A stretch of 48,044 nucleotides of DNA. Source: Streptomyces roseochromogenus subsp. oscitans DS 12.976. GTDB taxonomy: Bacteria; Actinomycetota; Actinomycetes; Streptomycetales; Streptomycetaceae. The notes under the pieces are model-generated. The model was not told the DNA's origin and ran no database searches. It saw only the letters and a program-made list of their open reading frames with translations. The stretch spans positions 358,077-406,120 of the forward strand of contig NZ_CM002285.1 in NCBI RefSeq assembly GCF_000497445.1, written 5' to 3'. Made by a program: the position numbers and the translations under genes. Shown here piece by piece: positions 1 to 48,044 of this stretch. Position 1 is the first letter of the stretch, and the number at the start of each line of letters is the position of its first letter.

Positions 1-192
1 GTACCGCGGGCCCGGCTCGCGGAGACGGCACGAGCCATGCTGGGCGCGCAGGCACGGGTCTCGGCTGTCGCAGGGGGCGGGGTGACGGCCGAGGTGCCCG
101 GCCGCCGGGTCGATCTGTCGGCGGACGCCCTCGCCGACCGCGCCCTGGACCGGCTGGGCGCGCGGGCCGAGACGCTGTGGGGGCCACCGTGA
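1..192 (+). CDS. V/A-type ATPase subunit E, C-terminal fragment (cut by window edge)
   Basis: An open frame runs from base 1 to a TGA at 190-192 and gives 63 residues. It contains VTAEVPGRRVDLSADAL followed by a hydrophobic, Arg-rich tail ending ETLWGPP, as in the C-terminus of archaeal/bacterial V-type ATP synthase subunit E, a peripheral-stalk component. Its stop overlaps the GTG start of subunit A (ccGTGA), which indicates translational coupling within an ATPase operon. The identification rests on this short motif plus the operon position directly before A-B-D. The N-terminal coiled coil lies outside the window, so another stalk subunit cannot be fully excluded. Confidence 0.68.
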   Translation, partial: VPRARLAETARAMLGAQARVSAVAGGGVTAEVPGRRVDLSADALADRALDRLGARAETLWGPP

Positions 193-1970
193 CCGCGGGC
201 GGCATCCAGGGAGCAGACGCCGAACCGGCACTCTCACGAACGGACGGCGCAGCGCGCCCACGGATCCTCCGGGTCGCCGGCCCCCTCGTGGAGATCGCCT
301 GCCCCGCCTCGGTCGCCATGCACGACCTGGTGATGCTGGGCGCCGCCCGGCTGCCGGGCGAGGTGGTCGCCATCAAGGGCGATACGGCCACCGTCCAGGC
401 GTACGAGTACACCGGCGGGCTCGCCCCCGGACATCCGGCGGAGCCCCAGGGCCGGCCGTTGTCCGTACGGCTGGCCCCGGATCTGCTGCGCGGTGTGTTC
501 GACGGTCTGCTGCGGCCCTTGGCCTGCGCCGGTGACCTTCTGACGAGCGGATCCAACGCGGCGCCGGACGAGCGTAGTTGGCCGTTCACTCCACATGTCG
601 CCGAGGGCGCACTGGTCTCGGCCGGGGACCTTCTGGGGGAGATAGGAGCGAGCGTGTCGCTCCGCCTCCTGGTGCCTCCGGACCTCTCGGGCACGGTGAC
701 CCGGATCGCGGCGGCGGGTGATCACTCCCCGGACACCGTACTCGCCGTGGTGGGCGGGCAGGAGGTGCGCATGGCACAGTCCTGGCCGGTGCGCACGCCG
801 CGGCCGGTCGCGGAGCGACTGCCGGCGGACCTGGCGCTGCACACCGGGCAGCGCGCCGTCGATCTGCTCTTCCCGGTGGCCCGCGGCAGTACGGTCGCCG
901 CGCCGGGCGGCTTCGGCACCGGGAAGACCATGCTGTTGCAGCAGATCGCCAAGTGGTGCGACGCCGACGTGATCGTCTACGTCGGCTGCGGCGAGCGCGG
1001 GAATGAAATGGCGGACGTCATCGCGGAGTTGGCGGAGCTGACCGACCCCCGCACCGGAGGACGCCTGGCCGATCGCACGGTGACCATCGCGAACACCTCC
1101 AACATGCCGATGATGGCCCGCGAGGCGAGCGTGCACACGGGTGCGACGGTGGCCGAGTACTTCCGCGACATGGGCTTGGACGTCGTGCTCATCGCCGACT
1201 CGACCTCCCGTTGGGCGGAGGCACTGCGTGAGTTCGCCTCCCGGATGGGCGAACTCCCTGCCGAGGAGGGCTATCCGGCGGGGCTCGCCTCCCGACTGGC
1301 CGCGTTCTACGAGCGGGCCGCCACTGTGCGCACCCTGGGCGGTGCGACCGGCTCCGTCACGGTGATCGGTGCCGTGTCCCCGCCGGGCGGCGACCGCACC
1401 GAGCCGGTCACCGCGCACACCGAACGCTTCGTACGGTGCCTGTGGAGCCTGGACCGCGACCTTGCCTACGCCCGCCACTACCCCGCCGTCTCCTGGGCGG
1501 AATCCTTCTCTCGGGACGCCGCCGCACTGACCGCCTCCCAGGCCCGGGCCGGTGACCCGGGGTGGGCCGAGCGGCGCGGACGGGTGGCACGGCTGCTCGC
1601 GGAGGCGGACCGGCTCGCCGATCTGGTGGAGTTGGTGGGCATCACGGCGCTGCCGCCACGGGAGCGGGTCAGCGTGCTCGCGGGGCGGCTGCTGCGCGAG
1701 GCCGTGATCCAGCAGAACGCACTGTCATCGGCAGATGCCTACAGCGCCCCCGAGAAGACCACCGTACTCGTCGAAGCTGCGCTGACGGTGATCGACCGCT
1801 GTCTGGAACTGGTGGACTCCGGCGCTCCGGCGGACACGGTCGAGGCAGTGGACTTCACGCCGCTCCTGCGCGCCCGTGAGACCGCGGGCCCCGCCGAGAC
1901 CGCTCCGGTGGCAGCCGCACGGGACACCGTGCTGGATCGGCTCAAGGCAGTGACACGGGGAGCGACATGA
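189..1970 (+). CDS. atpA (V-type): V/A-type ATP synthase catalytic subunit A
   Basis: The 593-residue protein is the nucleotide-hydrolysing subunit of a V/A-type rotary ATPase, which couples ATP to H+ or Na+ movement at the membrane. It has an N-terminal beta-barrel, the roughly 90-residue insertion typical of subunit A (about residues 110-205), a Walker A loop GGFGTGKT with Lys246, the GCGERGNEM motif and the Walker B region VVLIADSTSRWAEALRE. The length is normal for the family. I chose the GTG at 189 because it overlaps the preceding stop; a GTG at 177 is also in frame. The stop overlaps the ATG of subunit B. F-type ATPase is the norm in Streptomyces, so this is an accessory enzyme. Confidence 0.95.
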   Translation: MTAGGIQGADAEPALSRTDGAARPRILRVAGPLVEIACPASVAMHDLVMLGAARLPGEVVAIKGDTATVQAYEYTGGLAPGHPAEPQGRPLSVRLAPDLLRGVFDGLLRPLACAGDLLTSGSNAAPDERSWPFTPHVAEGALVSAGDLLGEIGASVSLRLLVPPDLSGTVTRIAAAGDHSPDTVLAVVGGQEVRMAQSWPVRTPRPVAERLPADLALHTGQRAVDLLFPVARGSTVAAPGGFGTGKTMLLQQIAKWCDADVIVYVGCGERGNEMADVIAELAELTDPRTGGRLADRTVTIANTSNMPMMAREASVHTGATVAEYFRDMGLDVVLIADSTSRWAEALREFASRMGELPAEEGYPAGLASRLAAFYERAATVRTLGGATGSVTVIGAVSPPGGDRTEPVTAHTERFVRCLWSLDRDLAYARHYPAVSWAESFSRDAAALTASQARAGDPGWAERRGRVARLLAEADRLADLVELVGITALPPRERVSVLAGRLLREAVIQQNALSSADAYSAPEKTTVLVEAALTVIDRCLELVDSGAPADTVEAVDFTPLLRARETAGPAETAPVAAARDTVLDRLKAVTRGAT

Positions 1971-3370
1971 GCGGCACAGGCAACGCGGTGGGCGTCGAGT
2001 ACACGGGCGTGCGGGAACTGCGCGGGCCGCTCGTGGTCGTCGAAGGCGTGCGCGGGGTGGGCTGGGACGAGTTCGCGACGATCGTGCTCGACTCCGGTGA
2101 ACGACGGCACGGGCTGGTCCTCGAAGTGGACCGGGACCTCGCGGTGGTTCAGGTGCTTGAGGACACGGCCGGCATGGACCGGACCGGCACCCGCATCGCC
2201 TTCGCCGGGACGCCGCTGCGCATGCCGGTGGGCTCCGGGTGGCTGGGACGGGTGTGCAACGGGCGGGGCGAACCGGCCGACGGCGGGCCGCCCGTGCTCG
2301 GCGGAACCTACGCGCCGGTCGGCGGCGCGCCGATCAACCCGGTGCGCCGTGAGCCGCCGACCGAGCCGGTGCTGACCGGGGTGGCCGCCGTCGATGTCCT
2401 CACCACGCTGGTGCGGGGCCAGAAGCTGCCGGTGTTCTCGGCGGCAGGCCTGCCCCATCTGGAGCTGGCGGTGCAGATCGCGGCCCAGGCGACGTGCGGC
2501 GGTGAGCCGTTCGCCGTCGTGTTCGCCGGCATGGGGCTCACGCACGCCGACGCGGCGTTCGTCCGGGACGGGCTCGCCGCCCGCTCCGCCGCACGGGAAC
2601 TGGCCCTCCTCGTGAACACGGCCGACGACCCGGTGATCGAACGATTGCTCACCCCACGTCTCGCGCTGACCGTCGCCGAGCACCTCGCGTTCACGGAGGG
2701 CCGGCACGTCCTGGCGGTGATGACCGACATGACGGCCTACGCGGAGGCGTTGCGCGAAGTGTCGGCCGCGCGGGGCGAGATACCGGCGCGCCGGGCCTAC
2801 CCGGGCTACCTCTACAGCGACCTCGCGTCCCTCTACGAACGCTGCGGCAGGATCAGGGGCCGCCCGGGATCGGTGACCGTCCTCCCGGTACTCACCATGC
2901 CCGCGGGCGACATCACCCACCCCGTGCCGGACCTCACGGGCTACATCACGGAGGGCCAGATCGTGCTCTCCGCCGAGGTCCACGCCACCGGCACATATCC
3001 CCCGGTCGACCCACTGGCCTCGCTGTCCCGGCTGATGCGCAAGGGAACCGGACCAGGGCGCACCCGCGCCGATCATCCGTCCGTCGCCGCGCAGTTGATC
3101 GCCGCGCTGGCCCGCTCCCGGCAGGTGCGCGACCTCGCCGACCTGATCGGACGCCCCGCGCTCAGCCCGACCGACCTGCGTTTCCTGGACCTGGAGGACG
3201 CCTTCCGCCACCGGTTCCTCGCCCAGGGCGCGGACGAGAACCGGTCGTTGGACGAGTCCCTGGACCGGGCCTGGGAGGTGCTGTTGACCCTTCCGACCAG
3301 CCAGCTCGGCATGATCCCCGCCGACCTGCTCGACGCCCATGCCCCGCCCCGGCACGAGGAGACGCCATGA
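1967..3370 (+). CDS. atpB (V-type): V/A-type ATP synthase regulatory subunit B
   Basis: The 467-residue protein is the non-catalytic subunit of the A3B3 head. Family-typical stretches are GWLGRVCNGRGEPADGGPP, VLTGVAAVDVLTTLVRGQKL and PVFSAAGLPHLELA. The last falls where a P-loop would be and lacks the GxxxxGKT lysine, as expected for a regulatory B subunit. PAGDITHPVPDLTGYITEGQ, conserved in V-type B subunits, is also present. The ATG overlaps the stop of A (ATGA), and the end overlaps the ATG of subunit D. Length and motifs are complete, so the gene looks functional. Confidence 0.95.
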   Translation: MSGTGNAVGVEYTGVRELRGPLVVVEGVRGVGWDEFATIVLDSGERRHGLVLEVDRDLAVVQVLEDTAGMDRTGTRIAFAGTPLRMPVGSGWLGRVCNGRGEPADGGPPVLGGTYAPVGGAPINPVRREPPTEPVLTGVAAVDVLTTLVRGQKLPVFSAAGLPHLELAVQIAAQATCGGEPFAVVFAGMGLTHADAAFVRDGLAARSAARELALLVNTADDPVIERLLTPRLALTVAEHLAFTEGRHVLAVMTDMTAYAEALREVSAARGEIPARRAYPGYLYSDLASLYERCGRIRGRPGSVTVLPVLTMPAGDITHPVPDLTGYITEGQIVLSAEVHATGTYPPVDPLASLSRLMRKGTGPGRTRADHPSVAAQLIAALARSRQVRDLADLIGRPALSPTDLRFLDLEDAFRHRFLAQGADENRSLDESLDRAWEVLLTLPTSQLGMIPADLLDAHAPPRHEETP

Positions 3371-3987
3371 GCGAGCACGGGCGCCGGGTACCGGCGGGGC
3401 GTGCCGGCCGGCTACGGCTTCGCCACAGCCTCGCCACCGCGCTGCGCGGAGCGGACCTGCTGGAACGCAAGCTCCGGCTCCTGCTGGACCGGGAGCGCGC
3501 GGAGCGACGAGCGGCTGAGGAAGCCGGTCGCGTCTGGCGGGAACGGCTGGCTGACGCCGAATCCTGGCTGGTGCGCGGGGTGTTGCTCGGCGGCGAGCGA
3601 GCGCTGGCGGAGGCGGTCCCGGCGGACCAGGCCTCCGTCGAGGTCCGGTGGGACGCGCTGATGGGTGTACGCCATCCCGCGGGCGTGGCCTGGACCGGAC
3701 CCGTCCGCTCACCGGCGGAACCGACGCCGTCCAACACGGCGCTCGCGCACGCGGAGACGGCCTACCGTGCCGCGGTCCGCGCCGCGGCGGACCACGCCGC
3801 CCACCGGTCGGCCGCCGAACTGCTCGCCGCCGAAGCGGCACGGACCCGGCAGCGGGTCCGCGCCCTGCGCCGCCACTGGATCCCCCGGCTGCGCGGTGAA
3901 GTGGCGGCGGTGGAACTCGCCCTGGAGGAAGCCGAACACGAGGAAGCGGTACGACGCCGCTGGGCCGCGACGCACGGAGCCGCGTGA
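3367..3987 (+). CDS. atpD (V-type): V/A-type ATP synthase subunit D (central stalk)
   Basis: The 206-residue protein is almost entirely helical and rich in Arg, Glu and Ala, as expected for the long coiled-coil rotor shaft linking the A3B3 head to the membrane ring. N-terminal GRAGRLRLRHSLATALRGADLL and LERKLRLLLDR match the start of subunit D, and the C-terminal helix includes RVRALRRHWIPRLRGEVAAVE. It is the last gene of the operon, overlaps B by four bases and is followed after 19 bases by a strong hairpin terminator. Assignment rests on position, length and helix pattern, since D subunits diverge in sequence. Confidence 0.9.
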   Translation: MSEHGRRVPAGRAGRLRLRHSLATALRGADLLERKLRLLLDRERAERRAAEEAGRVWRERLADAESWLVRGVLLGGERALAEAVPADQASVEVRWDALMGVRHPAGVAWTGPVRSPAEPTPSNTALAHAETAYRAAVRAAADHAAHRSAAELLAAEAARTRQRVRALRRHWIPRLRGEVAAVELALEEAEHEEAVRRRWAATHGAA

Positions 3988-4006
3988 AAGCCGCCGGCAC
4001 ACCGAT

Positions 4007-4030
4007 GGCGGGCCCGTGGCCGGGCCCGCC
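4007..4030. terminator. Bidirectional hairpin terminator between ATPase subunit D and hsp20
   Basis: GGCGGGCCC and GGGCCCGCC form a perfect 9-bp stem around a 6-base loop. It lies in the 61-base gap between two convergent genes. There is no U-tract, as is usual for streptomycete terminators. It should work for both strands. Confidence 0.8.
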
Positions 4031-4048
4031 CCGCGCAGCCGGCTGCCG

Positions 4049-4471
4049 TCAGGTGCCGTGCTTGATCTCGACGTGCTTGGCCGCCGGCTTCTCGGCGCCC
4101 ATGCCGACACTCACCGTGAGCATGCCGTCGGTGTAGTCGGCCGTGACGTCGTCCTCGTCGGCGCCGGGCGGCAGCGTCACGCTGCGGCTCATCACGCCGT
4201 ACCGGATCTCGCTGTGGTTCTTCGACACGTCCCGCTCGCTGCGTTCGGCCTGGACCGTGAGTACCCCGTCGCTGATGAAGACGTCGATGTTCTCGGGCGC
4301 CACGCCCGGAAGCTCCGCCCGCATCACATAACGGCCTTCCTCCGTGTAGTCCTCGATGCGCACCGTGTACAGCTCGCCCATGGTGGGCATCGCGAACCGG
4401 GCGGGAAGATTCTCGAACCAGTCCGGGATGTCCGGGAACGGGAACCTCTGCGCGCGTTTCAGCGTTGCCAT
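4049..4471 (-). CDS. hsp20: Hsp20 / alpha-crystallin small heat-shock protein
   Basis: The 140-residue protein is an ATP-independent holdase chaperone. An N-terminal arm carries the FPFPDIPDWFENLP motif. The alpha-crystallin domain spans about residues 38-130 and includes YVMRAELPGVAPENIDV and the ADYTDGMLTVSV strand. The ATG at 4471 is preceded by AGGAGG at seven bases; upstream in-frame starts lack such a site. It belongs to the same family as M. tuberculosis HspX/Acr (Rv2031c), a hallmark of the dormancy regulon. The gene is divergent from pncB, and the shared 169-base region contains dyad motifs, so co-regulation is likely. Confidence 0.95.
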   Translation of the reverse strand: MATLKRAQRFPFPDIPDWFENLPARFAMPTMGELYTVRIEDYTEEGRYVMRAELPGVAPENIDVFISDGVLTVQAERSERDVSKNHSEIRYGVMSRSVTLPPGADEDDVTADYTDGMLTVSVGMGAEKPAAKHVEIKHGT

Positions 4472-4540
4472 CACCGTACCTCCTCGGTTGTCGTCGTCTG
4501 CCGACACCTCCGGTGCAGCGCGCCCGGAGCTGTCGTACTG

Positions 4541-4575
4541 AGGCCGAACAGCCCACACCAGGGGCCTTATGTCCT
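4541..4575. promoter_or_regulatory. Candidate DosR-like tandem dyads between hsp20 and pncB
   Basis: GGGCCTTATGTCCT at 4562-4575 matches 11 of 14 positions of the core of the mycobacterial DosR box (GGGACTWWAGTCCC). A weaker copy, AGGCCGAACAGCCC, starts exactly 21 bases upstream at 4541. The pair sits about 90 bases before the hsp20 start and 65 before the pncB start. Binding by a DevR/OsdR-type regulator is inferred, not shown. Confidence 0.45.
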
Positions 4576-4640
4576 TTTTACCCACACCTGGCGCGATCAG
4601 ACTGGTAACGAGGGAACGACCACACACGGCGGCGATCACC

Positions 4641-6020
4641 ATGTCCGACGTCACCACGACCGATCTCTACGAAGTGACCATGGCCCTGTCCTACCTCCGG
4701 GAGGACATGCGGGCCCCGGCCACTTTCAGCCTCTTCGTCCGCGACCTCCCGCGCGGCCGGGGCTTCCTCGTCGCCGCGGGTCTGGAACCCGCCCTGGACT
4801 TCCTGGCCGACTACCGTGTGGAGCGGGAGGACGTCGAGGAGTTCGCGGCCGCGCTGCACCGACCGGTCCGGGACCTCGAACCCCTCCTCGGCCTCGCCTT
4901 CGAGGGCGAGGTGCGTGCGGTGCCGGAGGGTCATACGGTGTTCGCCGACGAGCCGCTGCTGGAGGTGACCGCCCCGCTGCCGCAGGCCCAGCTCGTCGAG
5001 ACGTACCTGCTGAACCAGGTGTGCCACCAGACGGCCGTGGCGTCCAAGGCGGCACGCTGCGTCCTGGCCGCAGAGGGTAAGCCTGTCGTGGACTTCTCGC
5101 TGCGCCGCACGCACGGCCCGTGGGCCGGCCACCAGGCGGCCCGGCTGGGTGCCCTGGTGGGTTTCGCCGGCACCAGCAACGTCGCCGCCGCCACCGCCCT
5201 CGGCATCCCGGCGTCGGGCACCATGGCTCACTCGTACGTCGAGGCGTTTCCGGGCGAGGAAGAGGCGTTCCGCGCTTTCGCGCGCACCCACCCCGGGCCG
5301 GTCACCTTTCTCGTCGACACCTACGACACCGAGGAAGGCGTGCGCACAGCCGCCCGGGTCCTGAGCGAGCTCCGGCGCGGTCCGGGTTGCGCCATCCGCC
5401 TGGACAGCGGCGACCTAGAAGCGCTGGCACGCCGGGCACGCGCCGTTCTGGACGCCGCCGGTCTGGCCGACGTGCGGATCGTGGCCAGCGGCGGGCTCGA
5501 CGAGTACGGCGTGGCCCGGCTGGTCCGCGCCGGCGCCCCGATCGACGTGTACGCCGTGGGCACGCGGGTGGGCGTGGCGGCGGACGCCCCCTATCTGGAC
5601 GCCGCGTACAAGCTCGTCGAGTACGACGGCCGCCCCGTGATGAAGCTGTCCTCGGCGAAGGTCACGGCACCGGGCCGCAAGCAGGTGTTCCGCCGCACCG
5701 GACGGCCCGACGTCATCGCGCTGTGCGGGGAGGAGCCGCCGGACTCCGCCCGGCCGCTGCTGCGCACCGTCATGCGGGGCGGTCGGCGAACCGGACCGCC
5801 GGACCACTGGCAGGACGCCCGCGAGCGGTTCCGCGAGGACATGGCCGGTCTCCCCGAACCGGCCCGTCGCATCCACGACCCCGATCCGGTCAGGCCGGTC
5901 CGTTCCCGGGCCCTTGCCGAGCTGACCGCCAGGGTACGCGCCGGCATCGAAGCCCGACTGGACCCGGAGCACGCGGGTCCGGCGCCCTCCTGCGGCCCAG
6001 CGCTGGCCGAGCGCACGTAG
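4641..6020 (+). CDS. pncB: Nicotinate phosphoribosyltransferase
   Basis: The 459-residue enzyme joins nicotinate and PRPP to make nicotinate mononucleotide, the entry step of NAD salvage (Preiss-Handler pathway). Visible motifs are TDLYEVTMALSYL at the N-terminus, VDFSLRRTHG, GTMAHSYVEAF with His197 at the position of the phosphorylatable histidine, the phosphate-binding LDSGDL and the TRVGV loop. Length is normal. The ATG at 4641 is chosen because homologues begin just before TDLYE; the ribosome site is weak. M. tuberculosis pncB2 (Rv0573c) is a DosR-regulon gene, which fits this neighbourhood. The gene is monocistronic by spacing and is divergent from hsp20. Confidence 0.94.
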   Translation: MSDVTTTDLYEVTMALSYLREDMRAPATFSLFVRDLPRGRGFLVAAGLEPALDFLADYRVEREDVEEFAAALHRPVRDLEPLLGLAFEGEVRAVPEGHTVFADEPLLEVTAPLPQAQLVETYLLNQVCHQTAVASKAARCVLAAEGKPVVDFSLRRTHGPWAGHQAARLGALVGFAGTSNVAAATALGIPASGTMAHSYVEAFPGEEEAFRAFARTHPGPVTFLVDTYDTEEGVRTAARVLSELRRGPGCAIRLDSGDLEALARRARAVLDAAGLADVRIVASGGLDEYGVARLVRAGAPIDVYAVGTRVGVAADAPYLDAAYKLVEYDGRPVMKLSSAKVTAPGRKQVFRRTGRPDVIALCGEEPPDSARPLLRTVMRGGRRTGPPDHWQDARERFREDMAGLPEPARRIHDPDPVRPVRSRALAELTARVRAGIEARLDPEHAGPAPSCGPALAERT

Positions 6021-6061
6021 TCAACAATCCCGGCGCGGAGGGGGTCGCCGAGCCCGGCCTC

Positions 6062-6075
6062 GGGACCAATGGCCC
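6062..6075. promoter_or_regulatory. Candidate DosR-like box upstream of small ORF and USP
   Basis: GGGACCAATGGCCC matches 11 of 14 positions of the DosR-box core and is a good dyad (GGGaC/GgCCC). It lies 87 bases upstream of the next start codon at 6159, at a sensible distance for an activator site. I see no clear second copy at 21-bp spacing. Confidence 0.45.
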
Positions 6076-6158
6076 CTGGCAGATCGGCCGTAGCGCGGCC
6101 TGCAATGGAATCGGCGGCGGCACTCCTCGGTGCCAACCGCAGGGAGGAGGCGAGGGCG

Positions 6159-6422
6159 ATGTCCGCTCCCGCATCAACGAAGACGATCCACCCGGCTGTG
6201 CCGAGTACCGGCCCTGCGGCGGCCGGGGCCTCGATGCGCGCCGGTGCGGGGGACGAGATGGTGGTACGCGGCACCAGGGCCGGAGTCACAGCCCGGGCCT
6301 ACGACGTGCGCCGGGCCGACGACGGACATGCAGCAGGCAGGTCTGTGGCATGCAGGTCTGCGGCAGCCCCGTCGGCCCACGACGAGCCGATCACCGGAGG
6401 CGGTCATGTCCCGGCCCGGTGA
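6159..6422 (+). CDS. Small Ala-rich protein of unknown function upstream of USP
   Basis: An 87-residue frame starts at an ATG with a very strong ribosome site (AGGGAGGAGG, eight bases upstream) and ends 17 bases inside the following USP gene, which suggests translational coupling. The product is rich in Ala, Pro, Gly and Arg and has one central patch, MVVRGTRAGVTARAYDVRRA, that looks folded. I recognise no domain, signal peptide or membrane segment. The upstream dyad at 6062 and the overlap argue for a real gene. The low-complexity composition argues for caution: it could be a leader ORF. Confidence 0.5.
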   Translation: MSAPASTKTIHPAVPSTGPAAAGASMRAGAGDEMVVRGTRAGVTARAYDVRRADDGHAAGRSVACRSAAAPSAHDEPITGGGHVPAR

Positions 6423-7287
6423 CCGACGGCCGATCGTGGTGGGCGTCGATCCCGATCCCACCCACCGGATGGCGCTGGCCTGGGCGGCCGACGAAGCCGC
6501 TCGCCGTCGGCTGCCGTTGCGTGCGGTCCACGCCGAGGGCGTGCCGACCAGGGGCTATCGGGGACGGGAGATCCGGCCGTCCTGGGAGGAGTGGAACGCG
6601 GCACTGCACAAGGCGGGCCAGCAGGTAGTCGAAGAGGTCGCGGAGTTCGTCGCGGCGAAGCACCCTCAGCTCCAGGTGGACACCGTGCTGACGGAGGGCG
6701 ATCCCGTGTGGGTGCTGCGCGAGCAGAGCCGCGACGCAGCGGCCGTCGTACTCGGCTCGCGGCACCTGAGCCGGGCGCAGGAGATCTTCGGCTCCGCGTC
6801 GGTCGCCGTGCCCGTCATGGCCCGCGCACACTGCCCGGTGGTCGTCGTACCCGAGCCGGAGCACATCACCCAGGATCCCGCGTACTTCGTCGTCGGCGTC
6901 GACGGCAGTGACCACTCCGCGGCCGCGGTCGACATGGCGTTCGAGGAGGCGGCCCTGCGCGGCGCCGAGCTGCGGGCCCTGTTCGTCTGGGAGGCCGGTC
7001 CGTTCAGGGTGTTCGACGAGCACGGGCCGCAGCAGGAGTCCCGCCGGCTGCTCTCCGAGATCGTGGCCGGTCGCCGCGCCCGCTACCCCGAGGTGGACCT
7101 GCGTCACGAACTGGTCGTCGGGCATCCCGTGCAGGTGCTGACCGAGGCCTCGGCCCACGCGCTGGGACTGGTGGTGGGCACCCGGGGCCGCGGAGGATTC
7201 ACCGGCATGTTGCTGGGCTCGGTCAGCCAAGGCGTACTGCACCACGCGCGCTGCCCCGTGATCGCCGTACCGTCCGCACCTGTGTAG
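6406..7287 (+). CDS. Tandem-domain universal stress protein
   Basis: The 293-residue protein has two UspA domains (about 1-145 and 155-293), a cytosolic nucleotide-binding fold linked to survival of energy or oxygen stress. Each domain starts with the signature IVVGVDPD / FVVGVDGS. The second has a canonical ATP-binding loop, GTRGRGGFTGMLLGSVSQ; the first has a weaker version, LGSRHLSRAQEIFGSASVAV. The ATG at 6406 has GGAGG six bases upstream. Two-domain USPs of this kind are members of the mycobacterial dormancy regulon (for example Rv2005c, Rv2623). The gene is preceded by an overlapping small ORF and followed by a region with 21-bp repeats. Confidence 0.93.
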   Translation: MSRPGDRRPIVVGVDPDPTHRMALAWAADEAARRRLPLRAVHAEGVPTRGYRGREIRPSWEEWNAALHKAGQQVVEEVAEFVAAKHPQLQVDTVLTEGDPVWVLREQSRDAAAVVLGSRHLSRAQEIFGSASVAVPVMARAHCPVVVVPEPEHITQDPAYFVVGVDGSDHSAAAVDMAFEEAALRGAELRALFVWEAGPFRVFDEHGPQQESRRLLSEIVAGRRARYPEVDLRHELVVGHPVQVLTEASAHALGLVVGTRGRGGFTGMLLGSVSQGVLHHARCPVIAVPSAPV

Positions 7288-7318
7288 GCCACGCGGCCGG
7301 TACGCAGTGGGCAGAGGA

Positions 7319-7381
7319 AGTCCGCTCGGCCTCACGTCAGGCCCTCTCGGCCCCGCATCAGGCCCGCTCGGCCCCTGCCCC
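7319..7381. promoter_or_regulatory. Three tandem 21-bp direct repeats with dyad cores, upstream of nitroreductase gene
   Basis: Three adjacent 21-base units begin at 7319, 7340 and 7361. Their 14-base cores are AGTCCGCTCGGCCT, GGCCCTCTCGGCCC and GGCCCGCTCGGCCC; cores 2 and 3 differ at one base, and full units agree at about 15 of 21 positions. The spacing equals two DNA turns, so bound proteins would line up on one face. They lie 120-183 bases before the nitroreductase start. I read them as operators for the regulator that acts elsewhere in the island. Confidence 0.6.
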
Positions 7382-7501
7382 GCCGCGGCGCCCGGAGCAC
7401 AGGGTGGAGGCATCGGACGGAGGCGCTCGGTCTGTCGTCCGCGGCGCGGGCGTCGGCCTCTCTGGCCTGAACCGGCACACCCGCGGCGAAGGGAAGCCAC
7501 C

Positions 7502-8491
7502 GTGTCTGCAGAACCCTTTGACGAACACACCATCACGGACCTCGTGGCGGATGCCACGGCGGCGCCCTCGCTGCACAACGCACAGCCCTGGAGGTTCCGT
7601 TACCTTCGCGGCCTCGGCGTCCTGCGCCTGTACGCCGACCTGGAACGCACCCTGCCGCGCACCGACCCGGAGAAACGAGGTCTGCACATAGGGTGCGGCG
7701 CCGCGTTGCTCAACCTCCGGGTGGCCGCCGCCGCGGCGGAGCTGGCGCCGGAGGTCCGGCTGCTCCCGGACCCGGCCGACGCGGAGTTCCTCGCCGAGGT
7801 GCGTCTGCGCGGCACCGCTCACCCCGACCAGGCGCTCGCCCTGTTGCGGCCGGCGATCGTACGCCGGCACTCCAGCCGCCACCCGTTCCGCGACGAGGGG
7901 ATCTCCGCCGCCGTGCGGGAGCGTCTGCACGACGCGGCCCGTGCCGAGGGCGCGCACCTGCTGTTCCCGGGAGCCTGGCACGTGCAGTCGATCCTGGAGC
8001 TGGTGCGGGACGCCGAGGGATCGGAGGCGCTGGACGCGGGGATACGCGGTGAGACGGAACAGTGGGCGCACACGGAACCGTCGGGGACCGAAGGGGCGAC
8101 GGACGGCATCCCCGCCGAGGCGTTCGGCCCCGCCCCACGCGGTGGCGGCACTCTCGTACGTGACTTCGCCGCTGGACGCCCGATGCCGGACCGCCCCTGG
8201 GCGTCGTTCGAGAAGAACCCGAACATCGCCCTGCTGGGCACGGCCTATGACGAGCCTTCGGACTGGCTGTGCGCCGGGCAGGCACTGGAGCGGGTCCTGC
8301 TCCTGGCCACCACGGACGGGCTGGTCGCCTCGGTGATCTCGCAGCCTTTGGAATGGCCCGACCTCAGGTGGGCGGCTCGTGACCCCGTCTCGGCTATGGC
8401 TCATGTGCAGATGGTGCTCCGGCTCGGCTACGGCCCCGAGGGCCACCCGAGCCCGCGCCGACCGGTCGACGACGTGCTCGACATCGTCTGA
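7502..8491 (+). CDS. Acg-family nitroreductase-like protein
   Basis: The 329-residue protein belongs to the Acg family of nitroreductase-fold proteins. The N-terminal ATAAPSLHNAQPWRFRY motif is the family signature, and the next block has RGLHIGCGAALLNLRVA. M. tuberculosis Acg (Rv2032) is a DosR-regulon protein that binds FMN but lacks normal nitroreductase activity and may sequester flavin; whether this one is catalytic is unknown. The GTG at 7502 is chosen because the conserved region starts there; its ribosome site (AAGGGA) is moderate. The downstream CBS gene follows after 61 bases in the same direction and is probably co-transcribed. Confidence 0.88.
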   Translation: MSAEPFDEHTITDLVADATAAPSLHNAQPWRFRYLRGLGVLRLYADLERTLPRTDPEKRGLHIGCGAALLNLRVAAAAAELAPEVRLLPDPADAEFLAEVRLRGTAHPDQALALLRPAIVRRHSSRHPFRDEGISAAVRERLHDAARAEGAHLLFPGAWHVQSILELVRDAEGSEALDAGIRGETEQWAHTEPSGTEGATDGIPAEAFGPAPRGGGTLVRDFAAGRPMPDRPWASFEKNPNIALLGTAYDEPSDWLCAGQALERVLLLATTDGLVASVISQPLEWPDLRWAARDPVSAMAHVQMVLRLGYGPEGHPSPRRPVDDVLDIV

Positions 8492-8552
8492 GAGCGTCCC
8501 TTGCGTCCCGGCGCAGCCACAGGGTCCGGACCCGACAGTGAGGAGTATGCGC

Positions 8553-9011
8553 ATGAAGGTCTCCGAGGCGATGACCGCCCCGCCGGTGTGCGTCACGCCC
8601 CACGTATCGCTGGTGGAGGTGACCCGGCGGATGACCGAGTACGCCGTGGGCTCCGTCCTCGTCGTGGAGGATGACGCACTCCTCGGCATCGTCACCGACC
8701 GCGACGTCGCCCTGCGCGGCTTGGGCGGCGGCCTGGCCCCGGACGCACCGGTGGACAGGGTGATGTCGGCCGAGGTCGTCACGGTCGAGGCCGACGACGA
8801 CCTCCAGGTCGCGTACCTGGCGTTCCGCCGTACCGGGGTGCGCCGCCTTCCGGTGCTCGACGGGCACCGGGTGGTCGGGATGCTGACGGTCGACGACCTG
8901 TTCCTGGACGTCTTCCGGCGGCTGGGCGACCTGCTGGGAGCGGTCGCCTGGAGCGTGCTCCATGAGCCGCCCGGGCCGTCGTCGGCATGCGGAGTTCCGC
9001 ATGTGCCCTGA
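8553..9011 (+). CDS. Two-CBS-domain protein (Hrp1/Rv2626c-like)
   Basis: The 152-residue protein consists of a pair of CBS domains (about 8-60 and 72-125), which usually bind adenine nucleotides and sense energy state. Motifs include VGSVLVVEDDALLGIVTDRDVALRGL and FRRTGVRRLPVLDGHR. The layout matches M. tuberculosis Hrp1 (Rv2626c), induced by hypoxia through DosR. The second ATG (8553) fits the AGGAG site with seven bases spacing better than the ATG at 8547. The last 25 residues diverge and run into the remnant ATPase sequence that follows without a gap. Confidence 0.9.
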   Translation: MKVSEAMTAPPVCVTPHVSLVEVTRRMTEYAVGSVLVVEDDALLGIVTDRDVALRGLGGGLAPDAPVDRVMSAEVVTVEADDDLQVAYLAFRRTGVRRLPVLDGHRVVGMLTVDDLFLDVFRRLGDLLGAVAWSVLHEPPGPSSACGVPHVP

Positions 9012-9056
9012 ACCGGCCCGCCGGGCGACGGCCGCACCGCGCGAGGGCGGCCGCGC

Positions 9057-9236
9057 GGTCTCACCCCGGCCGAGGCCGCCGCACGGCAAGCCCGCTACGG
9101 CTCCAAGGAACTGCCCGGCGTGAGCCGCGGGCACGTGCAGCGGCGGCTGGTCGCCCAGTTCACCGACCTCTTCGCGGTGGTGCTGCTCGTCTCTTCGGCG
9201 ATCACCTTCCTCGCGTACGTCCTGGAACGGCCCCAG
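9057..9236 (+). pseudogene. Remnant of cation-transporting P-type ATPase, N-terminus only (CtpF-like)
   Basis: Read from 9057 the sequence encodes GLTPAEAAARQARYGSKELP and then an amphipathic and membrane segment, FTDLFAVVLLVSSAITFLAYV. This is the N-terminal cytosolic domain and first membrane helix of P-type cation ATPases. There is no start codon in frame; the frame opens directly after the CBS stop. Homology stops after about 60 residues, before any phosphorylation motif, where TrkA-like sequence begins in another frame. CtpF (Rv1997) is a DosR-regulon ATPase, so an intact relative probably once stood here. Confidence 0.7.
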
Positions 9237-9241
9237 AGGCC

Positions 9242-9475
9242 GAGGACGCGTGCGAGCTCGTACTGCTGGAGCGCGCGGGCGCGCTGACCTGCGACCTCGT
9301 CATCGCCGCCACCGGACGGGGCGAGGACAACCTCGTCATCAGCCTGCTCGCGAGGGGCCGGTTCGGCGTCGCGCGTGGCCGCGCGGGTCAACGAGGCGGA
9401 GAACACCTGGCCTCCTCGATGGCTCAGCAAGGCGGGAGTCGAGGTCATCGAAACCGCGATCACCGAGGAGTCCCG
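9242..9475 (+). pseudogene. Remnant of TrkA-type (RCK) NAD-binding potassium-channel regulator
   Basis: The stretch encodes CDLVIAATGRGEDNLVISLL, close to the ADVVVAATGDDEDNLVVSLLA block of TrkA/RCK domains that bind NAD and gate K+ uptake. About 40 codons in, near 9365-9385, the reading frame shifts and continues as ARVNEAENTW, matching the next conserved TrkA block (ARVNxPxNxW). No start codon and no complete domain exist. The fragment abuts the ATPase remnant, so a deletion appears to have joined two genes and left both dead. Confidence 0.6.
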
Positions 9476-9500
9476 GGTCGCTCGGACCTCGGCTGAAAGT

Positions 9501-9944
9501 TCAGGACGGCTCGGCGCGCACGATCACCACCGGACAGCTCGCGTGCTGCGACACATGCTGGCTGACGGAACCGAGCAGGGCGCGGGCGAACCCGCCCCTG
9601 CCCCGGCTGCCCACCACCAGGACCTCGGCGCCTTCGGCCGCCCGCAACAGGACGTCGGCGGCGTTGCCGTGGACCACATGGGTCCGGACGGTGTCCGTCG
9701 CGTCCTCGCCGAGTACGTCGGTCAGTTCCCGCGTCACCTTCTGCCGGGTCTCGTCCTCGTCGACGTCCATGTCCACGGCGGGCGCCGACCAGCCGTACAG
9801 CCCCGGCAGCTCCCACACCGCGACCGCGTCCACCGTGCCGCCGACGAGGCCCGCGTAGCGCACGGCCCAGCGCAGAGCCGCGTACGAGGACCGCGACCCG
9901 TCGACGCCGACCACGATCCTCGGCCCGGAGACATCCTTGTCCAT
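9501..9944 (-). CDS. Single-domain universal stress protein
   Basis: The 147-residue UspA-fold protein begins at an ATG with a GGAGAGG ribosome site. It has the IVVGVDGSRSSYAALRWAV N-terminus and a full ATP-binding loop, GSRGRGGFARALLGSVSQHV, ending CPVVIVRAEPS. It is the only single-domain USP of the five in the window. It is transcribed away from the ATPase/TrkA debris and may be the last gene of a leftward unit including the Rv1733c-like gene. A possible DosR-like half-dyad (reverse strand GGGACGAAGGCGCG, 9986-9999) lies about 45 bases upstream of its start. Confidence 0.93.
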   Translation of the reverse strand: MDKDVSGPRIVVGVDGSRSSYAALRWAVRYAGLVGGTVDAVAVWELPGLYGWSAPAVDMDVDEDETRQKVTRELTDVLGEDATDTVRTHVVHGNAADVLLRAAEGAEVLVVGSRGRGGFARALLGSVSQHVSQHASCPVVIVRAEPS

Positions 9945-10067
9945 CTGTCCCACCTCTCCTACGGCTGTCAGGCCGCCCGAGCGGTCGCGCCTTCGTCCCC
10001 ACGCTGCGCGAGGCATGGCCACATCGCCAGAGTTACGCCTCCGGGCGCATGACGAACGGCGCTGCGA

Positions 10068-10805
10068 TCAGCTGCGACAGCGCGCCGTCCAGCCGGGCTC
10101 GAAGCGTTCCCGCTCGCGGGTCCACCGGGCCGCGCGGCGGCGTTCGAAGTACTGTCCGACGGCCCACCGCGTGGTGTACGCGCCCGCGACGCCCGCGAGT
10201 GCCGTCCCGCAGCCCACCGCCACTCCGGCGGTCGCCGCGAAATCCCGCCCTTCCGGAGGGGCGGCGATGGTGCCGTGGGCGTCCAGCCAGACGGTCGCGG
10301 TGGCCCCCTGGTGGAGCCAGGCCCGCACCGGCGCGACACCCGCGTGTTGGCCGTTGTGGTCGCTCCACCGCGCGAGCGCGTCGAAACCCGACTGCGCGCC
10401 GGGACGGTCGCCGCCCGACCGTGCGTCCGTCAGCAGGAGCGCGGTGACGGGGTGCAGCCGCGCCGGCTGCGTCTGCCGTACTTGCGTGTAGTGGCTGTAG
10501 GTCGCCTGTCCGGCGGCCCACACCGCGAGCGGCAGGGCCAGCACGGCGAGGGCCGTCAGGAAGGCGCGAAGCCTGCGCTCCAGCCTGTCCGCCGGCCGTT
10601 CCAAGGGGCTCCGGCCGCTGGCGGGCCCGAGCGGGCCCCACTGGGCGGGTGAGCCGGGGGAAGGCCGGTGGCCGGGAGGATCCGGTGTCCGCGTGGCACG
10701 GCCCTCCGCTCTCGGTTCGTCGGCTCCGTACGACTGTCGCCGTCCCGCACCGTGGATCCGCCCGGTATGAGCCCCACGGGCCTCACCAGTGCCGTTCGGC
10801 CCCAA
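10068..10805 (-). CDS. Rv1733c-like membrane protein
   Basis: The 245-residue frame encodes a protein with two membrane helices: one near residues 82-101 (LTALAVLALPLAVWAAGQAT) and one near 192-212 (ATAGVAVGCGTALAGVAGAY). Between them lies an extracytoplasmic loop containing ATATVWLDAHGTIAAPP. This layout and the motif SPLERPADRLERRLRAFL before helix 1 match the Rv1733c family, a conserved DosR-regulon membrane protein of unknown function. The true start is unclear: the first in-frame start is a TTG at 10805, and a later TTG (in SPLERP) preceded by GGAG would give a shorter protein closer to the mycobacterial N-terminus. Confidence 0.75.
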   Translation of the reverse strand: MGPNGTGEARGAHTGRIHGAGRRQSYGADEPRAEGRATRTPDPPGHRPSPGSPAQWGPLGPASGRSPLERPADRLERRLRAFLTALAVLALPLAVWAAGQATYSHYTQVRQTQPARLHPVTALLLTDARSGGDRPGAQSGFDALARWSDHNGQHAGVAPVRAWLHQGATATVWLDAHGTIAAPPEGRDFAATAGVAVGCGTALAGVAGAYTTRWAVGQYFERRRAARWTRERERFEPGWTARCRS

Positions 10806-10898
10806 GAAGCCAGGAGACAGGGCGGTCCAGTACGTGGGCGCGGACGTGCCGGCGACCGCTTCGGCGCGTGTCTCTCGTTCTCAGCCAGACAGACTTCG

Positions 10899-11114
10899 TC
10901 AGCCGAACAGAGTCCGCACGCGGATGGTCTCGACCTGCCGCCACGTCCCGCCGGGCAGCAGTATCCAATCCCCGGCCCCGCGTTGGGCGTTCCTGCGGGC
11001 GGAGCCGGCCGTCGGCCGCGCTGCCCGGAGGCGCGCCGACCTCGGCGAGGGGAGCCGCCGGGCACCGCAGCCGGTGCGCTCGGCTCGCGGGTCGATTCGG
11101 GTGCGCTTGCTCAT
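10899..11114 (-). CDS. Small basic protein of unknown function
   Basis: A 71-residue frame starts at an ATG preceded by GGAGG at four bases, 26 bases after the stop of the upstream USP. The first two-thirds are very rich in Arg and Ala. The C-terminal part, GDWILLPGGTWRQVETIRVR, looks like a small beta-rich module (a 'GD-W-L-G-WR-V' pattern). I recognise no family. Position, coding direction and ribosome site support a real gene in a leftward operon USP - this ORF - Rv1733c-like. The remaining gaps on either side (10806-10898 and 11115-11140) hold nothing I recognise. Confidence 0.55.
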   Translation of the reverse strand: MSKRTRIDPRAERTGCGARRLPSPRSARLRAARPTAGSARRNAQRGAGDWILLPGGTWRQVETIRVRTLFG

Positions 11115-11140
11115 CGTCCCTCCGTCCACAGGGGACGCGC

Positions 11141-12016
11141 TCACCGCCGCTGCGGTACGACCGCGACGGGGCACTGGCCATGGTGCAGCACGGCGTGGCT
11201 CACGCGACCGAGCTGGAACCCGAAGCGGCCCGTCCTGCGACGTGCGCCGACGATCACGAGATCGGCGGCCGCGGACCGGTCCGCGAGGACCTTTCCGGCG
11301 GAGCCTTCCAGCGTCGTCGGCCGCGTTCGGACGTGCGGATACTCGGCGGTCACGGCGTTGAGCTGCGCGTCGAGGAGGGCGGAGGCCCGCTCCTCGTACA
11401 CGTCCGCCGCTGCTCCGGTTCGTACCCGCTCGCCGCTCCGCTCGTAGGCGGGCCTGCGCCAGGCCCGTACCACGTCCAGGACGCAACCGCGCACCTCGGC
11501 TTCGCGGAAGGCGAACCGCAGGGCCTCCGCGCTCGCGTCGGCTTCCCCGAGGCCGAGCAGGATCCGCTCGTGCGTGCCCGCGAGCCCGGCCCGATCGCCC
11601 CGGACCACGACCACCGGGCAGGGCGCGCGGCCCGCCACGGCCAGACTGACCGATCCGAGAAGCATTCCCTTGAGCCCACCACGGCCGCGCGATCCCGTCA
11701 CCAGCGCGAAGGCATCGTCACCCTCGCGTACGAGAGTGTCCGCGGCGTCCTCGGGAATGATGTCGGCGGTCACCTTCACATCGGGGTTGCGGCGCTCGGC
11801 ACGTTCGGCCGCGGAGGCCACGATGTGCTCCGCCAGCACCTGCTCGGAAGGGCGCCCCTGGCTCACCGACGGGAGGGCGTCCTCATAACGCGCCCACAGG
11901 GAGGCGTGGACCAGCCTCAGCGGCAGACCGTGGCGTGCGGCCTCGTCCAGGGCCCAGTCGACCGCGAGCAGACTCGGGTCCGACCCGTCGACGCCCACCA
12001 CCAGGGGACGTGCCAT
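11141..12016 (-). CDS. Tandem-domain universal stress protein
   Basis: The 291-residue protein has two UspA domains. Domain 1 starts PLVVGVDGSDPSLLAVDWAL and carries the ATP loop GSRGRGGLKGMLLGSVSLAV. Domain 2 has GARRRTGRFGFQLGRVSHAV, in which the final Gly-Ser of the loop is replaced by Gly-Arg, so nucleotide binding there is doubtful. It is closely similar along its whole length to the USP at 28981-29856 (same length, same LRLVHASLW and LLGSVSLAV blocks), so the two are recent paralogues. The ATG at 12016 follows AGGTGG; a GTG six codons upstream is less likely. Phased dyads lie about 87-121 bases upstream. Confidence 0.93.
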   Translation of the reverse strand: MARPLVVGVDGSDPSLLAVDWALDEAARHGLPLRLVHASLWARYEDALPSVSQGRPSEQVLAEHIVASAAERAERRNPDVKVTADIIPEDAADTLVREGDDAFALVTGSRGRGGLKGMLLGSVSLAVAGRAPCPVVVVRGDRAGLAGTHERILLGLGEADASAEALRFAFREAEVRGCVLDVVRAWRRPAYERSGERVRTGAAADVYEERASALLDAQLNAVTAEYPHVRTRPTTLEGSAGKVLADRSAAADLVIVGARRRTGRFGFQLGRVSHAVLHHGQCPVAVVPQRR

Positions 12017-12102
12017 CTCGCCACCACCTTTCACAAGGCCGCCACCTCGTGCAACGCATGGAGGTGAACTTCACCGTGGCACTCCGCCCCTGAAGCCGCG
12101 AG

Positions 12103-12137
12103 GGGCGCTTCGGCCCGCGCCGGAGGACCTTCGGCCC
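12103..12137. promoter_or_regulatory. Two phased dyads upstream of USP gene
   Basis: GGGCGCTTCGGCCC (12103-12116) and AGGACCTTCGGCCC (12124-12137) start exactly 21 bases apart and share the nine bases CTTCGGCCC. Each has the 5-4-5 layout of the DosR-like core; the second matches that core at 10 of 14 positions. They lie between the end of the hydrogenase operon and the start of the leftward USP gene, about 87-121 bases upstream of the latter. Confidence 0.5.
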
Positions 12138-12157
12138 CCTATCGAGAACCGGCGCCG

Positions 12158-12628
12158 TCAGCTCCCTTCGTACGCCTGCCGCACGCGGGCGGCAACCCGG
12201 TCGGTCAACTCGGGGAGAGCCGACCGCACCGCTTCGCTCAGGCCCGCGCCCAGTGCGACGTCGGCCACCTCGACGGCATGCACCACCAGCTTCTGCGGCA
12301 GCCGGCCGAGAGCCTCCGCCAGGGCGAGACACTCCGCCAGCCCGAAGGCATGCGTGCTCGCCGTCCCCGCTGGGTGTCCGGCCACCTCCTCCGGTGTCAG
12401 GGTGTGCAGCTCACCCGGCCGGCCCGACCGTGTACGGAGGGCTTCCACCACGACCACGGTGTCCGCACCGCGCCACAGGTCGAGCATGCGTGCGGGTTCA
12501 CCGTCGCTGACCGTCAGGACGGTGTCGTCCGGAACACGCCCCCGCAACGCCTCCACCACTGCCGGGCCGGCCCCGTCATCACCGCGCAGCGGATTGCCCA
12601 CCCCGATCACCACCACCCGGCCGCTCAT
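12158..12628 (-). CDS. Hydrogenase maturation endopeptidase (HycI/HybD family)
   Basis: The 156-residue nickel-dependent protease would trim the C-terminus of the hydrogenase large subunit after nickel insertion. It shows the family N-terminus VVVIGVGNPLRGDDGAGPAV, including the GNPLxGDDG signature whose Asp helps bind nickel, and ASTHAFGLAECLALA with the conserved His region. The ATG overlaps the stop of the large-subunit gene. It is the last gene of the hydrogenase operon. Its likely target is the tail following DPCISCSAH in the neighbouring subunit. No hypA-F genes are in the window, so those must lie elsewhere. Confidence 0.92.
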   Translation of the reverse strand: MSGRVVVIGVGNPLRGDDGAGPAVVEALRGRVPDDTVLTVSDGEPARMLDLWRGADTVVVVEALRTRSGRPGELHTLTPEEVAGHPAGTASTHAFGLAECLALAEALGRLPQKLVVHAVEVADVALGAGLSEAVRSALPELTDRVAARVRQAYEGS

Positions 12629-13971
12629 GTGCGCTCCACGGTCAGGTCGAGGAAGTGCGCGGAACAGGAGATACAGGGATCGTGATTACGGATGGCTCGT
12701 TCGCACAGGAGAGTGAGCTCCTCGTCGTCGGCGTCGGGCCCGTCCCTGTCCAGACGCGTCTGCACCGCCCTGCGTACGTCCTCCTCGATGGCCGTCTGGT
12801 TCTGGGCCGTGGGCGGGATGATGCGGGCCCCGGTGAGCGTGCCGTCCTCCGTGAGGGCGTAGCGGTGGTACAGCAGCCCCCGGGGTGCCTCTGTGGCCCC
12901 GGCGCCGACCGCCCTGCGCGGCGGGACCTCCACGGCCGGTCGGGGAGGCTGTGCGTATCCGTCGATGATCCGCAGGGCCTCTTCGACGGCATGGACCACC
13001 TCCACGGCACGTACGACGATGCTCCGGAAGGGGTTGTCGCAGATCGCGCCCAGGGCGGGGTCGCCCAGTCCCGCGTCCCGCGCCGCTTCGGCCGCCACTG
13101 GGTGCAGCCACTGGCCGTTGATCGCGTAGCGGGCCAGCGGGCCGGTCAGGAAGCGGCGGTCGTCGAGTGTGGCGGTCAGGGCCGTGGAGTGCGGGACCTG
13201 CCGTTCCCGGACGTGCTGTTCGAAATCGGAGAGGGCGAACTCGCGGGCCGCCCGGGGTCCGCCCCGGGCGGCGATGACCGCCGGTGTTCCGGAGTCGATG
13301 GCGTAGTGGCCAGGGTCGCGGAGGGCGAGCAGGTCGTGATCGTACACAGCGTCGGGGAAGTCGAACGCGGCGACCCAGCGCACGGTCTCCAGCGCGTCCT
13401 CCCGGGCCTGCCGCAGCCTTTCCGCCAGCGGACGGAGTTCCCGCGGCGCCGGGGTCCGGTAGAAGCCGCCGATCCGGACGTTGACGGGGTGGATGGGCCG
13501 ACCGCCGAGCTGTTCGAGGATCGCGTTACCGGACTGCTTGAGCCTCAGGCCGCGCTCCACGGCGGCACGTTGGTCGCGGGCGAGTCCCACCACGTCCGCA
13601 AGGCCGAGGAAGTCCGGCGCGTGCAGCAGATAGATGTGCAGGGTGTGGCTCTCGATCCATTCGCCGCAGTACAGCAGGCGCCGCAGGTCCGCGAGCGGGC
13701 CGTCCACCGTGACACCGCAGGCGTTCTCGATCGCCTGGCAGGCGCTCATCTGGTACGCGACCGGGCAGATGCCGCAGATGCGCGACGTGATGTCGGGGGG
13801 TTCGGTATGGCCCCGGCCGCTCAGGAGCGCCTCGAAGAAACGGGGCGGTTCGTAGATGCGGAGCCGTGTCTCCGCGACGGTCCCCCCGTCGACACGCAGA
13901 TGAAGGGCTGCCTCGCCTTCCACCCTGGCCAGCGCGTCGAGTCGCAGGACGCGGGTTCCGCGAGGGTTCAT
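12625..13971 (-). CDS. hyhL: Group 3b [NiFe]-hydrogenase large (alpha) subunit
   Basis: The 448-residue catalytic subunit binds the NiFe(CN)2CO site. The N-terminal motif is [16 protein letters not shown], with Cys66 and Cys69. The C-terminal motif is [10 protein letters not shown], with Cys433 and Cys436, followed after His439 by a short tail (FLDLTVERT) that the adjacent endopeptidase should remove. These four cysteines are the nickel ligands. DPCxSCxxH is typical of group 3 cytosolic hydrogenases, which couple H2 to NAD(P). The protein is cytoplasmic. Its ATG overlaps the small-subunit stop and its stop overlaps the protease ATG. Confidence 0.95.
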
Positions 13972-14846
13972 GCGGGCCTTTCCGGGTGGGTTTCCGTCGT
14001 CGCCGGCGGCCTCTCCTGCTTCTCGGCCGCGAGGTCGGGTACGGGGGCATGTTCGGGCGACGCGGCGTTGAACGTGCGGAAGACACGCTGGATGTCCTGC
14101 TCACTCATCCCGTCGTGGCGCAACTGGGCGACCATCGAGCGCAGGTTGGGCCGGCTCATGGGTCCGAAGCAGCCGTAGCAGCCGCGTCCGAAGGCGGGGC
14201 AGATGGCACCGCACCCCGCGTGCGTGACCGGGCCCAGACAGGGGATGCCGTGGGCCACGGTGATACAGGTGGTGCCGCGCCTCTTGCACTCGAAGCAGAC
14301 GCTGTGGCCGGGGACCCGGGGTCTACGCCCGGCCAGGTAGGCGGTGATGACTTCGAGGAGCTGGCGTCGGTCGATGGGACAGCCGCGCAGTTCGAGGTCG
14401 ACCGGGACATGGGCCGAGATCGGGGTGGAAGTCTCCAGCGTGGAGATGTACTCCGGGCGGGCGTAGACCGCGGCGATGAACTCGTCGACGTCCGAGAAGT
14501 TGCGCAGCGCCTGGATGCCGCCCGCGGTGGCGCAGGCTCCGATGGTCACGAGGTACCGGGAGATGCGGCGGACGTGCTGGATCCGCTCGGCGTCCTCGGC
14601 GGTGGTGATCGATCCTTCGACCAGGGAGAGGTCGTACGGCCCCCGGCCGTCCAGCCGCGCACGTTCCCCGCCGGCGCCCTCGGCCGGGGTCATCTCCAGG
14701 AAGTGCTCGATCCGTACGCGGTCGGTGAGGCCGAGCAGTTCGTCCTCACAGTCGAGCAGGGTCAGCTGGCACCCGTCGCAGGAGGCGAACTTCCACACGG
14801 CGAGCGTCGGCCGTGGGTCGGTGGCCCGTCCCGGTTCAGTGGTCAT
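13968..14846 (-). CDS. hyhS: Group 3b [NiFe]-hydrogenase small (delta) subunit
   Basis: The 292-residue electron-transfer subunit carries the proximal cluster motif [19 protein letters not shown], then [11 protein letters not shown] and [14 protein letters not shown] distal iron-sulfur set follows ([38 protein letters not shown]). There is no twin-arginine signal, in keeping with a cytosolic enzyme. About 40 extra C-terminal residues are polar and Pro/Glu-rich. It starts at an ATG 17 bases after the FAD/NAD subunit stop, with GGGAG as ribosome site. The arrangement matches Pyrococcus sulfhydrogenase and mycobacterial Hyd3. Confidence 0.94.
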
Positions 14847-14863
14847 GTCACAGCTCCCTCACG

Positions 14864-15682
14864 TCACAACTCCCGCACGAGAAGCAGCGGGGCCACGCGG
14901 TCGTAGCTGACGACCGGACCGTCGCGGCACAGCAGGAGCGGGCCGAGCTGGCAGTGGCCGCAGTGCCCGGTGGCACAGCGCATATTGCGTTCCAGGGACA
15001 CCTGCACGCGCTGCGCGACCAGACCCCGGACCAGCAGGTCGCGTGCGGTGTGCCGCATCATCACCTCGGGCCCGCACACAAGCGCGCAGGTTCGCTCGGG
15101 CCGCAGATCGAGACGGTCGAGGAGGGTGGTGACCACACCCACCGCACCGCGCCAGCCCGGCCCGGGACGGTCGACAGTCACCTCCACCCGCGCCGGGCCG
15201 CACCAGCTCTCGATCTCGTCCCGGTAGACCAGGTCCGCGGGAGTACGGGTGCCCACCAGGATCGCAAGCGAGCCGTAGTGATCCGGCCGGTCCAGGACCT
15301 CGTGCACGACCGGCCGGAGCGGGGCCAGCCCGATGCCACCGGCGATCACCAGCACATCGTGACCGGCTGCCGCCCGAAGGTCCCAGCCTGTTCCGTACGG
15401 CCCGCTGAGCCCCACGGTGTCCCCCCGGCGCAGCCGGCAGAGAGCGGTCGAGACCGCACCCACGGCGCGCACGGTGTGCACCAGCCCGCCGTGGCGTCCG
15501 CGCAGACCGCTGGCCGAGAGGGGGATCTCGCCGACCCCGAACGCGTAGATCATCGCGAACTGCCCCGGTGCGAAGGAGGGCAGTTCGCCTCCGACCGGCA
15601 CGAGTTCGATGGACCGTGTGTCGGCGGTCTCGGCCAGGGTCTCGGCCACGCGGTACGGCAGCGGGGGCGCGACAGTGCTCAT
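14864..15682 (-). CDS. hyhG: Group 3b hydrogenase FAD/NAD(P)-binding (gamma) subunit
   Basis: The 272-residue diaphorase subunit passes electrons between the hydrogenase core and NAD(P). It has a ferredoxin-reductase-type FAD barrel (about 10-100, with FAPGQFAMIYAFGVGEIP), an NAD-binding domain starting VLVIAGGIGLAPLRPVVHEV, and a C-terminal [2Fe-2S] cysteine set, CATGHCGHCQLGPLLLC. This matches HydG/HyhG of group 3b enzymes. The ATG overlaps the stop of the Fe-S subunit gene. Choice between NAD and NADP cannot be made from the visible residues. Confidence 0.93.
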   Translation of the reverse strand: MSTVAPPLPYRVAETLAETADTRSIELVPVGGELPSFAPGQFAMIYAFGVGEIPLSASGLRGRHGGLVHTVRAVGAVSTALCRLRRGDTVGLSGPYGTGWDLRAAAGHDVLVIAGGIGLAPLRPVVHEVLDRPDHYGSLAILVGTRTPADLVYRDEIESWCGPARVEVTVDRPGPGWRGAVGVVTTLLDRLDLRPERTCALVCGPEVMMRHTARDLLVRGLVAQRVQVSLERNMRCATGHCGHCQLGPLLLCRDGPVVSYDRVAPLLLVREL

Positions 15683-16878
15683 GGCGTGCCGTCTCCGCCC
15701 GCCGGGTCCGGTTCCGGTGAGCCGGTGGAGGCAGCCCAATCGTGCAGAGCGGCGGCTTCCTCGGTGATGTCGATGCCGACCGGGCACCACACGATGCAAC
15801 GGCCGCAGCCCACACAGCCGGACGAGCCGAACTGGTCGTACCAGGTGCCGAGTTTGTGGGTCATCCACTGCCGGTAGCGACTGCGCGAGGAGGCGCGGAC
15901 CGGGCCGCCGTGGAGATGGGAGAAGTCCAGGTCGAAGCACGAGTCCCACAGCCGCCACCGCTCCGCGTGGTCGCCGGTGAGGTCGGTGACGTCCTCGGTG
16001 GTGGTGCAGAAGCAGGTGGGGCAGACCATGGTGCAGTTTCCGCAGGTCAGACACCGTCCGGCGACATCGTCCCAGCGGGGCGCGTCGAGCGTTCCGGCCA
16101 TCAGTTCCCTGAGGTCCGCTTCGGGCATGGTCCGTCCCATGCGGTCCGCGGCCGCGGTAACGCCTGCGCGAGCCGCCTCCTGGGTCTGCGGGTCGGCGGG
16201 GCGGCCTGGCAGCTCGGCCAGGATCTCGGCGCCCTCCTGGCTGCCGCCGCGGATCCAGAAGCGGTGCCCGTCGTCATCGGCCACTTCGGTCATCACCAGG
16301 TCGTAGCCGGGGCCGGCGGCGGGGCCGGTGTTCATCGAGACGCAGAAGCAGGTGGCACCGGGTTCCGTGCATTCGACCGCGATCAGCAAGGCCCCGGAGC
16401 GTCGCCCGTCGTAGCCGGGGTCGCGGTGCGCCCCACCGGTCAGGACCCGGTCCTGGACGGCGATGGCCCGCAGATCGCAGGGACGCACGCCCAGGAACGC
16501 GTACCGAGGAGGCGGCGCCTGGTCCGCCTCGAAGACCAACTGGCCCTCCACCCGGTCGGCGCTCCACTCCCGCACCCTCGACGGATGCAGGAAGGACTTC
16601 CAGGACTGGGGACCCGCCGCGTTGGCGAAGGCCGCGCCGTCGGACCGCTCGCGCAGCCGGTACCGCCCGGCCTCCAGCTCCACGCCCCATCCGTACGGCA
16701 GCTCGTCAGCCGACCCCAGTTCCGCCAGCACGATGGCACCGTCGCGGACCGTGGGCCCGATCACGGTGAACCCGCGTCCGATCAGCACGTCCACGAGCGC
16801 GGCCATGCCGTCCTTGCCCATCACGAGCCCGTCGGTCCCGGCGGGCGCGGAGGCGTTCACATCGGCGTCGGTGCTCAT
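15679..16878 (-). CDS. hyhB: Group 3b hydrogenase iron-sulfur (beta) subunit
   Basis: The 399-residue protein carries two [4Fe-4S] ferredoxin motifs, CLTCGNCTMVCPTCFC and CVGCGRCIVWCPVGIDI, that wire the diaphorase to the hydrogenase core. The N-terminal two-thirds match the HyhB/HydB family: FLGVRPCDLRAIAVQDRVL and GATCFCVSMNTGPA are typical blocks. It is the first gene of the five-gene operon. The ATG at 16878 is chosen because the protein before it is not conserved. Its ribosome site is poor (AGGGGA at 12 bases), and two further in-frame ATGs lie within the 21-bp repeats upstream. Confidence 0.93.
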   Translation of the reverse strand: MSTDADVNASAPAGTDGLVMGKDGMAALVDVLIGRGFTVIGPTVRDGAIVLAELGSADELPYGWGVELEAGRYRLRERSDGAAFANAAGPQSWKSFLHPSRVREWSADRVEGQLVFEADQAPPPRYAFLGVRPCDLRAIAVQDRVLTGGAHRDPGYDGRRSGALLIAVECTEPGATCFCVSMNTGPAAGPGYDLVMTEVADDDGHRFWIRGGSQEGAEILAELPGRPADPQTQEAARAGVTAAADRMGRTMPEADLRELMAGTLDAPRWDDVAGRCLTCGNCTMVCPTCFCTTTEDVTDLTGDHAERWRLWDSCFDLDFSHLHGGPVRASSRSRYRQWMTHKLGTWYDQFGSSGCVGCGRCIVWCPVGIDITEEAAALHDWAASTGSPEPDPAGGDGTP

Positions 16879-16907
16879 GACCGCAGCATTTCCCCTGCGA
16901 TGGGACG

Positions 16908-16970
16908 TCGATAGAGCCATGCGGGTAGTCGATGGAGCCATGCGGGCAGGGGACTGGTCCGTTCGTCCCG
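16908..16970. promoter_or_regulatory. Three phased 21-bp units upstream of the hydrogenase operon
   Basis: Two 21-base direct repeats at 16908-16928 and 16929-16949 agree at 19 of 21 positions. Their cores are GAGCCATGCGGGTA (16914) and GAGCCATGCGGGCA (16935). A third dyad, GGTCCGTTCGTCCC (16956-16969), sits exactly 21 bases further on; read on the reverse strand it is GGGACGAACGGACC, matching 10 of 14 positions of the DosR-box core. The array lies 36-92 bases upstream of the first hydrogenase gene and is read as its operator. Confidence 0.6.
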
Positions 16971-16990
16971 TTGTCCTCGTTGAGCATGGT

Positions 16991-17620
16991 TCAGCACGCT
17001 CGCCGCTGTGGGAAGACGAGGTAGGTACGGCCCTCGCGTCCCCACTCCCCGTACTCGGGGATCAGACCGGCGTCCATCGCCCGCAGACAGGGGCGGCCGA
17101 TGTGCGCGTAGACCAGGCGCCCGATCCGGTGCCGTACCGCTTCCGGGCCGATGTCCCGCACGGGGGCGTGCCCGCCCACTCCTCCGCGGAAGCGGATGGG
17201 GCGGTCCCAGCCCGAGGCTTCCGCGAACATCAGGTCCGCGTCCGCCGCCCAGGCCGGGAAGGCCCAGAACTCAGGAGCCCACACCACCGCCGCCGCCCCT
17301 GCCTCGATCCGGTAACCGCAGGTCGGATGCGAGGTGTGCGCGACCGGATGCGCGCGGACCCGCAGCTCGCCGAGGTCCGCGTCCGCCATGCGGGGCACCA
17401 GCCCGCGCTCCGCGGCGAGGTGACGCAGGGCGGAGCGGAGTTCGGCATGCTCGTCGGTGACGAGCCAGGCGTCCACCCGGCCCTCGGGCGGCTCCGCGCC
17501 GGGACCGCCGTCGAAGACGACGCGATGGCGGCCGTGGACGACCAGCAGGCCGGCCGGTGCGAAGCGCGGCGACGCCATGGCGCCCACGCCCAGCAGCGTG
17601 AGTCGTAGCCGCGGCGCCAT
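16991..17620 (-). CDS. Degenerate metallo-beta-lactamase-fold protein
   Basis: The 209-residue protein begins [20 protein letters not shown], the first strand of MBL-fold hydrolases, and retains [29 protein letters not shown] and [18 protein letters not shown] in family order. The central metal motif HxHxDH is replaced by [10 protein letters not shown], so metal binding and hydrolysis are doubtful. The start ATG has a GGGAGG site. It lies 112 bases upstream of the hydrogenase operon in the same direction and may be read through into it, although the phased dyads between them suggest a separate promoter. Function is unknown. Confidence 0.75.
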
Positions 17621-17660
17621 ACCCGTCACCTCCCTGGGATCGCCCCGGTCATCGTCCCAG

Positions 17661-17716
17661 CCGCGCCGTGGCCGCGTACCTGAGCCGTCCGGCCGCGTAC
17701 GAAGGCCGTTCGACCC
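17661..17716. promoter_or_regulatory. Three phased dyads upstream of the acs-pdh operon
   Basis: Cores start at 17661 (CCGCGCCGTGGCCG), 17682 (GAGCCGTCCGGCCG) and 17703 (AGGCCGTTCGACCC), each exactly 21 bases apart. The first two share the ten bases GGCCGCGTAC (17670 and 17691). The third matches the DosR-like core at 9 of 14. The array ends 61 bases before the start of the acetyl-CoA synthetase gene. Its match to the consensus is weaker than at the nitroreductase or hydrogenase promoters; the phase is the main evidence. Confidence 0.48.
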
Positions 17717-17777
17717 AGTGCGGCCGGGGCAGCAGGGGCGGATGGTCGAAGCAGGCCCGGAGGAAGGAGGGTCCGGC

Positions 17778-19625
17778 ATGCCGTGGGAGACCATCCGGAA
17801 GGACACCCCGCCTCGGATCGCCCCCCATCTGGGCGACTACGACAAGGAGTGCGCGGGCTTCTCGTGGTCGGACGCGCGGGCCAGGCTTCAGGGACTGCCC
17901 GGCGGGCGCGGGCTGAACATCGCGCACGAAGCCGTGGACCGGCACGCGGCATCGGCCCGCGCGACGGCGGTCGCGCTGCGCTGTGTCGGGCGGGACGACT
18001 CGGTCACCTCGGTGACGTACGAGGAGCTGGCCCGTGCCACGGCGCGGTTCGCCAACGTGCTCCGTGCCCTCGGTATCGGTCACGGCGACCGGGTGGTGAC
18101 GCTGCTGGGCCGGTGCCCCGAGCTGTACACCGTGGTCCTGGGCACGCTGAAGAACACCAGCGTCCTGTGCCCGCTGTTCTCCGCCTTCGGACCGGACCCG
18201 GTGTCCCAGCGGGTGACGCTGAGCGACGCGCAGGTCATGGTCACCACGGCGGACCTGTACCGCAGGAAGGTCGCCGGACGACGCGGCGGGCTCGCCGCCC
18301 TGCGCCACGTACTGATCGTCGGCGAGGGCACGGACGAACTGCCCGGCACCATGTCATTCGCCACGCTGATGGCCGACGCAGCCGACACCTTCACCATTCC
18401 GCCGACCTCGCCCCACGACATGGCCCTGCTGCACTTCACGAGCGGCACGACGGGCATCCCCAAGGGCGCGGTGCATGTGCACGAGGCGGCCGTGGCCCAC
18501 TACATGTCCGCGCTGTACGCCCTCGACCTGCACCCGGACGACGTGTTCTGGTGCACCGCCGATCCGGGCTGGGTCACCGGCATGTCGTACGGGATCCTCG
18601 CACCGCTCATGCACGGCGTGACGGTCGTGGTGGACGAGGGCGACTACGACGCCCGCCGCTGGTACCGCATCCTCGCCGAGCAGCGGGTGAGCGTCTGGTA
18701 CACCGCGCCGACGGCCCTGCGCATGCTGATGCGGACGACGCCGCGGACCGGGCCGTACGACCTGCCCCGCTCGTTCGACCTGAGCGCGCTGCGGTTCATC
18801 GCCTCGGTCGGCGAGCCGCTGAATCCGGAGGCTGTGGTGTGGGGGCGGGACGTGCTCGGTCTGCCGGTCCACGACAACTGGTGGCAGACGGAGACCGGCG
18901 CCATCATGATCGCCAACTTCGCCGGCTGCGAGATCCGTCCCGGCTCGATGGGGCGTCCGCTGCCCGGTGTGGAGGCGGCGGTGCTGCGGCGCGGGGAGGA
19001 CGGCCGGGCCGAGGTCATCGCTGGGCACGTCACCGTACTGGAGAAGCCGGGCATGGAGGGCGAGTTGGCGCTGCGGCCCGGCTGGCCGTCCATGTTCCGC
19101 GGCTATCTGCACGACGAGCCACGCTCCGCGGCGGCTTTCGCGGGCGGCTGGTACCTCACCGGCGACCTGGTACGGCGCGACGCGGACGGCTGGTACTGGT
19201 TCGTGGGGCGGGCCGACGACGTCATCAAGTCGGCGGGGCACCTCATCGGGCCGTTCGAGGTCGAGAGCGCCCTGATCGAGCATCCGGCGGTCGCCGAGTC
19301 CGGGGTGATCGGCCGGCCGGATGCGGTCGCCGGGAACATCGTCAAGGCGTTCGTCACGCTGCAGCCGGGCTTCGAGGCGACCCCCGAGACCAGGCGGGAA
19401 CTGCTGGCTTTCGCAAGGCGCCGGCTGGGTCCCGCCGTGGCACCCCGTGAGATCGACTTCGACCAGCATCTGCCGCACACCCGCAGCGGGAAGGTCATGC
19501 GCCGCCTGCTGCGGGCACGTGAACTCGGTCTGCCCGAGGGTGACATATCCACTCTGGAGGACTCCACGCCGGAAGACTCCGCCTCGAAGGCTTCCTCCGC
19601 GGAGAGGACGGAGCAGTCCGTATGA
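17778..19625 (+). CDS. acsA: AMP-forming acetate--CoA ligase (acetyl-CoA synthetase)
   Basis: The 615-residue protein is an ANL-superfamily ligase that makes acetyl-CoA from acetate, ATP and CoA, or runs in a related acyl-CoA reaction. It has the P-loop [28 protein letters not shown], the acetate-CoA-ligase motif WWQTETGA (normally WWQTETGG), [10 protein letters not shown], and the hinge and C-terminal catalytic region ending [14 protein letters not shown] with the adenylation Lys. The ATG at 17778 follows GGAAGGAGGG. It is the first gene of a tightly coupled operon: its stop overlaps the ATG of E1 alpha, which suggests acetyl-CoA is supplied by both acetate and pyruvate routes. Confidence 0.92.
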
Positions 19626-20647
19626 GCACCACCCGTACCCCGCGCGCGCCGCGGCCCGCGACCCGGCCGAACCGCCAAGCGGCGCACCGTCTGGCCCTGC
19701 TGGAGTCGATGCTGCGCGTCCGCCGGTTCGAGGAACGCTGTGTGGAGCTGTACAGCGCCGCCCGCATCCGGGGTTTCATGCACCTCTACATCGGCGAGGA
19801 AGCCGTCGCGGTCGGCGTCAACGAGGCACTCACGGCCGACGACGCGGTCGTGTCGACGTACCGCGAACACGGACACGCCCTCGCCCGCGGGGTTCCGGCC
19901 GAGGCGATCATGGCGGAGATGTTCGGCAGGGTCACCGGGTGCAGCCGGGGCCGCGGCGGTTCCATGCACCTCTTCGACGCCGGCCGTCGTTTCTACGGCG
20001 GCAACGCGATCGTCGGCGGCGGGCTCCCCCTTGCGGCCGGCCTCGCCCTAGCCGACCGCATGACCGAACGGAACCGTGTCACCTGCTGTTTCTTCGGCGA
20101 CGGCGCCTTCGCCGAGGGCGAGTTCCACGAGACGGCCAACCTCGCCGCGCTCTGGGGACTGCCCCTGCTGCTGGTCTGCGAGAACAACCTGTACGCCATG
20201 GGCACCGCGCTCGCGCGTCACCAGGCCCAGACCGACCTCGCGCTGCGTGCCGCCGGGTACGGCATGGTCTCCTGGGCCGTGGACGGCATGGACGTCTTCG
20301 CCGTCGAGGACGCCGCCCGCCGGGCCGCCGAAGGGGTACGGGCCGGAACCGGACCGCACTTCCTGGAGATGCGCACGTACCGTTTCCGCGCCCACTCCAT
20401 GTACGACTCCGACCGCTACCGCGACAAGGCCGAGATCGAGCACTGGAAGGAGCGGGACCCGGTCGAGGGGCTCGCCCGGCGGCTGCGGGAGGCGAACGAG
20501 CTGACCGACAAGGCCCGTAGCGCCCTGGAGGACCGCCTGGCCACCGAGATCGACGGCGCCGTCGCAGCCGCCGAGCGGGCGGCGGAAGAACCCGTCGAGG
20601 ATCTGCTGAAGTACGTCACCAGCCCGGTGGAGGCGAGCCCACCATGA
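19622..20647 (+). CDS. pdhA: Pyruvate (2-oxo acid) dehydrogenase E1 alpha subunit
   Basis: The 341-residue thiamine-diphosphate-dependent subunit decarboxylates a 2-oxo acid. Motifs are [11 protein letters not shown], the ThDP-binding [20 protein letters not shown] running to CENN, and the phosphorylation-loop-like [12 protein letters not shown]. The length and motifs resemble E1 alpha of pyruvate and acetoin dehydrogenases more than branched-chain enzymes; acetoin dehydrogenase is the main alternative. It overlaps acs and E1 beta by four bases each. Confidence 0.92.
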
Positions 20648-21732
20648 CCGCGACCCACACCCGTACCGCCGTCCCCACGGCTCCCGCCGACCGGAAGACC
20701 ACGTATCGGGAGGCGATGCGCGAGGCCCTGCGCGAGGCGCTGCGCACCGATGAGCGGGTGTTCCTGATGGGCGAGGACGTGGGCCGGTACGGCGGCTGTT
20801 TCGGTGTCAGCCTCGGTCTGCTGGAGGAGTTCGGACCCGAGCGGATCCGCGACGCCCCGCTGTCGGAGTCCGCGTTCGTCGGCGCCGGCATCGGCGCGGC
20901 CCTGGCGGGCATGCGGCCGATCGTCGAGATCATGACGGTCAACTTCAGCCTGCTGGCCCTGGACCAGATCCTCAACAACGCGGCGACGCTGCTGCACATG
21001 TCGGGCGGCCAGCTGCCGGTGCCGATCGTGATCCGGATGACCACCGGGGCGGGGCGGCAGCTCGCCGCCCAGCACTCGCACAGCCTGGAGGGCTGGTACG
21101 CGCACATCCCCGGCCTGCGGGTCCTGGCCCCGGCGACCCTCACCGACGCCCGGTACATGCTGGCCCCCGCGCTGGCCGACCCCGACCCCGTACTGATCTT
21201 CGAGCACGGCAGCCTGTACAACGCCTCCGGAGAACTGCCGGCCGACGCCGGTCCGGTCGGCATCGACCACGCTGCGGTCCGCCGCGCCGGGACGGACGTC
21301 TCCCTGATCACCTACGGCGGCTCACTTCCCAAGGCCCTGGCCGCCGCCGACGACCTCGCGGGCGGCGGCATCAGCGCGGAGGTCGTAGACCTGCGCACCC
21401 TTCGCCCCTTGGACGACGCCACCATCGGCGACTCGGTCGCCCGCACCCACCGCGCCGTCGTCGTGGACGAGGGCTGGCGCAGCGGCAGCCTCGCCGCGGA
21501 GATCTCCGCCCGCCTGACGGAACAGCACTTCTACGACCTGGACGCCCCCGTCGAGCGGGTGTGCAGCGCCGAGGTTCCCATGCCGTATGCGCGCAGGCTG
21601 GAGGAGGCCGCACTGCCCCAGGTCCACGGGATCGTCGCTGCCGCACACCGAACGGTCGGCGACCCCATGCCGGCGTCCGGTACCGACGAGGCGAAGCGGC
21701 TGCCGGTCCATCGGGAGGGCGGGCTGAGATGA
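20644..21732 (+). CDS. pdhB: Pyruvate (2-oxo acid) dehydrogenase E1 beta subunit
   Basis: The 362-residue partner of E1 alpha has [20 protein letters not shown] at its N-terminus, [19 protein letters not shown] with the conserved Glu, [20 protein letters not shown], and the C-terminal [20 protein letters not shown] block. All are standard for the beta chain, which completes the ThDP site and contacts E2. Its stop overlaps the E2 start (ATGA). The gene is complete. Confidence 0.93.
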
Positions 21733-23291
21733 CCGAGTTCACCATGCCCTCGCTCGGCGCGGACATGGACGAAGGCGTACTGAAGGAGTGGCTCGTGGGC
21801 CCAGGGGACCGAGTGCGCAACGGCGACGTCGTGGCCGTCGTGGAGACCGACAAGGCGGCCATCGAGGTCGAGTGTTTCGAGTCGGGCACGGTGGGACGGC
21901 TGCTCGTCCCACCGGGCACCAGGGTGCCGGTGGGCGCACCACTCGCGGTCATCGAGGGCGAGGGCGCGAGCGGCGCGCGGGCGGACGCTCGTGGGGAGCC
22001 GACGGCGACCGGGGCTGAGGCGGTCCCGCCCATGGTCGCCGCATCCGTCGCTGCATCCGTCAGGGGGCCCCTCCCGCAGGAGCCGCCGATGCGCGCGAAG
22101 GCCGATCGGGAACGGGCCGCAGGGGTCGAACACCCGAAACCTCGGCGGCAGACGGTCGGGGGGCTCAAGTCCGTCCCGGAGATCCGATCGGAACCCGGGA
22201 AGAAGTCCGCACACACGGCGGCCGGCCCAACTGCCCAGCAGCCCGTCGTGTCCGCAGAGACCGACTCGATTCCCGGGACCGGACCGCTCGTACGGCACCT
22301 CGCGGTGCGGCGAGGCGTCGACCTGACGACACTGCACGGCACCGGGCGCGGCGGACGGATCACCCGTGGCGACGTCGAGCACGCCCGGCCAGGCCCGGTG
22401 ACCAGGGTGCGGGCCACCCCGTACGCCCGGCGCCTCGCCCATGACCTGGGCGTCGACCTGGCGGCGCTGCGCGGCACGGGAGACAGCGGAGCCGTGCGGG
22501 CGGCGGATGTGCACGCGGCTGTGCGCGCACGAGCCGTACGACACGAACCCGAGCGGCCGACCGCACAGCAGCGGGACGAGGAGCGCACGCAGGTGGCTGT
22601 GGCGGGAGACACCCGGCCGGAGCAACGTACGGACACCATGCGCCGGGCCGTCGCCGACCTCGTGAGCAGATCCAAACGGGAGATCCCGCACTACTACCTG
22701 TCCACCACGATCGACCTCGCGGCGGCCATGGACTGGCTGCGCCGGTTCAACCGCAGCCGGCCGCCCGCCGACCGCCTCGTGCCGGCGGCTCTGCTGCTGA
22801 AGGCCGCCGCCGTGGCGGCGCGCGAGGTGCCGGCCCTGAACGGCTACTGGCAGAATGGCGGCTTCGTCCCCGGCGCCGCGGTCAACCTGGGTGTCGCGGT
22901 GTCGCTCCGGCAGGGCGGACTGCTCGCACCCGTGATCGACCGCGCCGACACCCTGTCGCCCGACGCCCTCATGGCCCGCCTCAAGGATCTGGTGCAGCGG
23001 GCTCGCCGGGGACGGCTGCGGGGCAGCGAGATGTCCGGCGCCACCCTGACCGTCACCAACCTGGGCGACCAGGGCGTGGAGAGTGTGTTCGGCGTCATCC
23101 ATCCACCCCAGGTGGCCCTGGTCGGCTTCGGCGCGGTCGTCGAACGGCCCTGGGCGACCGGCGGCATGCTCGGCGTGCGCCCCGTGGTGACCGCGACCCT
23201 GGCCGCCGACCACCGGGCCACGGACGGTGCGGTCGGCGCCCGGTACCTCACGGCGGTCGACCAACTGCTGCAGAAACCGGAGGAGTTGTGA
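21729..23291 (+). CDS. pdhC: Dihydrolipoyl acyltransferase (E2) with two subunit-binding domains
   Basis: The 520-residue core protein of the complex has one N-terminal lipoyl domain (1-78) with the lipoylated Lys42 in [13 protein letters not shown] Pro/Ala/charge-rich linker (about 80-185) follows, then two peripheral-subunit-binding domains in tandem (about 187-219, [20 protein letters not shown], and 228-263, [20 protein letters not shown]), and a catalytic acyltransferase domain (about 297-520) with the active-site ADHRATDG near His495. Two binding domains are unusual, since most E2s have one. No dihydrolipoamide dehydrogenase (E3) gene lies in the operon, so E3 would be borrowed. Confidence 0.92.
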
Positions 23292-23572
23292 GTCGGATGA
23301 AACCCTTGGACCACGCGGAGGCGATGTCCGTGATCAAGGAGTCGATCACCCAGATCGTGCCCGACGCGGACTTCGCTCAGGTCGAGCCGGACGACAAGTT
23401 CCGTGACGTGCTCGAACTCGATTCGCTCGATTTCCTCAGCCTGGTACAGCTGCTGTCCGAGCGCACGGGCATCCGGATCGACGAGGAGGACTACCCGGAA
23501 CTGACCACGCTGTCCGGCGCCACACGCTTCCTGGTCGACAGATCGAAGGAGAGCCCTGGCGCAGCCCCGTGA
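23288..23572 (+). CDS. Acyl carrier protein
   Basis: The 94-residue acidic four-helix protein carries the phosphopantetheine attachment motif VLELDSLDFLSLVQ with Ser46. The GTG start overlaps the E2 stop (GTGA); a start at the third-codon-later ATG (23297) is possible. An ACP coupled to a 2-oxo acid dehydrogenase and an acyl-CoA ligase is unusual, and suggests that an acyl group made here is handed to a carrier rather than, or as well as, to CoA. It is not the housekeeping fatty-acid ACP, which sits among fab genes. Confidence 0.9.
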   Translation: MSRMKPLDHAEAMSVIKESITQIVPDADFAQVEPDDKFRDVLELDSLDFLSLVQLLSERTGIRIDEEDYPELTTLSGATRFLVDRSKESPGAAP

Positions 23573-23617
23573 GCCGCCGCGAAGGGGGGCCGTATCGAAC
23601 AAAGAGGAGGAGCGGCC

Positions 23618-23845
23618 ATGTCACTGTCCGAGGCTCCCGGCACCGCGAAACCGGATACTGTCTCCGACCGCCAGGCGGTGAGCGGCAGCTCCCTGCCCAT
23701 GATGCGGCACCTGTTCGGCGCGTCCCCGTCGCTGCGCGGACTGGCCGATCTCCCTCTCCCGGACCGCCCGCTTGGCTTCCGGCAGGCCCCGCCCTGGCAG
23801 TGTCCGGACCCTCTGCTCTACGGGTTGAGTAGCTGTACGGGTTGA
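23618..23845 (+). CDS. Small protein of unknown function at the end of the acs-pdh-acp operon
   Basis: A 75-residue frame begins at an ATG with an AGAGGAGGAG ribosome site, 45 bases after the ACP stop. It has no membrane helix or signal peptide. The middle reads LPMMRHLFGASPSLRGLADL, which could form an amphipathic helix, and the C-terminal half is Pro-rich. I recognise no family. Its end lies within a 17-base repeat. The strong ribosome site and operon position support expression. Confidence 0.5.
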   Translation: MSLSEAPGTAKPDTVSDRQAVSGSSLPMMRHLFGASPSLRGLADLPLPDRPLGFRQAPPWQCPDPLLYGLSSCTG

Positions 23846-23848
23846 GTA
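23819..23848. repeat. Two direct copies of a 13-base sequence, 17-base period
   Basis: TACGGGTTGAGTA occurs at 23819-23831 and 23836-23848. The copies span the end of the small ORF and the start of the leader of the next gene, 67 bases before its ATG. A duplication artefact or a regulator site are both possible. Confidence 0.6.
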
Positions 23849-23914
23849 AGAGACTTGGAGTGCCTTGAGGCAGTCACGATCGCGTACCGAGCGGCCTCTC
23901 AAAGGTGAGGAGCC

Positions 23915-25105
23915 ATGGCACAGCCAGATCCCGGGCCCCGGAAGGCCGGCGCGGCACCGGGCGCCGCGGCCCGGCCGGGCTGGGTCTGGTGGCTGTGCAC
24001 CGGGCTCATCCTGGTGGCCGCCGGCGTGGTCGCGCTCTCCCGGCGTCGCGAGCTCGTCGAGGCGTACCACCTGATCACCCGGGTGCGCCTGCCCGGCCTG
24101 GTGGCCGCCGTGGCACTCGAATCGATGTCCGTCCTGTGCTTCGCCGCCGTGCCGCACTGGCTGCTGCAGACGGGCGGTTCCCGGTGGAGCATGCGCAGAA
24201 TGGCATGCACCACCATGGCCGGCAATGCGATGGCGGGCGCCCTGCCGGGTGGTGCGGCGTTCTCGGCCGCCTGGATGTTCCGGTACTTGTCCCGCCGAGG
24301 CGCGGGACAAGCACTCGCGGCCGCTGTTCTGGTGACCGCGGGCGCACTGTCAGTCTTCAGCCTCTTCCTGCTGCTGGTGACGGGTGTGCTCGTGGCAGGC
24401 CCGAGCGGCCCCGACGTCTACGTTCGTCCCGTGGTCGGTGCCCTGGTGCTGGCCCTCGCGTTCGGTCTGGTGATCCTCGGCCTGTCCCGGTTCGCCGGCT
24501 TCCGCCGTGTGCTGCGACGTGCCTGGGCCTCTACGGGGCGGCACTCCAGGCGAGTCGTGAACGCCGAGGACGCTCTGATCCGGCTGACGGAGCAAGTCCG
24601 CGAAGTGCAGCCCCGGTTGCTGCCCTGGCTGCGACCGTTCGCCTTCGCCGTTCTCAACTGGGTGCTCGATGCGGCATGTCTGGCTGCCGGGATGTGGGCG
24701 CTCGGTATCGGCGTGCCCTGGCACGGACTGCTCTTCGCCTACGCACTGACACAGATCGCGAGCACCTTGCGCCTGACTCCCGGGAACCTGGTCATCACCG
24801 AGGCGACCCTGTCCGTGCTGCTCGCCGTCTACGGCCTGCAGCCCGGCCAGGCGATCGCCGCCACGTTCTTCTACCGCATCATCGGCTTCTGGGCCTTGCA
24901 GCCAGTCGGCTGGGCATGCTGGACGGGCCTCACACTTGAGGCCTCCCTCGCGGACCGGAAGCGCAGATCGCGGGCTCGGTGGCTGCGCCGAGGCGCGGCT
25001 GGGTTCACTCGCCGCGCAGGACGACTTTCAGGGCCCCCGAGGCGGTACCGCCTGCGAAAACCTCGTAGGCGTCTTCCATCCTGTCGAGGCCGAAGGTGTG
25101 GGTGA
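23915..25105 (+). CDS. UPF0104 / lysylphosphatidylglycerol synthase-type integral membrane protein
   Basis: The 396-residue polytopic membrane protein has about eight helices (for example WWLCTGLILVAAGVVALS, VLVTAGALSVFSLFLLLVTG and WVLDAACLAAGMWALGI). It carries the family landmarks GNAMAGALPGGAAFSAAW and TLRLTPGNLVITEATLSVLL. This is the transmembrane 'flippase' domain of the LPG-synthase (MprF/YbhN) family without the aminoacyl-transfer domain, so it may move a lipid. The ATG follows GGTGAGGAG. The Arg-rich C-terminal tail runs 101 bases into the convergent alcohol dehydrogenase gene; the last 40 or so residues are probably a non-conserved extension. Confidence 0.85.
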   Translation: MAQPDPGPRKAGAAPGAAARPGWVWWLCTGLILVAAGVVALSRRRELVEAYHLITRVRLPGLVAAVALESMSVLCFAAVPHWLLQTGGSRWSMRRMACTTMAGNAMAGALPGGAAFSAAWMFRYLSRRGAGQALAAAVLVTAGALSVFSLFLLLVTGVLVAGPSGPDVYVRPVVGALVLALAFGLVILGLSRFAGFRRVLRRAWASTGRHSRRVVNAEDALIRLTEQVREVQPRLLPWLRPFAFAVLNWVLDAACLAAGMWALGIGVPWHGLLFAYALTQIASTLRLTPGNLVITEATLSVLLAVYGLQPGQAIAATFFYRIIGFWALQPVGWACWTGLTLEASLADRKRRSRARWLRRGAAGFTRRAGRLSGPPRRYRLRKPRRRLPSCRGRRCG

Positions 25106-26033
25106 CCAACCCGGAGACGGGCAGGCGCCCGAACCTCATGAGCTCCAGCAGCCACGCCGTGGAGGACGTGTCCACCTGACCCGTACTGATCGTCAGGTTC
25201 TTGCGCCACAGCGATTCGAGATGCAGCGTCACCGGCCCGCCTTGCGCGCCGATGTTGGCGACGTGCCCTCCCGCGCGGACGGCGCGCGTGCACAGGACGA
25301 AGCCGTCCGGATCACCCGACGCCTCGATGGCCACATCGGCGCCCGGTCCCTCGGCCAGCTCGGCGATCATGGCCCCCGGCGATTCGGCGGCGTCGGCTCC
25401 CACACGGACCGCGTTCTCCAGCCGGGGTCCGGCCAGATCCACCACGATGACGCGGCGGGGTGAGTAGAGCCGGGCGACGATCACCGTGGCAAGACCGACA
25501 GGGCCCGCGCCCACCACGACGACGATGTCTCCGGGGCACACATGTCCGTTGCGTACCCCGACTTCGTAGGCGGTCGGGAGCAGCTCGGCGAGCAGCACCG
25601 CGTCGTCGAGCGGGAGGTCGGACGGGCGTCGGGTGGTGGAGTGGTCGGCGAAGGGCACCCGCACGAACTCGGCCTGGGCCCCGTTGATGAGACTCCCCAG
25701 AATCCATCCGCCGCCTCCGCCGCACTGTCCGTACATGGCGTCACGGCACGCCCTGCAGTCACCGCACGCGGAGACGGACGACACGATCACCTGATCCCCC
25801 GGGCGCAGATGACGCACTTCGTCACCGACCTCCACGACCTCGCCGACGGCCTCGTGGCCGAGGACGGTCCCCGGCTTCACCTCGGGGAGGTCTCCCCGCA
25901 GGATGCGCAGATCGCTGCCGCAGATGGTCGTCGCGTCGACGCGCACGATCGCGTCGGTGGCCTCCTCGACCACAGGGTCCGGGACGGTGTCCCAGGAGAT
26001 CTGTGCCGGGCCGTGATAGACAAGCGCTCGCAC
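25005..26033 (-). CDS. Zinc-dependent alcohol dehydrogenase
   Basis: The 342-residue medium-chain dehydrogenase has catalytic zinc ligands Cys38 (TICGSD) and His60-Glu61 (GHEAVGEV), a four-cysteine structural zinc lobe (Cys90, 93, 96, 104) and the NAD-binding VVVGAGPVGLATVIVARLYS. After the beta-alpha-beta unit an acidic residue (VIVVD) suggests NAD over NADP. The GTG start has GGGAG nine bases upstream. Streptomycete relatives are annotated as zinc-dependent alcohol dehydrogenases; the substrate is unknown. In this redox-stress island it could regenerate NAD by reducing aldehydes. The 3' end overlaps the convergent UPF0104 gene. Confidence 0.9.
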   Translation of the reverse strand: MRALVYHGPAQISWDTVPDPVVEEATDAIVRVDATTICGSDLRILRGDLPEVKPGTVLGHEAVGEVVEVGDEVRHLRPGDQVIVSSVSACGDCRACRDAMYGQCGGGGGWILGSLINGAQAEFVRVPFADHSTTRRPSDLPLDDAVLLAELLPTAYEVGVRNGHVCPGDIVVVVGAGPVGLATVIVARLYSPRRVIVVDLAGPRLENAVRVGADAAESPGAMIAELAEGPGADVAIEASGDPDGFVLCTRAVRAGGHVANIGAQGGPVTLHLESLWRKNLTISTGQVDTSSTAWLLELMRFGRLPVSGLVTHTFGLDRMEDAYEVFAGGTASGALKVVLRGE

Positions 26034-26242
26034 GGGTCATCACTCCCTCGCTCCCCCACCTTCACGGTCACCCCCGCACGGCTCCCGGGCAACCTGCCAG
26101 GTCGGAGTCGGCCGGCCTTCCGGACGAGTCGTTGCATGGCGGTGGCTTCCGTCTCGTACGAAGCTGGGCATGACGGTGAACGAGTCCGACCGAGTGCTGG
26201 TCCGGGCGTCGCCTGCATCCCGCACGAGAGGAGACCGGGGCG

Positions 26243-27061
26243 GTGACGATACCCCTGGTGGTCGGCGTCGACGGCTCCGAGGCGAGCCTGGAGGCGGTCG
26301 ACTGGGCCGCCCAAGAGGCGGTCCGGCACGGCGTGCCGCTCCACCTCCTGCACGCGGCGGGCGGGGAGCACGAGGCGTCTCGAGTGATCAGCACTGCCAC
26401 CGCACGTGCCAGGAAGAGCTCTCCCGCGGTACGGATCTCTTCCGACGTGTCGCCCGAGGACGCGGCCACGGCCCTGGTCGGCGTCGGGCGCAACGCCTTC
26501 GCGCTCGTGCTGGGGTCCCGCGGGCTCGGAGACCTCGCCGGCTTGCTCCTGGGCTCGGTGAGTCTCGCGGTGGCGGCACGGGCCGACTGCCCGGTCGTGG
26601 TGGTCCGCGGCGCGGCCGAGCACCGCGAGGCCCGGTTCGGGAGCATCGTCGTGGGTGTGAAGGAGGAGAAGAGCAGCGGCACGGCCATGCACTTCGCGTT
26701 CCGCGAGGCCCAGGCGCGGCGCTGCCGGCTGGTCGCGGTACACGCCTGGAGCGCTCCGTCCGGTGCGTGTACGACCGCTCAAGCCCCGTCGTGGCCGCTG
26801 GAGGCCCACCAGCGCCCACCAGCGCAGGTACTCGACGACGCACTGCGCACCTCGGCCCAACAGTACGGCGACGCCCAGGTGATCCGACAGGTGATCGAAG
26901 GACCGGCTCGCCAGGCCCTGCTGGAGGCCGCGTCAGTGGCCGATCTGCTGATCGTGGGCGCCCGCCGGCGGCTCGGGCACCCGGGACTGCAACTGGGCCT
27001 GATCAATCATGCGGTACTGCATCACGCACCATGCCCGGTCGCTGTCGTACCCCAGATGTGA
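26243..27061 (+). CDS. Tandem-domain universal stress protein (shortened first domain)
   Basis: The 272-residue protein has two UspA domains. The first, IPLVVGVDGSEASLEAVDWA, ends with GSRGLGDLAGLLLGSVSLAV, a full ATP loop, but is about 20 residues shorter than in paralogues because the loop after LLHAAGGEHEA is trimmed. The second ends GARRRLGHPGLQLGLINHAV, lacking the terminal Gly-Ser. The GTG at 26243 follows AGAGGAG. It is convergent with the CBS-BON gene; the 83-base gap (27062-27144) holds only a weak short hairpin. The 209-base leader contains a possible dyad, CGGCCTTCCGGACG, at 26113. Confidence 0.92.
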   Translation: MTIPLVVGVDGSEASLEAVDWAAQEAVRHGVPLHLLHAAGGEHEASRVISTATARARKSSPAVRISSDVSPEDAATALVGVGRNAFALVLGSRGLGDLAGLLLGSVSLAVAARADCPVVVVRGAAEHREARFGSIVVGVKEEKSSGTAMHFAFREAQARRCRLVAVHAWSAPSGACTTAQAPSWPLEAHQRPPAQVLDDALRTSAQQYGDAQVIRQVIEGPARQALLEAASVADLLIVGARRRLGHPGLQLGLINHAVLHHAPCPVAVVPQM

Positions 27062-27144
27062 CGGCCGCCTTGGGGCCGGACGCCGGTCGAGCAGGGAACC
27101 TGACGCGATATACGGGGCACGGGTGCGACCCGGCCGAGTACGCG

Positions 27145-27795
27145 TCAGCCATCCGTGCGCCATTCGATGCGGCCGGCGACCGAGACGACGCCGTCGACGC
27201 CACGGCACAGCTGTTCGATGACGGGGATCAGGCTCCTGTACTCCACGGTTCCGCCGAGAGTGACCCGTCCGTCGCGCACCTCGACCGTCACGTCCCTCGG
27301 ATCGAGCCCCAAGGTGCGCCGCAGCACGTCCCCGGTGATCTCCTCGCGGATGGCGTCGTCGCGGCGCAGGAAGACCCGCAGCAGATCGCCGCGGCTGACG
27401 ATGCCCAGGAGCCGGTCCGCCTCGTCCACCACGGGCAGCCGCTTGACGTTCTGGGTCTCCATGAGACGGGCGGCCTCGACCACACTCCACTCCGGACGCG
27501 CGCATACGGCGGGAGCCGACATGAGTTCCTCGGCACGGGAACCCTCGGCCTTGGCCCGCTCCCACGCCTCCAGGTTCGGCATGGGGGTCCTGCCCGACGG
27601 GTCGGCCTGATCGGCGCTCTTGCGCAGCAGATCGGCCTCGGACACCACCCCCATGGGGCGGTCCAGATCGTCCACGACGGGCACGGCGGTGACGTCGTTC
27701 TCCGCCAGCAGCCTGACGAGTTCCTTGAACGGCGTGTCGCGCCGCGCCCGGACGACGTCCCGGGTCATGAGCTCCTCGACCGTTCGGTGGTGCAT
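27145..27795 (-). CDS. CBS-domain pair fused to BON domain
   Basis: The 216-residue protein has two CBS domains (about 8-60, VEELMTRDVVRARRDTPFKE, and 90-145, LMSAPAVCARPEWSVVEAA) followed by a BON domain (about 150-214, DPRDVTVEVRDGRVTLGGTV). CBS pairs sense adenine nucleotides, and BON domains often contact membranes or phospholipids. The ATG at 27795 has GGGAGG four bases upstream and is preferred over an upstream in-frame start. Such CBS-BON proteins are common in streptomycete stress islands; the function is unknown. Confidence 0.9.
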   Translation of the reverse strand: MHHRTVEELMTRDVVRARRDTPFKELVRLLAENDVTAVPVVDDLDRPMGVVSEADLLRKSADQADPSGRTPMPNLEAWERAKAEGSRAEELMSAPAVCARPEWSVVEAARLMETQNVKRLPVVDEADRLLGIVSRGDLLRVFLRRDDAIREEITGDVLRRTLGLDPRDVTVEVRDGRVTLGGTVEYRSLIPVIEQLCRGVDGVVSVAGRIEWRTDG

Positions 27796-27833
27796 GGTGC
27801 CTCCCGGATGCGGGCCGTCCACCTCGCGGATTC

Positions 27834-27847
27834 AGGGCTCACGCCCC
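27834..27847. promoter_or_regulatory. Candidate dyad between CBS-BON and DUF1918-HTH genes
   Basis: AGGGCTCACGCCCC contains perfect arms GGGC and GCCC around four bases and matches the DosR-like core at 9 of 14. It sits between two divergent genes, 39 bases from one start and 67 from the other. A nearby GTCCC half-site at 27862 is not in 21-base phase. Confidence 0.35.
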
Positions 27848-27913
27848 CCATGCGGCGGTATGTCCCGCGTGGCAGGTTGGATACAGCACCATTCTGAGGA
27901 GAGGACGGCGATC

Positions 27914-28834
27914 ATGCGAGCGCACCTCGGCGACCAGCTCGTCATCGAGAGTCCGACGACCGGCGCCGCCAGGCGCGACGGCGAGATCGTCGGCCTTCAC
28001 CACCAGGACGGAACACCTCCCTACGACGTGCGCTGGTCGGACACGGACGAGGTCACCCTCGTATTCCCCGGGCCCGACGCACACATCCGCCACCTTGAGC
28101 AGGCAGAGCCCAGGACCACGGGCGAGCCACAACCGGACGCGGGCGAGGAGCAGATCGTGTCCGTGGTCGCCCCGCCCACCGAGGCGGCCAGCCCTGGCGA
28201 CATCGGACGGCGCGTGGCCGTCGAGCGCCGGAGACTCGGGCTCAGCAGGGAGGAGACAGCCGGCCGCGCCCGGATGTCGCCCGGCTACCTCGCGTACCTG
28301 GAGGAACGGCCCGCGGACCCGACCATGGCGACTCTCATCAGGCTGGCCGACGCACTGGGCACCTCGGCCACCGCCCTGCGCGGCGGCGGCATCGACCTCC
28401 CACCGGGCCAGGGACACGCACTGCTCCACCCTCGGCTGCGGGATCTCAGCCCGGAGGAATGCCGCGCCCTGCTCTCGACGCACGGCGTGGGGCGCGTCGC
28501 GGTGTCGGACTCCGACGGGCGCCCGGCGGTCGTCCCGGTCAATTACGAGGTCGTCGACGACGCGATCGCCTTCCGGACCGCGCCCGGCTCCGTGACCGCG
28601 GCGGCCGCGGGCAAGGAGGTCGCCTTCGAGGTCGACCATGTGGACGATGCCTTGAGCCAGGGCTGGAGCGTGCTCGCCGTCGGCCCCGCGAGCGTCGTGA
28701 CGGAACCCGACGCGGTACGCAGGCTCACCCAGCATGCCCACACCGCGCCGTGGGCGGGCGGTGAGCGCGAGATGTGGGTGTCGATCCGGCCCATGAGCCT
28801 CACGGGCCGTCGCATCACTTCGGCCGGGCAGTAG
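27914..28834 (+). CDS. Three-domain fusion: DUF1918 - XRE helix-turn-helix - pyridoxamine-oxidase-like flavin barrel
   Basis: The 306-residue protein has an N-terminal DUF1918 (about 1-58: VIESPTTGAARRDGEIVGLH, YDVRWSDTDEVTLVFPGPDA). A Pro-rich linker leads to an XRE helix-turn-helix (about 96-155: RRLGLSREETAGRARMSPGY then LADALGTS). A split-barrel FMN/F420-binding domain follows (about 172-300: HGVGRVAVSDSDGRPAVVPV). The layout suggests a DNA-binding protein that senses a flavin or deazaflavin redox state. The ATG is preceded by GAGGAGAGGA. It is divergent from the CBS-BON gene with a dyad between them. Redox sensing is an inference from domains. Confidence 0.85.
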   Translation: MRAHLGDQLVIESPTTGAARRDGEIVGLHHQDGTPPYDVRWSDTDEVTLVFPGPDAHIRHLEQAEPRTTGEPQPDAGEEQIVSVVAPPTEAASPGDIGRRVAVERRRLGLSREETAGRARMSPGYLAYLEERPADPTMATLIRLADALGTSATALRGGGIDLPPGQGHALLHPRLRDLSPEECRALLSTHGVGRVAVSDSDGRPAVVPVNYEVVDDAIAFRTAPGSVTAAAAGKEVAFEVDHVDDALSQGWSVLAVGPASVVTEPDAVRRLTQHAHTAPWAGGEREMWVSIRPMSLTGRRITSAGQ

Positions 28835-28938
28835 GGCGACCCCGGGCGGCGAAGCGCCGACCGGTCTCTCCGGCGAGCGCGGCCGGCATGTCGCAGGGGT
28901 TCGCGGACCGTGCGACGGTATTCGCAGGGGGTCTCTCT

Positions 28939-28964
28939 GCAGCCCGACGGAGCAGCCCGACGGA
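28939..28964. repeat. Perfect 13-base tandem duplication in USP leader
   Basis: GCAGCCCGACGGA is repeated twice without spacer at 28939-28951 and 28952-28964, ending 16 bases before the ATG at 28981 and just upstream of the AGAAGG ribosome site. It is probably a slippage product; an effect on translation is possible. Confidence 0.7.
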
Positions 28965-28980
28965 GAAGGCGGTGGCGAGG

Positions 28981-29856
28981 ATGGAACTCCCGCTGGTCGT
29001 GGGCGTCGACGGATCGGACTCCAGTCTGCTGGCGGTCGACTGGGCGGTGGACGAGGCGGCTCGTCACGGGCTGCCGCTGCGCCTGGTCCACGCCTCCCTG
29101 TGGGAGCGCTATGAGGCGCTCCAGCCTTCCTTCGGCACCGGCCGCCCCGCCGAGGAGGTCATGGCGCAGCACATCGTCGCCTCCTGTGTGGAACGTGCCC
29201 GGCTTCGCAACCCCGAGGTCAAGGCGTCGGGCGAGGTACTGGCCGATGACGCCGTCTCCGCGCTGCTGCGGGCGGGACCCGAGGCGTTCGCCTTGGTCAC
29301 CGGCGTTCGTGGGCGTGGTGAGATCGCCGGACTGCTGCTGGGTTCTGTCAGCCTCGCGGTGGCGGCCCGCGCCGTGTGCCCGGTCGTCGTGGTCCGTGGC
29401 GCGGAGCGCAACCGCCAGGGGGCGCTCGGGCGGGTCGTGGTGGGGGTCGGGGATCCGAGCGGCAGCGCGGGCGCCGTACGGTTCGCCGTGCGCGAGGCGG
29501 AGGCGCGTGGGTGCGACCTGACCGCCGTACGAGCCTGGCGCACCCCGGTCAGCGAGCCCGTGGACCACATGCTGATCGCCGATGACGCCGCCCGGCTGCG
29601 CGAGGAGCGGGCCTCGGCCGGGCTCGACGAGGCACTGCGCGACGCCGTACGGGAACACCCCCGGGTCCATGTCCTTCGCCAGGCGGTCGAGGGCCCCGCC
29701 CGCCGGGTCCTGCTGGACGCGACGGCCGAGGCCGACCTGATCGTCGTCGGCGCTCTTCGCCGGCACGGTCGCTTCGGTCTGCAGCTCGGCAGGGTCGCCC
29801 ACACCCTGCTTCACCACTCGGCATGCCCGGTCGCCGTCGTTCCCCAGCCGGTCTGA
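28981..29856 (+). CDS. Tandem-domain universal stress protein
   Basis: The 291-residue protein has two UspA domains and is a near-full-length paralogue of the USP at 11141-12016 (LPLVVGVDGSDSSLLAVDWA and LRLVHASLWERYEALQPSFG). The first ATP loop reads GVRGRGEIAGLLLGSVSLAV, with the second conserved Gly shifted, and the second reads GALRRHGRFGLQLGRVAHTL without the final Ser. The ATG at 28981 is chosen by alignment with its paralogue. It lies 57 bases before the GH65 gene in the same direction, the arrangement also known for Rv2005c and Rv2006 of the mycobacterial dormancy regulon (there divergent). Confidence 0.92.
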   Translation: MELPLVVGVDGSDSSLLAVDWAVDEAARHGLPLRLVHASLWERYEALQPSFGTGRPAEEVMAQHIVASCVERARLRNPEVKASGEVLADDAVSALLRAGPEAFALVTGVRGRGEIAGLLLGSVSLAVAARAVCPVVVVRGAERNRQGALGRVVVGVGDPSGSAGAVRFAVREAEARGCDLTAVRAWRTPVSEPVDHMLIADDAARLREERASAGLDEALRDAVREHPRVHVLRQAVEGPARRVLLDATAEADLIVVGALRRHGRFGLQLGRVAHTLLHHSACPVAVVPQPV

Positions 29857-29859
29857 GGC

Positions 29860-29873
29860 CGACCGTGCGGCCC
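29860..29873. promoter_or_regulatory. Weak candidate dyad between USP and GH65 genes
   Basis: CGACCGTGCGGCCC fits the degenerate island consensus nGnCC-N4-GGCCC. It lies only 41 bases before the GH65 start and just after the USP stop, with no phased partner, so it may be chance. Confidence 0.25.
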
Positions 29874-29913
29874 TGAGCCTGCACGGCCTCCGGAGCAGAG
29901 GGACGGGTGGCGG

Positions 29914-32316
29914 ATGTCGGAGTGGACTTGGGAGTGGACGGGCTACGACCCCGCTGCCGAGCGGCTGCGTGAATCGCTCTGCACGCTCGGCAACGGCTAC
30001 TTCGCCACGCGGGGCGCGCTGCCGGAATGCCGGGCCGGTCTGGTGCACTGCCCCGGCACTTACGCCGCCGGGTGCTACAACCGCCTGGAGTCGACCGTGG
30101 CAGGTCGGCACGTGGTGAACGAGGACCTGGTCAACCTCCCGAACTGGCTGCTGCTCCGCTTCCGTCTGCGCCGCGCCGAGGGCGACTGGGGCCCGTGGTT
30201 CTCCCCCCACCCGCACACGCTCCAGGACCACCGGCACACCCTGGATCTGCGCCGCGCCACGCTCACCCGGACCTTCCGCCACGGCAACGACGAGGCGGGC
30301 GTACTCGGCGTCGAGCAGACCCGTCTGGTGCACATGGGCGATCCCCACCTGGCCGCGCTGCGGACGCTCTTCACGGCCGAGGACTGGTCGGGGGAGATCG
30401 AGATCGAGAGCTGCCTCGACGGGGAGGTGATCAACGGAAACGTGCACCGTTACCGCGCACTCAACCGTCGCCATGTAACGCAGGTGCGGACCGGGACGCA
30501 TGAGCCACACACGGTCTGGCTGACCTGCCGGACCAGCACATCCGACATCGCCGTCGCCATGGCCGGCCGAACGACGGTCGTCGCCGACCGGGCTCCGGCC
30601 GCCTCGGAGCTTCGTCCGGCCCGCCACCGTGCCGTCCACCGCCTGGTCGTCCCGATCGCGCCCGGCCGGCCCGTCGCCGTGGAGAAGACCATCGCGCTGC
30701 ACACCTCACGGGACACGGCGATCAGCGACCCGCTCGGCGAAGCGATCGACCGCGTGTCCACAGCGGCGGACTTCCCGAGCCTGCTGGACTCCCACGCCGC
30801 CGCATGGGAGCGGCTGTGGCGACGCACCGACATCCAGGTGCCGGGAGAGGCCGGCCGCATCCTGCGCTTCCACCTCTTCCACGTTCTGCAGACGCTGTCC
30901 CCGCACACCGCGGACCTGGACGTGGGCGTGCCCGCACGAGGCCTGCACGGCGAGGCCTACCGGGGTCATGTCTTCTGGGACGAGCTCTTCGTCCTGCCGT
31001 ATCTCAATCTGCACGTCCCGGATGTCTCCCGAGCGCTACTCGACTACCGCTACCGGCGCCTCCCACGCGCCCGCAGAGCCGCGGCGGCGGCCGGCCGGAC
31101 CGGGGCGATGTATCCGTGGCAGAGCGGCAGCGACGGCCGTGAGGAGTCCCAGGAGTGGCATCTCAATCCCGCCTCCGGCCGCTGGCTGCCGGATCACTCA
31201 TGGCTCCAGCACCACGTGGGCTCGGCGATCGCCTACAACGTGTGGCAGTACTGCGAGGCCACCGGTGACACGGAGTACCTGTACACCAAGGGCGCGGAGA
31301 TGCTGCTGCAGATCGCCCGTTTCTGGGCGGACCTCGCCGACTTCGACCCCGACGCGGGCCGCTACCGGATCCGCGGGGTCGTCGGCCCCGACGAGTATCA
31401 CGACAGCTACCCGGATTCCGCCCTGCCGGGGCTCGACGACAACGCGTACACCAATGTCACCGCCGCCTGGGTCCTGACCCGCACCCTGGAACTCCTGCGG
31501 CGCCTTCCCGCGTGGCGCCGCGAGGAACTGTTCCAGCGAACCGGCCTGGACGCCGACGAACCGCCCCGGTGGGAAGAGGTCTCCCGTCGCTTGCGGGTGC
31601 CGTTCCACCAGGGCGTCATCAGCCAGTTCGAGGGCTACGACGACCTCGCCGAACTCGACTGGGACGCCTACCGTGCGCGCTACGGCACCATCCGGCGCCT
31701 GGACCGCATCCTGGAGGCCGAGGGCGACACGGTCAACCGCTACAAGGCGTCCAAACAGGCCGACGTCCTCATGCTCGGATACCTGTTCTCACCCGCCGAG
31801 CTCCGGCAGTTGTTCGTACGCCTGGGATACGACCTCGACGACGACGTCTGGCGCAGCACCGTGGACTACTACCTGCGGCGCACCAGCCACGGCTCCACGC
31901 TCAGCGAACTCGTCCACGGCCTGGTCCTGGCCAGAGCCAGACGGGCCGAGGCATGGCAGTACGTCCATGAGGCCCTGGAGGCGGACATCGCCGACATCCA
32001 AGGCGGCACCACCGGCGAAGGCATCCACCTGGGAGCCATGGCCGGGACCCTCGACCTGGTCCAGCGCGGCCTGACCGGGCTGGAGACACGCGAGGACGCC
32101 CTGTGGCTGGACCCGGTCCCCCTCCCCGCGCTCTCCGAATACGGATTCACGATCCACTACCGCGGCCACTGGGGTGTCGGTATACGACGCCGGAGCGGGC
32201 ACCTGGAGATCAACGTGCCCGACTCGGAGCAGTCACCGATCCGCGTGGTGCTGGCCGACCGCGCGGTGACCATCTCGCCCGGGGAGACGTGCACGCTCGT
32301 GCTGCCGGAGACCTGA
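29914..32316 (+). CDS. GH65 family glycoside phosphorylase/hydrolase
   Basis: The 800-residue protein has the full GH65 layout: an N-terminal beta-sandwich (about 1-260), an (alpha/alpha)6 barrel (about 300-690) and a C-terminal beta-sheet domain. Motifs are HVFWDELFVLPYLNLHVPD, GVVGPDEYHDSYP with the general acid Glu494, YKASKQADVLMLGYLFS and the phosphate-site-like RTSHGSTLSELVHGL. Family members phosphorolyse trehalose, maltose, kojibiose or nigerose; this sequence does not tell which. Mobilising trehalose or glycogen-derived sugar without ATP would fit an energy-limited state. The ATG follows AGAGGGACGGGTGG. The stop lies two bases from the broken encapsulin gene, at the edge of the island. 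Confidence 0.93.
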   Translation: MSEWTWEWTGYDPAAERLRESLCTLGNGYFATRGALPECRAGLVHCPGTYAAGCYNRLESTVAGRHVVNEDLVNLPNWLLLRFRLRRAEGDWGPWFSPHPHTLQDHRHTLDLRRATLTRTFRHGNDEAGVLGVEQTRLVHMGDPHLAALRTLFTAEDWSGEIEIESCLDGEVINGNVHRYRALNRRHVTQVRTGTHEPHTVWLTCRTSTSDIAVAMAGRTTVVADRAPAASELRPARHRAVHRLVVPIAPGRPVAVEKTIALHTSRDTAISDPLGEAIDRVSTAADFPSLLDSHAAAWERLWRRTDIQVPGEAGRILRFHLFHVLQTLSPHTADLDVGVPARGLHGEAYRGHVFWDELFVLPYLNLHVPDVSRALLDYRYRRLPRARRAAAAAGRTGAMYPWQSGSDGREESQEWHLNPASGRWLPDHSWLQHHVGSAIAYNVWQYCEATGDTEYLYTKGAEMLLQIARFWADLADFDPDAGRYRIRGVVGPDEYHDSYPDSALPGLDDNAYTNVTAAWVLTRTLELLRRLPAWRREELFQRTGLDADEPPRWEEVSRRLRVPFHQGVISQFEGYDDLAELDWDAYRARYGTIRRLDRILEAEGDTVNRYKASKQADVLMLGYLFSPAELRQLFVRLGYDLDDDVWRSTVDYYLRRTSHGSTLSELVHGLVLARARRAEAWQYVHEALEADIADIQGGTTGEGIHLGAMAGTLDLVQRGLTGLETREDALWLDPVPLPALSEYGFTIHYRGHWGVGIRRRSGHLEINVPDSEQSPIRVVLADRAVTISPGETCTLVLPET

Positions 32317-32318
32317 CG

Positions 32319-32729
32319 CTACGACAACCCACATGCCCCCTTGTGGTCGCTGGTCGAGCCGTTGCCACCAGAGCCAGGGCCGAAGCTGGTGGCGGGCCGG
32401 CCTCGGGGTGCCGGACCGGCAGGCCCCGCGCCATCACCCGGCTGCAGCAGCGGCAGTTCGCCCAATTCGGCGGGGACGACCTTGACCGCGGCGCCCTCCT
32501 GGACGAACCTCACCCGGCCGTCACCGACCTCGTACACCAGGCACCGGTTGACCCGGTAGGTGCCGCCCTTCGCCTCCACCCAGGGCAGCATGCGCAGCAG
32601 CCACCGTGAGCTGATGCCCTGCATCTGTGGCACGGTCTTGGTGATGGTCGCCAGGTTGCGGGCGGCGGCGATCCCGAGACTGAGCTGCGCCCGGGCCGCT
32701 GCGTGGTCGGGCTGCTCCGGTTGCGACAT
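32319..32729 (-). pseudogene. Truncated family 2B encapsulin shell protein
   Basis: The first 95 or so residues carry [39 protein letters not shown] and [20 protein letters not shown], then [11 protein letters not shown]. This is the conserved N-terminus of family 2B encapsulins, nanocompartment shell proteins that also carry a cyclic-nucleotide-binding domain. Homology then breaks off into a Gly/Pro/Ser-rich tail of about 40 residues that stops next to the GH65 gene. Normal length is over 400 residues, so the HK97 shell fold and the nucleotide domain are missing. The start and ribosome site (AAGGGACCAGG) are intact, so a short peptide could still be made. Confidence 0.72.
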
Positions 32730-33388
32730 CCTGGTCCCTTCCCTAGGGGTGCCTGCATCAAGAAGGAGCCCGTGACGGGCCGGCCGACCCGGCTTCTCTG
32801 GCCGACCGGACGGTTGTTATGCCCGCTGTTTCGTGATGACCATCTTCCGAGCGGGCTGATCCTGTGTGGGGCACGCGCCTTGAGGACCGGGGCCAAGTGC
32901 GACGCGTCGGAGGCGATCCGCAGCGCCTCGTCGATGACGGCATTCCGGCAAGCCGTGAGCTCGCCGCGATGGGCGTCGCGGAAACGGGTGAGGTGTTCGA
33001 CCTTCGACCCACAACCGGCTTCGTAGGTGGGTGGGGGGAAGACTGGAAGATCGCTTGCCGGAAGGCGACGGGACGCGCGGCGAACTCCTGAGGTGGCGCA
33101 GGAGCGAGAGCGACATCGCCGGGCCGGTCCACACCCGGATGCCATCGTTGCACCCGGATCAGGGTCGGAACCCAAGGCAGCTTCAGGCCGAGCTACTGCT
33201 CACGCCACCGCTGTACTCCAGGACTGGTGAGTGGCGGCATCTCCAGCTTTCGGTACGTGGAGTGGTATTTCGGCACCATCGAGGGCTGGTTGTCGCGGGT
33301 GCACCCTCGGATGTCTCAGGTTCACGCCCGGGCGTCGGTGGTCTTCACTGATCACAGAACACAGCAGCTCGAACTCACGGGGGTACAC
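32730..33388. other. 659-base stretch without an intact gene; one leftward coding-like remnant
   Basis: On the minus strand 32846-33001 encodes HLTRFRDAHRGELTACRNAV followed by IDEALRIASDASHLAPVLKA, which reads like genuine helical protein but has no plausible start or end. I do not recognise the family. It lies directly upstream of the truncated encapsulin in the same direction, so it may be left over from an encapsulin-associated gene. The rest shows no convincing coding pattern; base use is less biased than in neighbouring genes. Confidence 0.4.
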
Positions 33389-33730
33389 ATGCACAGCAGG
33401 AAGCGCATCCTTGCAGCCGGCCTGGCCACCGCGATCTCCGCGGCGGCTCTCACCGTCGCCGGTGTGGCGGTGCCGGCGCAGGCAGCCCCTGCCCAGGGGA
33501 CCGTCGACTGCGACGGCTGGGTGCACAACAACGATTCGGACGTCGGCATCGCGGGCTGCCAGAACAACACCGACCACGCCGTCACGTTCCGTGCCGAGAT
33601 CGTCTGCGGCTGGGCCCCGGACGTCTCCGGCAACTGGGTGACGCTGAACCCGGGAGAGTACGGCGAGTCCACGGGCTCCTGCGCGTTCTACAGCACCGGT
33701 GTCGGCAGCGTGGGCTGGACCATCCAGTGA
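33389..33730 (+). CDS. Small secreted protein with four cysteines
   Basis: The 113-residue protein starts with a classical signal peptide (MHSRKR, a hydrophobic core LAAGLATAISAAALTVAGVA, cleavage after VPAQA near residue 32). The mature part is about 81 residues, acidic and Asn/Gly/Trp-rich, with Cys41, Cys57, Cys73 and Cys98, consistent with two disulfides. VTFRAEIVCGWAPD and GNWVTLNPGEYGES suggest a small beta-sandwich. The family is unknown to me. Ribosome site GGGGG precedes the ATG. It stands intact among broken genes. An in-frame upstream extension to 33227 is not credible because the signal peptide would be internal. Confidence 0.8.
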   Translation: MHSRKRILAAGLATAISAAALTVAGVAVPAQAAPAQGTVDCDGWVHNNDSDVGIAGCQNNTDHAVTFRAEIVCGWAPDVSGNWVTLNPGEYGESTGSCAFYSTGVGSVGWTIQ

Positions 33731-33933
33731 CGCATGGCTGTTCAGGTGCCGCCAGTCAACACCACGCGTTGTAAACCGGCATGAACGACGTCGCATCGTT
33801 CCACAGCTCGCCGATCATGGCGGCGTAGCCCATTTGCGCCGGCAGAGCTTCGCAGGTGTCCAGGATGGCCGCTCCCGGACATCGCCCATTCGTACGGTAG
33901 TGCGTCGGCTTCGCGCGGGGTGGTGGCCGGGCA

Positions 33934-34131
33934 TCAGAGCTGAGCACCCTCGGCGGAGTCGGTCGTACGTGAGAGCGTCTCCCACGCGCGGATGTCCTCG
34001 TCCACGACGGATCGGGTGAACAACTCGTCGTAGTCGTCGAGGGACCGCGCAGCGCGTGTCATGGACCGTCCGGCCCAGTCGGTGCGGAAGGGGCCGGGCT
34101 CGATCGCTGTGACGTGGATCCCGAATGATGT
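33934..34131 (-). pseudogene. Short-chain dehydrogenase fragment (C-terminal third)
   Basis: About 65 residues read FGIHVTAIEPGPFRTDWAGR then SMTRAARSLDDYDELF. The first block is the 'PG' strand of classical SDR oxidoreductases following the catalytic helix. The Rossmann domain, the TGxxxGxG loop and the Tyr-Lys pair are absent upstream. No start codon is apparent. The remaining sequence from 33731 to 34246 has no other gene I can support. Confidence 0.65.
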
Positions 34132-34246
34132 GCGGCGATCGTCAGTTTCGCGTTTGACGGTCATCCCGACGTCGTAGCGGGCGCCCCCCGTATGGGGGAG
34201 AACGTCATCCCGGGTGCTGATGTGCGGGCATCTCCGCCTGAGCACG

Positions 34247-34780
34247 ATGGGACGCATGCTGAAGATCGACACGCTGCCCAACGTTCCACGCTGGGCAGCC
34301 CTCGGCGCCCACATCGTGCCCCTCGTCACCCTGCCGTCCGGCCTGTGGCGGATCGCCCAGGTTGCCGGGCTCCCGGTGGCCGAGCAGTTCGGCCGGAACG
34401 GACGCGAGGTGGTGGTGGCGGTCTTGCTGACCTTGATAACCGAAGGCCTCGCCCTGCTCACCCTCGGACTGGTGCGGCCTTGGGGCGAGATCGCACCCCG
34501 CTGGCTCCCGCTCATCGGCGGACGGCGAGTGCATACGCTCGCGGCGGTGATACCAGCCCTGCTCGGGGTAGCGGCGCTGTGCACGATAGGGGGCTGGTTC
34601 ACCTGTAGCCAGGCGGCAGGCCTGATTGAGCGTGTCACACAGACGCCAACCCAACAGGTGCTCCTCGTGGTTTGCTACTCTCCGTTGCTGGCCTGGGCGC
34701 CTCTCCTGGCGGCCACGACGGTCGCGTACTACCGGCGCAGGACGATGCCGTGTCATGACCGGCTTGAAGGCACGGACTGA
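34247..34780 (+). CDS. Polytopic membrane protein of unknown function
   Basis: The 177-residue protein has four likely helices: WAALGAHIVPLVTLPSGLWR, VVVAVLLTLITEGLALLTLG, TLAAVIPALLGVAALCTIGG and LVVCYSPLLAWAPLLAATTV. A conserved-looking loop, VRPWGEIAPRWLPLIGGRRV, lies between the second and third. The pattern LPSGLWR ... ALLTLGLV(R/Q)PWGE ... PLLAWGPLLA is one I associate with a family of streptomycete hypothetical membrane proteins. The start is either ATG 34247 or ATG 34256; neither has a clear ribosome site. Confidence 0.75.
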   Translation: MGRMLKIDTLPNVPRWAALGAHIVPLVTLPSGLWRIAQVAGLPVAEQFGRNGREVVVAVLLTLITEGLALLTLGLVRPWGEIAPRWLPLIGGRRVHTLAAVIPALLGVAALCTIGGWFTCSQAAGLIERVTQTPTQQVLLVVCYSPLLAWAPLLAATTVAYYRRRTMPCHDRLEGTD

Positions 34781-34895
34781 CGTCGATTCCCGCCATGCGT
34801 TGCCGATTCGTGGCGCGAACGGCTTCAAAACCGTTGTCAGATGCGGGAGACCACTGAGCGGCCGGCCGAGGTGATCGGGCACGCGATGTCGGCGG

Positions 34896-35072
34896 TCACA
34901 GGTGCGTGGCCTCGTTGCGGAAGCGCAGACTGCCGTCGGCGTAGGGCTGCGCCTGCCAGCAGTGTCCGGTGCCGTCGTTCTTGCTGTTCGGGTCTTCGCA
35001 GTTGAACAGCACGGTGTGGGTGCCGGGCCCGGCGTGGTCGCTCTCGAAGACGTCCATGCACCGGCCGCTCAT
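34896..35072 (-). pseudogene. Ricin-type lectin-like fragment
   Basis: The final 58 residues of a leftward frame read CMDVFESDHAGPGTHTVLFN then CEDPNSKNDGTGHCWQAQPY, ending GSLRFRNEATHL. The spacing of CMDV, the loss-of-charge turn and the W-Q repeat resembles a beta-trefoil (ricin B) lectin module or a related small secreted domain. The upstream part of the frame does not continue this homology and has no signal peptide. I consider it a gene fragment. Confidence 0.4.
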
Positions 35073-35151
35073 CCCTGAGCCGGGCGGCACCGGAGCACCG
35101 ACACGTTCCGGACAATCACCCGGAAACGGCACCGACTTCGCCGAAGCATCA

Positions 35152-35304
35152 ACGAATCCGCAGGTCCGATCGCAGATCACGGAGATGCGAGACCGGATCG
35201 CGATCCCGCCTGAGGCGATCGCCCAAGCCATCGCGTTCGTCATCGAGCAGCCTGCAACCGTCGCCGTGAACGAGATCGTCGTCCGGCCCACGGCCCAGAA
35301 CTGA
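35152..35304 (+). pseudogene. Short-chain dehydrogenase fragment (extreme C-terminus)
   Basis: About 50 residues read MRDRIAIPPEAIAQAIAFVI then EQPATVAVNEIVVRPTAQN. This is the C-terminal helix and strand of SDRs in which the 'AIAxAIxFAIxQPxDVDVNEIVVRP' pattern is typical. Everything before it is unrelated. It is on the opposite strand from the other SDR fragment at 33934-34131 and covers a different part of the fold, so it need not come from the same gene. Confidence 0.7.
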
Positions 35305-35548
35305 ACCCTCTCAAAAGATGGGCGGTGCAGCACACCCGTGCGGACGTGGACGCGTCGGAGCGTGCGGTCACCCAACTGCCCAAGGTGGTCCACAGCCACT
35401 CTCCCCCGATGACACCGCCTGACGCTGCCGCCCGGCCTTGGGTTGCGGCCCCCAGTGCAGGGCCGACCGCGGCCACGCACGTGGAGACGGTGGGGGCCGC
35501 GAGGGCTCTGGGCCGGCGGATCGATCGCGGTTCCGATTCCGCAGCGCG
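35305..35548. other. 244-base stretch between SDR fragment and membrane peptide
   Basis: No convincing gene, repeat or hairpin was seen here. It follows the end of the gene-fragment zone and precedes the leftward DUF418 unit. Confidence 0.5.
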
Positions 35549-35689
35549 TCAGCGGTGTCCGATGGCAGCGGTGATGAGGTGCCGCACCGCAGCCGCGTAC
35601 AGGTCCGGGCGCAGTACGGCGAGGACAGCGGCCACCGCGGCTACGGTCAGCCACCACAACTCCCCGCGGCCGTGCGGCAGACGGCTCAC
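35549..35689 (-). CDS. 46-residue membrane peptide coupled to the DUF418 gene
   Basis: A GTG overlaps the DUF418 stop (GTGA) and opens a 46-codon frame. The product has a short basic start (VSRLPHGRGE), one membrane helix (LWWLTVAAVAAVLAVL) and an amphipathic tail (RPDLYAAAVRHLITAAIGHR). The four-base overlap is the strongest support. It could be an accessory subunit of the DUF418 protein; no family is recognised. Confidence 0.55.
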   Translation of the reverse strand: MSRLPHGRGELWWLTVAAVAAVLAVLRPDLYAAAVRHLITAAIGHR

Positions 35690-36927
35690 CGCACCAGCTC
35701 CGCGGCCCTCGTGGCCTGGCCGAGCAGCCACTCCAGCGGCCCGCGCCGGAAGAAGCGGGCCCAGAGCGTCGCGAACACGGTGACGGCGGCGATGAAGCCG
35801 AGGAGGACGTGCGGCGGGGAGCCGGGCAGTTCCTCGATGCCGAGGAACTGGATGCCGACGACATGGAAGACGTACGCGGTCAGGGACATCGACCCGACCG
35901 CGATGACCGGGCGGGCGAGGCGTTGGACGCGCGGGACGGCGTCGACCGCGGCGAGGCAGGCCGCCAGGACCGCGATCGCCACGCCGGTGTTGGCCAAGAT
36001 CGAGAGGGTCGTCTCACTGTGCGGCGAGGCCACCAGAAGCCCGGCCGGGGTGCTGCCGTCGGGGTAGCCCCAGGTGTCGGACCACCAGGCGGAGGCGGCT
36101 GATCCTCCCTCGCTCCGACCGCCGGCACTCAACTCCGACAGCGCGCCGGGGACCATGTGCAGGGCCAGCCAGGAACCGCCGTGGCCGAGCACGGCGAGAC
36201 CGATGCCGGTGAGCGCGAGGCGTACGCGGACGGCGGTGGCGGCCAGGTCGAGGCGGGCCACCGCCATTCCGGCGATGACGAAGGGGATCCAGGTCAGGGC
36301 CGGATAGCTGCCCGTGAAGAGGAGCGAGACGATGCCGTCGGCGTCCGCGGGCCAGGTCCACACGCCGTCGGCGCCGTCGGCGGGGAGCGCGTGCTGGATG
36401 ACGTACAGGAGCTGCGGCAGGACCAGAGCACTGGCTGCGGCGATGACGGCCAGCGGGCGGGCGCCGAGCCGGTACAGCGGCAGGACGAGCAGGAAGTACA
36501 GGCCGTAGAAGGCGAGGATCACCTCGACCGGGGTGCCGCACATGGTCAGCGCGGTGCCCAGCGCCAGCAGGACGAGCGCACGGATCACCACCTTGGCGAC
36601 CGCCTGACGGCCCGCCAGGCCCGTCTTGGGGGTACGGCGGCCGGTGATCAGCAGGATCGAGAAACCGGCCAGGAAGGCGAAGAGGGCCGAGGCGCGGCCG
36701 TGCGCCAGTTCCATGAGGTGCCCGGTGACGCCGCCCCGGGACGGGTCGGGGCCGACGTGGGCCGCGTACATCCCGAAGACCGCGAGGCCCCGGGCCAGGT
36801 CCACGCCTATCAGGCGGCCGACCGGAACTCGTGGGCTCTCGGGAGCCTTGGACGGGTTGTTCTCCGCTGCCCCCGGCGGGACGCCGACCGGTGCCGTGAG
36901 CGCCGTGTCGTCTGCGTTGTGGGTCAT
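35686..36927 (-). CDS. DUF418 / HGSNAT-like polytopic membrane protein
   Basis: The 413-residue protein has about ten membrane helices. The N-terminal RLIGVDLARGLAVFGMYAAH is the heparan-alpha-glucosaminide-acetyltransferase-like motif, followed by RASALFAFLAGFSILLITGR. The C-terminal VIAVGSMSLTAYVFHVVGIQ and GPLEWLLGQ are DUF418 signatures. Family members are thought to acylate or transport cell-envelope sugars, but function is unproven. The ATG at 36927 follows GGAG. Downstream it overlaps a 46-residue membrane peptide. It may share a leftward transcript with the membrane protein at 37044-37496. Confidence 0.88.
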   Translation of the reverse strand: MTHNADDTALTAPVGVPPGAAENNPSKAPESPRVPVGRLIGVDLARGLAVFGMYAAHVGPDPSRGGVTGHLMELAHGRASALFAFLAGFSILLITGRRTPKTGLAGRQAVAKVVIRALVLLALGTALTMCGTPVEVILAFYGLYFLLVLPLYRLGARPLAVIAAASALVLPQLLYVIQHALPADGADGVWTWPADADGIVSLLFTGSYPALTWIPFVIAGMAVARLDLAATAVRVRLALTGIGLAVLGHGGSWLALHMVPGALSELSAGGRSEGGSAASAWWSDTWGYPDGSTPAGLLVASPHSETTLSILANTGVAIAVLAACLAAVDAVPRVQRLARPVIAVGSMSLTAYVFHVVGIQFLGIEELPGSPPHVLLGFIAAVTVFATLWARFFRRGPLEWLLGQATRAAELVR

Positions 36928-37043
36928 GATCTCCAGGCTGGAGATCAGCCCGGGCCAGGAGTATCCGGCGACTGTCCGGTCCTACCCCGCCACCCGGCGG
37001 GGTACGAGCCAGACGAGGAGAGACCCGCGGGCGGTGTCGCACG

Positions 37044-37496
37044 CTACTTGATGACCGCGTTGGCGACCACGACGATCACACCCAGCAGTGCGTCCGCACA
37101 GCCGACCGCCAGAGCCGAGCGCCATGCGCGGCCCGATGCGCGGGCGGCGGACAGACCCCAGGCGAAGAGCAGGGCGATGTTGAAACCGAAGGCCACGTAC
37201 TCGATACCCGCGGAGCACCACCAGCCCCAGCCCGCGCCGAGCAGCATCACCGTCGTGGGCACGGTGGCCATGAGGAGGGGCCATTCGCCGGCCAGCACAC
37301 GCAGCGCGCCGACGCGGTACGGCGAGACGGCACCAGGCGAGCGGCTGTACGACGCCCGGTGGCTGCTGATCACCGCCGTCGCCTCGGCCCTGGCCCACGG
37401 GTACGCATGGGAAGCTTCCTCGGAACTGGGGGTGCCGGGCCGGAGCGGCCGGTCTCCCGGGACAGCCGGTGCGATCCCGACGGCACCATCCCTCAC
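37044..37496 (-). CDS. Small integral membrane protein, possibly N-terminally altered
   Basis: The 150-residue frame has three C-terminal helices (EWPLLMATVPTTVMLLGAGW, GIEYVAFGFNIALLFAWGLS and RSALAVGCADALLGVIVVVA) and an N-terminal half rich in Pro, Arg and Ser. The stretch SHAYPWARAEATAVISSHR looks like the inner end of an earlier membrane helix (a 'HxxAHxY' pattern), so an original N-terminal helix may have been lost or the true start lies elsewhere. The GTG start at 37496 lacks a clear ribosome site. It is divergent from the response-regulator gene. Confidence 0.6.
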   Translation of the reverse strand: MRDGAVGIAPAVPGDRPLRPGTPSSEEASHAYPWARAEATAVISSHRASYSRSPGAVSPYRVGALRVLAGEWPLLMATVPTTVMLLGAGWGWWCSAGIEYVAFGFNIALLFAWGLSAARASGRAWRSALAVGCADALLGVIVVVANAVIK

Positions 37497-37692
37497 CCTT
37501 CCGGAACCACCCGGTCCATGGGTCCCGGGCTCCCCCCGTCCGGCTGGAACCCTCCCCCCGACCGGCGGGAACGTCCCGCCACCCCGCCTCGGACGGCGGG
37601 TCCCGGGCTACGGTCGGAACGGTGACATCGACATCGACATCGACGTGCGGCCGCCGGAGCCGTACGCACAGGGACGGCGAGGCGGGACGCAC

Positions 37693-38367
37693 GTGATCCG
37701 GGTCATGGTGGTCGACGACGAGGCGCTGGTGCGCTCCGGCTTCAAGCTCGTCCTGAGCGCGGCCGACGACATCGAGGTCGTCGCGACCACGGCCGGCGCG
37801 GCTGCGGTCGACACCGTACGGCGGAAAGGTCCCGACGTCGTGCTCCTCGACATCCGGATGCCCGACGTGGATGGGCTGACCGTGCTGCGGCAGTTGCGCG
37901 CCCTGCCGGAACCGCCGGTGGTGGCGATGCTGACGACCTTCGACGCCGACGAGTACATCCTCACCGCGCTGCGCTCCGGCGCGGCCGGGTTCCTGCTCAA
38001 GGACACCGAGCCCGACCAGCTCGCCCAGCTCGTTCGCACCCTGGCCGCGGGCGGGGTCGTGATGTCACCGAAGGCGTCCCGCGCCGTCTGGCAGAGTCAC
38101 CCCGGTGCGGAGGTCGTCGACGACGAGGAGGCCACCCGCGTCGGCCGGCTCACCGAGCGCGAGCGCGAGGTGCTCGTGCTGATCGCGCAGGGGCTGTCCA
38201 ACGCCGAGATCGGTACGCGGATCCATCTCAGCGCGGGCACCGTCAAGGATCACGTCAGCGCGATCCTGACCAAGCTGCGGGTCGGCAGCAGAGTGCAGGC
38301 GGCGCTGCTCGCGCAGCGGGCGGGACTGCTCGACGAGGGACAGCGGCGCCCGGAGTCCGGGCGATGA
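37693..38367 (+). CDS. NarL/FixJ-family response regulator
   Basis: The 224-residue regulator has a receiver domain (1-118) with Asp8-Asp9 and phospho-acceptor Asp53 in DVVLLDIRMPDVDG, the switch Thr in LTTFDADEY and FLLKDTEP. A LuxR-type helix-turn-helix follows (about 150-215: LTEREREVLVLIAQGLSNAE, then LSAGTVKDHVSAILTKL). The GTG at 37693 follows GAGGCGGGA; an ATG at 37705 is also possible. A six-base repeat (GACATC three times, 37624-37641) lies just upstream. Its stop overlaps the kinase ATG. It is a generic NarL-type regulator; nothing ties it specifically to the dormancy island. Confidence 0.93.
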   Translation: MIRVMVVDDEALVRSGFKLVLSAADDIEVVATTAGAAAVDTVRRKGPDVVLLDIRMPDVDGLTVLRQLRALPEPPVVAMLTTFDADEYILTALRSGAAGFLLKDTEPDQLAQLVRTLAAGGVVMSPKASRAVWQSHPGAEVVDDEEATRVGRLTEREREVLVLIAQGLSNAEIGTRIHLSAGTVKDHVSAILTKLRVGSRVQAALLAQRAGLLDEGQRRPESGR

Positions 38368-39488
38368 CCGCGCCCAGGGCATGGTGGACGCGGGTCCCCG
38401 ATCCGGTCATCGACGCCATGGTCGTCGCGGTCGCCGTCGGGGACGTACTGCTCAGCCTGGCGGACGCCGGCCCCGTCGCGCAGTCCATGGCCGCCCTCGC
38501 CTGCGCCGCGCTCGTCGTACGACGACGCTTTCCGCTTCCGGTGTTCCTGCTCACTCTCCCCGCCAGTCTCATGCTGGACATCGTGTTCGCCCCGTTCGCC
38601 GCCCTGTTCACACTGGCCGAACGCTCCCGCAACCGCCGCCTGCTCGTCGTGTGCGCCGTCCTGTTCGCGCTCGCCTCCGCCGCCCCCTGGCCGCTGTACG
38701 ACCTCACCGCGCACGACCGGACTTGGACCCTGGTCTACTTCTTCTACACGCTCGCCACCGCCGCCGCCCCCGTCCTGCTCGGCCAACTCGTCCAGGCGCG
38801 CCGGGACCTGGCCCGCCGGCTCGTCGAGATCGAAGAAGCACGCGAGCACGAACGCCTGCTGCACTCCCAGGCCGTCCTCGCCCGCGAACGCGCCCAGCTC
38901 GCCCGCGAGATGCACGACGTCGTCTCCCACCAGGTCAGTCTGATCGCCGTACAGGCCGGCGCGCTCCAAGTCGCCGCTACGGACCCGGACTTCAAAGAGG
39001 GCGCCCGCACCATCCGGTCCCTCAGTGTCGGCACCCTCGACGAACTGCGCCACATGGTCACATTGCTACGGGCCTCCGGAGGCCGGGCCACCGAGCTCAC
39101 CCCGCAACCCACTCTGGCCGACCTGCACAAGCTCGTCACGACCAGCGGCATCGACGCCGAACTGACCGGCGAACTCCCTCCGGAGGTCAGCACCACCGCA
39201 CAGCGCGCCGTCTACCGCACCGTCCAGGAAGCCCTCACCAACGTCCGCAAACACGCCCCTGGCGCCTCGGCGACCGTGAGGCTCTGGCGCGCCGACGACG
39301 GCGCCGCCTTCGGCGTGACCGTCACGAACACACCCCCCACCCGCCCCTCACTCCCTCTCCCCGGTTCCCATCAGGGCCTGATCGGCCTCAGAGAACGCGC
39401 CGAACTCCTGGGCGGCACCTTCGAGTCCGGGCCCACCGCCGACGGCGGCTACGAAGTGGCCCTCCGCATCCCGCCCCGCACCGACTGA
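38364..39488 (+). CDS. Membrane sensor histidine kinase (HisKA_3 type)
   Basis: The 374-residue kinase has about four to five N-terminal helices (15-140) without a recognisable extracellular sensor. The dimerisation helix follows, with phospho-accepting His184 in LAREMHDVVSHQVSLIAVQA. An HATPase domain comes next, with the N-box VQEALTNVRKHAPGA and the G-box GLIGLRERAELLGG. It is the cognate partner of the overlapping response regulator. The signal is unknown. It lacks the GAF/haem domains of DosS/DosT, so it is not a DosS orthologue. Confidence 0.93.
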   Translation: MTAPRAWWTRVPDPVIDAMVVAVAVGDVLLSLADAGPVAQSMAALACAALVVRRRFPLPVFLLTLPASLMLDIVFAPFAALFTLAERSRNRRLLVVCAVLFALASAAPWPLYDLTAHDRTWTLVYFFYTLATAAAPVLLGQLVQARRDLARRLVEIEEAREHERLLHSQAVLARERAQLAREMHDVVSHQVSLIAVQAGALQVAATDPDFKEGARTIRSLSVGTLDELRHMVTLLRASGGRATELTPQPTLADLHKLVTTSGIDAELTGELPPEVSTTAQRAVYRTVQEALTNVRKHAPGASATVRLWRADDGAAFGVTVTNTPPTRPSLPLPGSHQGLIGLRERAELLGGTFESGPTADGGYEVALRIPPRTD

Positions 39489-40109
39489 CGGCCGGAACCG
39501 TTCCGCTCGGCGCCCGTGCAACGCGCCGCCGGGGCGACTGCTTCCGACTGCGTCGGGCGGCTGCACGGCGCGATACGGTGCCCCTGCGACCGTACGCCGG
39601 GCAGCCCTGGGTCGCCGGCACGCGCAGGAGACCAGCCGCTGGATCGAAGAACTGCTGAGGCCGGAACGCCTCCGCCACGCTGACGTTGCTGCTTTGGGTG
39701 AAGTCCCACTTGGACACGTATCCGCTCCGGAGCCTACGGGTGGCGCACCGAGGGTGGTTTCGCCCTCTACGACTGCGGCCGACGGCGCTGAGGCGGCGGC
39801 GCCCCGAGCCCGGGGACACCTCAAGACACCGCATGCCACGACCATCGTCGGGAACCTGAGCTGTACATCGCGGAAGCCGGCAGGACCCGGTCCCTTTCCT
39901 CATTCGTCACACGCGTTTCAGGCACCGGCGATTCGGCCAGTCCGCGTCGCCCGAGGGCGGCCCTGTCCCGGCGGCCAAGCGTTCGCCCCCTTGCGTTTCA
40001 AGGGCCCCGGTGCGTCCGGAACCGAGCGCGTTCGAATCCCGTGGCACGTCGTTAAGCCGTGCACCGCCGAGCCATCCAGGTGCGGCAGCGACCTCCGGGA
40101 GGGATGCAC
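39489..40109. other. 621-base region without an intact gene
   Basis: No reading frame here has a credible start, domain or codon bias. The base composition is a little less GC-rich than neighbouring genes. A short TTCGAATCCCG near 40031 resembles a tRNA T-loop, but no cloverleaf can be built around it. The promoter of the ABC transporter gene must lie toward the right end. Confidence 0.5.
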
Positions 40110-41996
40110 GTGACGATGACTGACGCCTCGGCCGCGTATGAGGAGACACCTCCGCCTCCGCCCCCGGCGGAGATCCACTACAGCGGCGAGTACTCGATCA
40201 ATCCGCTCGGCGATGTGTCGTTCACGCACATGTGCGCCCGCCTGCCGTCCGTACTGCACCGCATCTGCCGTATGGCCTGGGCGCTGGATCGCAGGGCGGC
40301 GGCACTCCTCGTCGTCTGCCAGCTCGTCACAGGTGCGGCCGCCGCCGTGGGCCTGGCCGCGACCGCCCACGCCATGCAGTCGCTCCTCGGTGCGGGCGCG
40401 GTGAGCGACCGGCTCCATCACGCACTGCCCGCGCTGCTCGTCGTGACGAGCACGGCGGCCCTCGGCCGACTGGCCGGTGCCCTCTCCTCCTACGCCGACG
40501 GAAGGCTGACCCCGCAGTTGACGACGTGCGCCGACACCGGGCTCGTCGAGGCCGTGTGCCGGGTCGAGTCCGCCGCGTATGCCACGGACGGCTTCGCCGA
40601 CCGGCAGGAAGCGGCGGAGATGGGTGTGATCCGCACCCATGTGATGGTCAACGACGCGCAACGGTTCGTGTCCGCGCTGATCAGGATGGTGGCCGCGAGC
40701 GGGGTGCTTTCGACGCTGCACTGGGCGATGCTGCCGCTGCTGATCCTCGCGGTGCTGCCGGCCGGCGTCGGCGCGGTTCTCTCGGCCCGGGTCGACTACG
40801 AGATGCACTACACGAACGTCTCGGACCGTAACGTACGGCACATGATGCGGTGGTGGGCCACCACCCCCAAGCACGGCGACGAGGTCCGCGCCAACGGCAT
40901 GACCGGCTACCTGCTGTTCTGGTACCGGTCACTGTCGGAGCGCATCGACCGCCGTCTCCTCGCCGCCGCGCCCCGCACCCTGTGGATCACCTTGCTCTCC
41001 TCCACGGCCGGCGGGTTCTTCCTCATCCTGACGTGGGCCGCGCTCGCCTGGCTGACGACGACCGGTCGCATCGAGCTGGCCGTCGCCGCGACCGCCGTCG
41101 TGGCCGTGCAGACCACGCTGGCCGCACTGTCGCAGGTCGTCATCAACGGGGCGGCGCTGTTCCACACCAGCCTCTACCTCACGGACATGCAGACGTTCCT
41201 CGACGACGCCGCCCGACAAGCGCCTCAGCGCGGTGAGTTGACCGTCGCATCCGTGAACGACATTCGTCTCGACGGGGTCGTGTACCAGTACCCGGGCAAG
41301 GACCGGCCCGCCGTCGACGGGGTCTCGCTCACCTTGCGGCGCGGCGAGATCGTGGCCATCGTCGGCGAGAACGGCAGCGGCAAGTCCACTCTCCTGCGCC
41401 TGATCACCGGCATCTATCTCGCCGACAAGGGGCGCGTGCTGTGGAACGGATCGGACCTCGCCACCGCCGACCAGGACACCGTCTGGGCGCGCACCGGCCT
41501 CGTGCCGCAGCTCTTCGCCCAATGGCCCCTTCGCGTACGCGAGAACGTCACCCTCGGCCAGCCCCGCACCCACCACGACGACCCGGTATGGGAGGCGATC
41601 GACGCCGTAGGGATGCGTGAGGCAGTCGACGCCCTGCCCAGCGGCATCGAAACCCTGCTCGCACGAGAGGTCTTCGGCGGCGCCGAACTCTCCGGCGGAC
41701 AGTGGCAGCGGCTGGCCTGCTCTCGCGCGATCTACCGCAAGCCCGAACTGCTCATCCTGGACGAGCCGACGTCCCAGATGGACGCCCGTGGCGAGCACCA
41801 GATCTTCGAGAAGATCAAGAGCGGCGCCTCGGACCGCATCACGATCGTCGTCACACACCAGTTGGAGAACTCGAAGGTCGCCGACCGCATCATCGTGATG
41901 GAGCACGGCCGGATCACCGAACAGGGCCGATACGACGAACTCGCGGACGCGGGCGGCCTGTTCGCCGACCTTCTCGCCCTGGCGAAGGACAGGTGA
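40110..41996 (+). CDS. ABC exporter half-transporter (permease-ATPase fusion)
   Basis: The 628-residue protein has an N-terminal cytosolic segment with a Pro run (EETPPPPPPAEIHYSGEYSI), a six-helix exporter domain (about 60-340) and a nucleotide-binding domain. The latter has Walker A GENGSGKST, Q-loop VPQLFAQWPLRVRENV, signature LSGGQWQR, Walker B LLILDEPTSQMD and H-loop VTHQLENSKVADRI. GTG 40110, six bases after GGGAGGG, is the preferred start; ATG 40104 and ATG 40116 are alternatives. The permease part resembles exporters of peptide or natural-product clusters. The substrate is unknown. It is followed by a MazG-like gene after 69 bases. Confidence 0.9.
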   Translation: MTMTDASAAYEETPPPPPPAEIHYSGEYSINPLGDVSFTHMCARLPSVLHRICRMAWALDRRAAALLVVCQLVTGAAAAVGLAATAHAMQSLLGAGAVSDRLHHALPALLVVTSTAALGRLAGALSSYADGRLTPQLTTCADTGLVEAVCRVESAAYATDGFADRQEAAEMGVIRTHVMVNDAQRFVSALIRMVAASGVLSTLHWAMLPLLILAVLPAGVGAVLSARVDYEMHYTNVSDRNVRHMMRWWATTPKHGDEVRANGMTGYLLFWYRSLSERIDRRLLAAAPRTLWITLLSSTAGGFFLILTWAALAWLTTTGRIELAVAATAVVAVQTTLAALSQVVINGAALFHTSLYLTDMQTFLDDAARQAPQRGELTVASVNDIRLDGVVYQYPGKDRPAVDGVSLTLRRGEIVAIVGENGSGKSTLLRLITGIYLADKGRVLWNGSDLATADQDTVWARTGLVPQLFAQWPLRVRENVTLGQPRTHHDDPVWEAIDAVGMREAVDALPSGIETLLAREVFGGAELSGGQWQRLACSRAIYRKPELLILDEPTSQMDARGEHQIFEKIKSGASDRITIVVTHQLENSKVADRIIVMEHGRITEQGRYDELADAGGLFADLLALAKDR

Positions 41997-42065
41997 TGGC
42001 CAGTCGCCAGGAGAGCTGAGACCGGTAAGCGCCCTCACACGGCACAGAACAGAATCGAGGCACAA

Positions 42066-42401
42066 GTGACGGACACCTGGCAGACGATTACCCGCCTCGC
42101 CGATCGCCTGGAAGACCATTCCACGCTCCCGCGCGAACAGCGCGTCCTCCTTCAACTGCTCAAGATCCAGGAGGAGGCAGGCGAGGTCGCCGAGGCTGTG
42201 ATCGGAGCGATGGGGCAGAACCCCCGGAAGGGCTACTCCCACACCTGGGAGGATGTCGAGGCGGAGGTCTGCGACGTCATCGTCACCGGCATGGTCGCGT
42301 TGGTCCGCATGAATCCCGACGCCGCCGCCGTATTCGCCCGGCACGTGGAGCGCATCGCCGAGCGGGACCTCAGCGGGGTTACCGAAGGTACCCCTCAGTG
42401 A
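42066..42401 (+). CDS. MazG-like nucleotide pyrophosphohydrolase
   Basis: The 111-residue all-helical protein carries LKIQEEAGEVAEAVIGAMGQ, the EExxE metal-binding motif, and EDVEAEVCDVIVTGMVALVR, the matching ExxD, of the MazG/dUTPase-like superfamily. It would hydrolyse nucleoside triphosphates or related pyrophosphates. The GTG start has GAGG seven bases before it. In streptomycetes such proteins are often annotated 'MazG-like family protein'. It follows the ABC transporter and precedes an unknown gene in the same direction, possibly as one operon. Confidence 0.85.
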   Translation: MTDTWQTITRLADRLEDHSTLPREQRVLLQLLKIQEEAGEVAEAVIGAMGQNPRKGYSHTWEDVEAEVCDVIVTGMVALVRMNPDAAAVFARHVERIAERDLSGVTEGTPQ

Positions 42402-42444
42402 ACCGGCCCGCGCGATCGCCCAGGAATCACCTTGGAGGCTTCCG

Positions 42445-42858
42445 GTGACCACACACGGTCCAACCCGACCCCCATGGGTGAGGACGGATGGCGAAGAGCC
42501 CCGCACAAGATTCTTCACCGTCGACGATGAGTCCGGCCGGACCGAGGAACTTGCAAGCCTGCTGGAGACGTTCGCGAACGGCCTGGACATCGCACGCCGG
42601 GTGACAGCGCTCACCGACGCGATCAGCAGGGCAGGACTCACAGCAGTGCGCGCCGAATCGATCGGCGCGCATGTGTGGCCGGAGCGGGATCTGCGGCTCA
42701 GCCGATGGTGGGCACCAGGAACCTGGCCACGGAACTTCCTGCGAGCCTACGAGCGGCGCATCCTCGACTACTACGTCGTCACGGCCGAACGGCCGCGACA
42801 GCGGGACTCCCGTACCGCAAGGCAGCGCCCGACGGCTGGGCTTGGCCGCGTCGCATGA
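42445..42858 (+). CDS. Protein of unknown function in ABC/MazG-like cassette
   Basis: A 137-residue frame starts at GTG with GGAGG six bases before it, 43 bases after the MazG-like stop. The central part, SLLETFANGLDIARRVTALT then DAISRAGLTAVRAESIG, is helical, and WPERDLRLSRWWAPGTWPRN is Trp/Arg-rich. The tail is basic and disordered. There is no membrane segment and no family is recognised. Coding bias and position support it. Nothing is seen in the following 132 bases (42859-42990). Confidence 0.65.
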   Translation: MTTHGPTRPPWVRTDGEEPRTRFFTVDDESGRTEELASLLETFANGLDIARRVTALTDAISRAGLTAVRAESIGAHVWPERDLRLSRWWAPGTWPRNFLRAYERRILDYYVVTAERPRQRDSRTARQRPTAGLGRVA

Positions 42859-42990
42859 CCGCGGCTCGGTCCAGGCCGGCACTCCGGCGGGACGGTGGCC
42901 ACCACTGGGCCGCGTGGGCCCACGCCCCGGGCCGGGTCCCTTGGCCGGCCCGCGGTGCGCACGCCCGATGGCTCGTCGAGGCCGACCGCA

Positions 42991-43254
42991 CTAACTCTGG
43001 TCTTCGCCCTGCAGCCACGCCGGCCACCCCAGCAGCCGGCGCTGGGCCTGAGGGCTGTACGCAGGGGTCCCGCGGGTCTTGCACCCCTCCGGGGGCCGAG
43101 GACGTGACTCCAGGAGCTGAATGTCGCCGATGTAGATCGGCGTGGTGCACTGTTCAGGATCGGGCTTGTGAGCGGGAGTTGCCTGGGCGATGCCGGTGGT
43201 CAGCAGCAGGCCTCCCAGGACGGCGGTCATGATGGCTCTAGCGGTTCGCGGCAT
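42991..43254 (-). CDS. Small secreted protein of unknown function
   Basis: The 87-residue protein has a signal peptide (MPRTARAIMTAVLGGLLLTT, cleavage likely after GIAQA) and a mature part of about 60 residues with two cysteines in EQCTTPIYIGDIQLLESRP and PEGCKTRGTPAYSPQAQ. The ATG at 43254 fits the AAAGGA site better than the ATG two codons upstream. It is convergent with the gene at 42445-42858. No family is recognised. Confidence 0.7.
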   Translation of the reverse strand: MPRTARAIMTAVLGGLLLTTGIAQATPAHKPDPEQCTTPIYIGDIQLLESRPRPPEGCKTRGTPAYSPQAQRRLLGWPAWLQGEDQS

Positions 43255-43672
43255 GATCATCCTTTCGTGCGGGACCGGCTTCAGCCGCTCCCGCCAGGAG
43301 CATGACGGCCGGGCACGGCACCGTAGGTACCCTCACCGTGCCGACACCGAAGATCCACCCTGATGTCCTACCGGACGGCGGGACGAGGGCAAGAGCCGGC
43401 TGAAAGGCACCGGCTCATCGCCCTCAGCAACCGTCCCAGATGCTCCTGAGTGACGGTGACTTGCTACTCCTGGCCGCCTTCCCCGGCGGCGTCCGGTTGG
43501 TCGTTCGTCTCGTCGTCCCACGAGGCACCGGGAAGTGCGGTGTCCTGCGGGCCGGAAGGTCGGATCAGCGATGATCGGGTTCTGCACGGTGGGCGCGTCG
43601 CACCGCATCGGACATGTGTGCCTCCGACTCGCAGTTGCCGTGAAGTCGCCGGTCGACTCGAATCGGCTGCCG
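43255..43672. other. 418-base region without a supported gene
   Basis: It lies between the small secreted protein and the end of the Ser/Thr kinase gene, both leftward. Several frames are open but none has a ribosome site plus recognisable protein. No strong hairpin or repeat was seen. Confidence 0.5.
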
Positions 43673-45241
43673 TCAGGAGGTGTTTGCCGTGAAGCCTTGT
43701 GTGACCTGGTCGAAGACAGGACGGTAGGCGTCCCACTGCGCCTCGGGAGCCGACAGGTAGATGTCGTATTCGCGGCCGCCCTCGCGGCCGTAGCCGAGGT
43801 CGATCGCACGGAAGGAGCGCGCACGTCCCTTGAAGGTGAACTCCCATACGGCCGCGGGCTGCCCACGGAACGTCGTCTGTTGCATCCGCAGTCGGCGGTA
43901 AGTGGCGTAGTTGGCCTTGGTGTTGGACTCGATGTCGGCGAAGTGGGCGGAGGGGGTGTGCCCGGCCGGGGCAACGGTCCCGATCGTGACGCCGGCCAGG
44001 CCGGACGGGTCTGCGTAGATGACTTCGTCGGCTGCCTGCTTGCGGACCTTCCAGTCGTCCGGCACGGGGAAGGAGACGCCGAGCCGGGCGTCATGGACCA
44101 GACGGTAGCCCTTGGGCAGGGTGGAGGTCGCGGGGAACGGTGTTGCGGCCTGGTGGACCCGGTCGGGACCGGGTCTGCCCTGATCCTGCTGCCACACCGC
44201 GTAGAACGCCGCGCCCGCGGCTACCGCGAGGGCCGCCGTCACCGCGACGGCGCCTGTGCGCTTCCGCCGCCGCTTCCTGTGGTTACGGCTGGCGGACCGG
44301 GTGACCGTGGGAGGTTCCGGCTCCTGCGTGGGCGCGCCGTCGGCTTCGCGTCCGGACGCCGTTCCGCCTCCGCGCCCGTCGTAGCCTCCCGCCGGGTCCG
44401 CCGAGGGCGCCACCACTGTCGTCTCGGCAGCTCGTGCCGCCTCCAGTGCGCGTTGCGTCTGTTCCGAGGACGGCCGCTCGTCGGGGTTCTTGGACAGGAG
44501 TGCCTCGACGAGGGGCGCCAGCGGTCCGGCCTGTGTCGGGGGATCCAGCGGGTCCACGGCGATGGCGTACGCGGTCTCCATCGCCGTGTCCCGGCGGAAC
44601 GGTGGCCGGCCCTCCGTGGCCTGGTAGAGCGTCGCGCCCAGCGCCCACAGGTCGCACGCCGGTCCGGGCTGCTGCCCGCGAATCCGTTCCGGGGCCATGT
44701 AGTCGATGGAGCCGACCATCTCGCCGGTCTGGGTCAGCGTCGACGCCCCAGTCGTCATGGCGATGCCGAAGTCGGTGAGGACCACGCGGTCCTCGGCGCC
44801 GAGGAGCACGTTGCCGGGTTTGACGTCGCGGTGCAGCACACCGGCGGAGTGTGCGGCCCGCAGAGCGGCGATCATGCTGAGACCGATACGGGCGGCCTCC
44901 GCGGGCGGGACGGTTCCGCCGCCCTTCAGGAGGTCACCGAGCGTACTGCCGGGGACGTACTCCATGACGATGCAGGGCCGCCCGTCGTCGTCCACGACGT
45001 CGTGGACGACGATCACGTTGGGGTGGGTGATACGGGCGGCGCTGCGCGCCTCACGCCGGGTGCGTTCGTACAGCGTGGTGACCTCGTCGGCGGACAGGTG
45101 AGGCTGTACGTGCAGCCGCTTGAGCGCGACCTCGCGGCCGAGCATCTCGTCCATGGCCCGCCATACGGTGCCCATGCCGCCGCGGCCGATCTGCTCCATG
45201 AGCCGGTACCGACCGGCGATGAGCCGTGCCTCCACCGTCAC
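43673..45241 (-). CDS. Membrane Ser/Thr protein kinase (PknB-type catalytic domain)
   Basis: The 522-residue kinase has a Hanks-type domain (about 9-260): Gly-loop IGRGGMGTVWRA, Lys41 in EVALKRL, catalytic HRDVKPGN with Asp139, DFG Asp157, and GSIDYMAPERI in the activation segment. A disordered juxtamembrane part with a basic stop (RNHRKRRRKRTG) leads to one helix (about 330-350) and an extracellular domain of about 170 residues, beginning after Pro-rich sequence with LPKGYRLVHDARLGVSFPVP. There are no PASTA repeats. The GTG at 45241 (GGAGGG at six bases) is preferred over upstream TTG/ATG. The ligand and targets are unknown. Confidence 0.92.
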   Translation of the reverse strand: MTVEARLIAGRYRLMEQIGRGGMGTVWRAMDEMLGREVALKRLHVQPHLSADEVTTLYERTRREARSAARITHPNVIVVHDVVDDDGRPCIVMEYVPGSTLGDLLKGGGTVPPAEAARIGLSMIAALRAAHSAGVLHRDVKPGNVLLGAEDRVVLTDFGIAMTTGASTLTQTGEMVGSIDYMAPERIRGQQPGPACDLWALGATLYQATEGRPPFRRDTAMETAYAIAVDPLDPPTQAGPLAPLVEALLSKNPDERPSSEQTQRALEAARAAETTVVAPSADPAGGYDGRGGGTASGREADGAPTQEPEPPTVTRSASRNHRKRRRKRTGAVAVTAALAVAAGAAFYAVWQQDQGRPGPDRVHQAATPFPATSTLPKGYRLVHDARLGVSFPVPDDWKVRKQAADEVIYADPSGLAGVTIGTVAPAGHTPSAHFADIESNTKANYATYRRLRMQQTTFRGQPAAVWEFTFKGRARSFRAIDLGYGREGGREYDIYLSAPEAQWDAYRPVFDQVTQGFTANTS

Positions 45242-45529
45242 CTTGCGCCCTCCACCACCTCTGTCCATGTTCAAAGCGAATTGATCGCTTCGTCACCCTA
45301 ACCGCTGTCCTTCATTCGCTGGGCAGCGAGCCAGGGTGCGATGCCGTCGGATGCAGGTCCGTTTTCCCCTGCAGGACGGCGATTGCCGGACCGGGGGGAT
45401 TTTTTCGTGAGCAATGTCACCTTGCAGGCCGCCAGCCGGTACAGGATTCAAGGATTGCCCAGGTCGCAGCCGCCGCGCAGCCGTGCTCCAACTCGTGCCG
45501 CTTTCCTGCACGTCGGCCGGGACGCTGAT

Positions 45530-46917
45530 GAACCAGCGCACGCCCGACGAGGCCCGGTTCTGGCTCGCCGGCTGCTGGCGGGCCAGCTGCTCGACGCACT
45601 GTGGCCCGTGCTGCCGAGCCTCGCCGACACGCCCCGCGCCCACATCATCAACCAGCGCCCAATGGAGGTGCTGCGCGACCTCGGCGTCGAACAAGACGTC
45701 ATCGGCCGGGCCACCCCGCAGCACCTGACGGGCGGCACGGCCTTCTGCACCAGCCTGGCCGGCGAGGAAGTCGGCCGGGTCCGCTCCTGGGCAACGACCC
45801 GCTGGTACAGGCCGCACACGAGCTCGCGAGCCCGACCCGTATGTGCGACATGCCCCAGCACCTCATGGAGCCGGGCCTCTTCGACGCGGCCGTGGCCCGC
45901 GGCACCCGGCTCTGCCTCCAGACCGAGTACCTCCCCCGCGCCCAGGACGCCGACGGCGTCATGGTCACCGTCCGCGACCGGCTGCGCGGGGACACGTAGG
46001 GGATCCGCGCCGAGTACCTCATCGGCGCGGACGGCGGCCGCTCGAAGGCCGCCGAGGACACGGACCTGACCCGGTACACCCCGCATCGTCCGTCGACCCT
46101 CTAGTGGGTGCTCGCCCCGGGCGCGACGGTCGGCGGCACAGGCGCTGGGCTGGTGCGCTGCGTCCGTCCGTGGCACGAGTGGCTGATCGTGCGGGGGTAC
46201 GTACGGCGCCGCCGAGGGCGCCCCCGACCTCACCGTCGAGTCCGCCGAGTCCGTCGAGTCCGTCGAGTCCGTCGTCCGCAAACTCGTCGGCGACGACGAC
46301 ATCCCCGTGACCATCAAGTCGTCGTCCGCGTGGACGGTCAACGAGAAGTACACCGAGATGTATGCCAACAGCCGCCCGTCTTCTGCGCCGGTCGCCACCC
46401 ACCGCCATCCGCCGTCCAACGGCCTCGGCTGCGACACCTCGGTCCAGGACTCGGACAACCTGGCCTGAAAGCTGAAGAAGGTCCTCGACGGGACCGCCGC
46501 CCCCGGCTCCTCGGCACATACACCGCCGAGCGCGCCCCGCCCGTGACCCGGAGCTGTACCACCAGCCCCCTGCCGCGCGGGCGCCAAGCTGCCGCACGCC
46601 TGGATCACCTCCGGCACCCGCAGGCTCTCCACGCTCGACACGGTCGGCAAGGGCCGATCACCCTGCTGACCGGCATCGGCGGCGACGGCTGAGTGCACGC
46701 GGCACAGGCAGAGGAGATCGACATCGCCACCGTGGTCATCAGCCCGGGGCAGGAGTACGAGGATCCGTACGGCGACGGGGGGCTGAGCGAGGTGTCCGAC
46801 GCGGGTGCCCTGCTGGTGCGGCCCGGCGGCTTCGTCGCCTTCCGGTACGCGGCTGCGGCCCCGGACGTCGGGAAACTGCTGACCGGCGCGGTGCGGCAGA
46901 TCCTCGGACACGTTTGA
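45530..46917 (+). pseudogene. Decayed FAD-dependent aromatic monooxygenase (TfdB/phenol hydroxylase type)
   Basis: Homology runs through several frames: TPRAHIINQRPMEVLRDLGV, then LASPTRMCDMPQHLMEPGLF, EYLIGADGGRSKAAED, RPWHEWLIVRGY, HRHPPSNGLG and, near the end, VVISPGQEYEDPYGDGGLSE. These are ordered blocks of flavoprotein phenol/resorcinol hydroxylases. The N-terminal FAD-binding glycine motif is missing, stops occur at about 45999, 46104 and 46468, a block after KAAED is deleted, and several frameshifts are needed. The last part (46693-46917) is again clean. It lies just before the hydroxyquinol dioxygenase gene and would have supplied its substrate. The 289 bases before it (45242-45530) hold only an upstream region. 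Confidence 0.85.
46238..46273. repeat. Four copies of a 9-base repeat inside the monooxygenase pseudogene
   Basis: GAGTCCGYC occurs at 46238, 46247, 46256 and 46265, back to back, encoding repeated Glu-Ser-Val/Ala. Intact relatives have no such repeat here, so it is probably slippage expansion after loss of selection. Confidence 0.7.
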
Positions 46918-46990
46918 GCACGGGACCATGGAGGAAGCCGGTCGCTATGGGCAGCGGGACGCGGGACGGCGTAGACGACGAGGAGCGGGC

Positions 46991-47884
46991 ATGACCACCG
47001 GGACCACCGGGACTATTGGGACCACCGGGACGGGAGAGGCTGTCACCGAGGAGGCCGTCGCCAGTCTGCGCGGGGCAGCCGATCCCCGGCTGCGCAAGTT
47101 GCTCAGCGGACTGATCCGCCATCTGCATGACTTCGTGCGCGAGACCCGGCTCACCCAGGAAGAGTGGGAGAAGGCCATCGGCTTCCTGACAGCGACCGGG
47201 CAGACCTGCACCGACACCCGGCAGGAGTTCATCCTGCTGTCGGACGTCCTCGGTCTGTCCATGCTCGTCGAGACCATGAACGGTGACCGCGCCCCCGGCG
47301 CCACCGAGTCGACCGTCCTCGGCCCCTTCCACCTGACCGAGTCGCCCGTACGGCGGCTCGGCGACGACATCGACCTGGTGGGCGGCGGCGAGCCGTGCGT
47401 CGTCAGCGGCCAGGTACTGTCCCGGGACGGTACTGCGCTGCCGGGCGCGGTCCTGGACGTCTGGCAGGCGGACGCCGAGGGCTACTACGACGTACAGCAG
47501 CCGGACCTCCAGCCCGCGGGCAACGGCCGCGGACTGTTCACCGCCGACGCCGAAGGGCGCTTCTGGTTCCGCACCTGCGTACCGGCCCCGTACCCGATCC
47601 CCACCGACGGCCCGGTCGGCGCACTGCTGCGCGCCACCGGCCGGCACCCCTACCGCCCCGCGCACATCCACTTCATCGCCACGGCCGACGGACATACCCC
47701 CGTCACCACACACATCTTCGTGGCCGGCAGCGACTACCTGGACTCCGACGCCGTGTTCGCGGTGAAGCAGAGCCTGGTGCAGGAGTTCACGGAGACCGAC
47801 GATCCGGCGCTGGCCCGGGAGTTCGGCGTCTCGAACCCCTTCCGGCATGCGTGCTTCGACCTCGTCCTGGAGCGTGCGTCATGA
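46991..47884 (+). CDS. Hydroxyquinol 1,2-dioxygenase (intradiol)
   Basis: The 297-residue non-haem iron enzyme cleaves hydroxyquinol to maleylacetate between its hydroxyls. The N-terminal helical domain (about 20-110) includes LTQEEWEKAIGFLTATGQTC. The catalytic beta-sandwich holds the four Fe(III) ligands expected of the family: Tyr165 (GYYDVQ), Tyr201 (PAPYPIPTDGP), His225 and His227 (RPAHIHF). The ATG follows GAGGAGC. The first 15 residues are a Thr-Gly repeat (MTTGTTGTIGTTGTG) from a repeated ACCACCGGG. The stop overlaps the maleylacetate reductase ATG. Catechol or chlorocatechol 1,2-dioxygenase is the alternative, but the neighbours favour hydroxyquinol. Confidence 0.9.
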   Translation: MTTGTTGTIGTTGTGEAVTEEAVASLRGAADPRLRKLLSGLIRHLHDFVRETRLTQEEWEKAIGFLTATGQTCTDTRQEFILLSDVLGLSMLVETMNGDRAPGATESTVLGPFHLTESPVRRLGDDIDLVGGGEPCVVSGQVLSRDGTALPGAVLDVWQADAEGYYDVQQPDLQPAGNGRGLFTADAEGRFWFRTCVPAPYPIPTDGPVGALLRATGRHPYRPAHIHFIATADGHTPVTTHIFVAGSDYLDSDAVFAVKQSLVQEFTETDDPALAREFGVSNPFRHACFDLVLERAS

Positions 47885-48044
47885 CATTCTCCGCCGACTT
47901 CGTGTACGAGACCCGGCCCGTGCGGGTCGTCTTCCGGCCCGGCGCGTCCGTGAACGCGACCCCGGAGGAGGCCCAACGCCTCGGTCTGCGGCGCCTGTTG
48001 GTGGTCTGCGGCAGCCGGGGCGAGGCCACCGCCCGGTCGGTGGC
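47881..48044 (+). CDS. Maleylacetate reductase, N-terminal fragment (cut by window edge)
   Basis: Fifty-four codons read MTFSADFVYETRPVRVVFRP then GASVNATPEEAQRLGLRRLL, VVCGSRGEATARSV. This is the N-terminal Rossmann-like start of iron-containing alcohol dehydrogenases of the maleylacetate reductase group, which reduce maleylacetate to 3-oxoadipate using NAD(P)H. The ATG overlaps the dioxygenase stop (ATGA), so the two are coupled. The remainder lies beyond the window. Confidence 0.8.
   Translation, partial: MTFSADFVYETRPVRVVFRPGASVNATPEEAQRLGLRRLLVVCGSRGEATARSV

Follow-up and report, generated by a model that had tools for sequence, protein, structure and literature searches.

Background

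The closest described counterparts of the control region analysed here are the DevR/DosR promoters of Mycobacterium tuberculosis and the OsdR (SCO0204) regulon of Streptomyces coelicolor. The DosR box has the consensus GGGACTWWAGTCCC. In the passages of the mycobacterial reports drawn on here, DevR binds a strong site and, cooperatively, a weak site next to it, the proximal site overlapping the -35 region (PMC3029386, PMC5360333), and a passage on M. smegmatis counts Hyh among the members of the dos regulon (PMC8125079). OsdR sites have been listed as single boxes over a cut-off (PMC5069765), and the words 'spacing', 'tandem', 'distance' and 'hydrogenase' are absent from the main text of that paper. 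No title in the open-licence literature dealt with OsdR and hydrogenase, nor with Streptomyces group 3b hydrogenase and hypoxia, and a search of the same literature gave no report of tandem DosR sites at 21 bp, a spacing rule that the original M. tuberculosis promoter studies may describe. Leaderless mRNAs are common in Streptomyces, at 22.2% in S. avermitilis according to the cited part of PMC8780764.

Here we analysed 48,044 nucleotides of DNA from Streptomyces roseochromogenus subsp. oscitans DS 12.976 (the window, C1:358077-406120 of the 9.78-Mb genome), in which a first-pass annotation had pointed to operator-like repeats upstream of a hydrogenase operon. We find that the hyhB promoter carries a real and lineage-specific duplication and that it is probably a promoter of the OsdR type, not a row of three equal operators.

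Results

The hydrogenase operon, its neighbourhood and the DevR-like regulators

Pfam and NCBIfam models place on the minus strand of the window (12158..16878) a single operon of four hydrogenase subunits and their maturation protease, in the order beta-like Fe-S subunit (hyhB), gamma-like FAD/NAD subunit, small subunit, large subunit and HycI-type protease, the gene of the latter ending at 12158. The best NCBIfam models are mostly those of hydrogenase/sulfhydrogenase 1 and 2 subunits, all under cut-off, and we take the operon to be of the Hyh type, a group 3b [NiFe] hydrogenase. Upstream of hyhB lies a gap of 112 bp, whose other flank is a metallo-hydrolase-like ORF on the same strand (17806-16991, with a Lactamase_B_2 match under cut-off). 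Genes for acetate-CoA ligase and pyruvate dehydrogenase run the opposite way from about 17.8 kb, a start inferred from the onset of the family match. To the left of the operon we found Usp, CBS, nitroreductase-family, NAPRTase and ATP-synthase-like genes, and this left-hand island recalls the osdR island of S. coelicolor as it is described in the cited part of PMC5069765.

Two further features of the window are recorded in their own right. An ORF at 27620-28834 on the plus strand matches DUF1918, a helix-turn-helix domain and pyridoxamine-phosphate oxidase, and could be either a fusion or two genes that share a frame. The sole Rfam match, at 32368-32693 on the plus strand, is to Sernc350 (RF02735, 92.3 bits), a Saccharopolyspora antisense sRNA family.

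The genome encodes a DevR-like regulator 5.3 kb to the left of the window (C1:352026-352730, or L140:13950-14657), whose best solved relative is M. tuberculosis DevR (3c3w, E = 9.2e-73). A second one, 91% identical to it, lies near the other end of the contig (C1:9137301-9137990), with GAF-domain matches about 4 kb away, and 24 further regions of the genome are related to OsdR at E <= 1e-30. A response regulator is also encoded within the window (37705-38367) but was rejected as a DevR, its best solved relatives being NarL and VraR, with DevR fifth.

A tandem duplication next to a single OsdR-type box

The 112-bp gap holds three 14-base cores, at 16914-16927 (GAGCCATGCGGGTA), 16935-16948 (GAGCCATGCGGGCA) and 16956-16969 (GGTCCGTTCGTCCC), and their starts at 16914, 16935 and 16956 bear out the first-pass claim of three cores exactly 21 bp apart upstream of the operon, with steps of 21 and 21 bp. 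The first two cores belong to a tandem duplication of 2 x 21 bp (16907..16948), which lies on the minus strand like hyhB downstream of it. The identity of 19/21 that had been reported for the two repeats was obtained again on recomputation; it holds when the register begins at 16907 or 16908, another register giving 18/21. When the gap was dinucleotide-shuffled 4000 times, no tandem repeat of period 16-30 reached 90% identity, and 680 kb of Streptomyces background from this and other genomes, counted with masked runs and simple repeats excluded, contained nine comparable repeats of period 20-23, five of them of period 21. The tandem repeat and its 21-bp spacing are therefore real and not due to chance. 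When the whole genome was searched with an 18-base pattern of the repeated unit, the two copies of the repeat were the only matches free of mismatches and the next best had two mismatches, and a genome-wide set of operators resembling the unit was rejected as a result.

Whether the three cores are operators of one kind was addressed with a symmetrised scoring matrix built from the 25 distinct OsdR sites in Table 1 of PMC5069765, which, according to the cited part of that paper, its authors predicted themselves, some being then tested by EMSA. The third core was the one said to resemble a DosR box on the other strand at 10 of 14 positions, and our count by hand against the consensus given above agrees. 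It corresponds to a 16-nt palindromic box of the OsdR consensus at 16955-16970 (minus strand, CGGGACGAACGGACCA; predicted centre about -81.5), whose score of 9.97 is below that of every published site with the same matrix (11.5-18.8). Sites scoring at least 9 occur in the background about 6 times per 48 kb, so that about 0.014 would be expected in 112 bp. The metallo-hydrolase-like ORF itself contains a second OsdR-box-like site (17019-17034, score 12.0), at a distance of 64 bp from the hyh box.

The repeated units behave differently from the third. Copy A (16934..16949, minus strand, CTGCCCGCATGGCTCC) is 21 bp from the box with a predicted centre of about -60.5, and copy B (16913..16928, minus strand, CTACCCGCATGGCTCT) overlaps the predicted -35 region with a predicted centre of about -39.5. 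Their scores of -9.1 and -13.3, respectively, do not make either an OsdR box by sequence, and each agrees with the OsdR consensus at 8 of 16 bases, a level that 7% of random background 16-mers also reach. The description of the region as three operator units is thus sustained for the third unit, which matches the OsdR/DevR operator, and fails for the two repeats, so the three units are really one box and a duplicated degenerate site, called here the slot.

One slot and a distal box in the close relatives

We compared the region with its counterparts in an alignment of 21 loci, reduced to 17 distinct close relatives by removing three that repeated others and L073, a 71% relative; boxes, slots and -10 hexamers were chosen by eye from the alignment and then measured with a script. 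The slot unit was found once in each of 12 of the 17 relatives and could not be placed in the other five (L013, L091, L093, L097 and L100), and the two-copy repeat was seen in none of the 17. A near-full-length match to the gap region was obtained only in the genome itself, among 150 and 394 genomes searched at the DNA level, a search that diverged promoters would escape. A -10-like hexamer follows the slot at 35 bp in 11 of the 12 slot-bearing relatives and at 36 bp in L096. Copy B of the window also sits 35 bp upstream of its -10-like hexamer, in the place of the relatives' slot, from which it follows that the window differs from them by one 21-bp tandem duplication of slot and spacer.

Both a distal OsdR-like box and a slot could be placed in seven relatives (L009, L010, L090, L094, L095, L096 and L099), at distances of 21, 21, 21, 22, 23, 23 and 24 bp, while the box of the window is 21 bp from copy A and 42 bp from copy B. 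Conservation upstream of orthologous hyh operons, which the first-pass annotation expected of the repeat, consequently extends to the box-plus-slot layout in part of the close clade and not to the duplication, and the range of 21-24 bp does not sustain an exact 21-bp spacing. In the remaining five slot-bearing relatives (L011, L012, L014, L098 and L102) a distal box could not be placed. Among these, the slot is itself an OsdR box in L011 (score 9.7) and L012 (18.1); it scores 4.6 in both L014 and L102, each of which has a box of 16.5 farther upstream, and the eight slots that remain among the 12 score between -9.9 and 1.9 (the latter in L098). With an OsdR box at the same position in L011 and L012, the slot is probably a degenerate promoter-proximal OsdR site, duplicated in phase in the window. 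The pattern, drawn from few genomes, suggests that the OsdR slot decayed where the distal box is good. The conservation of the slot may instead reflect another regulator or the core promoter.

OsdR-type boxes upstream of hyhB in a wider sample

The best score reached at least 10 in 34 of 88 hyhB upstream regions (the window included) and stayed under 10 in 54, compared with 2.0% of 5000 length-matched pieces drawn at random from the background, whose intergenic content was not matched to that of the upstream regions; OsdR-type control of hyh would thus be common, and not universal, in this sample. The 88 regions comprise L009-L068, L073, L077, L090-L118 and the window, less four identical regions, and some of them may be the same species reached by two routes. 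In this count the best site of the window is that at 17019-17034 and not the hyh box at 16955-16970. The set leaves out L069-L072, L074-L076 and L078-L088, nine of which were examined separately with a strict pattern of eight fixed bases. With that pattern, 9 of 15 distant hyhB upstream regions contained a full match, and three of these nine had a partner matching at 7 of 8 bases at 19-22 bp. Mycobacterial hyhB upstream regions contained a strict box in two of six cases and a 21-bp partner in none of the six.

The -10 region and the missing leader

The -10-like hexamer of the window, GGAAAT followed by GCTGCGGTC (16888..16893, minus strand), has a similar sequence in the same place in the relatives; it is weak, and a simple sigma-70 promoter scan found no promoter here. 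Only 9 nt (16879..16887) separate this hexamer from the hyhB ATG (16878-16876). In 13 relatives the corresponding interval is 52-75 nt and includes a Shine-Dalgarno sequence, the 75-nt value of L099 having been measured to codon 3 and being therefore 6 nt too long. No Shine-Dalgarno sequence at normal spacing precedes the hyhB ATG of the window, where the nearest purine run seen by eye, AGGGGA, ends 12 nt before it, whereas the relatives have sites like GAAGGAGG. The window hence seems to have lost most of the leader that its relatives carry. In L096 the motif GGTCATG occurs just after the -10 and again at the start codon, flanking the segment that is absent in the window, and recombination between the two copies would probably have given the sequence of the window. 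Judged only by the position of the -10-like hexamer, the predicted transcription start coincides with the ATG or lies no more than about 3 nt from it, and hyhB would be leaderless.

Pairing of boxes at two helical turns across the islands

The first-pass annotation had also described the promoter as part of an island-wide 21-bp pattern, and this is supported. Requiring one box scoring at least 8 and a partner scoring at least 2, we counted 13 pairs at lags of 19-24 bp in 168 kb around the window against 12 for the 42 lags left between 12 and 59, and none at 19-24 bp in 280 kb elsewhere in the genome. We then used 20 hyh islands (L158-L177; 396,590 bases), hand-picked from 75 other genomes with a match, and thresholds of 9 and 2. 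They contained 34 pairs at lags of 19-23 bp, with a peak of 15 at 21 bp, compared with one in 400 kb of background. In this count, as in that around the window, adjacent registers of one pair may both be included, and the islands are related, so that pairs are not independent. None of 200 permuted palindromic matrices reached 34 pairs (mean 3.7, maximum 32, the latter perhaps from a column order near the real one). Lags 20 and 22 are raised and lags 18 and 24 hardly so, which means that codon periodicity does not explain the peak at 21 bp. Single sites scoring at least 10 are also more numerous in the islands than in the background (77 against 22); such a surplus raises pairs at all lags and is allowed for by the permuted matrices and by the other lags. 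Boxes paired at about two helical turns are thus found in the island of this genome and in 20 others, and this pairing at about 21 bp is a stronger result than the duplication at hyhB.

A smaller peak was observed in the same 20 islands at 29-32 bp, about three helical turns, with 12 pairs compared with 26 over the other 49 lags between 12 and 69; one of 200 permuted matrices reached 12 at these lags (mean 2.95).

Within the window, several pairs are easier to recognise than the hyhB element, and the promoter cannot be called the clearest single instance of the pattern, as had been proposed, given the matrix pairs at 4540/4561, 7339/7360 and 12102/12123. The promoter of the nitroreductase-family gene has an array (7318..7375) of three boxes at 7318, 7339 and 7360, scoring 4.4, 6.8 and 10.7 and exactly 21 bp apart, which is partly an 18/21 tandem repeat and is a clearer three-unit example than the hyhB promoter. 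The Usp ORF (12034-11141, minus strand) is preceded by a pair spaced 21 bp whose boxes score 9.0 and 10.2 (12102..12138), and another such pair (4540..4576; scores 9.6 and 7.4) lies where the NAPRTase ORF begins (4569). A further 21-bp pair at 17681..17717 (4.5 and 9.3), which also falls inside the opposite ORF 17806-16991, precedes the conserved part of the acetate-CoA ligase ORF, whose start is inferred, by about 100 bp. When upstream regions of nitroreductase genes were collected (30 loci minus L207, which had no upstream sequence, and L215), a site scoring at least 8 with a partner at 19-23 bp was present in 7 of 28 with the window included, that is in 6 of 27 others; the nitroreductase promoter of the closest relative, L206, had no scored partner. 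Recent 21-bp tandem duplication was rejected as a general mechanism, with one such repeat in the 396,590 bases of the islands against five in the 680,000 bases of background: since 21-bp repeats are not enriched in islands, the pairing is general and recent duplication is not.

Discussion

The reading that we favour, with a confidence slightly above even, is that of a lineage-specific hyh promoter dependent on OsdR/DevR in which the slot was duplicated in tandem and the leader deleted, making hyhB leaderless. In the ground plan seen in several relatives, a weak slot would overlap the -35 region, 35 bp from a weak -10, and an OsdR-like box would stand 21-24 bp farther upstream. Under low oxygen, OsdR~P would bind the good box at 16955, occupy the weak slots A and B, each a further two turns along, by cooperative binding and thereby touch RNA polymerase at the weak promoter of hyhB. 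In the lineage of the window the weak slot and its spacer would have been duplicated by exactly 21 bp, and because this is two helical turns the sites would stay in phase as the good box shifts from about -60 to about -81. A separate deletion, probably between two GGTCATG repeats, would have removed about 60 nt of the 5' UTR, so that the predicted start falls on the ATG or at most about 3 nt from it and hyhB would lack a leader.

Neutral slippage, which we consider unlikely, would leave only the 16955 box and copy B with a role and make copy A an inert spacer that pushed the box two turns upstream. This would agree with a duplication found in none of the 17 close relatives and matched at near full length in this genome only (among 150 and 394 genomes), with the poor quality of copies A and B as OsdR boxes and with the frequency of 21-bp repeats in the 20 islands, which is not increased (1/396,590 against 5/680,000 bases). 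It leaves aside, however, that the length of the repeat is precisely the pairing distance preferred in the islands, 21 bp, and that the same window has a second exact three-unit array with this step at 7318-7375.

We give still less credit to the proposal that the repeated unit is the operator of another regulator acting beside OsdR, such as the NarL-family protein at 37705-38367. That the unit TGCCCRYRTGGCTCT is common to several species yet scores poorly with the OsdR matrix would speak for it, as would the 24 further OsdR-related regions of the genome (E <= 1e-30). The slot nevertheless reads as an OsdR box in L011 and L012 (9.7 and 18.1) and, less clearly, in L014 and L102 (4.6 and 4.6), and because nothing else in the genome matches the 18-base unit with fewer than two mismatches, no wider set of operators is apparent for it. 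That the 21-bp unit supplies seven codons to a HyhB lengthened at its N-terminus, with the ATG at 16941 as start (MAPSTTR-MALSTSH...), is very improbable. In favour of it, the repeat is in frame with hyhB, 61 codons are open upstream of 16878, each copy has an ATG, and of 14 relatives tested seven likewise have an open frame of at least 46 codons. Against it, each of the seven others has an in-frame stop between slot and start, at most 13 codons upstream of the latter, which makes a coding repeat unlikely; the relatives have their Shine-Dalgarno directly before the codon equivalent to 16878, and no purine-rich ribosome site precedes 16941.

Returning to the OsdR-dependent promoter with a duplicated slot, its wider version is more tentative. 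According to it, streptomycete OsdR would follow a helical-phase rule, with 16-bp boxes, often one strong and one degenerate, placed head-to-tail two turns apart (19-23 bp, with the peak at 21) and less often three turns apart (29-32 bp), to which duplications can add slots, the hyh promoter of the window being a leaderless three-slot switch. A pairing rule of about 21 bp would allow weak functional partner sites to be called by position, could help to explain bound genes that have no consensus box and links hydrogen metabolism in streptomycetes to the hypoxia switch. If the reading is true, duplication of the slot and excision of the 5' UTR made hyh a leaderless three-slot hypoxia switch, and 21-bp duplications can add weak slots with the phase kept. 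The natural duplication also offers a ready comparison of a two-slot with a three-slot promoter between related species.

With the OsdR regulon of S. coelicolor, as presented in the cited part of PMC5069765, the island shares the box family AGGGCCGATCGGCCCT, a DevR-like regulator near stress genes and targets such as Usp and nitroreductase genes; it is unlike it in that single sites were scored there (PMC5069765), whereas here the pairing distance and a duplicated weak hyh slot stand out. The parallel with the DevR/DosR promoters of M. tuberculosis lies in a strong site with an adjacent weak one and a proximal site over the -35 region, as the cited passages of PMC3029386 and PMC5360333 have it, the difference being that the slots predicted here from sequence are degenerate and that the element duplicated is the proximal slot and not the strong box. 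The DosR-controlled Hyh of M. smegmatis, in the passage that names it (PMC8125079), would be the same kind of hydrogenase under a DevR-type regulator as is predicted here, while mycobacterial hyhB upstream regions differ in having a strict box in 2/6 and a 21-bp partner in 0/6. Like the leaderless mRNAs of Streptomyces described in the cited part of PMC8780764, the predicted hyhB transcript would start at or next to the ATG, with no Shine-Dalgarno at the normal distance, and it would differ from them in a leader seemingly lost by deletion in this lineage. The control system is of a known kind, but its layout is unusual.
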